Below, piece by piece: positions 1-64,000 of a DNA stretch of 64,000 bases; position 1 is the first letter of the stretch; the number at the start of each line of letters is the position of its first letter. The notes under the pieces were generated by a model. That model was not told the origin of the DNA and searched no databases. It was given only the letters and a program-made list of their open reading frames with translations. The stretch is from positions 16,639,629 through 16,703,628 of the forward strand of contig JABAKD010000002.1 in NCBI GenBank assembly GCA_012845835.1, written 5' to 3'. Position numbers and translations under genes: made by a program. Source of the stretch: Undaria pinnatifida. Lineage: Eukaryota; Sar; Phaeophyceae; Laminariales; Alariaceae.

Positions 1-781
1 CGAGCCTGCGCGTAGGATTATTATACCTGGTAGTAGTCAGTAGTTAGTGCGATCGTGCCTGCAGTGGTGAAAGGGTTAACTTAACTAGTCGAGAATTCCC
101 GCGATCCTGCGAGTGACCACAGCGCAATAGGGATACACTGAGCCGGGCTCATCAACTAAGGCCGTGGTCTGTTATAGCGTTATACTACTAGTCTACCTCC
201 ATTTTCCTTTAGAGCAGGTCAACTAACTCAACTAACGATTACACCGCGGTGCACTTCCTTCTCGAAGAAAAGAGGCACGACAGCCCAAGACATGCGGGGA
301 AACAACTCAGATATTCACGCGAGCGGACCTGGGCCGCTGAAACAAAAAAGACCCAAAACGCTCTTTCCATAACGCCAGCCTTGGTCCGTATCGACTTGAT
401 TTTTGTGCTGACGGTGCAAGCGTCGTGCTGCCAAAGTGAAACCGACAGGCCTTTCCCAACGCGCACTCACACCCTGTGCTTTGAAAGTGAAAATGCACAA
501 AAACAATCATGCGCTTTTTGAAACAAGCATTTTTTTTGCAGCGTATGGGCACTTTTCATTCCGCTCTTCAACTTGCATGCTATTGTAGAGTACTAACGCT
601 TTTCGGTCCACTTTTCTCTTCAAGCTCATACTTTAGTAGCGTATTGATGCTTTTCATTTACCAGCTCTCGTCGAAAATCGTGGCTCTGCTCATACAGCGT
701 ATGCGCTCTTTGCACGGATACTTTTGGAACGTATTAACACTAAAAATTTTCTCAGCTCTGGTCGAACAGTAGGTCACACAC
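1..781. other. No gene seen; probably intron of the minus-strand KH gene
   Basis: This stretch follows a consensus splice donor (GAG then GTGTGT on the minus strand at 782/781), so it should be intron of the KH gene whose remaining exons lie beyond the left edge. I see no other exon in it. It carries one copy of the 8-mer ACCTGGTA near position 25, which is over-represented in the window. Confidence 0.4.
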
Positions 782-997
782 CTCAAAAGGGGCGCCGAAA
801 GGGCCCTCGTTTGATCTCTCGCGATCCGCCCCACGCTGGCTTTCCGACGGCGCTTCTTGGGGTGCACGGGGATCTTGCGCATCCATCCCCCGTCCGAACT
901 GCGCTCTGTCCTTGGATATGGTAATCGACACGCCTCCCCCAACTTTCTGCATCAAGATCCTCAGCTCCGCATCGCGGTTGCGCTTGAGGAACTTCGC
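782..997 (-). CDS. KH-domain protein gene, downstream exon
   Basis: The exon has 72 codons, phase 0 at both ends. It is bounded by a CAG acceptor at 1000-998 and a very good donor (GAG/GTGTGT) at 782. The first 35 residues (motifs KFLKRNRDAELRILM and GGGVSITIS) look like the second half of a KH RNA-binding fold: a helix after the GxxG position, then a beta strand. The rest (DAQDPRAPQEAPSES to GPFGAPFE) is a hydrophilic, probably disordered linker. The first half of this KH domain should be in an exon between 1 kb and 4.6 kb that I could not find. The gene continues left of the window. The reading frame and both splice sites are seen; membership of the same gene as the exons at 4.6 and 6.3 kb is inferred from strand, phase and domain type. 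Confidence 0.6.
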
Positions 998-2315
998 CTG
1001 CGACGATTATAACGCATGTAGAGAGGAATAAAGTGGGGGGGGGGGGATTAGATGTGCAGGTCGAAGATGAAATCAAAATAAAAAGAAGCTGAACCCCGAG
1101 GAGAAACTGGAGATACAATAGAATGACAACACGTAGGTGAACGACTGCAGGCCTGTCGTTGTCCGAGTTCTTCGATGACGTAAAAACTCAATTAATACCA
1201 GCTTTATAATAATAACACTACACGTGCTCGAAAGGCACGCTAGATATAACTCGTTTTAGTTATACACATGAAAAAAAAAAACGTACAGCGGGTACCCCGT
1301 TCCAAGAGCGCCAAAGATAAGAGCATTCGGGACTCAAGAGCGGTGAAATCAGCGTGCCCCGCCTAAAATAAAAGATTACATTTTGCTTACATCAGACAAG
1401 AACAATGTGTCGTTCAGAGCTCTCGTTTCGGCTTCTCCCGGGGTGTTCTTACACTATATGTTTTTACGGATATGAATATTGGCGGCCGACAGGAGAGGCG
1501 GGTGCGATCACACACTGCATTACCTAGCCGACACCACGTTGCCCTACGTAGCTGCTGTGCGTTTGTACGAAGGGCGGGGGTGCAATCGCGTCAACCATTT
1601 TCCCATGAAGCTGGTTTCTACTCGAATCGGTACGCATGGTCAGTGTTGAGGTACCCCCTCTCCCCCGTTGCATCATTATGATTCGTAGCGAGTATCCCCT
1701 CATTGCCTGGCAGGCGATACCGCCTGCCTCAATGAAGCGAACCCGCCCTCTTTTCTCACAAGGCATCAGGCGGGCACCAAGAAGCAACTACAACATGCAA
1801 GCTTCCCCTTCGGGATGTCGTTGGCTTGAAATCCTAGGGGGCGTCTTAAGTTGAAAAGGAGAACAAAACTCCTCTTGCCGTACAAACTGAAGAAAACACA
1901 ATTGGCCACCGGGCAACTAACACCGACCACCCCATACGAGTTAATAGCTTATTCTGTACAACATCCAAAGCAACCCTCGTGCGTTTGACCAGTGCAGAGC
2001 GAGAGGCGCCCACCCCTGCATTGCAGCAGTCGGTCACTAGGATCATACTGCCCTATACCTTCCCATCAGCTCTTTGCGGCGTCCGGCTGATGATACCCTA
2101 GGGCGAAGAGGGCGCGTCGACAAATGCGGCTCAGCGGCAGCAGACGCTTGGTACGACAGGGGACAGTACCTCTTCTTGTCCAAAATATTTCTGGATGGTA
2201 CCTCTTTTTGGCCAAACTATTTCTGGCCGACGGTATGATACTAATAAAAATTAATAGTCAAGTAACATCCTGTCCACTAACTAACACACTATCCACCAGA
2301 CCACTCAAGCCACAG
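998..2315. other. No gene seen (intron-like)
   Basis: This stretch has no convincing exon, RNA gene or element. It holds a G run near 1038-1047 and an A run near 1270. It probably belongs to an intron of the KH gene. Confidence 0.3.
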
Positions 2316-2429
2316 CGACGTAGTTGTCGAGTGGATAGTGCTATAATGTTAGGGTGAGTCCTGCCGACGACGCCATAGTTGTCTAGTGGATAGTGCTATA
2401 ATGTTAAGGTGTGTCCTGCCGACGACGCC
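2316..2429. repeat. Two 55-bp direct repeats with tRNA A-box-like core
   Basis: Two near-identical units each contain TAGTTGTC(G/T)AGTGGATAG followed by TGCTATAATGTTA. The core resembles a tRNA A box (TGTCTAGTGG), but no B box follows, so it is not a tRNA gene. The same core occurs reversed near 63020-63060, so it may be the head of a dispersed element. Confidence 0.5.
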
Positions 2430-2881
2430 AATGTAATAGTATTGGGGCAATGTGGACCTAGGGACCGACTACTGCTATGAAGAGGTGCCTCTGGCTCTGT
2501 AATGGTCACTCACACGAGGATCGCTTGGATGTTACATCTCTGGTATTGGCGGCTGTCCTCCGGATACCTTCCGAGAGGAGGGGGGGCGGAGCCCTTCGTT
2601 CAGGCAGGCGATAACACCTGACAGCTATAAAGGGGACAACTGCTATAAATCATAACGCCCCAACGGGGTATAGGGGATACCGTAACACAAGCCCACCCTG
2701 AATGATCTAGACGATAGTGCTACATAAACCAACATGTTTCTTAGTAGGTATGCTGTACTGTGTCCAACTCTAATGTTAGTAGTCGTACCCGTAACGAGAT
2801 TGGGTGCAGTTATAAAGGAGTTAATTTGTTTGCTTGGAACGCGAACACTTTGTCGTTGGTCTCATTGTTATTTTTTTTCAA

Positions 2882-3957
2882 AAGCTGGTTCACGCTAAAA
2901 CGGTCAAATTTTGAGGCCAGCGAATCCTACATGCAACATGAACCTGAATGCCACTTGGTTCGTACCATACCTACGGTTGTGAACAAGGGGAAAACACGAC
3001 AACGTCAGGTTTTAAAATTATTATTTTAAGCAAACGTTATGCCCAAAAATACGTGTGAAAATGGCCGAAATGTGGCGTCTTAAGGGTATTTTTCGTCATT
3101 AAAATGCCTGATACGTTTTCTTACCATAGTGCCATATTACAGAAAAGCTCGTGGAAGGTTTCCCTGCGACCTCTCGGGGAATTTACAAACACGCCCCATA
3201 AGTGTGCACGATGGTAGGTATTGATCTCGGCTGAACATACGATGTACCTGGTATTTATATTTCTTATTTTTTCGTACTTTTGTCAAGTCGGTCGTTCACG
3301 GTTTCAGCTTCGAGTGCAGAGGGCCCCAAAACATCGGTCTGTCACATTTTTATTTTATTTTCCGAAACCAATCGGCGCCGGGCACTCCAAGACATGTTTG
3401 TAGGAAATTTGGCCCAACATTTTTATTTTATTTTCCGAAACCAATCGGCGCCGGGCACTCCAAGACATGTTTGTAGGAAATTTGGCCCAAGTACTCGAAG
3501 ATCTGGAAGAGTTGTGTCGATTTAGAGTCAGATTTTATGCCCAGAAAAGATTTGGTAATGAAATCATCTAATTTCAAGAAACTCCAACGCTATGCCGTAA
3601 ATTTGTGCAGTTTTTCGTACAAGAGGTCCAAATGTCCACGCCGGTTTAGTGCATTAGACCCTGAAGCTTCCCACGCGTGTTCTGTGCGTCCTTGCCGAAA
3701 ATCGGAAGGCGGGTTTGTTTGTTTGTTTGTTTTCTCCTTTCGCGAAAATTCGATTTCCCGTAAGGCCCAAAAATAAAACAATATCGGGAAAAAAAAAACA
3801 AATGACCAAATATCTGACGACGGGAAAAAAAAACGTCCTTCGAAAGTTTGGTGGGGGTTCATAGAATCCGTGCCCAAAAATTCAGGGTCTAACTCGCAAA
3901 AACCGCGTGGACTTTGGCTGGGCTCGAAATTTGGCACGCTCAGCTTGAACCAGCCTG
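2882..3957. mobile_element. Non-autonomous DNA element with imperfect terminal inverted repeats
   Basis: The left end (AGCTGGTTCACGCT, then CAAATTTTGAGGCCAGC) matches the reverse complement of the right end (GGCTGGTTCAAGCTGAGCG, then CAAATTTCGAGCCCAGC) over about 38 bp. No transposase is recognisable inside. It contains two 73-bp direct repeats at 3344-3416 and 3417-3489. Sequences like both ends recur at about 43637 and 48655-48725, so this is a family. The superfamily is not clear because the target duplication is not obvious. Confidence 0.6.
3344..3489. repeat. 73-bp tandem duplication
   Basis: Two almost identical adjacent copies of a unit containing CCGAAACCAATCGGCGCCGG lie inside the inverted-repeat element at 2.9-4.0 kb. 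Confidence 0.8.
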
Positions 3958-4399
3958 TATAAAAATGCGCTTGAGAGATGGCATGAATTATGTGCTGCCA
4001 CGCGTTCACTTTGCAACGGAGTGACACCAACCATTTCTTGCAACGCTCTGGTTTCGCAAAGGGTAGCTGTCCCTTACATGTAATTGATCAGAGCAAGCGC
4101 TTGCATGGGCGAACACGCGAAACGGCACTCACGAGTGGGTATCTATGCGAAACGATTGTTTTCATGGTCGCGCCCGACCCCAAATGCGCGCCAGGTTTTC
4201 TCTGGTGGTCGCGGCATATCCCGATGATATTTTCACACCTTTTGTTCGTTACCGGTTACCTCCACGGCAACGAGAACGAACAGCTTCGGAGTTTCTTCCC
4301 ATTGAATAAAAAACACGGCAATTTCTGCTGGACATCATACAAATTCCCAGTGGTTGCAAAAACGCCGGACAAGTAAAAGCTCCTCTTCGCCGGCCCAGC

Positions 4400-4530
4400 T
4401 CGTCGTACCAAAACCAACAGGGTGATACAAAAGACGTTCAGCCTCTAATCACTCTGCGCACGGAAACTATGATATCCGTTTCGAGGGGGACAAAATCAGA
4501 CGGCTGTGGAACGCACCAGTATTTTACAGG
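4400..4530 (+). repeat. Truncated copy of the dispersed 34.5/49.1-kb repeat
   Basis: The stretch from CAACAGGGTGAT through GCACGGAAACTATG to GACAAAATCAGACGGCTGTG matches part of the repeats at 34427-34790 and 49000-49345. It has no coding content. Confidence 0.5.
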
Positions 4531-4600
4531 TATGCAGTTAGCAAAATGAGATATTATTCCCGGTGAGGGACAGCAAATATAGCAAGCGATTTACAGGTAC

Positions 4601-4759
4601 CTGGTACTCCTCCACCGGCCACCGCTCCTCAACGTCCCGGAACTCAAGGGAAATCTCTCGCACTCTTGCTGCCGCCGCTTCCACGTCCCCGCGGACGCCC
4701 ATCAATATAACACGAGGTAGTCCCACGTGAGGTACGTTAAGCGAGACCCCAAAGTCAGA
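4601..4759 (-). CDS. KH-domain protein gene, exon completing a KH domain
   Basis: The exon has 53 codons, phase 0 at both ends. The acceptor is TTAAG at 4761-4760 behind a C/T-rich tract; the donor is CAG/GTACCT at 4601. It reads SDFGVSLNVPHVGLPRV, then ILMGVRGDVEAAAARVREI, the beta-beta-alpha second half of a type I (eukaryotic) KH domain. The upstream exon at 6284-6962 ends exactly after the GPGG loop and first helices (GPGGANLRQME), so the two join in frame into one complete KH domain. This is the strongest evidence that these minus-strand exons form one gene. The tail (EFRDVEERWPVEEYQ) leads towards a further KH domain. KH domains bind single-stranded RNA or DNA; repeated KH proteins of the vigilin type act in mRNA binding and translation. 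The exact orthologue is not known to me. Confidence 0.75.
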
Positions 4760-4884
4760 CTTAAGCCACGCGCGGTAAAGAAAAGGGAGGGGTCAAGGCG
4801 AAAGGCAAAGCGGCAAGAGGAAACGAGGAGGGCAAAAGGAATGGAAGGGCACCACGTGAACGAGGAAAGCGGACGAAGAAAGGG

Positions 4885-5335
4885 GGTTGATCGACATCCA
4901 ACCAACAGTTGAACTCGTAGATAGGGTATCTGCGAGATATCAAACTTGGTTGGTTAGGAAAAAGCATGATTCCAACCAACGTCATAACCCAAAGGCAACC
5001 AAACCCAAGAAAAAAGTGTTCAGAAGCGCCAATTGTGCTTATTTGCCCCTCAATCACCTGTTTTTTCTTGGATTGGCTTAGGTTGGCCTAGGGTTGTGAT
5101 GTTCGTTGGTTTCACATGTTTTCCTACCAAACCCATTTTTTTGTCTCGCTAACACCCAAACATTTTGAAGACACTTAACAAAAATACGGCGGACGTAGAA
5201 ATGAGATCGATATCAAACCAAAAACTGCACTCGTAACCACCTGGTAAATACGTCGCGGAACTAAGGCGGACGAAGGATTGAGGTCGATATCTATCCAAGA
5301 ACTTGTACTCGTAAAAAATCTGGCAGATACGTTTG
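4885..5335. repeat. Three diverged direct repeats
   Basis: Around 4885, 5205 and 5280 a similar stretch recurs: GATCGAYATC, then CCAA, then an ACTCGTA and a GG-AAATACG-like end. The copies are diverged and no gene is seen. Confidence 0.35.
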
Positions 5336-5744
5336 ACAATTAAATGCGGTGCAATCTGACCCGAACACGGTGCAATTTGAACACAATGCCGTACAACCTG
5401 AGTCAATAAGCTTCATCGCATGTAGAGAATCTGCTAAAGCGTACCTGGTATAATATTGTGTGACAGGAAATGCCCCACGTTCGCTGGTTTTGTTTTTTTG
5501 CTGCAGATTCTACGTTTCCGGGCATTGCAAAACCGAGAGCAAGGTACGAAAGGGTGCGGATTTTCCGCGTCGGGCGCGCCACGTTGCGCCGCCTTTGGCG
5601 CATTCTCGCGCTGGGTCGGTGCTTTGTTCGAACTTGGCGGGGGACACGGCAATCATTGTATCACAATCATACACCCCTGCTTGGTGCACGCGATGTTTTC
5701 CTGGTTGGTGAAAACCCGCCGTGTTCCGTCCCGGTGCTGTAGGG

Positions 5745-5805
5745 ATGGAAGGGTCTATGGTCATACGACTACGGCTATGCATGAAATGAGTACACCCCCC
5801 TTTTA
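5745..5805 (+). repeat. LINE 3'-region-like motif
   Basis: The stretch GGTCATACGACTACGGCTATG, ending in GAGTACACCCCCC, recurs at 14576-14625 and reversed at 13447-13500. In those places it lies next to LINE fragments, so it is probably a stray 3' UTR fragment. Confidence 0.4.
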
Positions 5806-6017
5806 TATACCAGGTATTGTGTAACGCGCTGCTTACTCACCCCCCCCCGGCGTCCCCAAGCACCGGACTCTTCAAAATTACAGCTACGGTCGTGGAACCG
5901 TGCAGAATTATCGCCCTCGACCCATCGGCAAGGCATATCAACTTCACCTATGATATGCGTTTCATTTTGGTTGGGCATATTGTTCCTGGGGCATTCTTCC
6001 ACTCCAGAGTGGTCAGA

Positions 6018-6092
6018 GTCCATCTTGTGACCACGGACTAGAGTATGGCGATCATGGGCTATCGTGAGAACAACAACAACAACAACAACCGT
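6018..6092 (+). repeat. Dispersed repeat with (CAA)n tail
   Basis: GTGACCACGGACT followed by a short spacer and GTGAGAACAACAACAACAAC. The same unit occurs at about 38718-38782 and 47028-47078, and reversed at 48866-48925. A conserved body with a microsatellite tail suits the 3' end of a SINE or an RTE-like LINE. Confidence 0.5.
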
Positions 6093-6283
6093 AGAACGTA
6101 AACAGGTCGTCGTTCCCGCGGAGTAAGGTAAGGTGAGAAGGTTTTTTAGCGGATGGCCCTTTGAACCACACCCACATTTTTGGTCACAAGATACTCGAAA
6201 TCAGGATGAAACCATATTTTTAGTAGCAACAGGGTTACAGAAGGGCATCCGCCTGTAAAACAACATCGCGCGGCGGTTCCCAC

Positions 6284-6962
6284 CTCCATCTGCCGAAGGT
6301 TGGCGCCGCCAGGCCCGAAGATCGTCGTGAACGCCTTGCGCTCGATGGGAATAGCCAGTTCCAAGCAGTCTAGCTGGGCTAGATACAAGCGCGCGACTTC
6401 GACATCTTGAGGCAAACCACTCACACGAACGGGCGTCGCCATGGCGTCTCCGCTGCGACCTCTCCCGCCCCTGCCGCTTCCAGACACCCCCCGTTTACCG
6501 CCACCTCCACCATTGCCACCACCGCGGCCGCCCCCGGCGCCACCGCCACCACTATCAGCGCCGCCGCCGACGCCACAACCACCACCACCACCGCTACCAC
6601 CCTTTCCAGCTGCACCAGACCAGCGACCACTATTTTTCTCGCCACCAGAAGCATCGCCAGAACTAGCGTTCGGGGCAGACATGGCAGGCGGAAAGTGCAT
6701 TTTGACACGGAGCTCCTCCTCGAGGCGGTGCATTAGCGCGTGCCGATCGGCGCTGAGGGCGGCTGCAAGCGGCGGGTGGGCGTGGACTATCGCCTCTCTT
6801 GTGCGTACGGTGATGTCAAGGCGGCGAAGCGCTTCCGAAACCCCTTCGCGGGTGCCGATAACCTGAAGCGTCATTGAAGCCGAGCCGGCAGGAGCTCCGG
6901 AAGGTGGGGTGGCTGGGCCGGAGTATGAACCATTTTTACGCGTTTCCGGGGGGGGGTCGGCC
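6284..6962 (-). CDS. KH-domain protein gene, long exon with glycine-rich spacer
   Basis: The exon has 226 codons plus one base. The acceptor is CGCCAG at 6963; the donor is GAG/GTGGGA at 6284. Residues 1-29 are Pro/Ser-rich. Residues 30-50 (SMTLQVIGTREGVSEALRRL) match the last strand and helix of one KH domain, followed by a helical stretch. Residues 95-165 are a Gly-rich, RGG-bearing spacer typical of RNA-binding proteins. Residues 175-226 (VRVSGLPQDVEVARLYL, then AIPIERKAFTTIFGPGGANL) are another KH end and then the first half of a complete KH with a canonical GPGG loop. That domain is finished in the next exon (4601-4759). The exon starts in phase 2, while the exon at 13564-13614 ends in phase 0, so at least one exon is missing between them. 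GC content is far above the surrounding introns. Confidence 0.75.
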
Positions 6963-7184
6963 CTGGCGCGAAGAGAAACAGTGGTAAGTTAGTGGGGTGC
7001 GCCGATTGCGGGAGGCGTCAGCGTATGGGTACGATGAACGAGTCCTATGGAAGAGGTAACATATAGCTTTCTGGTGGACCCCGCCTGCGGATCTTTATAC
7101 CCCATCTAACAGCCGAATTGGAGAGCAACAGTGAGCTAAGCTCAACGCACAATCAATTCCATGGCCTGGATACCTTACCGAATC

Positions 7185-7590
7185 TTTTTTTTTTCTATTT
7201 TTTTTACCGTCACTTATACTCTCTAGCTCGACCCGTTGAAAGATTTTACCCTCAGCGACCTTCCGGACAAGCCGTGCTCACAGGTGTCTCCCGTGCCCCC
7301 CCCCCCCCCGGCACATGCCTTCATTTTGATCGCGCACAAGGGTTCAGTATTCCCACTTTTCAGCTCTTCTGTTCTCGCCGATTTTCATCGAATTTTGCTA
7401 CCTCACGCTCTCGCGCTTTCCGCTCGCCAATTTCGAAGCAATGGAAAGTTTCCAGCGAGCACGCGTGTGCACTCGGTGAGGCTTGAACCCACGACCTTGA
7501 CTTTACCAGGGAAGATATTCACCTACTGCTCCATCGGGAGCGCCGACCTCATACAATGCCAGGTACGCATCGGGTCCAAAGGCATTGAGT
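7185..7590 (-). mobile_element. tRNA-derived SINE, copy 1
   Basis: On the minus strand a tRNA-like head ends in the B box GGTTCAAGCC, then a body with GGAAAGCGCGAGAGCGTGAG leads to a T/A-rich end near 7190. The body matches copies at 10868-11158 (minus) and 33950-34290 (plus). There is no protein-coding content. It lies in an intron of the KH gene. Confidence 0.65.
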
Positions 7591-9010
7591 GGGTCCTCGG
7601 TTGAGGAAAACCCTCGAGTGAGAAAATAATGAGTTAAAAACTGCCATTCCTACCGTACCACAGCTTGGTGGCCGGGAAAACTGGCTCTCAAACTCGCGGT
7701 TCAGTGCAACCTGGGACTTTCTGCCATGCGGTCCGCTTGAGTCGCGAGTGAATACGAAATAACAATGCGGATCTAAGCCCTGTGTCTCCATGAGAAGAGA
7801 TGTACAAATTGGTCTTCCCGACGCGCAGGAGTTTTATTCACATCAGTTTGCATGTGGTACCACGTACCGAACGAGGAGGAGGAACAAGCTCGTAATCTCC
7901 CCGCATTGCAGATATCAGCTCGCATATTGTGTAAAGTAGCGAACAACGAGGGGGGACAAACTCGTAATCTCGACGCGCATTGCTTTCATCCGACATTCAA
8001 AAGTAAGATGCGCAGCGCACTCGTGAGTTGTGACTGCACGTCATTTAGATATGCACATACCTCATACTCGATACACCCGATAAAGTGGGCTTTCAGCGAC
8101 GCTGCAGGCAGAAAATGAGGGGTGGGTTGACGGCAGATGGCGAGTCCCGCAGAGAGATAAGAGACTAAGGCCACGGTATTGTAGTATCATACCCACTTTT
8201 TTCACTACCGAATTTTTCGCCACTCGCACGACTGACTCCGCACCTCACAGACAAAAACCTTTTGGGGGTGATTTGTTTCGGTGCAGCGTAGCTTACCGTG
8301 CAATGCGGATTGATACCGCAAAACGATACCGTAAACCAACCCGAAAGGCTACAACCGCAAAGGTACAGGGGGGTTGCTCGCGCGAGTGACCCCGAGCCAC
8401 CTCAAAAAAACGCCCCAAAACTAAAGGAAACCCCTACCTGGGTCTAGAGTGAGAAAAATCAACGTGCCGCTGTACGAAACGGTGGGAGATCAAGTTTCTT
8501 GTCTGCTTCGCTGACAGCTACCGAAGCCATCCGGTCGAACTGGCTGTACAAGGCAGCCTAGCGATTGATCGGCTGGTTGTCCTGGTTACATAGCTTGCCA
8601 GGTACTGGGATTTTACTCCTAGTCGGGTGTTTTTGTTGTTGTAATTTGCCGTAGTTGAAAGGGTACCCAGGAAATAGATAGTGTTATTCGCGGTTCAAAG
8701 TTACAGCCACGGCTAAAAATAAGGACCCGTTCCGCGATGGCTGAAGTGTGGTTTCGTCTAGGTTTCGCGTGCGATGCCGACTGAGATTCATCTATACGAG
8801 TCTTCAACTTATCAACCACCGCACACAAGTCAGCGCAAGTTAAAAATATCCTGATGCACGGGCCCCTGGCGACAGCTACACCATCTTATCGACACCATCG
8901 GAAGCCGATGCCGACATACCTCGCACTGGTGCTCACAGCATGCACACACTAGAATCGACCACCTAGGTGTCTGAGTAGCGGTTCGATTCAAGCACAGCAT
9001 AACTTAACAA
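7591..9010. other. No gene seen (intron-like)
   Basis: I see no exon, RNA gene or repeat family here that I can support. It should be intron of the KH gene. One or more missing small KH exons could hide here or between 9.4 and 13.5 kb. Confidence 0.3.
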
Positions 9011-9400
9011 GTCACCAGGTCTGCCCCCCCCCCCCCCCCCCCTCTCGACCCCTAGTGTGCTTCTCGTAAACCAATGATGGTGGGCATCGCATGCCGCTCA
9101 ATATCTTAAGCAAACAACAGAAACCTACGTACTGGAGTCATCCCACCGTAGCGGCGCAGCAGATTCTAAGAATTTTCTGAGCTCCCAACATGAGGGGCTT
9201 AACGAGTCACCAGGTCTGCCCCCTCCCCCCCCCCTCTCGACCCCTAGTGTGCTTCTCGTAAACCAATGATGGTGGGCATCGCATCCCGCTCAATATCTTA
9301 AGCAAACAACAGAAACCTACGTACTGGAGTCATCCCACGGTAGCGGCGCAGCAGATTCTAAGAATTTTCTGAGCTCCCAACATGAGGGGCTCAAATTGTC
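9011..9400. repeat. 195-bp tandem duplication with long C tract
   Basis: Two nearly identical units start with GTCACCAGGTCTGCCCC and end with CCCAACATGAGGGGCT. The first C run is about 20 nt and the second is shorter and broken by a T. High identity suggests a recent duplication. Confidence 0.85.
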
Positions 9401-9872
9401 AACCGAAACACGCCTTCGAAGTAATTATTCGTTCGCGCAACGCGAACAACATTTTCTATGCGCTACTCCTAAAAACCAAATGCACTCGTAAAAGCATCAG
9501 ACCAACCGGTAGTTCCTGATTCCAGGAGGGAAAGCGGCTAGAAACGTTTGGTCCAAAACGTAGAACCCCACCTCGGGATGGCTAACGGTGGACCCATGCC
9601 TAGGAAGGGATGTGCCTAAATTTGCTTGAGAGTCCTCACTTTAGGAGCTCTACACCTCACGAGGCACCCTTTTAGAGGGTGGGGGTTGCACTTTTGGGGC
9701 AGAACGTATCTGACCGGTAGAGCGTTGAACTATCGGTTACTCTGAAAAATTTACGAGCATTCTTCGAGTGATTTCCTATGCATATATGGTCGGGTTGCGC
9801 GAACGAATAATGACTTTGAAGGCATGTTTCGGGTGATGTTGATATTGAGCTCCTCGTGTTGGGAGATATAAA
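9371..9872. repeat. Inverted repeat, arms of about 75-80 bp
   Basis: The left arm (9371-9448, with CGCCTTCGAAGTAATTATTC) is the reverse complement of the right arm (9790-9872, GAATAATGACTTTGAAGGC). Both arms are anchored by GAGCTCC(C/T)..ACATGAGG-like ends. The arms enclose about 340 bp. It may be a small inverted-repeat transposon or the hairpin core of the dispersed family seen at 10575. Confidence 0.6.
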
Positions 9873-9974
9873 AAAGCTTCTGTTGAACCTTTAGCGTGGG
9901 ATAACTCCCGCCCACGCACAGACTTCGAGAAAAAAGGAAAAGTGCCACCCGACAAAACAGTCCCATCCAGGCAT

Positions 9975-10500
9975 ATACACAAATGAACAATATCGCAAAC
10001 ACAAATGGTATTCTCAACATAAATGATACTAGTGAATAATATCGCCAACACCAATTCTAACAATGAATAATGTCGTAAACACAAACGGTGCTCCAACGCA
10101 AACGCTACCAATGAATAATATCGCAAACACAAACGGTATTCCGATACAAATGCTAGTAATTAATAATATCGCAAACACAAACAGTATTCCAACGCAAATA
10201 CTAATAATGAATAACATCGCAGACACAAACGGTATTCCAATACAAGCGCTACTAATGAATAACATCGCACACACAAACGGTTTTCCAACACAAGTGCTAC
10301 CAATGAATAACATGGCAAACACGAATGGTATTTCAACACAAATGCTACCAGTGAATAGCATCGCAAACACAACCGGCATTCCAACACAAATACTACCAAC
10401 GAATAATATCGCAAAAACAAAACGGTATTCCAACACAAAGCTACCAATGAACAGTATCGCAAACACCAACGGAATCCCAACACAAACGCTACCAATAGTA
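9975..10500. repeat. 48-bp minisatellite, about 11 units
   Basis: Units begin with ATGAATAATATCGCAAACAC and end with GCTACCA. As 48 is a multiple of three, both strands stay open: the plus strand reads MNNIANTNGIPTQMLP-type 16-residue units and the minus strand a hydrophobic repeat. No start context, domain or splice signal supports a gene, so I treat it as non-coding. Confidence 0.85.
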
Positions 10501-10574
10501 TACCAGCAGCGTAGTAACAGCAGTAACATCACTCATTGTACGGTAGAGGCGCAGCAAACATTGTTTTTTTCCTC

Positions 10575-10762
10575 CTGAGGGTGTTGGCTTGAGGAGCTCT
10601 ATACCCTGTCCCAAAACACCGACTTTGATAAAAAATCAAGCTTCAACCCGATGGACAATCCCATGCGTAGCCTAGGTCTACTAAAAAATCACCATGCAAT
10701 GAAAAAATAATGGCATTATTCCGACGATTTCGGGTTAAGCAGCCCCGCCATTCATTAAGAAA
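10575..10762 (+). repeat. Dispersed GAGCTC...CGACGATTT repeat, copy
   Basis: It opens with GGCTTGAGGAGCTCTATACC, continues with GACTTTGA and CCGATGGACAATCCCATG, and closes with CCGACGATTTCGGGTTAAG. Related copies lie at 30421-30600, 31338-31482, 31836-31998 (reversed), 33718-33935 and 59338-59500. The ends are weakly inverted, so a MITE is likely. Confidence 0.55.
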
Positions 10763-10867
10763 GCCATTAACAAAAAAATACTGACTTGCCGAAAAGCGGC
10801 CCCTGTACCTCTATCATATATACATATATATATTTATATATATATATATCGTACACATCTATTTTCC

Positions 10868-11158
10868 AGCTTCTTCTGGACCAGCCGTGGTCACAGGTGT
10901 CGTCCCTTCTTCCCCCCGGTTCTTGCCTTCAATTTTTATCGCGCATACTTGTAGGGTTCAGCAATCCCACTGCTCGCCGATTTTTCATCGGTGTGTTGCT
11001 AACTCACGCTCTCGCGCTTTCCGCAAGTCAGTTTGTGCGCAAGAAAAAAAGTCCCCACGAATTTATACGAGTATGCACTCGGGGGGATTCGAACTCACGA
11101 AACTCACCGATACCACGCTCGACGATAACCTGATACGCCACCGGGGCGACCGGCGATA
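10868..11158 (-). mobile_element. tRNA-derived SINE, copy 2
   Basis: On the minus strand the head starts at CGCCGGTCGCCCCGG, has an A box TGGCGTATCAGG and a B box GTTCGAATCC with pol III spacing, then the GGAAAGCGCGAGAGCGTGAG body. It ends in an AT-rich (TATA)n stretch near 10820-10850. Confidence 0.75.
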
Positions 11159-11390
11159 AAGAGCCCCGCCGGTCAAAATCGGTTTGGACACACATAGTAT
11201 ATTATAAGTACCAACAACGGGGCTTGCACGTTCTTAAAATACTTTTTTTAAATACCAACACCAACCATTATGGTGGAGAAAAACAATATATATATATATA
11301 TATACGTGTGTCTTTTTTGCAACAAAAGAATATGACCCCTCCCATTAAGAAGAAACTCACGCACATAGTATATTACAAGTACCAACAACG

Positions 11391-11463
11391 CAGCTTGCAA
11401 AGATGATTATTGACCCGAAATTCATCGAACTCACGGCTGACGTTCTTGAAATATTTGTATAAA
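11391..11463 (+). repeat. KMSxDxxF-LTA box, copy
   Basis: This copy of the dispersed box starts with CAGCTTGCAAAGATGA and contains GACCCGAAATTCATCGAACT and CACGGCTGAC. It is preceded by TAGTATATTACAAGTACCAA, as are the copies at 41136 and 43006. Confidence 0.7.
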
Positions 11464-12484
11464 ATGGTGCTACACTTGGTATACCACTGTCGTATACATA
11501 ATAGCACGCGCCGTTTCTCGGAAAGCCAAATAGGGAGAGCAGCTCATGCACAGCTCGATGCCTCAGTTAGATAAGAAGCCATGGCTGCATCATCCCCTTT
11601 TCCCCTATACGCACACGCTTTCAAAGGCATGGAAAACCCTTTTATCCCCTATCCATACCCAACACCCTGCCCTTTTATCCCATATCCACACCCAGTATCC
11701 TGGCCTTTTGTCCCACACCCATACCCAACACCCTGGATCCTAACCCTTTGCTAGCCCCCCCAGGGGCAGCACCATAACATCAGGCAGGCAGCACAGTACG
11801 GGTCCGTCAGTCATGCCTCTTGCCGAAGTAGTGCCGGTAAAGTCGCTCGGCACAGACGGAAATACTGTAACCTGTACTGGCAGTGTGTAGAGTACATAGT
11901 GGAGTCGTTCAACGGTAGCCCCCCCAACTTTCCTTCAACGAAATCGCCGGTTTCAAAACCAGCGCCCGACCGTTTCTCCGGAAATACGGTGTCCCGTGCC
12001 CCCTTGACGTCATCGTTTCATTGTCGTTTGCAAACAAGAAAATGCATGAATATGATTTTTTTGATAGCATCCTTCTTTTTTGTCGAGCAGCCATGAAACG
12101 TCCGTCAACTAAAACCGCTGCTTTTGGAGGGGGGCTATTGTAGAATCCGTCAGTGCCGGTTGCCGCTATAGTGCCGTTTTCTTTTGCTAGCACACACCGG
12201 CGCTACTGAAGGATCCCTACTGTGTAGTACAGTACTTGACGCTGACACTCCTTGAGCCCTTATTGTTGGGCCAGGCTGAAATCCTTATAGGAGGCAGGGT
12301 ACGCCCTACGCAAATTTTGCAGTATTAAAAAGGTTTTTCTCATGTCTCGTAAAACGTCGATCCAAATTTTCTTGACTCCCAATTCTCAAAACAAGACAGT
12401 ATTGTCGCGGTTACACACGGGAGTGATTCTAAAGAACTTATCCCTTGTGCCGGCGAATTAGAGACGCGCGTGTGAGAGGGAGAG

Positions 12485-12486
<2 letters not shown>

Positions 12487-12516
<30 letters not shown>

Positions 12517-13445
12517 GCGTACTCATTTGTTGCTTGCCTTAGTCATTTGACCATTGACCACGCATCTCTTTCGAGACGGAGCACCGTTCCTACTCCTATT
12601 CCCAATGGAGACACCTCCAACACTTGGGCGCTCATTACGCTTCTTCCATATAATACATAAAAACTGTTTGCTTGTCCTATCCCCTTCCTGTTTCGCCGTC
12701 TGTGGCCACATCAATCTCCTAGAATAGCGATCGTTTTCACGCTATTCTCTAGTCTACCAAACCCTTCCATGTCACATTTATCAAATTTCCTCATCTCCTC
12801 CTCCAACACATCCCGTTCCTCCTTGTATATTTCACATTCTCCTACTATGTGAGTTCCACTCTCTATTGTTTCGCCGCACGGGCACACATGTGCATCCACG
12901 TCCTCCTCCCGTCTACTCGTATATCTCTATATTCTTTCTGGTAGGTCCAGGCCCCCTACACGAAGTCGCAGTTTCAGCTTCTTCGCGTGCTCTATTGGGC
13001 CGTGCAAATACGATTTCATTTCAATACCTTCCCTCAACCCCCCGTATACCTCTATTTTTTTCTTCTCTTGCACGTTATTTCTTAGCGCTAGCCTTTCCCT
13101 TTCTTCTATCCTTTAATTTACTTCTGTCTTGTACCCGTCAAACTTCTCTGTGGACAGTACCTCTTGTTGGTCTCCTAAATCCTCCCGTATTTTCTCGACT
13201 GCGTTATCCATCTTATTCCAGCTCGCCCTTTCGTTGTTTTTTCACATACAGCCATATCAGCTTTGGCTGGCAACCTCTTTCCTGGTATATTTCTTACTTG
13301 ATATTGCCATTTTAACTTTCTCACGCCTCTATTTGTTTCAAGTGGGTACATTCCTAGTCTTGCTCTTAATACTGTACTACTCGTCGTACTTGAGCACCCT
13401 AGTATGTTTTTAGCTGCTGCCATCTGCACTGTTTCCAGTTGAAAA
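12487..13445 (-). mobile_element. LINE fragment: 3' part of ORF2 (reverse transcriptase C-terminus) ending at a C run
   Basis: The minus strand from 13445 reads a stretch typical of the C-terminal half of LINE ORF2 (motifs AAKNILGCSSTTSS, RARLGMYPLETNRG, KLKWQYQVRNIPGKRLPA, TKGRAGIRW). At 12899-12840 comes the CCHC motif CPCGETIESGTHIVGEC found at the end of many LINE ORF2 proteins, then a KQFLCIIWKKRNERPS tail. The last bases run into about 30 C residues (G on the plus strand at 12487-12517). The frame is broken several times by stops and shifts, and the polymerase core is missing, so it is a dead 5'-truncated copy. It sits in a KH-gene intron about 120 bp past a KH exon. The clade was not determined. 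Confidence 0.75.
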
Positions 13446-13563
13446 AGGGAGGGGGGGCTCATACCATGCATGGCCGTAGTCGTAAGACCATAGACTCTCG
13501 CATGCTTGGTCTGAGGGGGAGGGGGGGGGGGGCTCGCCTGTTGTGCCCTTGATTGGTGGCGAC

Positions 13564-13614
13564 CTTGCACTCCGCTTCGAGCTGCGTGATGGCCGCCCGC
13601 CTCTTTCCGAGCAC
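13564..13614 (-). CDS. KH-domain protein gene, 51-nt micro-exon
   Basis: The exon has 17 codons (VLGKRRAAITQLEAECK), phase 0 at both ends, with acceptor TTTACCCAG at 13615 and donor AAG/GTCGCC at 13564. The previous exon ends in IEIPGEAIGR, so the junction creates the KH signature I-I-x-x-x-x-IGR-V-L-G-K-x-x-x-x-I-x-x-L. The loop is GKRR rather than the usual GKGG or GxxG with a final Gly, so nucleic-acid binding by this domain may be weak. The donor is not perfect, but the fit of phase and domain is strong. The exon that should follow, with the middle KH strand, was not found. Confidence 0.65.
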
Positions 13615-14464
13615 CTGGGTAAACACAACCATTGCAAAGAATGGATTAGAAAGCATCCCTTCATACCACCACCCCGCGCCCATAGCAGACACACGGAAGA
13701 AAACCGAGCGCTCGGAACACTTCGAGCTAGAAGCGTCCCTCCCAAGCTCCAACCCGCTCCCGTAGCCGATTCGCAATCTGCAGAGCAAGCCAAGCGCTAG
13801 AACGCCGGGAAGGCTAAACCAATTGGTAGGAACGACTCCACATCCCATGGTTGGAATGAGGAGGGGGGGGGCAACCATCATCATTCACCGCCGTAGCAAC
13901 AACAGTAGTGCTGTAGTAGTCGCAGCCGTGTGGGGTGAGATGATTAGCTGTTTTCCACAATGTAGCAGTGTGGAGGTGAAGTAACTACTTCATTAGTTTC
14001 CACACAGGGGGGAAACGATGTGGCCCACCGTCCCCCACCATCCAGCCCTTCTCCCCCCGGGGTTCACTAAAAATACTATTACGGAGATCCATTGTTAACA
14101 GGGGTAAATGCCTTGGACTATCATGTTGCAAAATATTCACCCGAAAATTCTCATAATTTTCGCAATATCTCGGCCATAACGTCATATTTTTTTATTTTTT
14201 GTTTTTGCGCCGTGAGCGTAAGGCCTATGCAAACAACCCAAGCTATCGTTTACCGTTATAGACGAAGAATTGACAGAGTTATGACCCCATAGGCATTAAA
14301 TGACCCCTGTTAACGATGGATCTCCGTAATAGCGGGCAAGCAATCGCTATCCTAGGAGATAGATGGCCACACACTGCGAAACAGGAAGGAGATATGACGC
14401 GCCAAAAAAAAAAGATGCCAAAAAAAAACAATGCAATATAGACTAGCGAAAACTTATGGAGAGT

Positions 14465-14625
14465 CAAAATGGTGGAGGTGTCTCTGTTTAAGAGTAGGGA
14501 CGATGCTCCGTCTCGCAAGATGTTCGTGTTCAGTGTTCAAATGACCAAGGCAAGCAGCAAAAGACCCCCCTCCCAATGTGGTCATATAATTACGACTATG
14601 CATGCAATGAATACACCGCCCCTCC
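14465..14625 (+). mobile_element. LINE 3' end fragment, opposite orientation
   Basis: The plus strand reads a stretch (SLFKSRDDAPSRK, then VQMTKASSK) that matches the end of the LINE at 12.5 kb. C-rich DNA follows, then the GGTCATATAATTACGACTATG motif also seen at 5745 and 13447. It is a second, separately inserted LINE end. Confidence 0.6.
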
Positions 14626-14676
14626 CCTCCTCCACCCGATCCGAGCCCCCGATATGCGGCGCGGGCCACGGCTCAC

Positions 14677-14838
14677 CCGTCCGATGGCCTCGCCGGGGAT
14701 CTCGATGCTCTCCGCGACCAGATCTCGCACCGATGCGCCCAATTGGCAGGCGAGTCGCAGGCGCTTAAGCCCCTGCCTCATCTCGACAACCTGGGCAAAC
14801 TTGCTTCGCTTCTGGGTGAACAAGGCATCCAGCTGCTC
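14677..14838 (-). CDS. KH-domain protein gene, exon joining coiled coil to first KH
   Basis: The exon has 54 codons, phase 0 at both ends, with acceptor CACCGCAG at 14839 and donor CGG/GTGAGC at 14677. The first 30 residues (EQLDALFTQKRSKFAQVVEM, then RQGLKRLRLA) continue the coiled coil of exon 29496-29654. Residues 35-54 (LGASVRDLVAESIEIPGEA, then IGR) open a KH domain whose loop lies in the 51-nt exon at 13564-13614. The two neighbouring introns are about 14.7 kb and 1.1 kb. Confidence 0.75.
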
Positions 14839-14989
14839 CTGCGGTGCATCAAAACGTCGTTGTTACGTAAAGTCAGTGCATAGCGTGTGTATGCGAAATT
14901 TCACATGAGTCGACAAGGGAAGAAAAATGCCGCACCTTTCAAGCAAAAAAATGGAAGGTACGTAAGTTGGTGGCGAGGAGGCAGAAGAT

Positions 14990-15316
14990 CAAGGCTACGG
15001 TAGGGGGGTACCCCCAATTTTCACTCCCGGGTCAAAGCCAAAAAAGGGTATACCTCTAGATCAAGGCTACGGTAGGGGGGTACCCCCAATTTTCACTCCT
15101 GGGTCAAGAGCCAAAAAAGGGTATACCTCTTAGATCAAGGATACGGTAGGGAGGTAACCCCAATTTTCACTCCCGGTTCTAAGCCAAAAAAGGGTATACT
15201 TTATTTTTATTTCAATAAAGTATACCCTTTTTTGGCTGTTATAATAAAGTATACCCTTTTTTGGCTAAGACCCGGGAGTGAAAATTGGGGGTACCGCCCT
15301 ACCCTAGCCTTGATCA
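14990..15316. repeat. Three direct copies and one inverted copy of a 65-bp unit; strong hairpin
   Basis: The unit GATCAAGGCTACGGTAGGG, then CCAATTTTCACTCC, then CCAAAAAAGGGTATAC occurs three times head to tail from about 14994 to 15201. It then occurs inverted at about 15213-15316, where the GTATACCCTTTTTTGG end is itself doubled. The third and fourth copies form a hairpin with arms of about 70 bp and a loop near 15205-15212. This looks like a foldback or MITE structure. Confidence 0.75.
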
Positions 15317-15863
15317 GAAAAACCTGCTTTGTGACCCCGAATCTGAGCTAGGGCTAGGGGCGGAGAAGGAGAAAGACGGGCGAAGGTAACGATAGTATGC
15401 TATTCAATAGTACTGTTTAGTTGTCGTTAGGAACTCAAGCAGCAGGGTATTTGCAACTGCCGTCAAAATTTGTTTGCGTTGGTTGAGAGCTTGGAGAGCC
15501 AAAAAGATTATTCCGTTCAGTCGGAAACGTTTTCACTAAAAATACACTTCCCGTTATTGTTTCGTAGTTAGTGTCGTTATGTTTGCCCATTCGACAACAT
15601 GCAGCGTGATTGTCAACCTCAAATAATAAAGAAAACACAGGAAATGTCCCTATTTTCTATTTTGCATAGTCTAATTATTATTATGAATATCTGTTATATA
15701 ATTTATTGTTTGCGTGATGCCCACCAACAACTTGGAATAAAGTGGACACTTTTAAGGGCCGTAGCAGGTGATCACGCGCGTGTGTGTGTGTGTGTTTTTT
15801 TTAACACAGCGACACTACTAGACTATATTACCAAGAGACTACGAAACATAACCTACGTTACTC

Positions 15864-15907
15864 CAGCTGTAAAGATTTCGTCGAAACTCTTTATATTTGC
15901 AAGCTGT
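15864..15907 (-). repeat. KMSxDxxF-LTA box, diverged copy
   Basis: Reversed copy from CAGCTGTAAAGATTTCGTCG to GCAAGCTGTG. It is followed by GTGATACCCCGATCG as in the copies at 34471 and 49855. Confidence 0.5.
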
Positions 15908-15999
15908 GTGTGATACCCCGATCGACTGCGAGTGTGTCCGGTCACCGACGTCCCTGTGGCGTCTGAGGACCATCCTTTGGCATATCCACGAGTTTAGTA

Positions 16000-17100
16000 C
16001 TGACACGTTGGCATGTATGTTCTTGCGTGAACCGCAGCATGCAACCGCTATTGGGAGCCTCGCCGACGACGAGGCATATAATTCACTCTGTTTTCCGGCG
16101 TTGTCCATCGATTCGAGTCCTCCTACCGAGCCGAGTGTTGCAGCGAGATGCTGGCCTCGGGCTCCTGCTGAGTTCAGGAGTGTAGGTGTTGTGATGTGGG
16201 TGGCTCACTTCTGCGCGAAGGCACCATAATTTGATCGTATTGTCAAAGATTCGCGACGAATTGCGAGCTTACTGTTTTTTTACACGTACGAGTACGAGTA
16301 AGATGGGTGTGACGGTATGACTGCAACGAGTTGCCGTCCGCGGAAGAGTGCGGGAGAGCAACACATAACAGTGAGAGGAAAAGAGGAGTGGTACGAGCTT
16401 GGAGGCCACAAAAGGGGCGAAGACTGGGCGCGAGCGTGGAGCGCCGACAGCCAGATAGGTGGGAATAACTCGCAAAGGGTACGAGTATTCAAACAACAGT
16501 GAGGATATTTTAATTGCGCCGCATTTTCCTTAATTGGGCCGCATTTCAGTACATCGACGAGATCGTCGCAACCAAATGCGCTCGTCGAACCAGCGTGCCG
16601 GCGAAAACGCGTAGGGTCCAACCGAGGGCGTAGCCATAGCTTCGACGGCGACTGCTTCCACAAGCCATGTTCGTTTGATACTGCTGCTGTGACAGCCGAG
16701 TCGGCATCCACAAGCACCACGGCGAGCAGGAACAATTACGACCAACAACAATGATGACACGCACATACGTTGACGATAAACGACGCACCAACATCGACCG
16801 TACTCCTAGAGAGCACCCTGCTGCTAGAGGAGAACACCCTGCTGCTGAGCAGTTGGAAGTTAGTGCTGATCTGGTTGCGATTATTCGAGGGTTGCAACGC
16901 AGCAATGTCCACACACACCCTCCACGACTGGCCAGTCCGGACCCACAACCATGCGGTGAATTCCTACATAAATTCCAAGAGTGCAGCACCAAAGCAAGGC
17001 GACGCGGGCGTCACAAACGATCCTGCATGACATTGACGGTATTGGCAGATGTTTCGGCTTCACAACACACGGATTCATTTGTACCAATATATCACCTACA
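16000..17100. other. No gene recognised
   Basis: Several overlapping frames are open here, but none shows a domain, splice border or family resemblance that I can name. The stretch GCTGCTAGAGGAGAACACC is repeated twice near 16830. It lies in the large KH-gene intron. Confidence 0.3.
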
Positions 17101-17104
17101 TTGA

Positions 17105-17650
17105 ACCGGCCGCCCCGGTGGTCTAGTGGTTACTGTTGAAACATTGCGACGTTGCTTAATTCGTAGACTAGACTAGTCTAAATAGTTTGGGATTGGACTA
17201 ATGAGGCCTCTCGGCTGCGACCAGCCGGAGACTCCCTCCCAGGGTCACTACTCCCGCGTTGGTTCTCTGGCGACCAACGCGAAATGTCGTCGCAGAAAGT
17301 AGGTACCCTAGTCAAATAAACACTCGCAATACTGATGTCGTTGTCGGCGGTACACCCCGCCGCTACGATGGGCGGGCGAGATGGTCTGTGTTTTATGCTA
17401 ACCTCCTTGTACTTGTCGTGCTGCTGTCGGATATCGATGAAAGCCACGGAGTGGGCTCACTCTGCACACTCTCTAAGTAACATCAGGAGGGTTTCCCGAA
17501 AAGGGGACGCCCTGCTGGCGTCCCCTCTTTTCCGGTTTCATATTACTGTTGTAACATTGCGACGTAGCTTAATTTGTATATAGTTTGGGATTATTGAGGC
17601 CTCTCTGCGGCGACATGAGATCACACCCACACTTGTTGCCCTTCCCCCTT
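17105..17650 (+). repeat. tRNA-like head and duplicated 100-bp unit
   Basis: GGCCGCCCCGGTGGTCTAGTGG has a tRNA A box, like the heads of the SINEs at 11.1 and 44.7 kb. The following unit (TGTTGAAACATTGCGACG, then TAGTTTGGGATT, then GAGGCCTCTC) occurs again at about 17546-17605. It is probably SINE-derived, but no clear B box is present. Confidence 0.45.
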
Positions 17651-17735
17651 ATCTCCATGCCGTCGCGCGTTGGTACCGAATTTGCGTGAGGGTGGTTTCT
17701 TTTCCTGATTATCCCCAAAATTCTAGCTGAGTCCC

Positions 17736-18595
17736 TCATGGGATCGGCTGCCCTCGGTTGTCCCGAGGGAAAGCCGCGTACGAGTCCTCAAACCCCTCCG
17801 ACAGTGGCAGAGCGTCTGCGTCTATGAACGCCGTGTCGCACGAGCGCTTAGGTCCGCGTGACCCCGCTGCTGACGCCGTCACCCCTACGTATCGGCCGGC
17901 GACTTCCGCAGACGTCCATCCGACGTACTCCATGAGGACGTCTATGGCCGTACCATCCATGTGGTGGCTAGCCGCCCCCCCTAACCGGAAAGAGTGCAAC
18001 GCATACCGCTTATCCTCCATACCCGCCGCATGCAGGTGAGCCTGGAGGTTCGCGGTCATCTGCGCTGGTGTCAACGCTAGATTCCCTTTCTCTTCGTTGT
18101 CTCGGACGCTCGGGAACAGAAAACCTGAGCCCTCTGCTAGGGCCCACTGCATGGACGCTGCAGCCTGTCGGTACTCGATCATAGCGGCCACCGCGCAAAT
18201 TTCGCGACAGTCCGTGTTCCTCCTCACCACTACCGCATGGGAAGATTCCCGTAGATTTTCCCAAAGAGAAAAATAAAAAAGAACCCCTCTCCCCCGGACA
18301 TCTGCATCACTTGTGCCGCGACCGCTACCGGCAGTTTGAACCCGCGCTTCATCGTGCGGAATACTACGCAAAAAATCGCGACGTCTCGGACCATCGCGAA
18401 TCGTTCTGTCGCTGTCGGCAAGGTGGCTACGCGTCGCCGCATGTCTATGAACAAGCTTCGCAACTGGCTCGCCACCAGCGGGGGCGCCTGTTTCACCGAC
18501 ACCCCCCCTCGTCGCTGCTCCTCCTGCGCGTTGGCCAGGTATCCCCTTTCGAGCGCACTCGCTACTGGATTTCCCCGTTGCTCAACGGGGTCCCA
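17736..18595 (-). mobile_element. Tyrosine-recombinase element fragment (fossil)
   Basis: The minus strand encodes most of a tyrosine recombinase. An N-terminal helical part includes MVRDVAIFCVVFRTMKRGF. The catalytic part has ALHSFRLGGAASHHMDG (the HxxR motif as HSFR) and, about 30 residues later, GRYVGV with the candidate nucleophile Tyr. Elements of this kind (Crypton-, DIRS- or Ngaro-like) are common in brown algae as I recall them, but no reverse transcriptase or terminal repeats are seen here, so the class is open. The copy looks broken, with about one break. On its upstream side it abuts a SINE at about 18600. Confidence 0.75.
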
Positions 18596-18599
18596 GTCA

Positions 18600-18885
18600 C
18601 TGCGCTTGCCGAATACTACTAGCGTTGGTGCTTGAGTTCGATTCCCACAGTGGTGAGATTTTACTATATTTGAAAAAATCCCACCCCAACAAAAAAAAAA
18701 ACTGCTGAGAGCGCTTAGCAGCGTGGGTAGGTACATTTCGACGCGAGTGGGCGAGGGCAGAAAATGCTGAATGCTTCTCGTGATAAAAATGAAGGCACGT
18801 ATGAACCGTAGTGGGGAGGGGGCAGGAGGGCCCGCTATGTGACCCCGGATCTGAGTTACTACTGGGAGGAAACACGAGAGTAGTG
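18600..18885 (+). mobile_element. tRNA-derived SINE, family 2
   Basis: The plus strand carries a B box GAGTTCGATTCCC at about 18632-18645, then an A/T-rich stretch, then AGCGCTTAGCAGCGTGGGTAG and GATAAAAATGAAGGCACG. It matches the reverse copy at 44420-44762. The head lacks the A-box end, which is replaced by recombinase-element sequence, so the copy is 5' truncated or inserted at that border. Confidence 0.6.
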
Positions 18886-19242
18886 CGAGGATACTAAGGG
18901 GGATGAAAAAATAGAAAATAAAAACAAAATGCTGGCCATGTTCTCCATACGTCGTCTATTCGACTTGAAACCTACCATGCACTGGGCTGCGTGCTGCATA
19001 CTCCTCTCCTCGAGTGTCACCAAAGGTTATGATGCACGTACTGCACTCAAGACGCAGAAAACGACAAACATCACGTGTACTGCTACATGACTCCATCATG
19101 CGTGTTGCCTAAAACCTTCCTGGCTGCATCTCTAAACTGTGCACGATACCATTTACATCGCTTTCAAGTCCAGCGGCGTACTACTTGCGCGCTGCCTTGA
19201 CTTTCATTCTCCCAAATCACCAACGGCCTTCCCACGGGATGC

Positions 19243-19250
19243 TTGTTGTT

Positions 19251-19281
<31 letters not shown>

Positions 19282-19303
19282 TTGCTGTTGTTGTTGTTGT
19301 TGC
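19243..19303. repeat. (TTG)n microsatellite
   Basis: About 20 TTG units with a few CTG units. An apparent cysteine-run frame over it is an artefact of the repeat. Confidence 0.95.
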
Positions 19304-19849
19304 ATTTATCCAAACAGAGCATCCCAGTCTCAATTTCGAACTCACCCCCTTCTTTCGACGATAAGAATTTGGGGCTATCGCAATACCGCGTCTTGGGACG
19401 TTCGTAATCCCTTCATAATAGACATGTGTCAACCATTAACAGTACCGCGACGTAAACCAAACAATAACATGTGTGCGACAACCACATATCTATATATTTT
19501 GGTTTACGGCTTTTATTTCCATTTATAAAGTTCATGCGCACAGCTCACGTTTTCTTTTTTATGTTCACGCTTTCAGTTATATACGAGCGTTAATTTCTCT
19601 ATTTTTTTCGTCAGATATATATAATACTATACTAAACTGAACGGTCCTCCGACCCCCGCGGTAAGGGTTCCAGATGGTCAAGCGGTGACAAGGATGTCAT
19701 AATCTACGCCTAACGTCAACAAAACATGTATGAACATTATAATTTAAACTGTGAAGTCATCATGATGACATGATGTCCATCTCGCCCTGCCGCCGTGGGG
19801 GCGGGAGGGCCTGCTAGTTCCCTAGTTGTTGCCATTATTAAGCACATGA

Positions 19850-20030
19850 TTATCGTTGTTGTTATCGGCATTGCTATTGTTATTGTTGTTGTTATTGTTA
19901 TTGTTATCGTTATCGTTATCGTCATTGTTTTTGTTGTTGTTATTGTTATCGTTTTTGTTTTAGTGTTATTGTCAGTGTTATTGTTGTTATTGTTACTGTT
20001 ATTGATATTGTTACGGTTATTGTTAGACTA
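19850..20030. repeat. Imperfect (ATTGTT)n satellite
   Basis: A degenerate run of GTTATT, GTTATC and GTTGTT units about 180 bp long. The hydrophobic Ile/Val frame across it is not a gene. Confidence 0.9.
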
Positions 20031-20816
20031 TATTGCTATGAAATACTCCTACACGTATTGTTGCTGTATTCGCCTGCCGCTCCGCGCATGCCCGCAACGG
20101 TCGAGGGCGTCATAGCCAAACAGAGACCGTAAATGCGACATTACGTACTGCCAAGGGGTGCAAAACTTAACCATGGTGTAGAATTTTGGGCTAATCCATG
20201 CGCGGAGTTGTTGGCTCCCTTACGAGGAGGGGAGGATTGCGCACGGCACCGCCATGGGCCGCGCACGAGGCAGAAGACCAAATATAGATTATGTTATTAG
20301 GTTGACAACGTGAAGTAAAGTAAGAGAACGTATGAGTGAGCCCGAGGGGGCTCCACCATACCTCCCACCATATATATACAAGGTTCCCCTCGGGGAAGTG
20401 CCTACAGGAAAGGCGCAAGAACACATTATTATCACTACCGGACGCAACAACCATTGCATTTATTTGTACATACCAAAAAAAAATGCCCGGAAAAATAATG
20501 AATTCGCATTTTACCCGCAGTACTTCTTGGGTGTACTCAATAGCAGTACTTTAACCCTTTTTAGGTACTCGATATAGACGTGCCCACGACCGATCTGTTA
20601 TTGAGAAGATACACACAACACACAAAACTTTTACACCGTATGATATGTATGATTGCAAAAAGAGCGGCACACTTCGAACTCCAGCTTATAGGGACCGCCA
20701 GGAAGCGAGAAGGGGCACGTGTGGCGTGGGATACGGCTTACTGTAGAATATTATATAAAGAGCACGTATTGAGAACGAGGGAGCAAGAGGACAATACATG
20801 ACAGGCTATGACGAAA

Positions 20817-21540
20817 GCAACTCGCCGCCGTAAAGAGAGGATACGGCATGCGCACATGGTCCTACCTGTAGCGTTTTGCTCTCCGCATGTTGCCTGCTGT
20901 CTGTCATCTGCGAACTTCGCAGAAAAAGAACAGAAAAAATACTCGTTAAAAACTGCCTCTCTGTGGACGTAAATATATAAGGATGGGTTGGTATCTAAAT
21001 TATTACTATTACATAGGTCCCTATGTTTCCGCATCGACGGACACGCGCACCCAGCGGCAGCACAGCAGAAACATGTGTGGTATGGTGGGGTGACAAATGA
21101 CAGGTTCCGACACAAGCAACTCGCCGAAGCATAGCGAGGACACGCCACGCGCACATAAATGATGTTGCCTACCGCTGCTGCTATGCGGCAGGGTTGTAGC
21201 GTTATGCTCTCCGCATGTTGTCTGCTGTCTGTCATCTGCGATCTTCGCCAAAACAAATGGAAAATTTACTTGTCAAAAAACTACCTTGTGGGCTTAAATG
21301 TAAGGTTGGTTTGGTATATAAATTACTGTTACAAAGGTCCCTATGTTTCAGCATCGATGGACACGCGCACCCAGCGGCAGCACAGCAGAAACATGTGGTA
21401 TGGTGGGGTGACCAACGACAGGCTCTGACACAAGCAACTCGCCGCAGCATAGCAAGGACACGCCACGCGTACATAAATGGTGTTGCCTACCGCTGCTGCT
21501 GTGCGGCAGAATTGTAGCGTTGTGCTCTCATGGTATGGTA
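20817..21540. repeat. Tandem repeat of about 300 bp, 2.4 copies
   Basis: Units begin at 20817, 21116 and 21433 with GCAACTCGCCG. Each contains ATGCTCTCCGCATGTTG-like and CCAGCGGCAGCACAGCAGAA stretches, and the last is truncated. Spacings are 299 and 317 bp. No coding function is seen. Confidence 0.8.
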
Positions 21541-21914
21541 CGATATCATATACGAAGCACGCCAACATGAACGCAAATATAAGGACCGTTTGGGTAATAC
21601 TATGATATTCAAACCATCCTTACACTTTACGCCCGCATATCACTTGACACTTGACAGAAGCAGCAGCAGCGGTAGCAGCAGCAGCGAGAGGTAGTGGCGC
21701 ATAGGCGGGTAGAGCATCGCAGGCCCCGGTCAAAGCAATCAGCTACTACAACAGCAGCCACACGCGCATAGAGTTACAGGCTGCTGCTGCTAGGGGGCTG
21801 GACTGCTGCTGGGCGGCAGAATCGTAGCGTGGTGCTCTGTGCAAAGATAGGGAAATGAATGTTTGTGCACCATCTACGAGCAGAAAAACCTGGTTTGCAT
21901 CCAAATCTTACGTG

Positions 21915-22045
21915 CGTACACGGGGATAGGGGATGCGAAAGCTCAATCCTCGGGGGTTTGTGTAGACCCAATCCCCGGAGGGATGCGGAAACCCAATCTC
22001 GGGGGGGATGCAGAATCACCATCCCCGGGGATGTTGCGGAAACCC
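21915..22045. repeat. Short GGGGAT-rich repeats
   Basis: Degenerate repeats of CCCAATCC(C/T)CGG and GGGATGCGGAAAC fill this stretch, with no gene. Confidence 0.5.
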
Positions 22046-22914
22046 GGGGATTTGCCTCAAGTATGCCCACGGCTAAAAAGTTTAAAAGGCTTGCCTCGCG
22101 CGACACACTGCACGGATCGCGCCCAAACCTCCGGCAACATGACCCTAACGGTCGAATTTTGCCCACCCCATCTGACGTTTCGGATGAAGGTGCGAGCACA
22201 AAGAGGTGTGAGCAAAAAAAAAAATGGCAATTATACGTCTACATATACGTGCTATAGACATCGATAATTGGGGCCACCCATCATATCCATATATACATAT
22301 ATGTCAATCAGGGATCTCCGTAGATTCTATGCAGTCACACCTATCAGAAGCAATGCGCAAATAACCAGTAGACCATGGATCTTGCACCCTGTAGACCTTT
22401 GGTCGATCAGCAGGTACATACACATGATGCTACCGTTCGTTGAAAAGCCATGCCTTCCCGTGAAGATTTGTATGAACGGTAGCCGTTCCAGAGGTGTTGG
22501 ATATTGCATCTTGTACAAAAAACGGACGTGGTGCCTCCGTAGATTGAGGCGAAAGAGAGTCGGAGAAATCATTTTCCCGCGGACAAGTAATCACCGCCGA
22601 CACCCACATATCTGTGGAAACACCTCCTCTCGCTGCCTCACTTCTATCGTTTCCCACGCTTGGCTCATCGTCGGACCTTGCCCCAGCCTGGCGTGTATCA
22701 CAAGCTACGAAAAACAAGAGAAATGGTTGCAATCGTGAGACGAACCTGGGATACCCCTTTCCCTCATTATTGTTATCATTATTAATAATATATTTCCTAC
22801 TATTGCCACCATCCGGTAATGTGCAGCGTGAGGGTCAAGTGTGTACATTTAATAATACCTTCAACAATAATGAATCAGGACAATTTACTAAGAGCGGGCG
22901 GCCGGTGTATCACG

Positions 22915-22965
22915 CAGGTCGCAAATATGAGTATCGACCTAAATTTGTCGAACTCACAGCTGAAT
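22915..22965 (+). repeat. KMSxDxxF-LTA box, copy
   Basis: CAGGTCGCAAATATGAGTAT, then CTAAATTTGTCGAACTCACAG. It ends near the element that was later split by the LTR element at 23040. Confidence 0.55.
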
Positions 22966-23039
22966 GAAGTTGCTAGATTTTATTTTATTTTTATCCTCCG
23001 GCGGATGGGGAAAAGTAAAGCCTAAGCTCACCACACTTC

Positions 23040-23441
23040 TGTTTGTGGTATGCGGTTGTTCGATACTGGTCTGCGGATATTTGGGGGTTTCGTATTACGT
23101 GTCGAGGCGTTATTTGGTATATGCCTCGAAGTGTGGAAGGCTGCCCCACTGAGGCAGTCGCAGATGATAATAAAGATACGGCCTGGACTTTGGTGACAAG
23201 ATACTGTCCGTATATAGGAGAGGGTGGAGCGCGACGACAGGTACGGCTCACCGCTCTGGTTTATGTATGTGAACCCTTTGACGACAGGCACTACTGCGCT
23301 TCTTCTATGCGGGTGTGTGTTCGAGAGTCTGCGATAGCCAGATGCGGCTCTAAGTATAATATCTTGTGTTCTCCTCACCTACTCCACAGGGGCACCCGCG
23401 TGGTTACATAGAACACGTTATACAGCAAGCGAAATAAAACA
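23040..23441 (+). repeat. 5' LTR (402 bp) of the Copia-like element
   Basis: Runs from TGTTTGTGG to AAATAAAACA. It matches 27358-27700 plus 29280-29363 once the nested element is left out. Confidence 0.85.
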
Positions 23442-23468
23442 CGATTATCGTGGGTTTCTGGGCCCTGC

Positions 23469-24523
23469 TTGCAGGAGGGTGTTCTTATGGATGAGGAGAA
23501 AGAGCTGCTGCGGCAGCAGCTTGAGCAGATGTCGACGGCTTTGGCTGAGCGAGACGCAGCGTCGACAGCAGAGAGAGCGTTGAGGACGGCGGTGGTGGTA
23601 AGGGGTAAGACGATGGAGCCAGACGCGGCTTTGCCATCGTGGGTGGCAATGGAGCAATCGCTGGAGGTAATAGCCGGGTCATCGACTGGGTGAGACGCTG
23701 AGTATATGACAGCGGAGTATTTGGCGGCGGCTTTAGGAGAGGATTATTTGGCAGCCGAGAGAGCACTGAGGGTGTCCACGGAGGCAGCGGCTCCGCCAGG
23801 CGTGACGATGCAGCAGCAGCACCATACGCCTGGGGTGGAGACGCTCGGTGATACTGGTGAGCCGCCTGAGTCGGAGCTTGCTGTTACTGGTGTTGTTGTT
23901 CAAGCAGAACAGCAGCAGGAGCCATTACCGGCGGTGACGAGCGCCGAGCCATTCTACTGCTGTTGGATGAACCAGACATGCTGGATGGTGATATTTTTGG
24001 TGTTGCAGTCAGGCCCGAGCCTTTAGTGACGGAGGAGTATGGTGGCTCGGGTGTCTTGGGAGTTGGAAGGCAGCAGCCGCTGCAGCAGCCGAGCAGCAGC
24101 AGCAGCAAGGGCGGTAAGGGCGGAGGCGTACAGCACTTGGTCTGGGGCGGTTTGGGCGGCGGCACGCAGTCTTCGTGCAGGGGCGGTGTGGGCAACGGAG
24201 GATGGCAGGCGAGTTTGGGCCAGAAGGGGGTATCAACTCACCCATTCGACCCGGAGAAATCGAAAGGGGTTACGATGATGCCGATTTACCGTGAAGGACG
24301 GCGGAGTACGGCGGTTGGGGAGATGAGTGTGAAGGAAAGGGGATACGTGGTGGAACATGAAGTGGAGCAGGGGGATGGAAGCAACAGCAGCATCAGTACC
24401 AGCAGCAGCAAAAGCCTGGATGAGACATGGGATGGGACATCGTCGTTCCCCTTTGACCGTGGCAAGACTCCACGGGCACTCCCCCGGCATGTTCTTTCGA
24501 GTGTAGCATGGCTTGATAGCTGA
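23469..24523 (+). other. Gag-like coding region of the Copia-like element (fossil)
   Basis: This part follows the 5' LTR directly. It contains a helical, charged start (KELLRQQLEQMSTALAERD), glutamine runs, and Ser/Gly-rich stretches. No zinc knuckle was found. Its place just after the 5' LTR suggests Gag; the resemblance is weak. It is broken. Confidence 0.4.
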
Positions 24524-27150
24524 ATATTATGCTGGGCTGGGCGGATTGACTTTTGTTTTGTTTTTGTGCTTTCCTGAGTACCTAATACATGCTAATACTT
24601 GACATTTGGTCAAATTGCCTCCAGCAGAATCATGAGAGGGTGCTTAGTTGTGTTATAATGATCATACTCGCAGACATAATGTGTACCTGGTATAATAGTG
24701 CCAAAGAATGGTGTGGAATATCGCTATCGAACGATTCGGCGATTTTGTCTATCTACCCATTTGACGATTTGACATGGAAGCGTGAAACCTGACATGCGTA
24801 TTTTCGGCTGATTCTGTGCGCTTTTCATGACGAGATGAAAGTGAGGACGTAGGGGTGTTGGCTCCTCAGTCGTGCACGTACGACTGCCGATTTACGTTAT
24901 TGGTTGGCTGTGACGTTCGCACCTGGTACTCTGTAAGGTACCTGGTATCAGGTATACAGTATCAGCTGGTACGTACCAGGTACAACACAACACGAGTTTC
25001 CTGGTGGAGCACTTCACTTTTGATGTGTTGCAGTATGATGCTCTTTGTTTATGGCACATCGTGGTCGCTGCTGGTACCTAATTCCTGGTGTGTACCTGGT
25101 ATGTGCTAACCATCTACTACTGCTGTAGTACCAGGCATGATATAGCGGCAATAATATCCTCTCCGGTATACTGCTGCATCAAATCAAACCGAAACAGTAC
25201 GCACATTGCACATTGCAAGATGACCAAATTGAGGTAAGCTATATTCAAGATATGTCTCCGCGTGAAACCCGCCCACCGGTAACACTGTTATTGCAGCAGA
25301 TATCTGACAACTTTCTGCTACTACCAACGTGACATTTTTTTAGTTGGTGTAAAATCCACGCGACAACAGCAGAGGAAAAAATGCGTATCATACCACGCAC
25401 CTGGTACTTGATATGCATCGTGAGTCTTACACGTTTTGAGTCGTTACGTGGTTTCCTGCATCTCCAGTATACACGACATTCCCGAAATATCGCATGCAGC
25501 AGGACAAGAAAACGATGCGACCATTGTACTGTTGTCATATTATACCGGGTGCCTGATGTAAATTTTCATCAAAATTTATACCAAGAACCAGGCACATGTC
25601 ATGCTTTGATTTTCAGAGTTGACCAATTGGTTTGGTTTATATTTTTTCACTGGTGGCAACTGGATGGTAGAATCCGAGTTTGTTGGCGTGACAGCAGACA
25701 TGGGCACTCCTTCTGGTGGCAGATTTGACTGGGGGTTTTGGTTTTCGGGGTGCTGGTTGGAGCTGTCACGGAAACGCGATGTTGGCTTATTTTGTATCTA
25801 TCGTGCGATGGGTGACTGTACCAAGCTGGACGCGTCGTTTTCGCCGAGCATGCTCGGTATACGCTGCGACCAATAAATATGTGTCGAACACGGGGAGGGG
25901 GTTGATTGTGCTCGGACACAGAGATATTCCATCGTAGATTATGGAATTATGTATTTTGCGTTGTGCACTAGGGATGGGCTAGAGATAAGCGCGAGCTAGT
26001 TGGATTTTGCCGAGCAGGGGGGGGGGGATTAACACTCGACGTGCATAGCAACCAATGGATTCGCGGCGTGCATGACAACCCATGGCAACCAATACTATGT
26101 GTGTGATAGGAGGCAAGGAAAATTATGGCCCGTTCTAATGGTAGGAGTGTCCCGCAGGCCGCGCCTGCCAACTGATCTGTGATTTGACGCGAATTCTAGA
26201 GTGGCTGACCTCACCGCGAACTGCCATGTTTCCTGACACGGCGTGCGAGATATAATTACGATCGGATATCAAATGTGCGGTGCGGTGTCCATCATTGATT
26301 GGCGAACACTGCAAATGCCTGTATACGGAGGCATGATTCGAGCGATCGGCATTATGTTATTTTGTCTTGATAGCTGTCTACTCGTTGATATAGTAACGGT
26401 ATTACATTTCAGAGGGATAGGAGTTTTGGTGTTCAACTTGGAGTTTCGCTTGGATGCCAACTATGCACACATGACTACTTGTCGGAGGTCTACCTCTGGT
26501 GGAGTTGCGACGTGTGCTGGTGCCTTGTTGATCGTTTATCTCTTGGATGCAGACATGCGTTAAGCTCTCGTCTATATATATGAAATAGAGTATAGCCAGT
26601 GGGGAGTGTGAGATTTTCCACGTGCGGCAGCATAGTAACATGCTGATTCTCTCACCAAACCGTTGCATACGGAGGCGTTTTGCCGTTTGCGTTTGCATTC
26701 GGTCATGGGGAGTATCTAGCAGGGGGCTGCTAGAGTTCGATTTGAGTGGTTCCATAGGATTTGTTTTTCTGTCGGAGATGTGCTGCTGTTTGCTCTTTCC
26801 TATACAGAGTACAAAGCAGGGGGGGCAATGTTATTGGGTAATGGGATTTTATGTGAAGACAGTGTTCAGTGATTCTGTTCGAAGGTTTTCCCAACAGATT
26901 CTTAATTGTTGGATTTTTACCTTCCCGTAGTTACTGTCATATTTTAATATTTATGCTGAACCTGACATTGAGACATTTTAGTATGGAGATTGCCGTTTTG
27001 CCTGGGCAATTCTTAGCTTGATGCATTAGCATTCCTTCAATTGTGTCGACGAGGTCGACAGTGAAAGAGGACATCGGTTGTAACGGCGTTTCACTGCACA
27101 AGCTTGAGTTGGGAGATAGCCTAAGCGTAGGATTTCCTGGTAACAATATT
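24524..27150. other. Decayed interior of the Copia-like element
   Basis: A/T-richer DNA with many ACCTGGTA motifs (24.69, 24.92, 24.94, 24.97, 25.10, 25.40 kb). The only recognisable piece is the RNase H-like stretch near 26.5 kb. No host exon is seen. Confidence 0.4.
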
Positions 27151-27305
27151 AGTATTCAGACTGCCGTTTTACCTTGGCAGTTGTTGCTGATGAAATTTGG
27201 GATCGCCGTTTTACCTTGGCAGTTATTGATTATGGAATTTGGGATTGCCGTTTTACCTTGGCAATGATTTATTATGGAATTTGGGATTTGCCGTTTTACC
27301 TGGTA
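27150..27305. repeat. Tandem repeats of about 50 bp
   Basis: Four units with TTTGGGATTGCCGTTTTACC, then TTGGCA, lie just before the 3' LTR of the Copia-like element. A related unit lies near 26990. Confidence 0.75.
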
Positions 27306-27357
27306 TTTGGTGATAACTTGTTCGGGACCTATCGTGTCGCGCACCGAATAGGGGGGC

Positions 27358-29363
27358 TGTTTGTGGTAAGCGGTTGTTCGATACTGGTCTGCGTATATTT
27401 GGGGGGTTTGTATATTATGAGGTTTCGTACTATGTGCCGAGGCATTATTTGGTATATGCCTCGGAGTGTGGAAGGCTGCCCCACTGAGGCAGTCGATGAT
27501 GATAATAAAGATATGACCCGGACTTTGATGACAAGATACTGTCCGTGTGTATGAGAGGGTGGAGCGTGACGACAGGTACGGCTCGCCCCTGTGTGGTTTT
27601 ATGTGCGTGAAGCCTTTGACGACAGGTACTGCGCTTCTTCTGTGTGGGTGTGTGTTCCAGAATTTGCGATAATCAGGTGCGGCTCCGTGTGTAATATCTT
27701 GCAAGATTGTGTTCTGTAGGGTACGTACAAAACATACCCGGGGTATTCACCCCGGGTATTACCCTACAAAGAACTTATGTAAGTTTCGTAGGACATTCAT
27801 ACCCGTACCCGGAAGTTCTGGAAGTTCAGTACGACATTCATACCCGTACCTGGAACTTCTGGATGTTCTGTACATCCGTGGCCACAACGCCCGGGGTACG
27901 GGTACAGCATGTTTTGTACCCGCTCGGAACTTCTGTGAGTTCTGTACACCTGTGCCACAATACCCGGAACTTCTGAAAGTTCTGTAAGACTTCCGCACCC
28001 GTACCCGGAACTTCTGGAAGTTCTGTACGATCTCCATACCCTTACCCGGAACTTCTGTGAGTTCTGTAAGACTGTGGCACAGTACCCGGGGTACGGGTAA
28101 GCCTTTGTTACAATACCCGAAGAGCCCTGTATCCATTCAGGTTTGATCCGAAGAGTGTATTATGCATTATGGTGTCTTATCTTGCCAGCCACACAAACCA
28201 AACACCGAACAGCAGTACATATCACACGATAACAGCACCTGTCGCTCATGTTTCTTTCGTTTCTAAGAGCACGTATTGACTAAGGACACTGTTGAATCGA
28301 AAATATTCTTTTTCCATGAATCGAACTGAATTCGATTCGAAAATGGTGGAAACATACGAGTTTGCCTCGTATCGGGAAACCACGTATGTATTGCGTATTG
28401 TCAAGAAAAAAATCCGAGCGGAATAATGCAGATCTCGCTATCATCGAAGTCTGGAACCATCCTCTGTGCTTTCAGTTGCTTCGCTTCTTTGTCGTGGCAC
28501 TTGGCTTATTGAGCCGGTGGCAAAATTGGGCGTGCGACCGTTATATTTTTTTGAGGCGCCACAACCGGGGTACGCCATGGTATGATCTGTTACAGAAGAG
28601 TAGACGTGAGCGCGGCTGTTGCCCCGGTGGGCACTCATTGAGGTTCACGATTAATCGCCTCGGTGGTGGCTGTCGATAGCCCTCAAAGCTACGACGGATT
28701 GCCTCGGGGACGTTTGCCCAGTGAGAACATGCCATGCAATTACGATGGAATACTCCACTTCAAATCGAACTCCTCCCCCGAGGTCGTGTACTTTCCTGGG
28801 TATTACCCGTACCCGGAACTTTTGTAAGTTCTATAGGATCTTCATACCCGTACCCGGAACTTCTGTAAGTTCTATAGGATCTTCATACCTGTACCCGGAA
28901 CTTCTGTAAGTTCTGTACGTCAGTGCCACAAAGACCCGGGGTACGGGTACAGCATTTTTATACCTGCCCGAAACTTCTGCAAGTTCTGTACGCCCGTGCC
29001 ACAATACCCGGAACTCCTGGAAGTTTTGTAAGACTTCCATATCCGTACCCGGAACTTCTGGAAGTTTTGTAAGACTTTCATACCCGTACCCGGAACTCCT
29101 GTGAGTTCTGTACGACCCGTGCCACAATACCCGGGGTACGGGTACAGCATGTTTTGTACCCGCCCGGAACCTCTGTGAGTTCTGTGACACTTCCATACCC
29201 GTACCCGAATCTTCTGAAAGTTCTGTAAGACTCCCATACCCTTACCCGGAATCCACAAGCCCTACAGAACATAACCTGGATATCTTGTGTTCTCCTCACC
29301 TACTCCATAGGGGCACGCCGTGTGGTTACATAAAACTTGTTATACAGCAAGCGAAATCAAACA
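27358..29363 (+). repeat. 3' LTR of the Copia-like element, split by an insertion
   Basis: It starts TGTTTGTGG and ends AAATCAAACA. The 1.58-kb hAT-like element at 27702-29279 divides it. Confidence 0.85.
27702..29279. mobile_element. hAT-like non-autonomous DNA transposon with palindromic subterminal arrays
   Basis: Terminal inverted repeats: left CAAGATTGTGTTCTGTAGGG, right end reading inward CCAGGTTATGTTCTGTAGGG. An 8-bp target duplication ATATCTTG (27694-27701 and 29280-29287) fits the hAT superfamily. About 400 bp at each end is filled with units of about 35-40 bp carrying CCCGTACCCGGAACTTCTG and the palindrome GAACTTCTGGAAGTTC, with ACCCGGGGTACGGGT palindromes between. The middle (about 28.14-28.76 kb) shows no transposase. 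Such arrays are likely transposase binding sites; that is inference. A second member lies at 43717-47826. Confidence 0.8.
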
Positions 29364-29495
29364 ACTTCCACGTATTTTCGTACACGTCGTGTGTCAATTT
29401 AACTCAACCAATAAATTGTTAGAATCTTTTTTTACAAAACCGAGTGTACCCCCCCATCGTAGCCCACAACACACGTGTTCGCGCGCATGACTGAC

Positions 29496-29654
29496 CTTCA
29501 GAGTGTTCAGGTCCTGCTCGACAGAATCGAAAGTCGCATACTCTTTCAGTCTAGCCCTGATGTGCTCCTTTTTGCGCAAGTTGATTTTTTCCTCGGCTAG
29601 CTTCATCGACGTCGTCGTGAGCAAGGTGTCAATACGCTTGGACTCCGCCCTCAA
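29496..29654 (-). CDS. KH-domain protein gene, coiled-coil exon
   Basis: The exon has 53 codons, phase 0 at both ends, with acceptor TTGTTGCAG at 29655 and a consensus donor AAG/GTCAGT at 29496. It is highly charged and helical (ESKRIDTLLTTTSMKLAEEK, then RARLKEYATFDSVEQDLNTL) with heptad-like spacing. It flows straight into exon 14677-14838 (EQLDALFTQKRS). Together they form a coiled coil of about 80 residues in front of the KH domains, which may serve for dimerisation. The intron that follows is 14.7 kb and carries the Copia-like element, the recombinase element, SINEs and satellites. Exon borders and frame are seen; the link to the KH exons rests on phase and sequence flow. Confidence 0.7.
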
Positions 29655-29693
29655 CTGCAACAACAGGAAAACGCGCGATCGGGGCGTCACACA

Positions 29694-29742
29694 CAGCTTG
29701 CAAAGAAAAGTTTCGGCGACATCCTCGATCTCACAGTTGTAC
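29694..29742 (+). repeat. KMSxDxxF-LTA box, copy next to an exon
   Basis: CAGCTTGCAAAGAAAAGTTT, then CATCCTCGATCTCACAG. It begins 40 bp upstream of the coiled-coil exon on the other strand, within its splice-acceptor flank. Confidence 0.55.
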
Positions 29743-30420
29743 GAGTGCATGCTAATTTTTTTGTAAAAAACGGGAAACAGGTCGTCATACGACGCATGCG
29801 TGTGAAAGCCGTGGAAGTGTGGTGAGCTTGCAATATTACAGAGGATCATTTAATAGTAATCAGAACCCACAACGTACACAAAAAACTACATACTTCTCTG
29901 TTTTTACTACGTAGCCATGTTTGGTCCTGATTACTGTGTTTTCTCCCTCAATACTGGAAAAAAAAACGCACGCTAACTCCAAGTGGTTTGGCCCCAAAAA
30001 CGTGGGTGCAGCTCTAGAGGAGTTAACCCGTTTGGGAGCCATTCTTACAGACCAAAAAGCGACGAGCGAGATGCTATCAAGCGCCTAGGAAAAGCTCGAG
30101 GCACTCCAAGTATCGTCATGCTTCACGCTTGCGTCACCGCTTCCAGCATTGCAGTTTGAACACATCTCCTACACCAGCAGCTCGGGATTGCCATGTGCGG
30201 ACGACGCTATGTTCGGCATTTTTTCCCGTCAACTCTTGCGTCTTAAATCCGAAAGGGGTTAAGCTTACCGACGCGTGTACGACAGCGGTATCTATGTCTG
30301 GCAAAAACACGTGGGACTGACGGGGGCTCCTAACCTGAACGTCTACCGGGTATAGTCGGAATATCGCTGGCGCGTTCCACGATAGAGGTATGCCTTTTTT
30401 TGGCTGAAACGCTTTCTGCA

Positions 30421-30600
30421 TGACGGGGCTCCTTAACCCAAAATCGTCGGATTCTTAATTTTTTTTACACATTTTTCGCTGTATACCTACCTAGGCCATG
30501 GGATTGTTCATCGGGGCGGCACTTTCATTCTTCTTCAAATCACTTTTTGTGTGAGGTGTAGAGCTGCTCGAGCGAGGACCCTAACAAAAAAAAACGCTGC
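30421..30600 (-). repeat. Dispersed GAGCTC...CGACGATTT repeat, reversed copy
   Basis: GGGGCTCCTTAACCCAAAAT, then CGTCGGATT, then GGCCATGGGATTGTTCATCG, ending in GAGCTGCTCGAGCG. A further partial copy follows at about 30640-30760. Confidence 0.5.
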
Positions 30601-31054
30601 ACATCTACCGCAGTATGCATCAGTTCGTCTTGTGCCATATTATTCCTTGGGTGCATACCTACGCCATGGTAGCATCATTTGGGCTATTTTTTTGTTGTCC
30701 TCAGAATCAGGTTTGGGTTAGGTATGAAGCTCCTCAAGCGACGAGCACCAGAATACTCACATGCACCCCTGTACCGCACCGTGCCATGCGCCTATACCCT
30801 ATACCCATCCACCGGAGGACAAAATAAAAGAAAAAAACGTCGCCACACATTATCCCGCACGATTCGGGATTCTAGACCAAGAAAAAAAAAAATACACACC
30901 TTGAACATATCACGATCTAGGTCGTGTAGATCATCTAGCTCCTATGCCTGTTGATGTTATATGTTATGCAAGATCAACGTATTAATAGTACATATACCAT
31001 CCAAGAAAGTGTATTGGATCAGGCAGGTCTTTACTGCTCCCACACGTCAACATG

Positions 31055-31160
31055 ATCCACAGGCCCTGCAGATCATATGCACCGGGTATCTATCTGCCCT
31101 GAAGGAGAAACCTGGTGGATCGTGAACGGGGATGTGATCTGCCCGACGGGTAAAACATAA
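31055..31160. repeat. Short dispersed repeat, also at 57962-58065
   Basis: CCACAGGCCCTGCAGATCAT, then ATCTGCCCTGAA, then GGGGATGTGATCTG(C)CCGA. The same order occurs at 57962-58065. Confidence 0.55.
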
Positions 31161-31337
31161 AAAAAGACACTCGGCTGTGAAATCGAGGATGACGTCGCTG
31201 AAACTCGTTTTTGGCACACTGCGCGTGGCACTAATTCGATCGCGAGTGCTAAGTATGAAGTGTGTATACCCTCATGCAGAATACCTGGTACAGAATACCT
31301 GGTACATGCTACAGTAGAGGTGTACTCTATTCTTTCT

Positions 31338-31482
31338 GAGGCTGCTCACATGAGGACCTCTATACCCCACCAAAAAAGGCGACTTTGAGAAAAATGAAAG
31401 TGCAGCCCGATGAATATCCCCATCGCCTGAGTAACAAAGCAAGACTGATACTCCGACGATTTCAGGCTAAGGAGCCCCAAAA
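31338..31482 (+). repeat. Dispersed GAGCTC...CGACGATTT repeat, copy
   Basis: GAGGACCTCTATACCCC, then GCGACTTTGAGAAAAATGAA, then CTCCGACGATTTCAGGCTAA. Confidence 0.55.
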
Positions 31483-31835
31483 TCCAGAAATTATTTCAGT
31501 AAGAAAGAGCTACCTCTACCGCAGCACACGTCATGTAGGCCGGGGACCCTCTTGAGATGTATGCCACGATAGAGAGTGCACCTACCTTGTAATGCTTCCT
31601 TAAGGTCATCGCTACATACAGCAGAGGAGCTCCATAAGCTCACGAAAAACAAACTCTTGAAGGAAACATGAACGCGCAACCCGACGAACAACCCCATGGC
31701 TTAAGTTTACAACCGATAAATGCGTAAATGCCGAAAAGGAGTTCCAGCGATATTGGGTACGATATCAGTCTAACTGTTATATTGAAAGACGTATGCTACG
31801 ACAGAAGTAGCACTTTCGGGCCGAGTAATTGTCCG

Positions 31836-31998
31836 AATGACGATGCTCCTTAACCCCAAATGGTCGGAAGTTGATCCTTTTCTTTCGGAGTGTGTTCGGT
31901 TGTACACCAAGGCCATGGGATCGTTCATCGAGAAACGCTTTCGTTTTTCTGCGAATCAGTTTTTGGGTGATGCAGAGGGTGATGCAGAGCTTCTCAAG
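31836..31998 (-). repeat. Dispersed GAGCTC...CGACGATTT repeat, reversed copy
   Basis: GCTCCTTAACCCCAAATGG, then AAGGCCATGGGATCGTTCAT. The frame open across it is just part of the repeat. Confidence 0.5.
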
Positions 31999-31999
31999 T

Positions 32000-33110
32000 G
32001 GTTAGGAGCCTCAGGACACACACGTGGTGCACCTCTGCCGTGACATGAGTCGCTCACTAAGAAGCCCCGCCCGTGACATGGCAACTACAAAGGCCAAAAC
32101 GTGCTACCGCTTTCACACCATGCGTCCGGAGCGTCACCGCCAGGGTCAACGGAGCGCTGTTAGAAAGACAGCCAGCCTATGCTCATTGTAGTTGTAGTGC
32201 CGCCTACCAAGCTTATCATCTTACCCTTCCAAAACATAGCACGACCGGGGTACGATAAGCGCCGGGAAATCACGTCTGCGTGATGATCGGGTAACTCGCC
32301 GAGACGGTGTACCTTCACCTGTTTAGAACTGTCACCATGTTTGTTGGGGCAACTTGCGGTAGCCCCCCCCCCCCCCGATAAAGCGGTCTGAGTAAGACGG
32401 TATCCCGATACAAGGCGTCCAAATCACGTGGCGTGACTGGGAATGACACTCATAATATGGAATGAAGAAGGTGGCACCCCCAACAACGCGGTCATATAGC
32501 TGTGGCACTGCACTTTGCAGCAGAAAAGGTTACTGGAACATCGTTTCGACAGTGTGCTTTATCGACTCAAAGGTAGAACCCACTACTATGTTACGATTAC
32601 AGGATTTCGTAAAATACCTCAGAGGTAGGGGTGCTCGTGCGCGCTGGATCGATCGATGCATCCAACAGCGGGGTAAGAGCAAACAAACGCTAATTGCGAA
32701 AGCGCTATACAGCCTTTTCGTGCAATCGTCTTCACCTAAACGGTAGTTGCTTCTACCCACCGGTAATCCAGCGCACGCAGTGTCTGTACGACGGGTACTC
32801 ATTAGAATCACTCATTGTTATGCGCGATAAAAACCAAAGGCATGTGTGCCGGGGCGGGGGAGAGGAGTAGATATCTGTGAACCTGGCTTGAGTATAGTAG
32901 CACTGAGTGATTACAGCGTCGCACATGAGCGGGGCGAGGCATAAACAAGAGCGGCTTTCTCTAATGTGCCCATGGTAATTCGTATGGAGTACGTGTAAAA
33001 CGTTATGGAATTGGCGAACAAATCTGAAGAACGCGAAAGATAGGTGAAAAATTACATATTTAACGGTGCAGTATTCACTGTCTTACCAAACAAAGCGTTT
33101 CGCCCACTGG
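32000..33110. other. No gene recognised
   Basis: A 94-codon frame at 32462-32746 is open on the plus strand but has no recognisable domain or splice context. A C run lies near 32364-32377. I see nothing else here. Confidence 0.3.
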
Positions 33111-33114
33111 TCGC

Positions 33115-33470
33115 CGAAGAATCGAACGAAATACGCCAGAAACACGCTTCTTTACTCTTGAAACCGATAAAGGGCACTCAATAATCGAATAAAAAGTGGC
33201 AGATGCATGCTTCTTTACTCTTGAAACCAAGAGCGGACGCTGAAGAATCGAACAAAAAGTGGCAAAAACATGTTTCTATGCTCTTAACTCCGTGAACCGA
33301 CACTGAAGAACCGAATACAATCGCCATAAACATGCTTCGTTCTTCTCGAAACCGAGAACGGACACTGAAGAATCGAACAAAAAGGGGCAGACATATGCTT
33401 CTCTGCTCTTGAAACCAAGAGCGGACAATAAATAACCGATAAACAAGGGACAGAAACACGCTGCTGTATT
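33115..33470. repeat. 62-bp degenerate tandem repeat, about 6 units
   Basis: Units carry GAAGAATCGAACAAAAAG(T/G)GG, then a CATGCTTCT and CTTGAAACCAAGAGCGGAC part. Unit starts lie at about 33117, 33181, 33243, 33305, 33368 and 33429. Confidence 0.8.
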
Positions 33471-33717
33471 ATTGTAACGCTTCGGGATTGCCGTGCCTAG
33501 TTGCGAAGCAGACGACAGACACCGCGCGCGTCCGTGCATATTTGACACGAGCCCCACGCAGGGCTTCACAGCTGGCCGAGGGGGCATCCGGTATCGACCT
33601 TGCTTTTCATTGCCGCCCGAAAGCGCATCTATCTGTCTTTGACACGACGACAAGAATGGAGACCCGCAATGGTCAGGATATGATCTCTGACTCATGCTAT
33701 GGCAGAAGTGTTCCCAA

Positions 33718-33935
33718 TTTTTCTGAGGTTCCTCGCTTGGGGAGCTCCATGCAGTACGCATACAGTACGCATACAGTACGCATACAGAACGCATACAGAA
33801 CGCATACAGTGCGCATACAGTGCGCATACAGTGCGCATACAGTGCGCATACAGTACGTCATCCAAAATCTAACGTTGAGGGAAAATGACAGCCCAGCCCG
33901 ATGAACGATCCTATGATTTAGGCACAAATATCGGC
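33718..33935 (+). repeat. Dispersed GAGCTC repeat copy expanded by an 11-bp minisatellite
   Basis: The copy starts CTTGGGGAGCTCCATG and ends CCCGATGAACGATCCTATG. In its middle (33755-33850) the 11-mer TACGCATACAG or GTGCGCATACA repeats about nine times. Confidence 0.7.
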
Positions 33936-33949
33936 GTCCCCGATGGGTG

Positions 33950-34290
33950 ATTAATAGTATGAATATTATGAATAGTATACATAGGTGAATCTCGTCCCCA
34001 CCAAGGCCAAGGTGGTGGGTTCAAGTCGCACCGAGTGCCTACGCGTGCTCGTGTGGGATTTTTTCTTGCGCAAAAAATGACGAGCGGAAAGCGCGAGAGC
34101 GTGAGTTAGCAAAATTCTATGAAAACCAACGAGGCATACAAATTTAAAAAATGGGAATGCTGAATGAGCCCTAGACGCGACATAAATGCCAACATGTACC
34201 GGGGGGAAGAAGGGGACACACCCATGACCACGGCTTGTCCAGAAGGCCGCTACTGGTAAAACCTCTCACGGGTTGAGCTGGAGACTAAAA
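33950..34290 (+). mobile_element. tRNA-derived SINE, copy 3
   Basis: Plus strand: B box GGGTTCAAGTCGCACC at about 34017, then the body GAAAGCGCGAGAGCGTGAG and ACCACGGCTTGTCCAGAAGG. It matches the reversed copies at 7185-7590 and 10868-11158. Confidence 0.65.
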
Positions 34291-34426
34291 TTGATGATAA
34301 AAATATACTTCGAAGTATATACTCAAGGTTTCTGGTAACGTACGATGCTGTAACAGACTAACAATAACGATATTCAATGATATTAGTTATGATGCGTAGA
34401 TATATTATAACAATTGAAATACACTT

Positions 34427-34790
34427 CAGCTGTGAGATCGAATATTTTGTCGAAACTCATCTTTGCAAGCTGTGTGTGATACTCCGACCGCGCGTATTAC
34501 GGGTTATGTGTCCTCATTAAGGATATAGGTCGGCGACTCCCCTTGCAACTACAGTGTAGCTATCAGGGTCAACAGGGTGGTGTTAGGCAGTCTGTGCGCG
34601 GAAACTATAAAACCCGTTTTTGAGGGGGACAGAATCTGACAGCTGTGGAAGGAAATGCATCAGTTTATCAAGTGAATCCTGTAAGTCGAATAACCGGCAA
34701 GGGGAGGGCGGAGATTTTAAGGACGTGGGGGCCTGATTTTGATCAAAAAGGGGGGGCGAGGGGGGAAAGGGGGGAAGGGACAGGTGGGGC
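34427..34790 (+). repeat. Dispersed repeat led by a reversed KMSFDKIFDLTA box; partner of 49000-49345
   Basis: The box (34427-34471, minus) is followed by GGATATAGGTCGGCGACTCC, ACTATAAAACCCG, GAATCTGACAGCTGTGGAAG and GGAGGGCGGAGATTTTAAGG. The same sequence lies in opposite orientation at 49000-49345. Partial copies occur at 4400-4530 and 49388-49520. Confidence 0.75.
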
Positions 34791-34995
34791 AGCTCAATTT
34801 GTGCGTGGAAATTATAAACCCTTCTTGTGGGGGAGGGGGGGGGGCATGTGGCGAGGGGGGCGGGGGGGGGCGGGGGGAGGGGGGGGCTTTAGGTCGCATA
34901 GATGTAGGGGTTTGCTCTACGCGTGGTGCTAGGTCTTCTAGGCGATGGTGCGGGTGGTGGGGAAGGAGGGGGCGTTGGGGGCGGGGGGGGATGGG
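34745..34995 (+). repeat. G-rich tract
   Basis: About 250 bp with dozens of runs of three or more G on the plus strand. The Gly/Arg frames over it are compositional. Strong G-quadruplex potential is expected. Confidence 0.85.
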
Positions 34996-34999
34996 AATT

Positions 35000-36780
35000 G
35001 CAGCAGCGGCATGGACGGCTCTAAAAAGATAATGAGGCGATATCCAGGGCGTGGAAGTGTTTAATACTCTGGCGGATTTCGATATAAGGTGGGGCGTTTG
35101 AGCAAGAGAGAGCGAGAGAAAAGAAAAAAGAAAAATATACAGTAGTGGCTCAGTTGCGGAATGACTTTTTACGTAGTTACAAATGTATTGGCCAGGCAGT
35201 GCCATACTCTCCCCATCGTAGCACGCGCTGTACTTATTCTGTATCATCTACTGTATCATCTGTTGTATAGAATCCGGAGTATAAATAAAATTAAATAGTG
35301 TGAACCAGTGAAGCGGACTGATTTGGAAAACCCGAACGCCCAAGAGGAGATAAAAGGAGAACACGAGAAAACATAAAAACGACAGAGGGCAACACAATCC
35401 AAAGCAACAACAACTGGACAGCTCTGTGACGAGACCTACGAAGGCACGAAGGAAAACAACATGCATTATGCGCTCTCCGTGTAGATGATGCATCAGCCTG
35501 CAGCTACTACGGCTACAAGTACGCCCCGCCTGGCTTAAACTTCTCTTGCGAGACCCGTATTTATGGACGAAATAAGCGACGAGCGTGTGCGGTCTAATCT
35601 AATCAAGCGTCTCTAAAATAGAATTAACGCGAAGCAGCGCGAGTATTATGTCGCCGTGCATGTCTTACACTTCCTAACGATGCATCTGACACGACACTTC
35701 TCCTACTACTGTGTACCGCCAGGACTAACGATGCATCACAAATCACAACCACTCATCAACTGGTCGAGCTCACAGCCGACGTTTTCACTTCAACTTTTCG
35801 GGGGGAAAAAACGTCACAGGTCACAGGTGTGGGTTCTCGTCCGGTTGAATGGTCGATGCTCAATTTTGCAAGCTGCGTGGTACGTCCCCCCCGTATGTTA
35901 TATTTGTATCATGCATGCACTACTGTAATCGTACGAAATTGGTTTGGGATATGCGCGTGAGCCCAAGAGAGAATACGAGACAAGAACGGAAAGGGGAAAC
36001 ATAATCTACGCCGTTGTCTCACAACGAGCTGTATACGCGTGTGGCCTCGTAATGTCAACGCCTGTCGCAACATCTTCGCCATATTCGCCCGCGAGAACTC
36101 GCACAGGGGTCAGAGACCCGAGAATTTTACGTGCAGGTGCCAACAGGGCACACGCGCGCATTTTACACATTCGGTCGTAGCGTGCCACACTACAGTACGG
36201 TAGTTGTCTCTAAAACGAAGGTGGAGGAAGTGCTCGAATGGCCAGACGAACCGGGTTAGGAGTGGTTCTCCACTTGTCTCCGCAAAGCGTTCGTTGTATT
36301 GCGTGGTACACACTAAATAAAGGTACGTGTGAGGACACTACTGTGTGCCACGGTATCACAACGAGACAGGGGCTGCGCTATGGTACCCGCTCTTTGAAAC
36401 CCACGTATCCGCAAGAAGAACAGAACACACATCAGGCTACGTGTGGAATGACACGAGTATGCACGCTCGATGTAGGTGTTGCATCGACCTACATCAGCCT
36501 GCTCTCTGCATTGCTCGGCAAAAACTACGACCACGAGAACGAGTACGCATCGCTTGGCCACGAGACAGCTACGTAGCGTTAATTTTGTAGCTCTGGGCAA
36601 GGTACACGCATGTTCTAAACTACGCTGTTTAAACTACGCTGTACAACTGCTGTACTTGTACGAACGATGCACGAAACACGAATGACTCGTACGAAAGGTC
36701 AAGGTTGAAAAATCTTGAAGAACGTTCATCGGCCTATTGGGGACAGTATCATTTTTTCTTTTTTCGCCGTCTGTTCGCCC
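35000..36780. other. No gene recognised
   Basis: Several short frames are open on both strands, but none has a domain, splice border or repeat family that I can support. Weak traces of the KMSxDxxF-LTA box appear near 35740-35790 and 35838-35878. Confidence 0.3.
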
Positions 36781-36789
36781 ACCAGGTAC

Positions 36790-37110
36790 CTCGTCTCTGT
36801 TGATGTGACGCCTCTTGCGCAGGCGTTGCTTGGCCGCTTCGTGCTTCGCTTTGACAAGCACGAGGCTCCTCTCGATCCTCTCCTGATCTATCTCTGTTGC
36901 GGCCATGCGAGCCTCCAGCTGGGGTACCAGGGCATAGGGCGGGTCAGAAGCTCGGGTTGACTCCATGTTGCTGCAACGCCTCCTCCCAACGCTCGAGATA
37001 CGTTTGTGAGAATCTCCGCGTCTTGGACCAGATATCTCTGTTCAGCCTTCCGTCTCCCTCTTGTCCCTCGTTCTTGTACGTCCTCTTGTGTTCTTGGTTT
37101 GCAAAGCCCC
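36790..37110 (-). CDS. Coiled-coil coding segment, possible 5' exon of the KH gene
   Basis: Minus strand 36966-36790 reads 59 codons (ALVPQLEARMAATEIDQE, then RSLVLVKAKHEAAKQRLRKR) and ends at a plausible donor GAG/GTACCT, phase 0, which fits the phase of exon 29496-29654. Just upstream, another frame reads an equally protein-like stretch (LNRDIWSKTRRFSQTYLERW, then EEALQQHGVNPSF) that meets a stop at 36944, so the two need a frame change of one base. Either this is a decayed gene copy or mobile-element gene, or the upstream frame is unrelated and the exon starts near 36966. The helical, Arg/Lys/Glu-rich composition resembles exon 29496-29654. I do not recognise the family. Confidence 0.4.
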
Positions 37111-37672
37111 TTCTACACGGAGCAAGTCTCTGCGTCTCTGCCGCTGCTGCTGTAGCGAGGATTGTCGACTGTCGAGGTGCCGTGGCTGCGCAGTGGAGCA
37201 CAAGGCAGTGGTGCGCGAAAGAAAAACTGAAAAGTTGGAACCAAATCTACGAGAGGAAGGTTCTAAATACGAACCCGCCAACATCTGGTAACGGAGATAC
37301 CGACACCTCCAGGAAGGTTAAATATTTATTATTGCTACCGGTAGGAAGTTTTTACATTTTTTTTCAGAAAATGCTCGGAAGATCTTTCATTTTTTTTACA
37401 TTCGTATGATATTTTTGTATGTACTACTGCTGTGGTTGTTGTGTTGTGTCATCGGCTGCGAGTTCTCCCGACTACCGACTGTTACATACTGGTGGTGGAG
37501 GTGGTGGTCGCTGCAAGCTGCATGGTACATACTGGTAGGTCTGGATGCTCCTAGTGAGGGCTATATACCGGCAGACATTGAGTAAACGGGTGCAACAGTT
37601 TACACGCGGGTGATCCCCTGGGCACATATTAATAGTTGAGTTGCCAGGCAGGACGGCGCTTCACAAAACAAG

Positions 37673-37735
37673 CAGCTTGCAAAGTTGAGTTTCAACCATT
37701 CAATCGGTTGTACTTACATCTGACGTTTCTCAATT
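37673..37735 (+). repeat. KMSxDxxF-LTA box, subtype with TTCAACCATTCAATCGG
   Basis: CAGCTTGCAAAGTTGAGTTT, then the TTCAACCATTCAATCGG core, then ATCTGACG. It belongs with the copies at 38889 and 39015. Confidence 0.6.
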
Positions 37736-38177
37736 TTTACAAAAACAAAAGGATATGGAAAGTGCGGCCCACTCAGCGTTTTTTTTCTAGTTTTCTTGTT
37801 TGTCGCGTTCCAGGTTTCTGGTTTCTTGTTTGCTGGTTTGTGGTTTCTGGTTGCTGATTTCAGTTCTCATACGTACCTCACGGGAGCTTTGCAGTGTCGC
37901 CAAGCGCAGCCAAACGGAGGCCTGGTAGGGGAGGAGGAGGAGGAGAAGCAAGGAGCAAGCAAGCACGAGCATGGGGTGCATGGAAGAAAGCGTGAGTGCA
38001 TGTAGCGTGGTGTCTTGAACGGCCTCAAACCAGGAGGAACTGTTTTCTGTTGTGGAGCGCTAGTACAGACGCCCTTGATTTCTTGCTGCCGTATAAATGC
38101 GCTGCTTGCTCTGGATGGTCCACACACTCCCGCCACGTGGGTCCCTCCCTCGCGGCGGTGTTGCCGCATGCACCAAT

Positions 38178-38228
38178 TGCGCAGCAGCAATAGCAGCAGC
38201 AGCAGCAGCAGCGATAGCTGCTGCTATT
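38178..38228. repeat. (CAG)n microsatellite
   Basis: A GCAGCAATAGCAGCAGCAGC run. No coding role is seen. Confidence 0.8.
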
Positions 38229-38717
38229 GATGCTACTGATGGCTGTCTCTCTCAACAGAACCAGCTACCCCAAGAAGTATTCTCATCGCCGATTTCAGGA
38301 TTTGAACGAACATTTATTTGAGAGGAAGCATATACTCCGAAGTATATGTTTTGATAATTCGAAAGAGGCCAGTGCTACGTTGCTACGTGTTGTGGACGTA
38401 ACCATGCCGGCATGTGTTTCGTGGCACCTTCCGTATGCGGTACGTGGTACGTACGTAACAGCAATGATAGCTTTGTGCCTCAAAGCTGACCTCGGACTGG
38501 TATGGTACGTGCTGCATGTCTCTCTCACTCTCTCCTTCCGAGCGACCGAGCGTTCACACGAGCACGGCGGTATACACATGTAGCACACAAGACGATCAAT
38601 TCATACTACCTAAAGAAAAATAATGCACCGGCTCCTCTGAGTGGGTCACCCCAAAACTTTTCCGGGATAATTTTTTGTACAAATTGACAAACGTCAGCTG
38701 TGAGTACAACCGATTGA

Positions 38718-38790
38718 TGTGACCACGGACTTGATTATGCGAGTTAATGTGAGAACAACAACAACAACAACAACAACCGATTGAATGATC
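38718..38790 (+). repeat. Dispersed repeat with (CAA)n tail, best copy
   Basis: GTGACCACGGACTTGATTATG, then GAGTTAATGTGAGAACAACA with seven or so CAA units. Confidence 0.6.
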
Positions 38791-38888
38791 ATAATTTCCA
38801 AAAGTCCTGCAAAAGCCAAGTGAAGTACAGTACAGCATTTCCAAAAGTCCTGCAAAAGTCAAGTGAAGTACAGCACACTTTTAGAACG

Positions 38889-39085
38889 CAGCTTGCAAAC
38901 TTGAGTTTCAACCATTCAACCGGTTGTACTCACACCTGACGTTTTTCGATTTTTTTATAACAACTACTAGACTACTTCTGTGTATTATTAATAGCGAAAT
39001 ATAGATGTACCCCGCAGCTTGCAAAGTTGAGTTTCAATCATTCAATCGGTCGTACTCATAGCTGACGTTCTTCAATTCTTATATA
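38889..39085 (+). repeat. Two KMSxDxxF-LTA boxes, 126 bp apart
   Basis: CAGCTTGCAAACTTGAGTTT at 38889 and CAGCTTGCAAAGTTGAGTTT at 39015. Both continue with TTCAA(C/T)CATTCAA(C/T)CGG and a CTGACGTT end. This tandem pair suggests local duplication. Confidence 0.65.
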
Positions 39086-39179
39086 AAAATGACGTTTTTC
39101 ATTTTTTTATAAGAAAAGCTTTTTTTATACTTCGAAGTATGAAAAACTCCTCCCACGTTTTTGATCACAAAACTACTTG

Positions 39180-39730
39180 GAGTTTACTACAATAATATGT
39201 AGTGTGGAAAGAATTTGTGCAGTTCTGATCCAAAAGGAGAGTGCAGTTCCAAAAGGCGGAACCCTTTGAGGACGAAAAAATATCGCACACTATTTCCAAG
39301 TAGTTTCCCCCCAAACGTAGGTGTTGTTCTAAAGGCGGATCCCTTGCAGAACCGCAAATCTGATCCTGCTGCCTGCTGTCTTCCTGCAAGTGCTTTGTCT
39401 TCCAAAACGTGGGGTGCAATTCTAAACCCGGAACCCTGGCGAGAAAGTAGTGCACAAAAGATCCTGCGCTATGAATTTCAAGTACAGCAACCGACCCCGC
39501 TTCAAAGACACACCACGTTTTTTTTTCGGGGAAGTGTCTTCAGGATTCCGGGGCCACTAAGTCACCGTCGCCGGGGCCAACGTAGGCGTAGCATATGTCA
39601 AAAGACGCTCATTCGCAGCAGGAATGCGACCACGAAACGGTGTTGTTTTAAACCCACGACACAAGGTGATTTGAAGGCCGCAACTACTGCTGCGGCTGTA
39701 CTCCAATACGTGCATACCATCGTTTGAATT
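39180..39730. repeat. Degenerate repeats of a GTGCAATTCTAAAGGCGGAACCC type
   Basis: Around 39240, 39320, 39410 and again at 43550, stretches such as GTGCAGTTCCAAAAGGCGGA followed by ACCCT(T/G) and CAGAAC recur. No gene is recognised. Confidence 0.4.
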
Positions 39731-40312
39731 TCCCTCTTCCACCGAAACGCGGGAAGGGGTGCAGCACGACCTACATAGTGTAATGTGTACGGTAGTGCGC
39801 TAGTGTTGTTGTAGGCTTCTATTATTGTTGAGGCGTTATCCTCACGGTGAACATCACATCCGTTTTTGGAACTCTGATACGATACGGGCACAGGCTACCT
39901 GCAACATCGAGACCAAACAAAACCACCCACACTTTGGACGACACTATATAGTAAAATGTCGGTAACGCAGACAACACCAGACGTCAAAATCGGGAAAGTA
40001 CACCGAAAAAGAGGACATCGCTCCTTCCCAAAGGTAAAAACGAGGCAAACACATAACAAATTATGCCAAGTTTAGCTTACACGAGACTTCACCCAAGACA
40101 AACATAAAAACACCAAACAACGAACGCGGGCATCCAAAGTGCAGTTGTCTTAAGAAAAAACACGACGCCGCCCACATACCCCGAAGAGTCGCCTGCACCT
40201 CGCCTCTTCGCTTGACTCGAGTTTCATGAGTGAACGAATGCACAGTCTTCGAAAGAAGGTACGAGTACGCCGTTTCGCTGTACTCGCCGTCTCTTCCGTT
40301 CGCGTACACACG

Positions 40313-41440
40313 CAGCTTGCAAAGATGAGTATTGACCCGAAATTCGTTGAACTCACGGCTGACGTCCTTGAAATATTTTTATAAAATAACCTCCCATTAA
40401 GAAGAAACTTACCCACTACCAGGTATATTACAAGTACCAACAAGCAGCTTGAAAAAATGAATATTGACACGAAATTCGTCGAACGCACGGCTGACATCCT
40501 GAAAATATTTTTATAAAATGTTGGAGTGACAGCGTATCAATTTGGAACCGTGGGTTCGTGTCCCACAAAGTTTTTTTTCTTTTTTTGGGGGGGGGAGTAG
40601 CCGACTTTTATTCTCGAATGCCGTATTAATATTAACACATTAGATACCAGGTAACTGTAATGCTCTATATTCGTACTCCTTCCGATATTAAAGCGGGGAA
40701 AAACAAAATAAACCACGTACCATACATAACATAGAGCAGTAGTCTATAGTGGAAACTACAGTAATAAATTTATAAAATAGATATGATGTTAGATCTAGCT
40801 CAAAATTCCCCACCTAAAGTAACAATACCAACACCAACCATTATAGTGGAGAAAAAAACAAAACATACATGTATAACCCTCCTATTACAAGTACCAACAA
40901 CGCACATGTATAACCCTCCCATTTAAAAAACTCACACACATAGTATACTTAGTACAAGTACCAACAACGCAGCTTGCACGTAGATATGATGTTGGATCTA
41001 GTTCAAAATTCCCCATCTAAAGTAACAATACGTACCTAAAGTATAAATACCAACACGTACCATTATAGTGGACAAAAAATAGGACACCTCCCAATAAAAA
41101 CTCACCCATATAGTATATTACGAGTACCAACAACGCAGCTTGCAAAGATGAGTATTGACCTGAAATTCGTCGAACTCACGGCTGACGCCCTTGAAGATTA
41201 GTTATAAAATACCAACACCAACCATTATAGTGGAGAAAAAACAAAACATACATTTATAACCCTCCCATGACTCACCCACATAGTATATTACAAGTACCAA
41301 CAACGCACATGTACTCGTATAACCCTCCCATTTAAAAAACTCACCCACATAGTACACTTACTACAAGTACCAACAACGCAGCTTGCACGTCCTTGAAATA
41401 TTTTTTAAAATACCAACACCAACCATGGTCAAAACAAAGT
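40313..41440 (+). repeat. Cluster of KMSxDxxF-LTA boxes and TACCAACACCAACCATTATAG repeats
   Basis: Boxes start at 40313, 40445 and 41136. Between and around them ACCAACCATTATAGTGGAG, TATAACCCTCCCAT and TAGTATATTACAAGTACCAA recur in the same order at least four times, and also at 11.25-11.46 and 42.84-43.08 kb. The order of parts points to a compound satellite that expanded locally. Confidence 0.7.
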
Positions 41441-41441
41441 A

Positions 41442-42835
41442 CAGTAGTAGGTGGCCCTTTATAGTGGCATGTAGGGGCAAGACCAAATGGTGCCACTATT
41501 CGGGGCAGTGCCACTATTCGATATAGTGGCAATATTGCCGCTATATGGAATAATTTGCTTCGATGTTCACGATATCGACAGCGGTTCATTGGATCTACAC
41601 TCGCATGCGCTGTTACATGCGGGTAAAGCCGTGTACTGCTGCACTCCTCGTGGTTGGGTGTTTGTGTGCAGCAGTATCCGCATGAAACACATGAAGTGAC
41701 ACTTAATTATCCAAGGGTCGCCGAGCCTTCTGCGGTCAAAACCTATTTTTCATTTTTCAGTGCAGGCAGACCACCGAAACCAGGCCCAAACGTAATGAAG
41801 GAGGCACATCATTTATGTTTTGTCCGGCGGGCCATGTAACATGGGGTTCAACACACGCAAAAGAAATGACACCAGCAACGCAGAGACGCGAACAACTGAA
41901 GCAACGAAGCTTGAAGAGCCAAAAGCTCTCCATCCCGGCGCATCAACCCAACCGCCACGATGCTCTGCAACTACGTACGAGCACTTTTGGTGTAGGCGTC
42001 AGCCGATTGATTGCACTAGGAGTCGGCAAACGTTCTAATGTCCATCTGCCGTGCCGGTCTGGCGGGGTGCGCTGCGAAGAACACCATCTTCGCCTTGCGG
42101 AGGTACTGCCCGGCTTCGCCAATGCCACACGACTCTGCGTACTGTTCTAGAGGACCAAAAAGTTCAGCCAGTTCCGCGAACGACGGCGGCGCCTTCTTCC
42201 CCCCACCCCCCGCGCTCTCAGAATATTTGGCATTGTCTGGCTCGTCGTCACTGCCCGCCTCTTCCTCGGACGTGTTGTGAACCTTCTCCATGAAAATCTC
42301 TTCTGTGTCTTCAGACAGAGTGTCAGCAAACTCGGCTTGCTCCTACAACCCGGCCCATTCCTCCACGGCCTTCGAGGCACGCTTAGGCTGATTCGAGGAG
42401 TCGGGTGTCTTTTGCTTTTTGGCGATGCACGGGTTGCAGACGCGGTGTATTTCTCTGCCGCCCTCCTCCTCTGGTTCACCACATATTCCATGAAGCCGGC
42501 CACCGCAGCCAAGGCGACATCCGTGCCCGTCTTTCTCTCACAGTGGTCGGTTTGGGAGTTTACACAGTTCTAGGTCCGCGCAGGCTGGTATGATACGTGG
42601 GGCGCCCACTGCTGAGGGTACGTTTGGGCAGGTGTGGTCCAGCAGTAGTGGGGGCCCGCTGTTTGGAACTGCCACTATTGGGTGTGTGAGAAGCCCGACA
42701 TGCCACTATTGAGGGCCGCGTTCTCAATAGTGGGAAAGTGCCACTATATCGGGTTGAGATTTTGCCAGGATATTTTGATGCCACTATTCAGGGCACTTCA
42801 CTATTCAGGTTGCCACTATAAAGGGCCACCTACTG
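41442..42835 (-). mobile_element. pogo/Tigger-like DNA transposon, decayed
   Basis: Left end CAGTAGTAGGTGGCCC, then TTTATAGTGGCA; right end reading inward CAGTAGGTGGCCC, then TTTATAGTGGCA. TA is at both borders (41440-41441 and 42836-42837). CAGT-type ends with TA targets fit Tc1/mariner-pogo elements. GCCACTATT-type subterminal repeats occur at both ends. The minus strand holds only the C-terminal part of a presumed transposase, so there is a large internal loss. The length is 1394 bp. Confidence 0.75.
42016..42291 (-). pseudogene. Transposase C-terminal fragment
   Basis: Residues include an acidic stretch (TSEEEAGSDDEPDNAKY), then FAELAELFGPLEQYAESCG and a basic end (ARPARQMDIRTF). The end resembles the tails of pogo-like transposases as I remember them. 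The frame runs upstream past the Met as EQAEFADTLSEDTEEIF to a stop codon at about 42345, and a second frame (VALAAVAGFMEYVVNQ, 42512-42450) carries more of the protein. It is therefore a pseudogene with at least one stop and one shift. Confidence 0.55.
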
Positions 42836-43005
42836 TATGTTTATGTTTTTTTTTTAACAAAAGAATATGACCCCCCCCATTAAGGAAAAACTCACCCACA
42901 TACAAGTAGTTTTTTTTTTGTTTTTTTTTTTATCCTTCGGCGGATGGGGAAAAATAAAGCTTTAGCTCACCACACTTCAGTAGTATATTACAAGTACCAA
43001 CAACG

Positions 43006-43082
43006 CAGCTTGCAAAGATGAGTATTGACCCGAAATTCTCGAACTCACGGCTGACGTCCTTGAAATATTTGTCGTATAAAAT
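43006..43082 (+). repeat. KMSxDxxF-LTA box, copy
   Basis: CAGCTTGCAAAGATGAGTAT, then GACCCGAAATTCTCGAACTC, then GGCTGACGTCCTTGAAATAT. It follows TAGTATATTACAAGTACCAA and a GGCGGATGGGGAAAAATAAAG stretch that also flanks the Copia-like element. Confidence 0.7.
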
Positions 43083-44419
43083 AGGAACGGACATCCTCGA
43101 GACGACAGCAGACCTCGGCCTCTGAAATCTGCCAGCCTGGTCTCCATCTTTCCTCTGCTGGCAATCCGCACGCTCTCTCTGCTATCCGTGGCCTTTCGCT
43201 GCGATGCCCCGACCACAAAACGCGTGCATGGGCCGCCCGCAAGGGCACTGGTGAACCAGTGAACCAAGTTGAGACTTGATTTTGCACGTTGGTTCGCCAC
43301 ATGGCTTCAAGCCCGCAGCAGGCGAACCACCAGCAGATGGGAGAAATCTTTCCATACCCACACGCAGTAGCAGCAGCAGCAGCAGCAGACCGCTTTCGGT
43401 GCAGTCTACAGGTGTGCTACAGCAATTTTCGGGGGGCCCATATGGTGGAAAAATTGCCCCCCCCGTAATTTTTCAATCTGCGAGGCACCATGCTTCTGGT
43501 ATTTTTTGTGTCCTTAAAGCGGGGACGACTGCTGTACCTGTAGTTGTCCCCAAACGTGCGTGAATTTCTGAAGGCGGGACCCTTTCAGAACTGCAAAAAT
43601 GGTCGAACACTTACATTCTCAGTTTTTATTAGTACCGTACAGGCCGGTTCACGTTAAAAACCCCGAAATTATTTCCTGGCGAATGTTCGTGCCGTTTTAA
43701 CGATTCAGACATTTTGCAAGGTTGTGTTTTATAGGGTACGTAAAAACCACACCCGAGGTATTCACCCCGGGTATTACCCTACAAAGAACTTCTGTAACTT
43801 GTGTAGGACCTTCATACCCGTACCCAGAACTTTTGGAAATTTTGTACGACATCCATAACCCGTACCCGGAACTTTTGTCAGTTCAGTACGCCCATTGCCA
43901 CGGTACGGGTACGGCACGTTTTGCACCCGCCCGGAACTTTTGTGAGTTATGTACGCCGTGAGCAAAAGGAACTTCTGGGAGATCTGTAAGACTTCCGTAC
44001 CCGTACCCCGGGGGTTCTGGAAGTTCTGTAAGAACCCCATACCCTTACCGGGAACTTCTGTGAGTTCTGTAAGACTGTGGCACAATACCCCGGGTACGGG
44101 TAGATACTATACGTTTGTATCAATACCCGCAGTGGCCGGTACAAAGTAGGGTCGAACGGATTCTGGCTTCATGTCTCGTCCGCCTGACGCCACGCCCTGA
44201 CACGTGTAATACACACAGAACCAACCCCCCTCAAAAACCTCGTACAACGTATGCGCTTTCCAATTCTCTACAAGTACGAGGTAGGTAGAACCAAAACGTA
44301 TGTGGTATGTGACATGTATGTATACGCAGTGGGCATGTTTGTATAATGGTTGCAACCCGTGGGGCGTCTTCGTATACTCGATTTTTTTATTAGATTTTTT
44401 TTTTCATCGCGTTTATTAT

Positions 44420-44762
44420 CCTGGCACTGCTCTCGCGCTCCCTCCCAGTAGTAGCTCAGATCCGGGGTCGCATAGCAGGCCCTGCTCCCCCCTCCCCACC
44501 ATGGTAAGTGCCTTCATTTTCATCATTTTAATGGCGAGAATAATGCTATATTTCAGCATTTTCGTCCTTCGTCGACTCCCGTCGAATTGTGCCTACCCAC
44601 GCTGCTACGAACGTGGGCGCTCTCAATAGCTGATTGATCCTTTTTTCGCTTTTTTGAAAATAAATTTAAATATCACCACAATGGGAATCGAACTCAAGGA
44701 ACAATGCTTTTAATAGTAGTATTCGAAGATTTCCACTTGACCACCGGGGCGACCGGCCTATT
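44420..44762 (-). mobile_element. tRNA-derived SINE, family 2, full head
   Basis: Minus strand starts GGCCGGTCGCCCCGGTGGTC with A box TGGTCAAGTGG and B box GAGTTCGATTCCC. It continues into an A/T-rich part, a CTACGAACGTGGG-like part in reverse, and AAAATGAAGGCAC. It matches 18600-18885 and lies inside the long hAT-like element. Confidence 0.75.
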
Positions 44763-45089
44763 CGTAGTTATTTTGTTACAGTGTTAATTGTATTTGTTGT
44801 GATCGGCATTGATTTCTCTTTTCCTTGTTTATTCTTGGTTGGAAGGATTTTCGGGCTTGCCATATTAATACTAGACATGTATGGTGTTCAATATGCAGTT
44901 ATACGAGTATTAGTTACATTATTGAACAGTTTTGCTCTTCTTCTGCAACAGTATAAGGTTATTTTAGAGACAATCCTGTAACCGCTGAAGAAGTCGTTTC
45001 CCGGAAAGTTGGAAAGGTTTTACTGTGAAAATTGTGAACACAGCACGAACAACAAAAACGGGCTATCAATGGTACGTATATACTGAGTA

Positions 45090-45794
45090 CAAGCTGGGCC
45101 GGCCAAGAAACCCATAATCCGCCAGTCGGGCATATCTTTTGAACGACAGTGACCCACTGCAAACTGAGCATATCCTCGTAATCAGCTAGATGCGGTGGTC
45201 AGTTTAAGCCTTCCACCTTGAGAATCTGCGAAGTTGGCGCCGAAAAAAGTGTTTGCCACTCACGTTTCCTAGTTTGAGCATTTTTTTTCATATCTGTTTG
45301 TGTTGCTTTTTCTAAAATTGCTCGAAATACAAAGTGGATGGAATTGGCTTAATTTTTCTGGGCATGTACATCTTGGGACGAGGAGAAGGGACATATGCTT
45401 TTCATTTCATGGGTTACTTTCGTTCGAAAGTTATGGATGAATCCCTGAGTTATATGCAGAGGCACTTCGGTGGAAACTTGACCATGCACCTCTCAATTTT
45501 TGAAGTTAGGACCTGAAATTTTGACACGTGATTTGGACCGAGCCCACCAAAACAGTACTTGGCGAGCTCAAAAAAAAAAAAGAAACTGCCGACATACGGC
45601 CAGCTAAACGTTTTCCATTATCATGAAATGGACGAAAAGTCAACGGATTTTTGTTTTTTTGTTTTGAGCTCGCCAAGTAGTGTCTCGGCGAGCCTGTTCT
45701 GAATCGCGTGTCAAAATGTCAGGTCCGAACTCGAAAAACTGAGCGGGGCACAGCGATATTTGTGTATTTTGAGCGTCTTGGCCGGCCCAGCTTG
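45090..45794. mobile_element. MITE with CAAGCTGGGCCGGCCAAGA ends and TA target
   Basis: A perfect 19-bp terminal inverted repeat, CAAGCTGGGCCGGCCAAGA, is flanked by TA on both sides (45088-45089 and 45795-45796). A second inverted pair of about 75 bp (45500-45577 and 45660-45740, with TACTTGGCGAGCTCAAAA) lies inside. The 705-bp element has no transposase and is Tc1/mariner- or pogo-like in its target. Confidence 0.8.
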
Positions 45795-45799
45795 TATGT

Positions 45800-47215
45800 A
45801 CCTCCGTTCCCATTGCCGCCTCGGCAAGGCATGCTGCGAGGCATGCCCTAGCAGGCTTGTAGCGAGTGGGGGGGGTCTCTCTGGCGGGTGTAAGGCCGGA
45901 CTCACCCTCAAGGAGTGATACCTTCTTGCTGCTGCGTGTGGCCGCGAGGCTTAGGCGTGGCGGTAGAGTTGGGTCGTACGTGGTGCGTTAGGGATGGTCA
46001 CCTACGATTCGCGCGTCTTTTTAGGCAGCAGCGGCGGAGCAATGCTTAGTCGGGATGCTCGTGCGCGGAGGTAGGGGCCACCACGAGCCACGCTACGGCG
46101 CAGTCTCGGTTTGCGTGGAGGAAACTGCGCCGGCAGGAGGCTGGAATCGACGACGAAGGAGGAGGGCGACTGGCCATGGACGGGCGGGGAAGAGACGGAT
46201 TGAACTCTCCCTGAGCGAGAATTTTTGTTTTTCACATCAGCACCGCAAGGTTTTTCACATCAGCACCGCAAGCTGCGTAGAGCATTTTGTATTTTTGGGA
46301 CGGGAGAGAAGAGGAACCGATTGGAATTGAGTGTCAACGAGAGCAAGTGCGAAGGATCGGGCCGAGTAAGCTAAGGCGATGAGGCGGCCATGGAGAACCA
46401 CGGCAGGAGGATGGCACACGAAGACCCACGACCCGCACGCACACCATCATGGGAGCAGCAATCGTCTTTTTTTCAGGGCTTTTTTACGAGGCAGTAGTAC
46501 AACATGTTACCTACGTCACTGATTTTGTAGAGTTTGTAGAAGAGATGTATACCCTTCATGGGGAACGACCCCCCGCAATTTTCAATTTTCAGGCACGGGC
46601 GTCGTAGCTGCGCTGCAACCTGTCAAATAGTCGGGAAGGCGAGGCGATCATTGATATTTGTATTGTGGTTTTTGGTTCGATTGCTCTTGTTTCACTGCAT
46701 GCCCGCGGGTCGTCACTCTGACAGCACTCCAGACAGCAGGCGCGTTCGTCTGTGCTCACGATTACCGTGCGGTTCGTAGGGTGCAGACAGCCCAACCGCT
46801 GTAGTTTGTAGCCGCGAGTTGGTTAATTGTGGGAACGGGGGAACTCTATGCTTTATTTGAATGGATACCCGCGGCCATGTGAAATCAGTTTGCACATTGA
46901 ATCTCTTCACTTGTGCGCCTTCTTCGTATCGTGCGTTTTAGGCGGGAAAGCGTAGTATTTACCGGACGATTTTTTAGTTCATTTAGTTTTTCGGATCTTC
47001 TTAAGGCTCCAGCACCTTTGTGCGACCACGGACTCTATTAGATGTTTAACACGAGTTAATGTGAGAAACAACAACAATATGTCGCCAGAATGTATGTGAT
47101 ATTTTCCCGCAATTGTATCAGTGCATGCAGTATGCCATTCGCAGTAGTATTGGAAATGCGTTGACATTTTTTTTTTTTACCAATCATTGATGGTTTTTCG
47201 CCCGTTCGAGGCGGG
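45800..47215. other. No gene recognised (interior of the long hAT-like element)
   Basis: A purine-rich stretch at 46.0-46.4 kb and short open frames show no domain. A CAA-tail repeat lies at 47028-47078. No transposase is recognised. Confidence 0.35.
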
Positions 47216-48279
47216 GTTTTACCCGAGTATTACCCGTACCCGTAATTTCTGTGAGTTATTTACAACCCTGCCCATACCCAGAACGTCTGTGAGTTATGTG
47301 CGACATTCATACCCTTGCGCGAAATTTCTATTTGCGTATTCCCCCGGGTATTGCCCTACAAAGCACTTCTGTAAATTCTGTAGAACATTCATACCCGTAC
47401 CCGGAACTTCTGTAAGTTCTGTACGCCAGTGCCACAAAGACCCGGGGTACGGGTACAGCATTTTTATACCTGCCCGGAACTTCTGTAAGTTCTGTAAAAC
47501 TTTCATACCCGTACCCGGAACTTCTGGAGCTTCTGTAAGACGTTCAAACCCGTACCCGGAACTTCTGTGAGTTCTGTACGACCCATGCCACAATGCCCGG
47601 GGTACGGGTACAGCATGTTTTGTACCCGCCCGGAACTTCTGTGAGTTATGTATGCTTGTGCCACAATACCCGGAACTTCTGGAAGTTCTGTAACACTTCC
47701 ATACCCGTACCCGAAACTTTTGGAAGTTCTGTAACACTTCCATACCCGTACCCGAAACTTTTGGAAGTTCTATGAGACTCCCATACCCTTACCCGGAATC
47801 CACAAACCCTACAAAACATAACCTTGAAATTTTGCACACGTCTTTTAGCTGCTATGTACCCTTGCGAAGACCTCACCCCATTTTTCTTTTTTTTGCCTGA
47901 TTTTTCGTTAGTTAAGATTTTTCGGAAAATGTGGACCACCTTAGACCAACTAATATGGAAAATATTTTGAGCGATTAGTTCTCTATTTAACAGGGATCTC
48001 CGACGCCAAAAATATAAACCATCCACTATAGGGCCAGAACCCTGCGGATCGGGTGATTTCTGAGCCCAAAAATAACAGCTCTTCCAACCTCTCAGAACTA
48101 GGATTATTTGACATTGGGATACTACCTCGTACCAAGTATCACATGTCACCAGCGCCTACTCTGATATGATACCTGTCCGCTGTACACGTCACTCATCACC
48201 CACAACAAAGAATCACAAACACACAAACGACAGTACACCGCGCTTGTTGTGTGCGAGACAGAGCTTCGTCCTCACACAA

Positions 48280-48375
48280 ACGCGACAGCAGCAGCAGCAC
48301 CACCATGAAAACCACCACAACAGCACCATAGCAGCACCACAGCAGCAGCACAGCAGCAGAGACAGCAGCAGAGAC
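48280..48375. repeat. (CAG)n/(CAC)n microsatellite
   Basis: A run of CAGCAGCAGCACCAC and related triplets, with no coding role seen. Confidence 0.8.
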
Positions 48376-48865
48376 GGTGGTGACCTGACGTCGCGGGCGA
48401 CAGTGTACGTGCTAGATTTTCAAAAATAAAGTCAAACGGGAAAACAAGACCTACCAATTCAAAAACCACTTTCCAAAAATCAGAAGCCATAGTGGACACC
48501 CCTTATTTCTCATTCAGTTATTTCTGGAGCCTCAAAACTACAAAAAATCGCCAGAAATAATCGCTCAAAAAAAATCCATAATAGTAGGTCTTAGCCCGGG
48601 TTATTTTGGCGAAAAAACAGACAAACAAAAACCTTCGGGTCAGACCTCGGGATGGGCATTTAGAACACGTGTGCAAAATTTCAGGGTCAGTCTCTCAACA
48701 ACGGCGTGGACATTTGGACTGTTGTGCGTGAAAATGAGTAAGATACGATATTTCCTTCATATGACTTGGTTTTAGTCTAGGATCCAGTTTGTTCGCTCGA
48801 TTATGGTTAATGTTGAGGCAGGTCAGATCTTCGATTTTTTGCGCGAAAATTTCTACAGGCATGCC

Positions 48866-48925
48866 TTGGCAGTTGTTGTTGTTGATGTTCTCACATTAAC
48901 TCGCATAATCAAGTCCGTGGTAACA
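48866..48925 (-). repeat. CAA-tail dispersed repeat, reversed copy
   Basis: TTGTTGTTGTTGATGTTCTC, then ACATTAACTCGCATAATCAA and GTCCGTGGT. It is reversed relative to 38718. Confidence 0.6.
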
Positions 48926-48999
48926 GGACTCTGGAGTGGAGGAATACCCCAGAGAAAAACACACAAACAAAACCAAAAGTGGTACACGCATATATTTCC

Positions 49000-49345
49000 C
49001 CCCCCTGCTCCCTCATGGTCAACCCCGGCCCCCACGCCCTTAAAATCTCCGCCCTCCCCTCACCCGGTTATACGACTTACAGGATACACTTGATAAACTG
49101 GTGATGCATTTCCTTCCACAGCTGTCAGATTTTGTCCCCCTCGAAAACGGGTTTTATAGTTTCCGCGCGCAGACTGACCAACATCACCCTGTTGACCCTG
49201 ATACAAGCTACACTGTAGTTCCAAGGGGAGTCGCCGACCTATATCCTTAATGAGGACACGAACTCAGTAATACGCGCGATCGGAGCATCAGACACAGCTT
49301 GCAAAGATGAGTTTCGACAAAATCTTCGATCTCACAGCTGGAGGG
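49000..49345 (-). repeat. Dispersed repeat, inverted partner of 34427-34790
   Basis: It runs on the minus strand from the KMSFDKIFDLTA box (49295-49341 on plus) through GGTCGGCGACTCCCCTTGG and CCACAGCTGTCAGATTTTG (as read on the plus strand) to the AAAATCTCCGCCCTCCC end. A shorter further copy follows at 49388-49520. Confidence 0.75.
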
Positions 49346-49801
49346 TATTTTTTATTTTATAATATATCATAGCTGACAAAGCTTCCCTGGGGGGGGACGG
49401 GCGGGGCAACTCAATCTATGCGCCGAAACTATAAATCCTTTAAGGGGCCAAGTCTGACGGTCGTGGAAGGAATGCATCAGTTTATCATGTATATCCTGTG
49501 AGTCGCACAACCAGTGAGGAGAGGGCGTAGTGTTCGAAGGTATATGTCTTTTGTCGTAAGACCACGAGGGCAATACCATATCACGCTACGATTCCGACCC
49601 TGCCGCCAACCAGTGTACTGTACTCAACATCAAGCAGATTTTTTTTTTGTTTATGTTTTTAACCCGCCGTGGCGTAAAGTTCTCCATGCGACCGATCTTG
49701 ATACGAAAAGTGGAATATTACCCGCCCAGGTGGCATGCCGGACTATTTTTTGTTTTTGAAAAGGTGTGTGTATGTATTTAAAAAACTGAAAAAATACACT
49801 T

Positions 49802-49855
49802 CAGCTGTGAGATCGACCAAAAAGTGTTTTCGGTCAAAACTCAGCTTTGCAAGCT
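49802..49855 (-). repeat. KMSxDxxF-LTA box, expanded copy
   Basis: Reverse copy that reads LSFDRKHFLVDLTAEVYF when translated on the minus strand. It is followed by GTGATACTTCGATATCGCG and GATACAGGTCGGTGACTCCC. Confidence 0.6.
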
Positions 49856-50089
49856 GCGTGTGATACTTCGATATCGCGTGTTACGGGGTGTGTATACCCT
49901 CGTGAAGGATACAGGTCGGTGACTCCCCTGCTATGCCAGGGTTAACATATATGTAGAGCGGTAGTCTCGCGTGTATAGTATTGGGTCAATGCGAGCTGGT
50001 GGTGACAAACGATTTTCATGGCACTAACACGGGGTTCCGCACTAAACGCTACCGCACTACGTAGCGACGCGGGACCGCGACTGTGTACG

Positions 50090-50560
50090 AATTATCATGT
50101 TACCTGGTAAATAGTACGATGTGAAGACGGGTGTGGTATTGGGGTGCTGCAATAAGGGTAAATTATACCCGTCGGTAATTTCTACCCGATTAAACCCGGT
50201 TAGAAATCCCGTGAAACACCATGTAGAAACCCGAGTAAACAGGCTGTAGTAGTAGGTTTTTGGTGCCATACCACAATCCCGGATCCACACTACCCGAGTA
50301 TATTATCCAAAAAATCACAGCACGTACCATAGAGACGGGTATTATGGTATTGGGCGGCAATAATATGGGTATTGTACGCCCGTTGGTGTATAGGAGTATA
50401 CACCCGGATAGGTTGCCCGGATACTCCAAGTACCAAACAAACTTTTTGAAGCATTTGCACGCATCAGACAGATCAAGATCTAGATGACCTACTATAGATC
50501 TTACATTTCTCGTCATGGAATGTTGTGCAGGATTTGTGTAGTACAGATCCAACCTAGAAA
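50090..50560. other. No gene; degenerate ACCCG/ATAATACCCG repeats
   Basis: Short repeats such as TTATACCCG, ACCCGATTAAACCCGG and TATTGGGCGGCAATAATATG occur. No exon is seen. Confidence 0.35.
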
Positions 50561-50571
50561 ACACGTGATAT

Positions 50572-50839
50572 TGTCAAGTGGTTAGGGGTGAGACACAGAG
50601 GATCCCTACAGGTCGACCAAGTGGGCATGTCCCCGGTGTTACTCACTTTCGCAGCTCAAGGCGGGAGAGAAGCAGCTTTCATTATTTCCACCAGAACCGA
50701 AGATGACAACTGGGACGGGAGGACGAGTCTCTCCGTCTCCTGACTACCCCGAATATTGAACGCCATCCTATCATATGAAAACGGCCAAATACCGATCTAA
50801 ATCGGGTAATTGCCGGCCTTTCAAGACCGTACCTTAACA
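50572..50839 (-). repeat. 3' LTR of the NADAR-bearing element
   Basis: It matches 57650-57923 over its length, including GTGGGCATGTCCCCGGTGTT and CATATGAAAACGGCCAAATA. Confidence 0.85.
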
Positions 50840-51711
50840 CTAGCCCACCCTGATAAGTCGCATACGCAGAATTATGGGAGGTTCGGAGAAACTCCGGTTC
50901 TACGAACTTGACCATGAGTCGAAGATGCGGCTCCTCGAAACCCACTCCCACACCACTAAACGGCCTGACTATGAAGCCAGGAAATCGCGAAGAAAAGCCG
51001 TTGAAGGAAACGTAGACCCAACAACAAGGCAAACCACCCATAAAAAACCTGCCGCGTACCGCCGATGTGGCGGGGGGGGGAAGGACAAAAAAAGCGCCAC
51101 GGCAAACAAACCACAGAAAAGGCACTATGGCAAGGCAAACCCTCGTCGAAGTGAAGGGGAACAAAGGTGCTAATGCAAGGGAGAAGTCATGCCAAAAACT
51201 TCCCGCGGACCACTGGCATGGCGGGGGGTTAGATGAGGAAACGACAAATACCCGGAATGGAAGGTGAAATCACCTACAGCCCCGCGAGGGGGAGAAGTGC
51301 TCAGCCGAAAAAAGTAAAACAAATACAACACAAAAAAATAAAAATTGACACACAGACCCGTATATAGCCCTGCACCACGTTATGCGTGAACAGGGTACCC
51401 TGGTCGCCCCCCGGCTATGGGCTGAGAAGGGCGTCGGAAGGGCGAATTTGAACAACCACGAAAAACCGAGAGTCCTGAGCCTCAGATGGCGGCGTGATCA
51501 CCCGGACCCTGGCCCGACACTGAGAGGGGGGGTCGGCAAGACTGAAAAAAATGGTAAGAACCGCCCCGCATCCAGACCAAAAGCTCGAAATCCCACAAAC
51601 AAACCAAGGACAAGAACTCCAAACCTCATAACCCGGGAAAAAAATGGAAAACTCTTGAGGAGCGGCGGCGGCTTGAAAGTTAAGTAGCCACGGTCGAGTC
51701 TCGAGGGTCAT

Positions 51712-51900
51712 CTACGTTACGTTACACCCCACGTCGACGTAGACCTGAAGATACCAAGAGCCTCGTACGGTCCCCGTCGGATTTGTGTAGCGCGCCGGAG
51801 GGAGAAGAAGTTTAATCAGCCTCGGGTCGACCTGAAATCGGACCAGATATACCCCGCCTTCAATCGTACTCGCGCTGATTTGCCCAAGCCACCACAACCC
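51712..51900 (-). other. Chromo- or Tudor-like stretch in the LTR element (fossil)
   Basis: A short frame reads WWLGQISASTIEGGVYLVRF, followed by LPPARYTNPTGTVRGSWYL. The W..G.I....G.YLVRF pattern resembles small beta-barrel reader domains (Tudor, Agenet, chromo) that LTR elements can carry to target chromatin. The assignment is weak and from pattern only. Confidence 0.35.
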
Positions 51901-53899
51901 ATCGTCGTCCTTGTACCGAAAGTGGGCTCCCTGAGGGAATACTGTATCGCGGAGGCGGCGAACACACTATGCGCGCGACGCGAGCGTAGCTGGGCGCCAA
52001 AAATGTCCGCCTTCGTTCAGAGAAAGCTTACACTGTGCCGCACCGATGCGCATTCGGCGGTAAAGCGAAGCGGTTGGTTTGGCGGGGTTGGTCTGGGGTG
52101 CCGGCCGAATAACGTAGCATGTGGTTTCGAGAGTGTTGGAGGTCCTTTTCCCACCCCCAGGATGGTTCAGAGAGTCCCCGCCAATGTGTCTTGTATATCA
52201 CCGAGATGACGCCACCGTGGGTCATGGACGAGTGGTCGTCGCTTGTATGTAGGCGGCCTTTATTTGTCAGCTCCTGGGCGTCCGAAAGGAAGGGACGCTT
52301 GTGCGAAGGATAACACGACAAGAAGTCGGGTGACTGTGACGGTGACCGGCCGATAGTGGTGTAGCGCACCTTGGCATATCAGGTCGGCGTACTCTGGCGT
52401 TCTCTCTCCCAGTCGGCATGCGAAGATCGCGCAACGGAATCAGCGAACTGCAGTTCATCAACGTCGTCAAGGGCGTCTAACTTTGTAGGTGCAGTTGGCG
52501 TGTCGCCAGGAGTGGACGGAGGTCGTAATATAGGAGTTCCAATAGACTCCGTGCGGTCACGATCGGACGGGATCGGTACCGCGGGGACGGGAGAGGCGGC
52601 AGGAGCAGGGGTCGCGGCGGTCGACCGGGTCGGCCGCGGCCGTGGGACTCGCGGCGGGGTGTTGACAGTCCGGACAGATGGTCGAGGGGCCGCGCCGGGC
52701 CCGAATCCATAATCTACAGCGGGGGTGCATTACCGGTTGCTGTCGCTGTTCGTCGGCGCGTTGTCGACGACGGAGGGGCTGGAGTGCCAAGCAAGGCAGA
52801 GACGGACTCAGTCGAATGGTTGGTCGCGGCGGAGTCCATCTCCTGTGTAGAACTCATTGGTAAATGAGTCGGCTGTACGATGAACGTCGCTGCAGCCAGG
52901 GCTTCTGCGGAGCCCGTGCCGCCCTCGATGGGTATGGCAAAAACCGAAGCGAAAGGGGTGTCAGCGGCAGGAGAAATCGACCCGCGCCCGGTACAGCCTT
53001 CGGCAGTCGCGACGGAGGCAGAAACACGAGCGACGAATCTCCCCGGGGGAGCAGAAAGGCTGTCGATCCTTATACGTGGCTCGTGAGTTCGAAAATCGTG
53101 AAATGCGGTAGGGGTGAGAGGGAGCCAACCCAAGACAGCATGTTCAGTGCGGGGCACGAGCCCACCCAAGACAGTGCTTTCGGCGCGGGGCACGAGTCCA
53201 CCCAAGGCAGTGCTTTCGGTGCGGGGCACGAGCCCACCCATAGCAACCCCTGGGATCGGCGAGAAGGAAGCGCGCAGCCCGCCGGTCCGTCGGAGGTAGA
53301 TACCGCTATCTCCAACGGGGTTGGGGCTTGTCAACCCCACGGGGTTAAAGCTTGTCAAGCCACTGTAGTCGTACTCCGTAGCAGGCTCTGGCAAGCGGGC
53401 CGGAAATTCGGCGATGCCGTTGGCGCTGCCTTTGCGGTACTGGAGTGTGCAATCGAACGCGGTGACGAACTCAAGCTACCGCTGGACTCATGCATTGAGG
53501 GTCCCCGCTTTACAACGCTCTCCTGTGCCTTGTGGTCGGAGGATATTCGGAACTTTATTCCCCAAAGTACCCTCGGAGGCGTTTGGGAGCCCAAACAATG
53601 CTGCCCGGTCCCCAAATCTAGAGGAATCCAGTGCCTCTCCGAGTCGAGCGTTGCTCGACTGATGTACGCGATTTTCATAGTGAACGAAATGTAGTCCAGC
53701 CTCACAGTACCCCCGACGAAACAGGGGCCGTGTTCTGACAGCGCAAGGTCAGAGCCGACGCCTAAAGCTATTTCCACAAGTTCACGGCTTTTAGTCGGCC
53801 AACGCGGCCGAGATATAGGTCGGAAACTCCGAAGGGGGACCTTTGCGTGCGCTGGCTGCTGTTAACGGCCCGGCCACGGTGCGGACGAGATTTCTTGGT

Positions 53900-54430
53900 T
53901 CCTGCATTCGCCGTGCAGGTGCGGAACTGACTAGGGGAGGCTGAGAGCGCCGACCCGGTCTCACTGTCGCGAATAGCTTCGCAAACGGCAGAAAGTGCCT
54001 CACCGAGCAAGTGTTTCCTCTCCACTGGCATGGGTTGTTGGCCCTGGGATCATTCACCCGGAGACCAATGCCCCACACTGGGTCCAGAGGGCTGGGTTTA
54101 GCCAGAAGCTTATTGTCAGAGCTCACGAGTGATTTTTCATGCGTGGATTCTGCGTGAATTTGGCGTAGGTGCCAGATAACACGGCTTTTTGCTTCTCCCT
54201 GTCCCCAAAAGCGGAGTCAAAGTTGCGAACGCCTCGACCGATGCGTGTGTGTGCTTGGGTCAGGCGACGACATGATGAGCTTCACTGCTCGGTGGTCTTG
54301 AACAAGACGAGCCTTTTCGGCCATCATATACTGCTCCGCGCAAGAATGTGACACGTCGTCCACGACAAGCGACGAAGGGGACCGCGGTGAAAAATAGAAT
54401 GGGGGCTGCCAGAACAACACCTCTCTGTCT
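53900..54430 (-). other. NADAR-type (YbiA/DUF1768) domain region in the LTR element (fossil)
   Basis: Separate stretches match consecutive hallmarks of the NADAR fold: SCAEQYMMAEKARLVQDH with LIMSSPDP (the conserved H/Q-E-x-Y..A.KA helix region), then a VRNFDSAF and YAKFTQNPRM part, then SPLDPVWGIGLRVND (the D-x-x-WGIG core), then LLGEALSAVCEAIRDS (the final G-x-N/LLG-x-x-L-M helix). NADAR proteins such as bacterial YbiA/RibX hydrolyse N-glycosidic bonds in riboflavin precursors, and some remove ADP-ribose from DNA. Its presence in a retroelement is unusual. The region is broken in this copy. Confidence 0.65.
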
Positions 54431-56053
54431 GGAGTATTCGGGAGAAGGGTCAAAAGCCGTGTCAGAACATGGGCCTGCAATGTCCCCGTCTGGGAACACC
54501 AGGCCTCGGGAGCACGACGCGAATCCGAACCCGCGGTTTCTCGCCTCGGGTCCTCTTCGCTCATTGGCGGGAAAACACGAGAATTCGCTCTAACTGCGCC
54601 CGAAAAATGGTCAAAAACCGACGGTGCCAACCCGTCGGTAGCCTTGTTGGACATTTGGGTCTGCGATGTCCCCTTCTGGGAACACCAGTGCTCGGCACTT
54701 TGGGCCTGTAGTGTCTCCTTGCGGGAATATCCGGCCTCGGAAGCATAATGCGAGTCCCAACCCGCGGTTTCTCGCCTCGGGTCCTCCTCACTCGCTGGCG
54801 GAAACTCGTAAGAAGCCGCCCTTGTTGCACCCAAAAAAGAGTCCAACACCGATGGTGCCAACCCGTCGGTAGCCTCGTTGGTCTTTGGGTCTGCAATGTC
54901 CCCCTCTGGGAACACCAGTCCTCGGCACTTTGGGCCTGTAGTGTCCCCCTCAGAAACACCAGACCTCGGGAGCCCGACGCGATTCCAAACACGGTTTCTC
55001 GCGTCGTGGCCTCTTCGCTCTTAGGCGTAAAAGCGCAAGAAACTGCTCTCACTGCGCCCGAAGGGGCAGGGGCTCTGAGCTGTTTCTGTTTGACGAGAGG
55101 CGCGTTTCTTCCGCGTATTTACGGGAATAGCGTCCAACTGGTCAGGCTGTAGGCCGTGGCGTCACCACTGGCCCATCGCGCAGCGTCGAATCTTCTTGCT
55201 GTACCACTGGGGCAGACGTAGCGTCAAAGAGTGCTAAAAGACGAAGCAGGACCCGTAGACCCTGTGGGCGTCCTCTGGAGCGGGGCTCGGGCAGGTGGCA
55301 ATGGTTTTTTCACCCGAGGAGAATTTTTCCGTTAGACCTCTTGCAGAAGGGAGACGAGGTAGCTAATCTTGTCGACTCCTCCTTGATGGAAAAAAAGACA
55401 GGGCGCCCGCTTCTATCGCGAGCAAACACCGGATCGAGCCTCGCAAAATATCTCGGTGTTTTAGTGTTGGCCTTCCCATACCTCAAACCGGCCGCCACCT
55501 CGTGGTCAGCAAAAAGTGTTTGAGGGTCGGCCACCCCACACCTCAAACCGACCGTCACCTCGCGGTCAGGGAGAGGGGGGGATGAACACGTTCGCCTAAA
55601 AAGGCGACGCGCCGTCACCTTAGCTATATTGCTGCGCGACGCGTGCCTGGGGGAGCGCGCAAAGCGTCGGCTCCCGTGCCATGGTTGATGGTGGCGGCGT
55701 TTGGAGCGCGTACCCCCATTGCCGAATTTATGCCGCGGCTGAGGGAAACGGCGCCGGAAACGCGGGTTCCCGTCGCCGATCCCAGACCACGACCGAGGTG
55801 AACGGCGCTTGAAGCGCGCGTTCTCATCATCGAAAAAAAGGACCTGGCTGAGGGGAACCACGCTCGAAGTGATTTCCGCCGCCTACGCCATGAGGATTGT
55901 CAACAGACGGCGTAGGAGCCCGTGGGCTCTTGACAAAGGAAATTTGTGATGCATTATTGGGCAGGCTAGTAACAGGTACACGAGCATCTTCTGAAACCAA
56001 AATAGATGTCCCCGACAGTACCAGGCCGGGTGTGCCGTACCGCCGTCGAGCTG

Positions 56054-57607
56054 TCAAATGCCGGTACGGAATGTGCCAGGCTGGCGCGCGTTCGGATTTC
56101 CGCCCCGGTTATGGGCGACTCCAAAGCGCATTCCAGGAGCAGGAGCGGGGGCAGAAGAGGCGGGCGAGGGCGGGATACCACCATGTTGATCGGACGTGTA
56201 TGTGTTATTGTTGTGACAATTTATCTGGCCCTGATCCTGGTGGTACCCTCGCGATTGACCTGAATGGTGGCGACGATTTCTCTTGTGTTTGTTCGGGCGA
56301 GAAGGTTTGCCGTCTCGGCAGTAGCAGATCATGCGTGCTTGCCAACGTCGGTATGCGTCATCGTCGCCAAGTTGACCAAGTTCAGGGTTCAAACAGCCGC
56401 TCGCATCAATGAAAGAATGCCAACAATGCTTGAATGAGTGGTTGTCTTGGTGGCAGTTGAGGCAAAGTCCCCGGTTTTCTCGGAGGGCATCAGCGTGAGT
56501 GGAAGGTGAAAGGAGGCCGCTCCAAAGGGGAGGGTCGTCGGTCTTAAACGAGGCACTAACGGCGAAAACTTCTGCATAATGATGCTCTTCTAGTGGCCAG
56601 CAGTTCGATGTCTGGTCAAGCCAAGGATCAGATGAATCATCGATGGGCATGACAGTTGGATGATGGCTCGATCCCATCTGCCACGAAAGCGACTGGGACG
56701 GTACTCGGCCGTGGCCGCGCCCATGATCGGCGGGCCGGGGCCCCGACGTGGCGGATGGCCGCGCTCCCGTCGAAGAAACAGGCAGAGAAAAATATTTTTC
56801 GCCGTTGACGGCAGGTGTCTTTTTATGTGCTAAGTCACCAAAAACCCTCCGCATGGCATCCAACGAGGCGTATGACCACGGGTCCGTTGCCTTCGAACCA
56901 GGGTACAACGTAGGCATAAGCGTCGGAAATTGCTCATTCACCGCCATCCGAACCACCTCCAACACCACATCCGTCCCCGGAGACAAAACACGCTCACTGC
57001 CCGTAGCGGTCGACACAGGTACGCGAAATTCCCGACTGAAATCGCAGAAAGGAGTGCCATTACATACTCCAAAAGTATGCAACTTGATGTAGCCCTCCCC
57101 CGTGTCAACCCGGTCGAAGTGCGTCGTCAGTAGACGCAACAGGAGGGTGAAAGCCTCAGGCCCAGATGCTCCTCCTGCCATGGCTCGCGGCACCTGCCCA
57201 AAAAAAACATCGATCAAGGTCGCCATGTGGAGCGGGTGGTCCCAACCGGGCACCCACGTGGGAGATCGTACGCCCTCTGTATAACGGTCGTCGCAGCGCA
57301 TGGGAATGACGGACATTGCAGATTTAACCGAGCGCGTGACTTGCTGCGCGCCGTTAGACTTGTTCAAAGAGGTGGGGAACGGCAGCACAGAAATGCTGCA
57401 TACGTCTTTGTAGGGGAGCTTAACGTAGGCACGCTTAACGGAGTCATCAAGCGTGGCTTTGGCTGTAGCCGCGGCAGTGGCAATCGCGGGGGTACGAGCG
57501 CGGGCCAAATCCGAAGAAACAGGTTTAGTACGATCACCCGACACGGTCAGTTTGCTCAGGCGATCGGCGGAGAAAGCAACGTCCACCAGGGAAGGAGTCA
57601 TTCGCAT
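56054..57607 (-). other. Gag-like protein of the LTR element, 517 codons
   Basis: The frame starts about 40 bp inside the 5' LTR. Residues 90-270 are a compact, partly helical region (GWDHPLHMATLIDVFFGQVP, then FTLLLRLLTTHFDR), possibly a capsid-like domain. At about residues 382-395 lies CLNCHQDNHSFKHC, a C-x2-C-x4-H-x4-C zinc knuckle of the retroelement nucleocapsid type. A basic, then Gln/His/Asn-rich tail follows. Position, zinc knuckle and LTR context support Gag. Confidence 0.7.
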
Positions 57608-57649
57608 GTTGCCTTACCATTTTGTTTCAGACCTGCCGTAGACGCCATA

Positions 57650-57923
57650 TGTTAAGTGATTAGGGGTGAGACACAGAGTATCCCTACAGGACCTGTCGAG
57701 CAAGTGGGCATGTCCCCGGTGTTACTCACTTTCGCAGCTCAAGGCGGGAGAAAAGCAGCTTTCATTGTTTTCACCAGAACCGAAGATGACAACTGGGACG
57801 GGAGGCACGAGTCTCTCCGTCTCCTGACTACCCCGAATATAAAACGCCATCCCATCATATGAAAACGGCCAAATACCTATCTAAATCGGGTGATTGCCGG
57901 CATTTCAAGGCTGTACCTCAACA
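57650..57923 (-). repeat. 5' LTR of the NADAR-bearing element
   Basis: It runs from TGTTGAGGTACAGCC (minus, at 57923) to CACTTAACA (57650). On the inner side, TGGCGTCTACGGCAGG could be the primer binding site; the tRNA was not identified. Confidence 0.8.
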
Positions 57924-57961
57924 CAATATGTCGTTCAGATCGTCCGGTTCTCACCCGGCAA

Positions 57962-58065
57962 CATAATCTGTAGGCCGTGCAGATCACATAGACCAGGGAT
58001 CTGTCTGCCCTGAACGGCACGGATCATCAATAGATCAATAGGGATGTGATATGTCCGATGTGTGG
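57962..58065. repeat. Short dispersed repeat, partner of 31055-31160
   Basis: ATCTGTAGGCCGTGCAGATC, then GGGATCTGTCTGCCCTGAAC, then GGGATGTGATATGTCCGA. Confidence 0.55.
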
Positions 58066-58669
58066 CTATTTACGAGCAGTCCGTCCCTGAAAGTTGAATG
58101 CTTGCAGTGATGAACAATGCTTGCAGTGATGAACAATTTTTTTTCTTCGGGGGCACCCGTGTAAAGCCATATACAAGTACGCATACAAAGTACAACAATT
58201 ACTACACTGCGAAAATACGAGGTATAAATACAACAGCATGTCATATTATATGAGCGCAAACAAACGGAAGAAAGAACCTGATTCGTACAGAGATGCCGTT
58301 TTCTTGCCTGCAACCGTCAAACCAAGTAAAACATAATAAAACAAGAGCACGATATTTTTATGGTCATGTTAAGGTCCCACGCCACCGGTCCGTTTTTCAT
58401 TCCGGCATAGGGACGGGGTCGTTTATCTTTTTGTTGTGCGCCCTTAACGAAACACACATGTGTCTTTTTACTATGAAAGGAGCAGATCGTCAGCCGCCGA
58501 CAGAAAGTCAACTAACTCAAGAATTTTCAGCCGATCACCCGGAAGAAAAACGCCACCAGATCCCGATACAGCATAACGACTCCCGGGGAATTAACCCAGT
58601 TTTTTTTTATTCGGCAAGGTTTTCTTTTTTTTTGTGCGTTCCCGCGCCCCGTTTTGCCGCGTCCCCCAG
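58066..58669. other. No gene recognised; ends in a strong splice acceptor tract
   Basis: The last 70 bp are T/C-rich and end in CCCCCAG at 58669, so this is the 3' part of an intron of the glycosyltransferase gene. No upstream exon was recognised in the window. Confidence 0.4.
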
Positions 58670-59064
58670 GCCACCTCGATCTCCCGAGACGTATCGCTCC
58701 CGCGAGCCCCAGTAGGGGCGGTGGTGGTGGATATCGTCTACGGGCTCCCTCCCGACAGCAGCACGGGCGGATGCGTCGTTCAGAGGACCTTCGAGGATGA
58801 CCTGCGCGCTGTGGGCGTCAGTGACGTACGCTTGCACGTGGCCTCCACCGCGGCGTCGGCCGAGCGCGTTTTCGAGCGCCTGCAGGAGCAGGAGTCAGAG
58901 GAGGGGGGGGAGGAGGGGCGATCGCGAGTGCTGATCATCGATGGGATTGCTCTTCTTTTCTTGCGGCATAAGCTGCCCGCTCTGAGGAACCCCGCTATTG
59001 AACCTGGGGGCAACAAGGGTGGTCGGCGCCGCCTTCTGGTCGGATTCGTTCATTGCCCTTTCAG
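58670..59064 (+). CDS. GT4 glycosyltransferase / CDP-alcohol phosphotransferase fusion, exon 1 seen
   Basis: The exon has 131 codons plus two bases, with acceptor TTTGCCGCGTCCCCCAG and donor TTTCAG/GTCAGC. It encodes the N-terminal Rossmann half of a GT-B fold enzyme: a first strand VGAVVVDIVYGLPPD, the nucleotide-loop region SSTGGCVVQRTFEDDLRAVG, a strand VLIIDGIALLFL, and GFVHCPF, which corresponds to the A-L-V-H-H-P-L stretch of bacterial GT4 enzymes. An acidic insert (QEQESEEGGEEG) lies between them. The first codons (ATSISRDVSLPRAP) are not a natural start, so at least one upstream exon is missing. It probably transfers a sugar from a nucleotide sugar; donor and acceptor are unknown. Confidence 0.7.
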
Positions 59065-59337
59065 GTCAGCTGTTGCACCCAAAAATTGCTAGGAAACCGT
59101 GGTGTGACCCCTGGGCGTACCCCTTGAATGACCGCGCCCTGCAAGAATGCTCGGAACTCGCGTCCGAAAAATGCCCTGACAGACCCAAATAGGCCCGTCT
59201 CTTAGCATCGTTGATTTTGTTTGTCTATATATGGCCGGTTTTATGGAGCAGCGCTCGGTTGGGGGTGGTGCGTCCCAGTGCTGCTGCCGACAGGTGGTAC
59301 GGTCGAGGTGCACTGACTCTTTGTTCCCTGCAAGGTT

Positions 59338-59500
59338 CTTGGCTTGAGGGGCTCTAAACCTCACCCCCCCAAAAACTGATTTCGACTAAAAAAAAATGCG
59401 AAAAACAAGATGAGCAATCCCATGGTCTAGGTATACAGAAGAATCGTATGATATGTCAAAACAAGAATGACCATACCGACGATTTTGACAAGAATTGACA
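59338..59500 (+). repeat. Dispersed GAGCTC...CGACGATTT repeat, copy
   Basis: TTGGCTTGAGGGGCTCTAAACC, then GATTTCGACTAAAAA, then GAGCAATCCCATGGTCTAG, ending in TACCGACGATTTTGAC. Confidence 0.6.
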
Positions 59501-59524
59501 ATCCGACGTTTTTTTTCTTCTTCT

Positions 59525-59625
59525 TTTGTTAATCCTCCGGCAGTTTGGGAAAATTAAGCTTAAGCTCACCACACTTCCACGTATTTTCATACGCGTCGTG
59601 TGTCAATTTAACTCAGTTGTGTTCG
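59525..59625 (+). repeat. Empty-site relative of the Copia-like element target
   Basis: ATCCTCCGGCAGTTTGGG, then AAGCTTAAGCTCACCACACT, then TCCACGTATTTTCATACGCG. It is the uninterrupted form of the sequence split at 23035 and 29364. Confidence 0.75.
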
Positions 59626-60103
59626 CCATCCATAGCGCTAGCTGACGTGTCCTTCAGTTCCCATGGTAGTGTCCCTACCGGTAGTGCCCGTTACTACCCC
59701 AGCAGCGCAAGCTACGATTTGGGGTCAAGGAGCCGCATCACTTAGAAACGAGAATGCCAAAGATCGGTGTACCTTAATGCCACCTGAATACCTCCGTCGT
59801 AGCGCGCGTCTGCCAAACGGTTTGAAGGTGTTCCTTTGGTGTCGGGTAGGGGGGCGGGGGGGGGGAGGTAGAAGCGCCCGCACGCGGTATCGATGTTAAC
59901 ATGACCGTAGTACCGCGCGTTTTAAAAACCAAAACTAAATCTTACGCGGAGTTTTGTTATGCTGAAGCTGCGTCACGACGAGGTGTCTTCAGTGTGTTTT
60001 TTTCCCCGTGTGTTTGTGTGTGTGTTGGGTTTGTTGGGTTGTCCCTCCGGCATGTGTGGAGGGTGTCGTAATACTGCTGTGGTGCGAATAGCGCCTGCCA
60101 ACA

Positions 60104-60171
60104 TATCAGAGCGGGTAAAGTATGTCTGTTTGATGTGATCAGAGCGGGTAAAGTATGTCTGTTTGATGTGA
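60104..60171. repeat. 34-bp tandem duplication
   Basis: ATCAGAGCGGGTAAAGTATG followed by TCTGTTTGATGTG occurs twice, perfectly, at 60104 and 60138. Confidence 0.9.
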
Positions 60172-60540
60172 TCGCTTCTGCGGGGGTTTAACCCTTGTAC
60201 CACTACAAAAATATTCGACTCTGGGTATTGTACGGCGAGCCAATGGCGGGAGCGTGCGTACAGCCTTGCAGTTCTCGTTGCAGTGGCCGTCATAATACCT
60301 GTACAAACGAAGAAAAAATGCTCGCGCATCGCGCTCGCTCGCCCCGTGTATAAGTCGGCGCGTTCTGGAGCCACGTGTCCCGCCCACGATGTTTCGCGCA
60401 CGATGTCCCGCCCCACGACCCTGCCTTCGACCCTGTTGGCAGCGGAAAGGCGCGGGGCAAACGCCCTCCCTCGTCAGAAACAGCTCCCGCAGCGGCAGTA
60501 CCACCACCACCAGTAGAAACAGCAGTACGGCAAGTGTTTT

Positions 60541-60941
60541 GTTTATTCATGTTGGCAGCTTTTGCCTCTGCTGTCCGTGTGCCGCGATGACCCCATTTCG
60601 CTCCTGGTTGTTTCGCCCGTTCGCTTGTTCGTTCACTCGGTTTTTGTTCTGTCGCTCGAACCTCTCGACGGTGTTTTGTTGTTTGATGGTGACAGCTTAT
60701 GTCCTTGCCGTCCGTGTCCAACGACGATCCCATGTCACTCCCCGCTCGTTCGTTCGCTCTCTCTCTCGTTCGTTCCTTTGTTATGCTCGCTCGGCCCTCT
60801 TGCCAGTGTTCTGCGTTCCATAGTTAATGTTGACAACTGTGCCCCGTGCCGTCCGTGTGCCACGACGACCCCGCTTCGCTCCCCGCTGGTTTGCTCGTTC
60901 GTTCGGTTGCTTTCTCTCTTGCTTGCTCGCACCTCCCCAGC
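60541..60941 (+). repeat. Three diverged tandem copies of an intron 3' end
   Basis: Units of about 135 bp each read GTTG(G/A)CA(G/A)CT, then CCGTCCGTG or CTGTCCGTG, then CGACGA(C/T)CCC or GATGACCCC, then a CGTTCGTTCG-rich pyrimidine tract, then GCTCG-CCTC. The third unit ends in the real acceptor CACCTCCCCAG at 60940. The first two carry decayed acceptor-like ends. Confidence 0.7.
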
Positions 60942-62945
60942 CAGCCGTTCTATTGCAAGGAACCTTGGCTGCGCGCCGCGGTGACCGAAGAGATGCTCCT
61001 CGGAGCGGACGGGAAGGGTCTCCACGACGAAGAGGCACGGCTTTTCGGCCTTCTCGACAAGGTCATTGTTGTCGGCAAGCCGTGCGAGCTCCTTCTCACG
61101 GCGGACTACGGCGTGGCAGAAGACGCCATTATCCTCCTGGAGCCAACGTTCGCTACACCTACGCCCCCTCCCGCCGACGATAACGTTGGCGAAGTTTCAG
61201 CCCCCGCTCCACCACCACCACCGTCGTTGGCGTTACCATTGACATTATCTGCAGAAGCAGGGGCATCGGCGACAGCAGCGGCCGAAGCAGAAGCAGTAGC
61301 AGTGGCAACAGTAGCAGCAACAGGAGCAAGAGAGGCGGCCTCGAGACTTCCCGGTGCCCTTAGGTTCTCTTCTGTCGGCACGCTCTGTCCTCGAAAAGGC
61401 CAGCTAGAGCTCGTCCGTGCCTTCAGAACGGCATGCGCTTCCCATCCGACAGAACTCGGTGAGTCTGTGCTCACTCTTATCGGCGGCGAAGGGGGCGACC
61501 CTGATTATGCCGCCGCGGTTACGGCCGCCGCCGCTGCCCCCAGCTCTTCCCTTGCCGAGGACGCATCAGCAGACAGCGGCGGAGTGCGATCGAATGTGTG
61601 CCTACTAGGGTCCTTACCGCACGACCAAACTCTCGAGGTAGTCGCGGAAAGCGACGCCTTCTTGCTGAACTCTTGCCTGGAAAGCTGGGCGGTCGCGCCG
61701 GTAGAAGCGGCCTTGCGTGGGGTGCCGGTACTATCCACCCGGGTGGGCACACTCGACCAGACTTTGCCCCCTGAGCCGACAATCTGGGTCGGCTCTGGGG
61801 GGCAGGCGGGAGGGGGCGCCGACGCCCTTGCTAACGGTGGAGAAAACGCGGGCGGGGACGTGGGCGGCGCTCTAGCCTCCATAGAAGACTGGAGGAATGC
61901 GCTGCTGCAGTTTGCCCAAGCCCGGCGGCGGCTAAAACTCGAAGCCGCGCGCGCGGTGCCGAATCTCGTGCAGCGGTTCGGACAGGCTGCCGCGGGGTCG
62001 CGGTCGCGGGCGAGAGCTGTGCATGTGCTAATTGGAACGGCGCGGGGGTGGGGGGCTGCGAACCCTCCCCGCCCCCCGTCTTTGCGAAGAAAGCTGGCGT
62101 TCCTCGCCGCTGGACAGCTGGACAGGGGGGTAGGCGATGGCTCCATCGGCGAAGAGAGCGTTGTCACGGGGTCGAATGGCGTTGGCACCAGTCTTAGCTG
62201 TGGCTGTTCCAACGGGTCTGGACATTCCAATGAATCTGCTCACTCCAAAGGGTTTGGCCACTCCAACGGATCTGGCCACCCCAACGGATATGTTCACTCC
62301 AATGGATCTGTCTCCTCAAAAGGATCTGTCCACTCAAATGGATCTGTTCACTCTAAAGGACCTGTCCACCCCAAAGGATCTGTCCGTTCCAATGGATCTG
62401 TCCACAACAACGTCTCTGGCGGTATAGCGGTATCTGGCGATTCCAACGGCTTTGGCGGTATACCGGTATCTATGTGTATACCGGTAGCTGGCGACTGCAA
62501 CGGCTCTGGCGGTATACCGGTATCTGGCAACATACCGGTAGCTGGCGACTCCAACGGCTGTGTCAACTCCAATGGATCTGGCGATCCCAACGGCTCTAAC
62601 GGTATACCGGTATCTGGCGACTCGTGCTGTGCGGGGTCCAAGTCGACCAGCAGCTCCGGCCGAGTTCCGGATACCATCCCCACAGCCGCGGTTATTGGGT
62701 CGGATGATCAGGAACGCATCCGTCGTGCCACCGTGATGCACGCCCTCGCCTGCGTGTGCGCGGCAGCACTGTCAGTCTGCGACGCGGGCGGCGCGGCGGG
62801 CGGCCTCGCGGCTTTGGTAGGGGCGCAGGTGCTCCTGCTCGTTACCCTCGCGCCGACGCCTTCGCCGGCGAACGTGGTAACTATTTTTAGGAGTTTCATT
62901 CCGCCGGCGGTTGTGTGGTGGAAGGCTGGTTCAGACTTCGGACAG
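60941..62945 (+). CDS. GT4 glycosyltransferase / CDP-alcohol phosphotransferase fusion, exon 2 seen
   Basis: One base completes the split codon, then 668 codons follow to donor CAG/GTGAGG. Codons 1-72 finish the N-terminal GT-B half (WLRAAVTEEMLLGADGKGLH, LLDKVIVVGKPCELLLTADYG, IILLEPTF). An Ala/Pro linker follows. Codons 138-370 are a glycosyl-transferase group 1 (GT4) domain with FSSVGTLCPRKGQLELVRAF (K152 at the phosphate-binding site) and the retaining-enzyme EX7E motif in ESWAVAPVE (E247 and E255), then ALRGVPVLSTRVGT. Codons about 405-565 are a low-complexity Ser/Asn/Gly repeat coded by a minisatellite. Codons 590-668 hold hydrophobic helices with PSPANVVTIFRSFIPPAV, the N-terminal N-x-x-T-x-x-R signature of CDP-alcohol phosphotransferases. 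If the intron were retained, 40 further codons with a hydrophobic stretch would follow before a stop. Confidence 0.8.
62160..62640 (+). repeat. In-frame coding minisatellite (Ser-Asn-Gly units)
   Basis: TCCAATGGATCTG, CCAACGGATCTG and TATACCGGTATCTGGCGA units repeat in one frame, giving SNGS and GIPVSGDSNG peptides. It separates the sugar-transferase and lipid-head-group domains and is likely to vary in length between strains. Confidence 0.85.
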
Positions 62946-63071
62946 GTGAGGCCGTACATCATGGTGCTGTGTTTTTTGGCATGGCTAGGCCTGGTAGCAC
63001 TGCAACAGCATAAAGGTGCTGTTGGTTATATAGCACTATCCACTAGACTACTTAGTCACTCACTGTGAACG

Positions 63072-63216
63072 TGTTCTACAAAATACAGCCCCGCTTTCTT
63101 TACTGCGTACCCTACATATCTTTGTATAATCAAGTGGAGAAGGCGGTTCTACAACAAATCCCCCGTTTTCTATACTGCGTACCGTATTTTTGCATGGTAA
63201 AGTGGAGAACGCGGTT
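63072..63216. repeat. 73-bp tandem duplication in the intron
   Basis: Two units begin TTCTACAA and contain TACTGCGTACC and AAGTGGAGAA(G/C)GCGG. They lie in the 520-bp intron of the fusion gene. A reversed AGTGGATAGTGCTATA core (as at 2316-2429) lies just before. Confidence 0.75.
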
Positions 63217-63465
63217 CTATGATGAAGATGAAGTCAACTCGTTTTATGAATAGCTCTTTGCCATGAAATCAAGCCCGTGGTTACCGAAAAGTTAGACAAG
63301 CACACTGATGAAAGCGAAAGAAAAAAAAAGCACAAGTGGTACAAAATAATACGTTCACCGCAGTATCTCAAGACCTATCCGCCTTGTTGACCGCTATGTG
63401 TTGCTGTGCTGCGCGATGATGGCGTTTCATACGTTTGCCCTGCTGCGCCGTGACGATACGTGCAG

Positions 63466-63636
63466 GTGGAAGTGGCTGATGTGTTTGTGTTCGGAGCCAT
63501 CTTTGTCCTTCTAGACGTCGTCGACGGTGCTCTCGCGCGGCGGTCGAAGTCAGGACCAACCCGCGTCGGGGCGGCGCTTGATGTAGAGAGCGACTCGCTC
63601 GCCGTTCTTTTCCTCAGCCTGGCGGCTGCCCGTAAG
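63466..63636 (+). CDS. GT4 glycosyltransferase / CDP-alcohol phosphotransferase fusion, exon 3 seen
   Basis: The exon has 57 codons, phase 0 at both ends, with acceptor TACGTGCAG and donor AAG/GTCAGT. It carries the catalytic signature of CDP-alcohol phosphotransferases: D17-x2-D20-G21-x2-A24-R25-x9-G35-x3-D39-x3-D43 (LLDVVDGALARRS, then VGAALDVESD). All four metal-binding Asp residues are present. The spacer between AR and G is nine residues here against eight in the E. coli PgsA type, an oddity. These membrane enzymes swap CMP of a CDP-alcohol for another alcohol to make phospholipids or related phosphodiesters. The remaining transmembrane helices must lie in exons beyond the window. Substrate is unknown. 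Confidence 0.8.
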
Positions 63637-63644
63637 GTCAGTCA

Positions 63645-63740
63645 GTCGGGGGGGGGGGGGGGGGTCCACATGTGTTGCTTGCCTTAGTCATTTTACCATT
63701 GACCACGCATCCCTTTCGAGACAGAGCACCGTGGGGGGGG
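63645..63740 (-). mobile_element. LINE 3' end fragment next to a G/C run
   Basis: After about 15 G (plus strand), TGTTGCTTGCCTTAGTCATT, then ACCATTGACCACGCATC and CGAGACAGAGCACCGT match the LINE end at 12525-12595 on the same strand, also joined to a G run. It sits in the next intron of the fusion gene. Confidence 0.6.
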
Positions 63741-64000
63741 GGACAGAAAACAAGCGCCGCTTGTTTGGCGAGCTACTACAAGTTTGTTGCAACGGTTGCC
63801 AGTTTTCAGACTAGTTGGGTTTCCTTTTTGGTGGGAAGGCTTGTTAAGAGTTATCATGTTTTTTTTGTATGCGCAGTGAAATCAAATGCGTACTTGTAGC
63901 CGTACCGTCGGTACGTTGCGGATCTTTGGACCCACTCTTCGCGCGTCGCGTGAACCCAACGAGGTGTGGAAGGGTTTTGTATGTGCCGCAGCGGTTGAAG
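63741..64000. other. No further exon recognised
   Basis: This should be intron following exon 3. I see no acceptor followed by hydrophobic CDP-alcohol phosphotransferase helices before the edge. Confidence 0.3.

Follow-up and report, generated by a model that had tools for sequence, protein, structure and literature searches.

Positions 50572-57923 of the window, as we call the whole stretch of 64,000 nucleotides of Undaria pinnatifida DNA analysed here, very probably hold a decayed and internally deleted copy of a Ty3/Gypsy LTR retrotransposon, of the brown-algal kind in which a NADAR domain starts Pol. This attribution is drawn from sequence features; the likeness to the NADAR-Gypsy elements of Ectocarpus, which we hold as the most likely one, is set by anatomy and not by sequence comparison.

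Outline of the element

The region is closed on both sides by an LTR (Table 1). The alignment of the two LTRs shows 252 identical columns out of 274, the differences amounting to 11 transitions and 5 transversions (K2P 0.063) besides 6 gap columns. The pair of LTRs of about 270 bp which the original prediction had placed at the borders of the region is thus confirmed, and such paired direct LTRs with TG...CA ends make it an LTR retrotransposon. On the minus strand one meets successively an LTR, a possible primer site, the Gag-like ORF, a spacer with a tandem array, the NADAR domain, the RNase H trace, a long spacer and the other LTR. No extra LTR copy was found by blastn in the 64-kb window (E up to 1e-3). 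At the outer ends of the element (left flank ..GTGATAT, right flank CAATATG..) no exact target-site duplication of 4-6 bp was seen by eye; a target-site duplication is the usual companion of LTR retrotransposons and is erased with age.

Table 1. Features of the element, with the strand read and the evidence for each.
Feature	Position	Strand, frame	Basis
5' LTR, 274 nt	57650-57923	minus	pairing with 3' LTR; TGTT...ACA ends
Possible primer binding site TGGCGTCTACGGCAGG	57632-57647	minus	2 nt past 5' LTR
Gag-like ORF, 519 aa	56054-57613 (reads 57613-56054)	minus	open frame, CCHC knuckle
Tandem array, period 231, 2.4 copies	54470-55020		spacer between Gag-like ORF and NADAR
NADAR N-terminal part (CAEQYMMAEKARL)	54235-54423	minus, first frame	55.8-56.4 bits with viral profile; PF08719 E=1.2e-7
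NADAR middle part (IGRGVRNFD ... AKFTQNP)	54132-54257	minus, second frame	32.4 bits with viral profile
NADAR C-terminal part (LAKPSPLDPVWGIGL)	54013-54153	minus, first frame again	34.8-35.2 bits with viral profile; PF08719 E=6.2e-5
NADAR tail (LLGEALSAVCEAIRDSE)	53960-54010	minus, third frame	by eye against viral NADAR C-termini
Probable RNase H remnant, of the reverse transcriptase-linked type	53505-53672	minus	PF17917 E=0.0048-0.028, always below the 24.8-bit gathering score
Possible RNase H end (TLQYRKGSANG)	53370-53475	minus, another frame	by eye
Possible C-terminal chromatin-reader-like Pol piece	51712-51966	minus	DUF4537 E=0.12; single-sequence model of pLDDT 42, three strands
3' LTR, 268 nt	50572-50839	minus	blastn pairing with other LTR; TGTT...ACA ends

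The Gag-like frame, with its 519 codons, is longer than any stop-to-stop frame obtained by shuffling the mononucleotides of the element 500 times (436 codons at most), and carries a CCHC knuckle at 56464-56423 on the minus strand. The knuckle alone is weak evidence, since the window, in its 1448 pieces of at least 30 aa, shows this CCHC pattern two times. As the whole frame has no match in Pfam, the label "Gag" is given by the knuckle, the length and the place; in this sense the Gag-like frame with a knuckle announced by the original prediction holds. Two weak Pfam matches were set aside: that of the knuckle piece to APOBEC_C (E=0.14), surely unrelated, and that of the repeat spacer to MalQ_N (E=0.018), surely due to chance.

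Identity of the NADAR domain

A NADAR domain spans about 54423-53960 on the minus strand, broken over three frames, and from the profile scores we take its identity as certain. One minus frame, read with X at the stops, matches PF08719 with E=1.6e-14 and 54.9 bits (gathering score 35.1), from position 10 to 148 of the 163 of the profile; this match over most of the domain places the stretch among the NADARs. A second minus frame, read in the same way, supplies positions 50-109 (E=0.00095). Scanned singly, the halves of the domain reach 32.5 and 23.7 bits, each under the gathering score of PF08719, and TIGR02464—the NCBIfam profile of the riboflavin-intermediate N-glycosidase—matches at 53900-54441 with E=1.5e-16 and 61 bits, below its cut-off of 73.7. 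The PF08719 search that had been proposed as a check of the original prediction therefore turns out significant.

A second profile was built from 20 of 26 viral loci, the broken L024 and the exact duplicates being left out. It retains above the inclusion threshold three of the 1448 pieces of the window, all at 54423-54013, overlapping end to end and in the order of the profile, while the next piece of the window gets 9.6 bits. The viral loci had been fetched with the N-terminal half of the NADAR, so that the score of the N-terminal piece is partly circular; those of the other two pieces are not. The tail piece at 53960-54010 has no profile match of its own. That the matches would be fortuitous, without any NADAR, might be argued from the broken frame and the shortness of every piece, but three ordered pieces at 32-56 bits, where the best piece of 20 dinucleotide-shuffled windows attains no more than 7.5 bits, together with the PF08719 score, refute this reading, to which we give practically no chance. 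The hallmark stretches of NADAR, as first noticed between the LTRs, are real.

The plus-strand frames of the element give no match in Pfam at E up to 1. Compared with the sequences of the PDB, the NADAR returns two weak matches to copper resistance protein C (E=0.29 and 0.31), which we rejected, and with the C-terminal NADAR piece no relative of the element was found in IMG/VR.

NADAR-like sequences are common in phages: in a tblastn search with E up to 1, the domain matches 594 of 50,697 phage records and 62 of 72,556 plasmid records. A coverage of 80% or more of the query is reached in three of these plasmid records and in none of the phage ones. The best phage rows, mostly Pseudomonas phages, show 37-39% identity with E down to 3e-17. 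According to a survey of viral NAD and ADP-ribose systems, NADAR is present in phages, giant viruses and RNA viruses as well (PMC9503650); the main text of this survey has 0 occurrences of "retrotranspos" and of "transposon". This abundance in phages, the presence in giant viruses and the absence of an exact target-site duplication would suit a NADAR gene of the host, or one captured from a virus, lying by chance between two unrelated LTR copies. Such an encounter is nevertheless most improbable: the LTRs are paired in one orientation, the Gag-like ORF and the NADAR stand on one strand, a possible primer site is present, the RNase H trace adjoins the NADAR, and a NADAR within a Gypsy Pol has been published for a brown alga (PMC12477816).

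State of the NADAR domain

The copy had been called a fossil, and rightly so. The reading of the NADAR switches among three frames. In the first of them the stop at 54217-54219 is located inside a stretch that is read on in the second frame, which is why it may be a consequence of the frame shift, not a separate lesion. In the NADAR of Phytophthora nicotianae the active-site residues are E43, K50 and E125, the last one being the glutamate of the YbiA family, with Asp or His in other subfamilies (PMC11543638). In the element the equivalents of E43 and K50 are retained, by spacing, in AEQYMMAEK, and the position of E125 is occupied by a K in LAKPSPLD, a placement given both by the distance to D130 and W133 and by the alignment with the profile. 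The viral loci have E at this catalytic position in 25 cases out of 26 (20 distinct sequences), the exception, L024, being broken upstream of it. Measured against the E43, K50 and E125 of an active YbiA-subfamily enzyme, the third residue is thus changed. Because of the breakage over three frames and of the lysine at the place of the catalytic glutamate, the NADAR of the element is, as far as its sequence tells, a dead relative without active enzyme.

Probable remnants of pol

Ty3/Gypsy elements (Metaviridae) are recognized by a Pol with reverse transcriptase (RT)-RNase H and then integrase. Their signs here are an RNase H trace under the cut-off (E=0.0048-0.028), with no RT or integrase profile. 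The piece 53355-53861 matches PF17917 (RT_RNaseH) with E=0.027; cut elsewhere, this frame yields 0.028, 0.018 and 0.0048, so that E varies with the limits chosen for the piece. PF17917 was matched in two of the five cuts of one test set, both in the same frame, and is absent from the whole-frame scan at E up to 1; the chance match to MalQ_N scores level with it in the same Pfam scan. The motif TLQYRKGSANG, in another frame, resembles what we take to be the last stretch of RNase H in Gypsy elements, and this piece (53370-53475) has no profile match. The plus-strand frames of the RNase H stretch give no match in Pfam at E up to 1. Altogether an RNase H remnant is probable directly behind the NADAR, on the right strand for a Gypsy pol.

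The minus frames, scanned at E up to 1, show no profile of protease, RT (RVT) or integrase, and less than 300 bases separate the NADAR tail (53960) from the RNase H trace (53672), a distance too short for a protease plus an RT. The statement of the original prediction that no reverse transcriptase could be found is thus correct as to the RVT profile, but pol is probably not wholly absent, given the probable RNase H remnant behind the NADAR. Further along, the piece 51712-51966 may represent a chromatin-reader-like end of Pol, as its weak match to DUF4537 would suggest, but its model has a pLDDT of 42 only and nothing should rest on it.

The other pieces of the element were also compared with large collections. 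In IMG/VR no relative was found for a 25-base word of the LTR, for the Gag-like ORF or for the two RNase H pieces; an RNase H piece has no match among PDB sequences, and one RNase H piece no relative in the contigs of prokaryote genomes. The other one gave in these contigs an 18-residue match, in L027, which is antisense to bacterial-looking frames and was taken as chance; of the remaining pieces of the element no more than three have a match to this locus (E up to 0.05), each of them away from the 18-residue match, the best with E=0.004. That LTR, Gag and RNase H are without standing relatives in viral and prokaryote collections is expected for a eukaryotic element.

Proposed origin of the copy

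The Gag-like ORF, the NADAR and the RNase H trace follow each other on one strand in an order that fits the published layout, a fit that depends on the weak RNase H assignment. The ancestor of the copy would have been a full Gypsy element with a NADAR at the start of its Pol polyprotein. Protease, RT and integrase would then have been lost through internal deletion and decay, leaving a copy that would be neither mobile by itself nor a source of active NADAR. In intact relatives the NADAR would be made within the polyprotein and then enter the particle; from its N-glycosidase chemistry, it may remove ADP-ribose from the RNA or DNA of the element, or process RNA intermediates.

A pol that lost its middle fits better than an element built without pol, because a probable RNase H remnant lies behind the NADAR and because the published place of NADAR in a Gypsy Pol is N-terminal. 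The original prediction had instead proposed a non-autonomous element depending on a partner. What remains of this proposal is a NADAR inside an LTR element with no RT detected; the probable RNase H remnant and the published Pol layout point to a deleted full Gypsy. We hold as unlikely that the region is the dead copy of a true non-autonomous (LARD-like) family, made of Gag and NADAR only and mobilized by an autonomous partner. It has against it the probable RNase H remnant, whereas the long and open Gag-like frame and the fact that most of pol is undetected would agree with it, as would the LTR families with a single gag-like ORF that occur among the Copia elements of Ectocarpus (PMC12477816). 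The single copy of the element within 64 kb carries little weight for or against such a family. A separate Gag-plus-NADAR LTR family, in which pol would have been lost, the NADAR maintained under selection and the spread ensured by partner elements, is very unlikely; if it were true, the NADAR would serve the RNA or DNA of the element in particles, independently of its original pol.

Relation to known elements

The deleted Gypsy copy that we favour has known counterparts. The novelty that the original prediction implied for the association of a NADAR with an LTR retroelement does not stand, the combination being already in print: Dinatale et al. (2025) describe a NADAR in the N-terminal region of Pol of Ectocarpus Ty3/Gypsy elements, in the Gypsy-12_Ec32 lineage (PMC12477816). 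According to the same article, the database matches from outside Ectocarpus are almost all bacterial, in the Pacific oyster Crassostrea gigas several Tx1 LINE families have an ORF1 that appears to be a NADAR too, and the role of the domain in retrotransposons is possibly RNA processing. It is the sole description of NADAR in transposable elements that we found; others may exist in the literature. The element is thus most likely a decayed relative of this published kind, and its novelty is low.

Our find mainly adds one dead copy to a published oddity, i.e. retrotransposons with an enzyme domain that handles ADP-ribose. The chemistry of NADAR is that of an N-glycosidase, and relatives of the domain remove ADP-ribose from guanine in nucleic acid (PMC11543638, PMC11125620). 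The wider question is why a Gypsy lineage retains a conserved NADAR in Pol, and whether the host tags the nucleic acid of retroelements with ADP-ribose. The purpose of NADAR in retrotransposons is to be asked of intact copies, a question to which a dead one cannot reply.

Among the known systems, the YbiA/NADAR hydrolases, such as that of P. nicotianae, belong to the same domain family, and the element keeps the equivalents of their E43 and K50 (PMC11543638); unlike the P. nicotianae enzyme, it has a K for E125, sits in a retroelement and is a pseudogene. The Tx1 LINEs of C. gigas are retrotransposons too and appear to bear a NADAR, but they are non-LTR elements with the domain in another protein, and their NADAR is distant. 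The Gypsy-12_Ec32 lineage, compared by description and not by sequence, differs in that the NADAR of our element is broken and its RT and integrase are undetected; both are LTR retroelements with a NADAR of the YbiA family which stands, in ours probably, at the N-terminal side of Pol, and they possibly share a chromatin-reader-like piece at its C-terminal end.

Other features of the window

Outside the NADAR element, three ORFs and several repeats of the window stand out. The longest of these ORFs, whose product has a glycosyltransferase group 1 domain and which contains tandem repeats, is probably a host gene exon. The 280-aa ORF may belong to a host gene for an RNA-binding protein; its KH_1 match is barely over the cut-off, without any single stretch passing.

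Features of the window outside the NADAR element
Feature	Positions	Strand	Details
744-aa ORF	60834-63065	+	Pfam PF00534, E=5.6e-10
Tandem repeats in 744-aa ORF	62208-62582		periods 18/36/54 bp
280-aa ORF	6149-6988	-	KH_1, PF00013, E=1.4e-4
281-aa ORF	17739-18581	-	PF00589, E=0.0067; RES, E=0.0095
Inverted repeat	34399-34662; 49102-49368		spacing ~14.4-14.6 kb
Direct repeat	12503-12587; 63648-63732		85 bp, 92% identity, 51 kb between copies
Minisatellite	27767-29258; 43782-44102; 47281-47805		41-bp unit

A minisatellite, its unit starting CCCGGAACTTCTG, is dispersed over three sites within ~20 kb, and the copies of a distant direct repeat start with a G run. The inverted repeat, whose arms comprise 163 nt (90% complementary) and 102 nt (94% complementary), may delimit a large DNA transposon or else consist of two copies of one repeat.

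Finally, the 281-aa ORF displays weak matches to tyrosine recombinases and to RES, both below the cut-off: these could be due to chance, or the ORF is possibly the remnant of a DIRS/Ngaro-like element.
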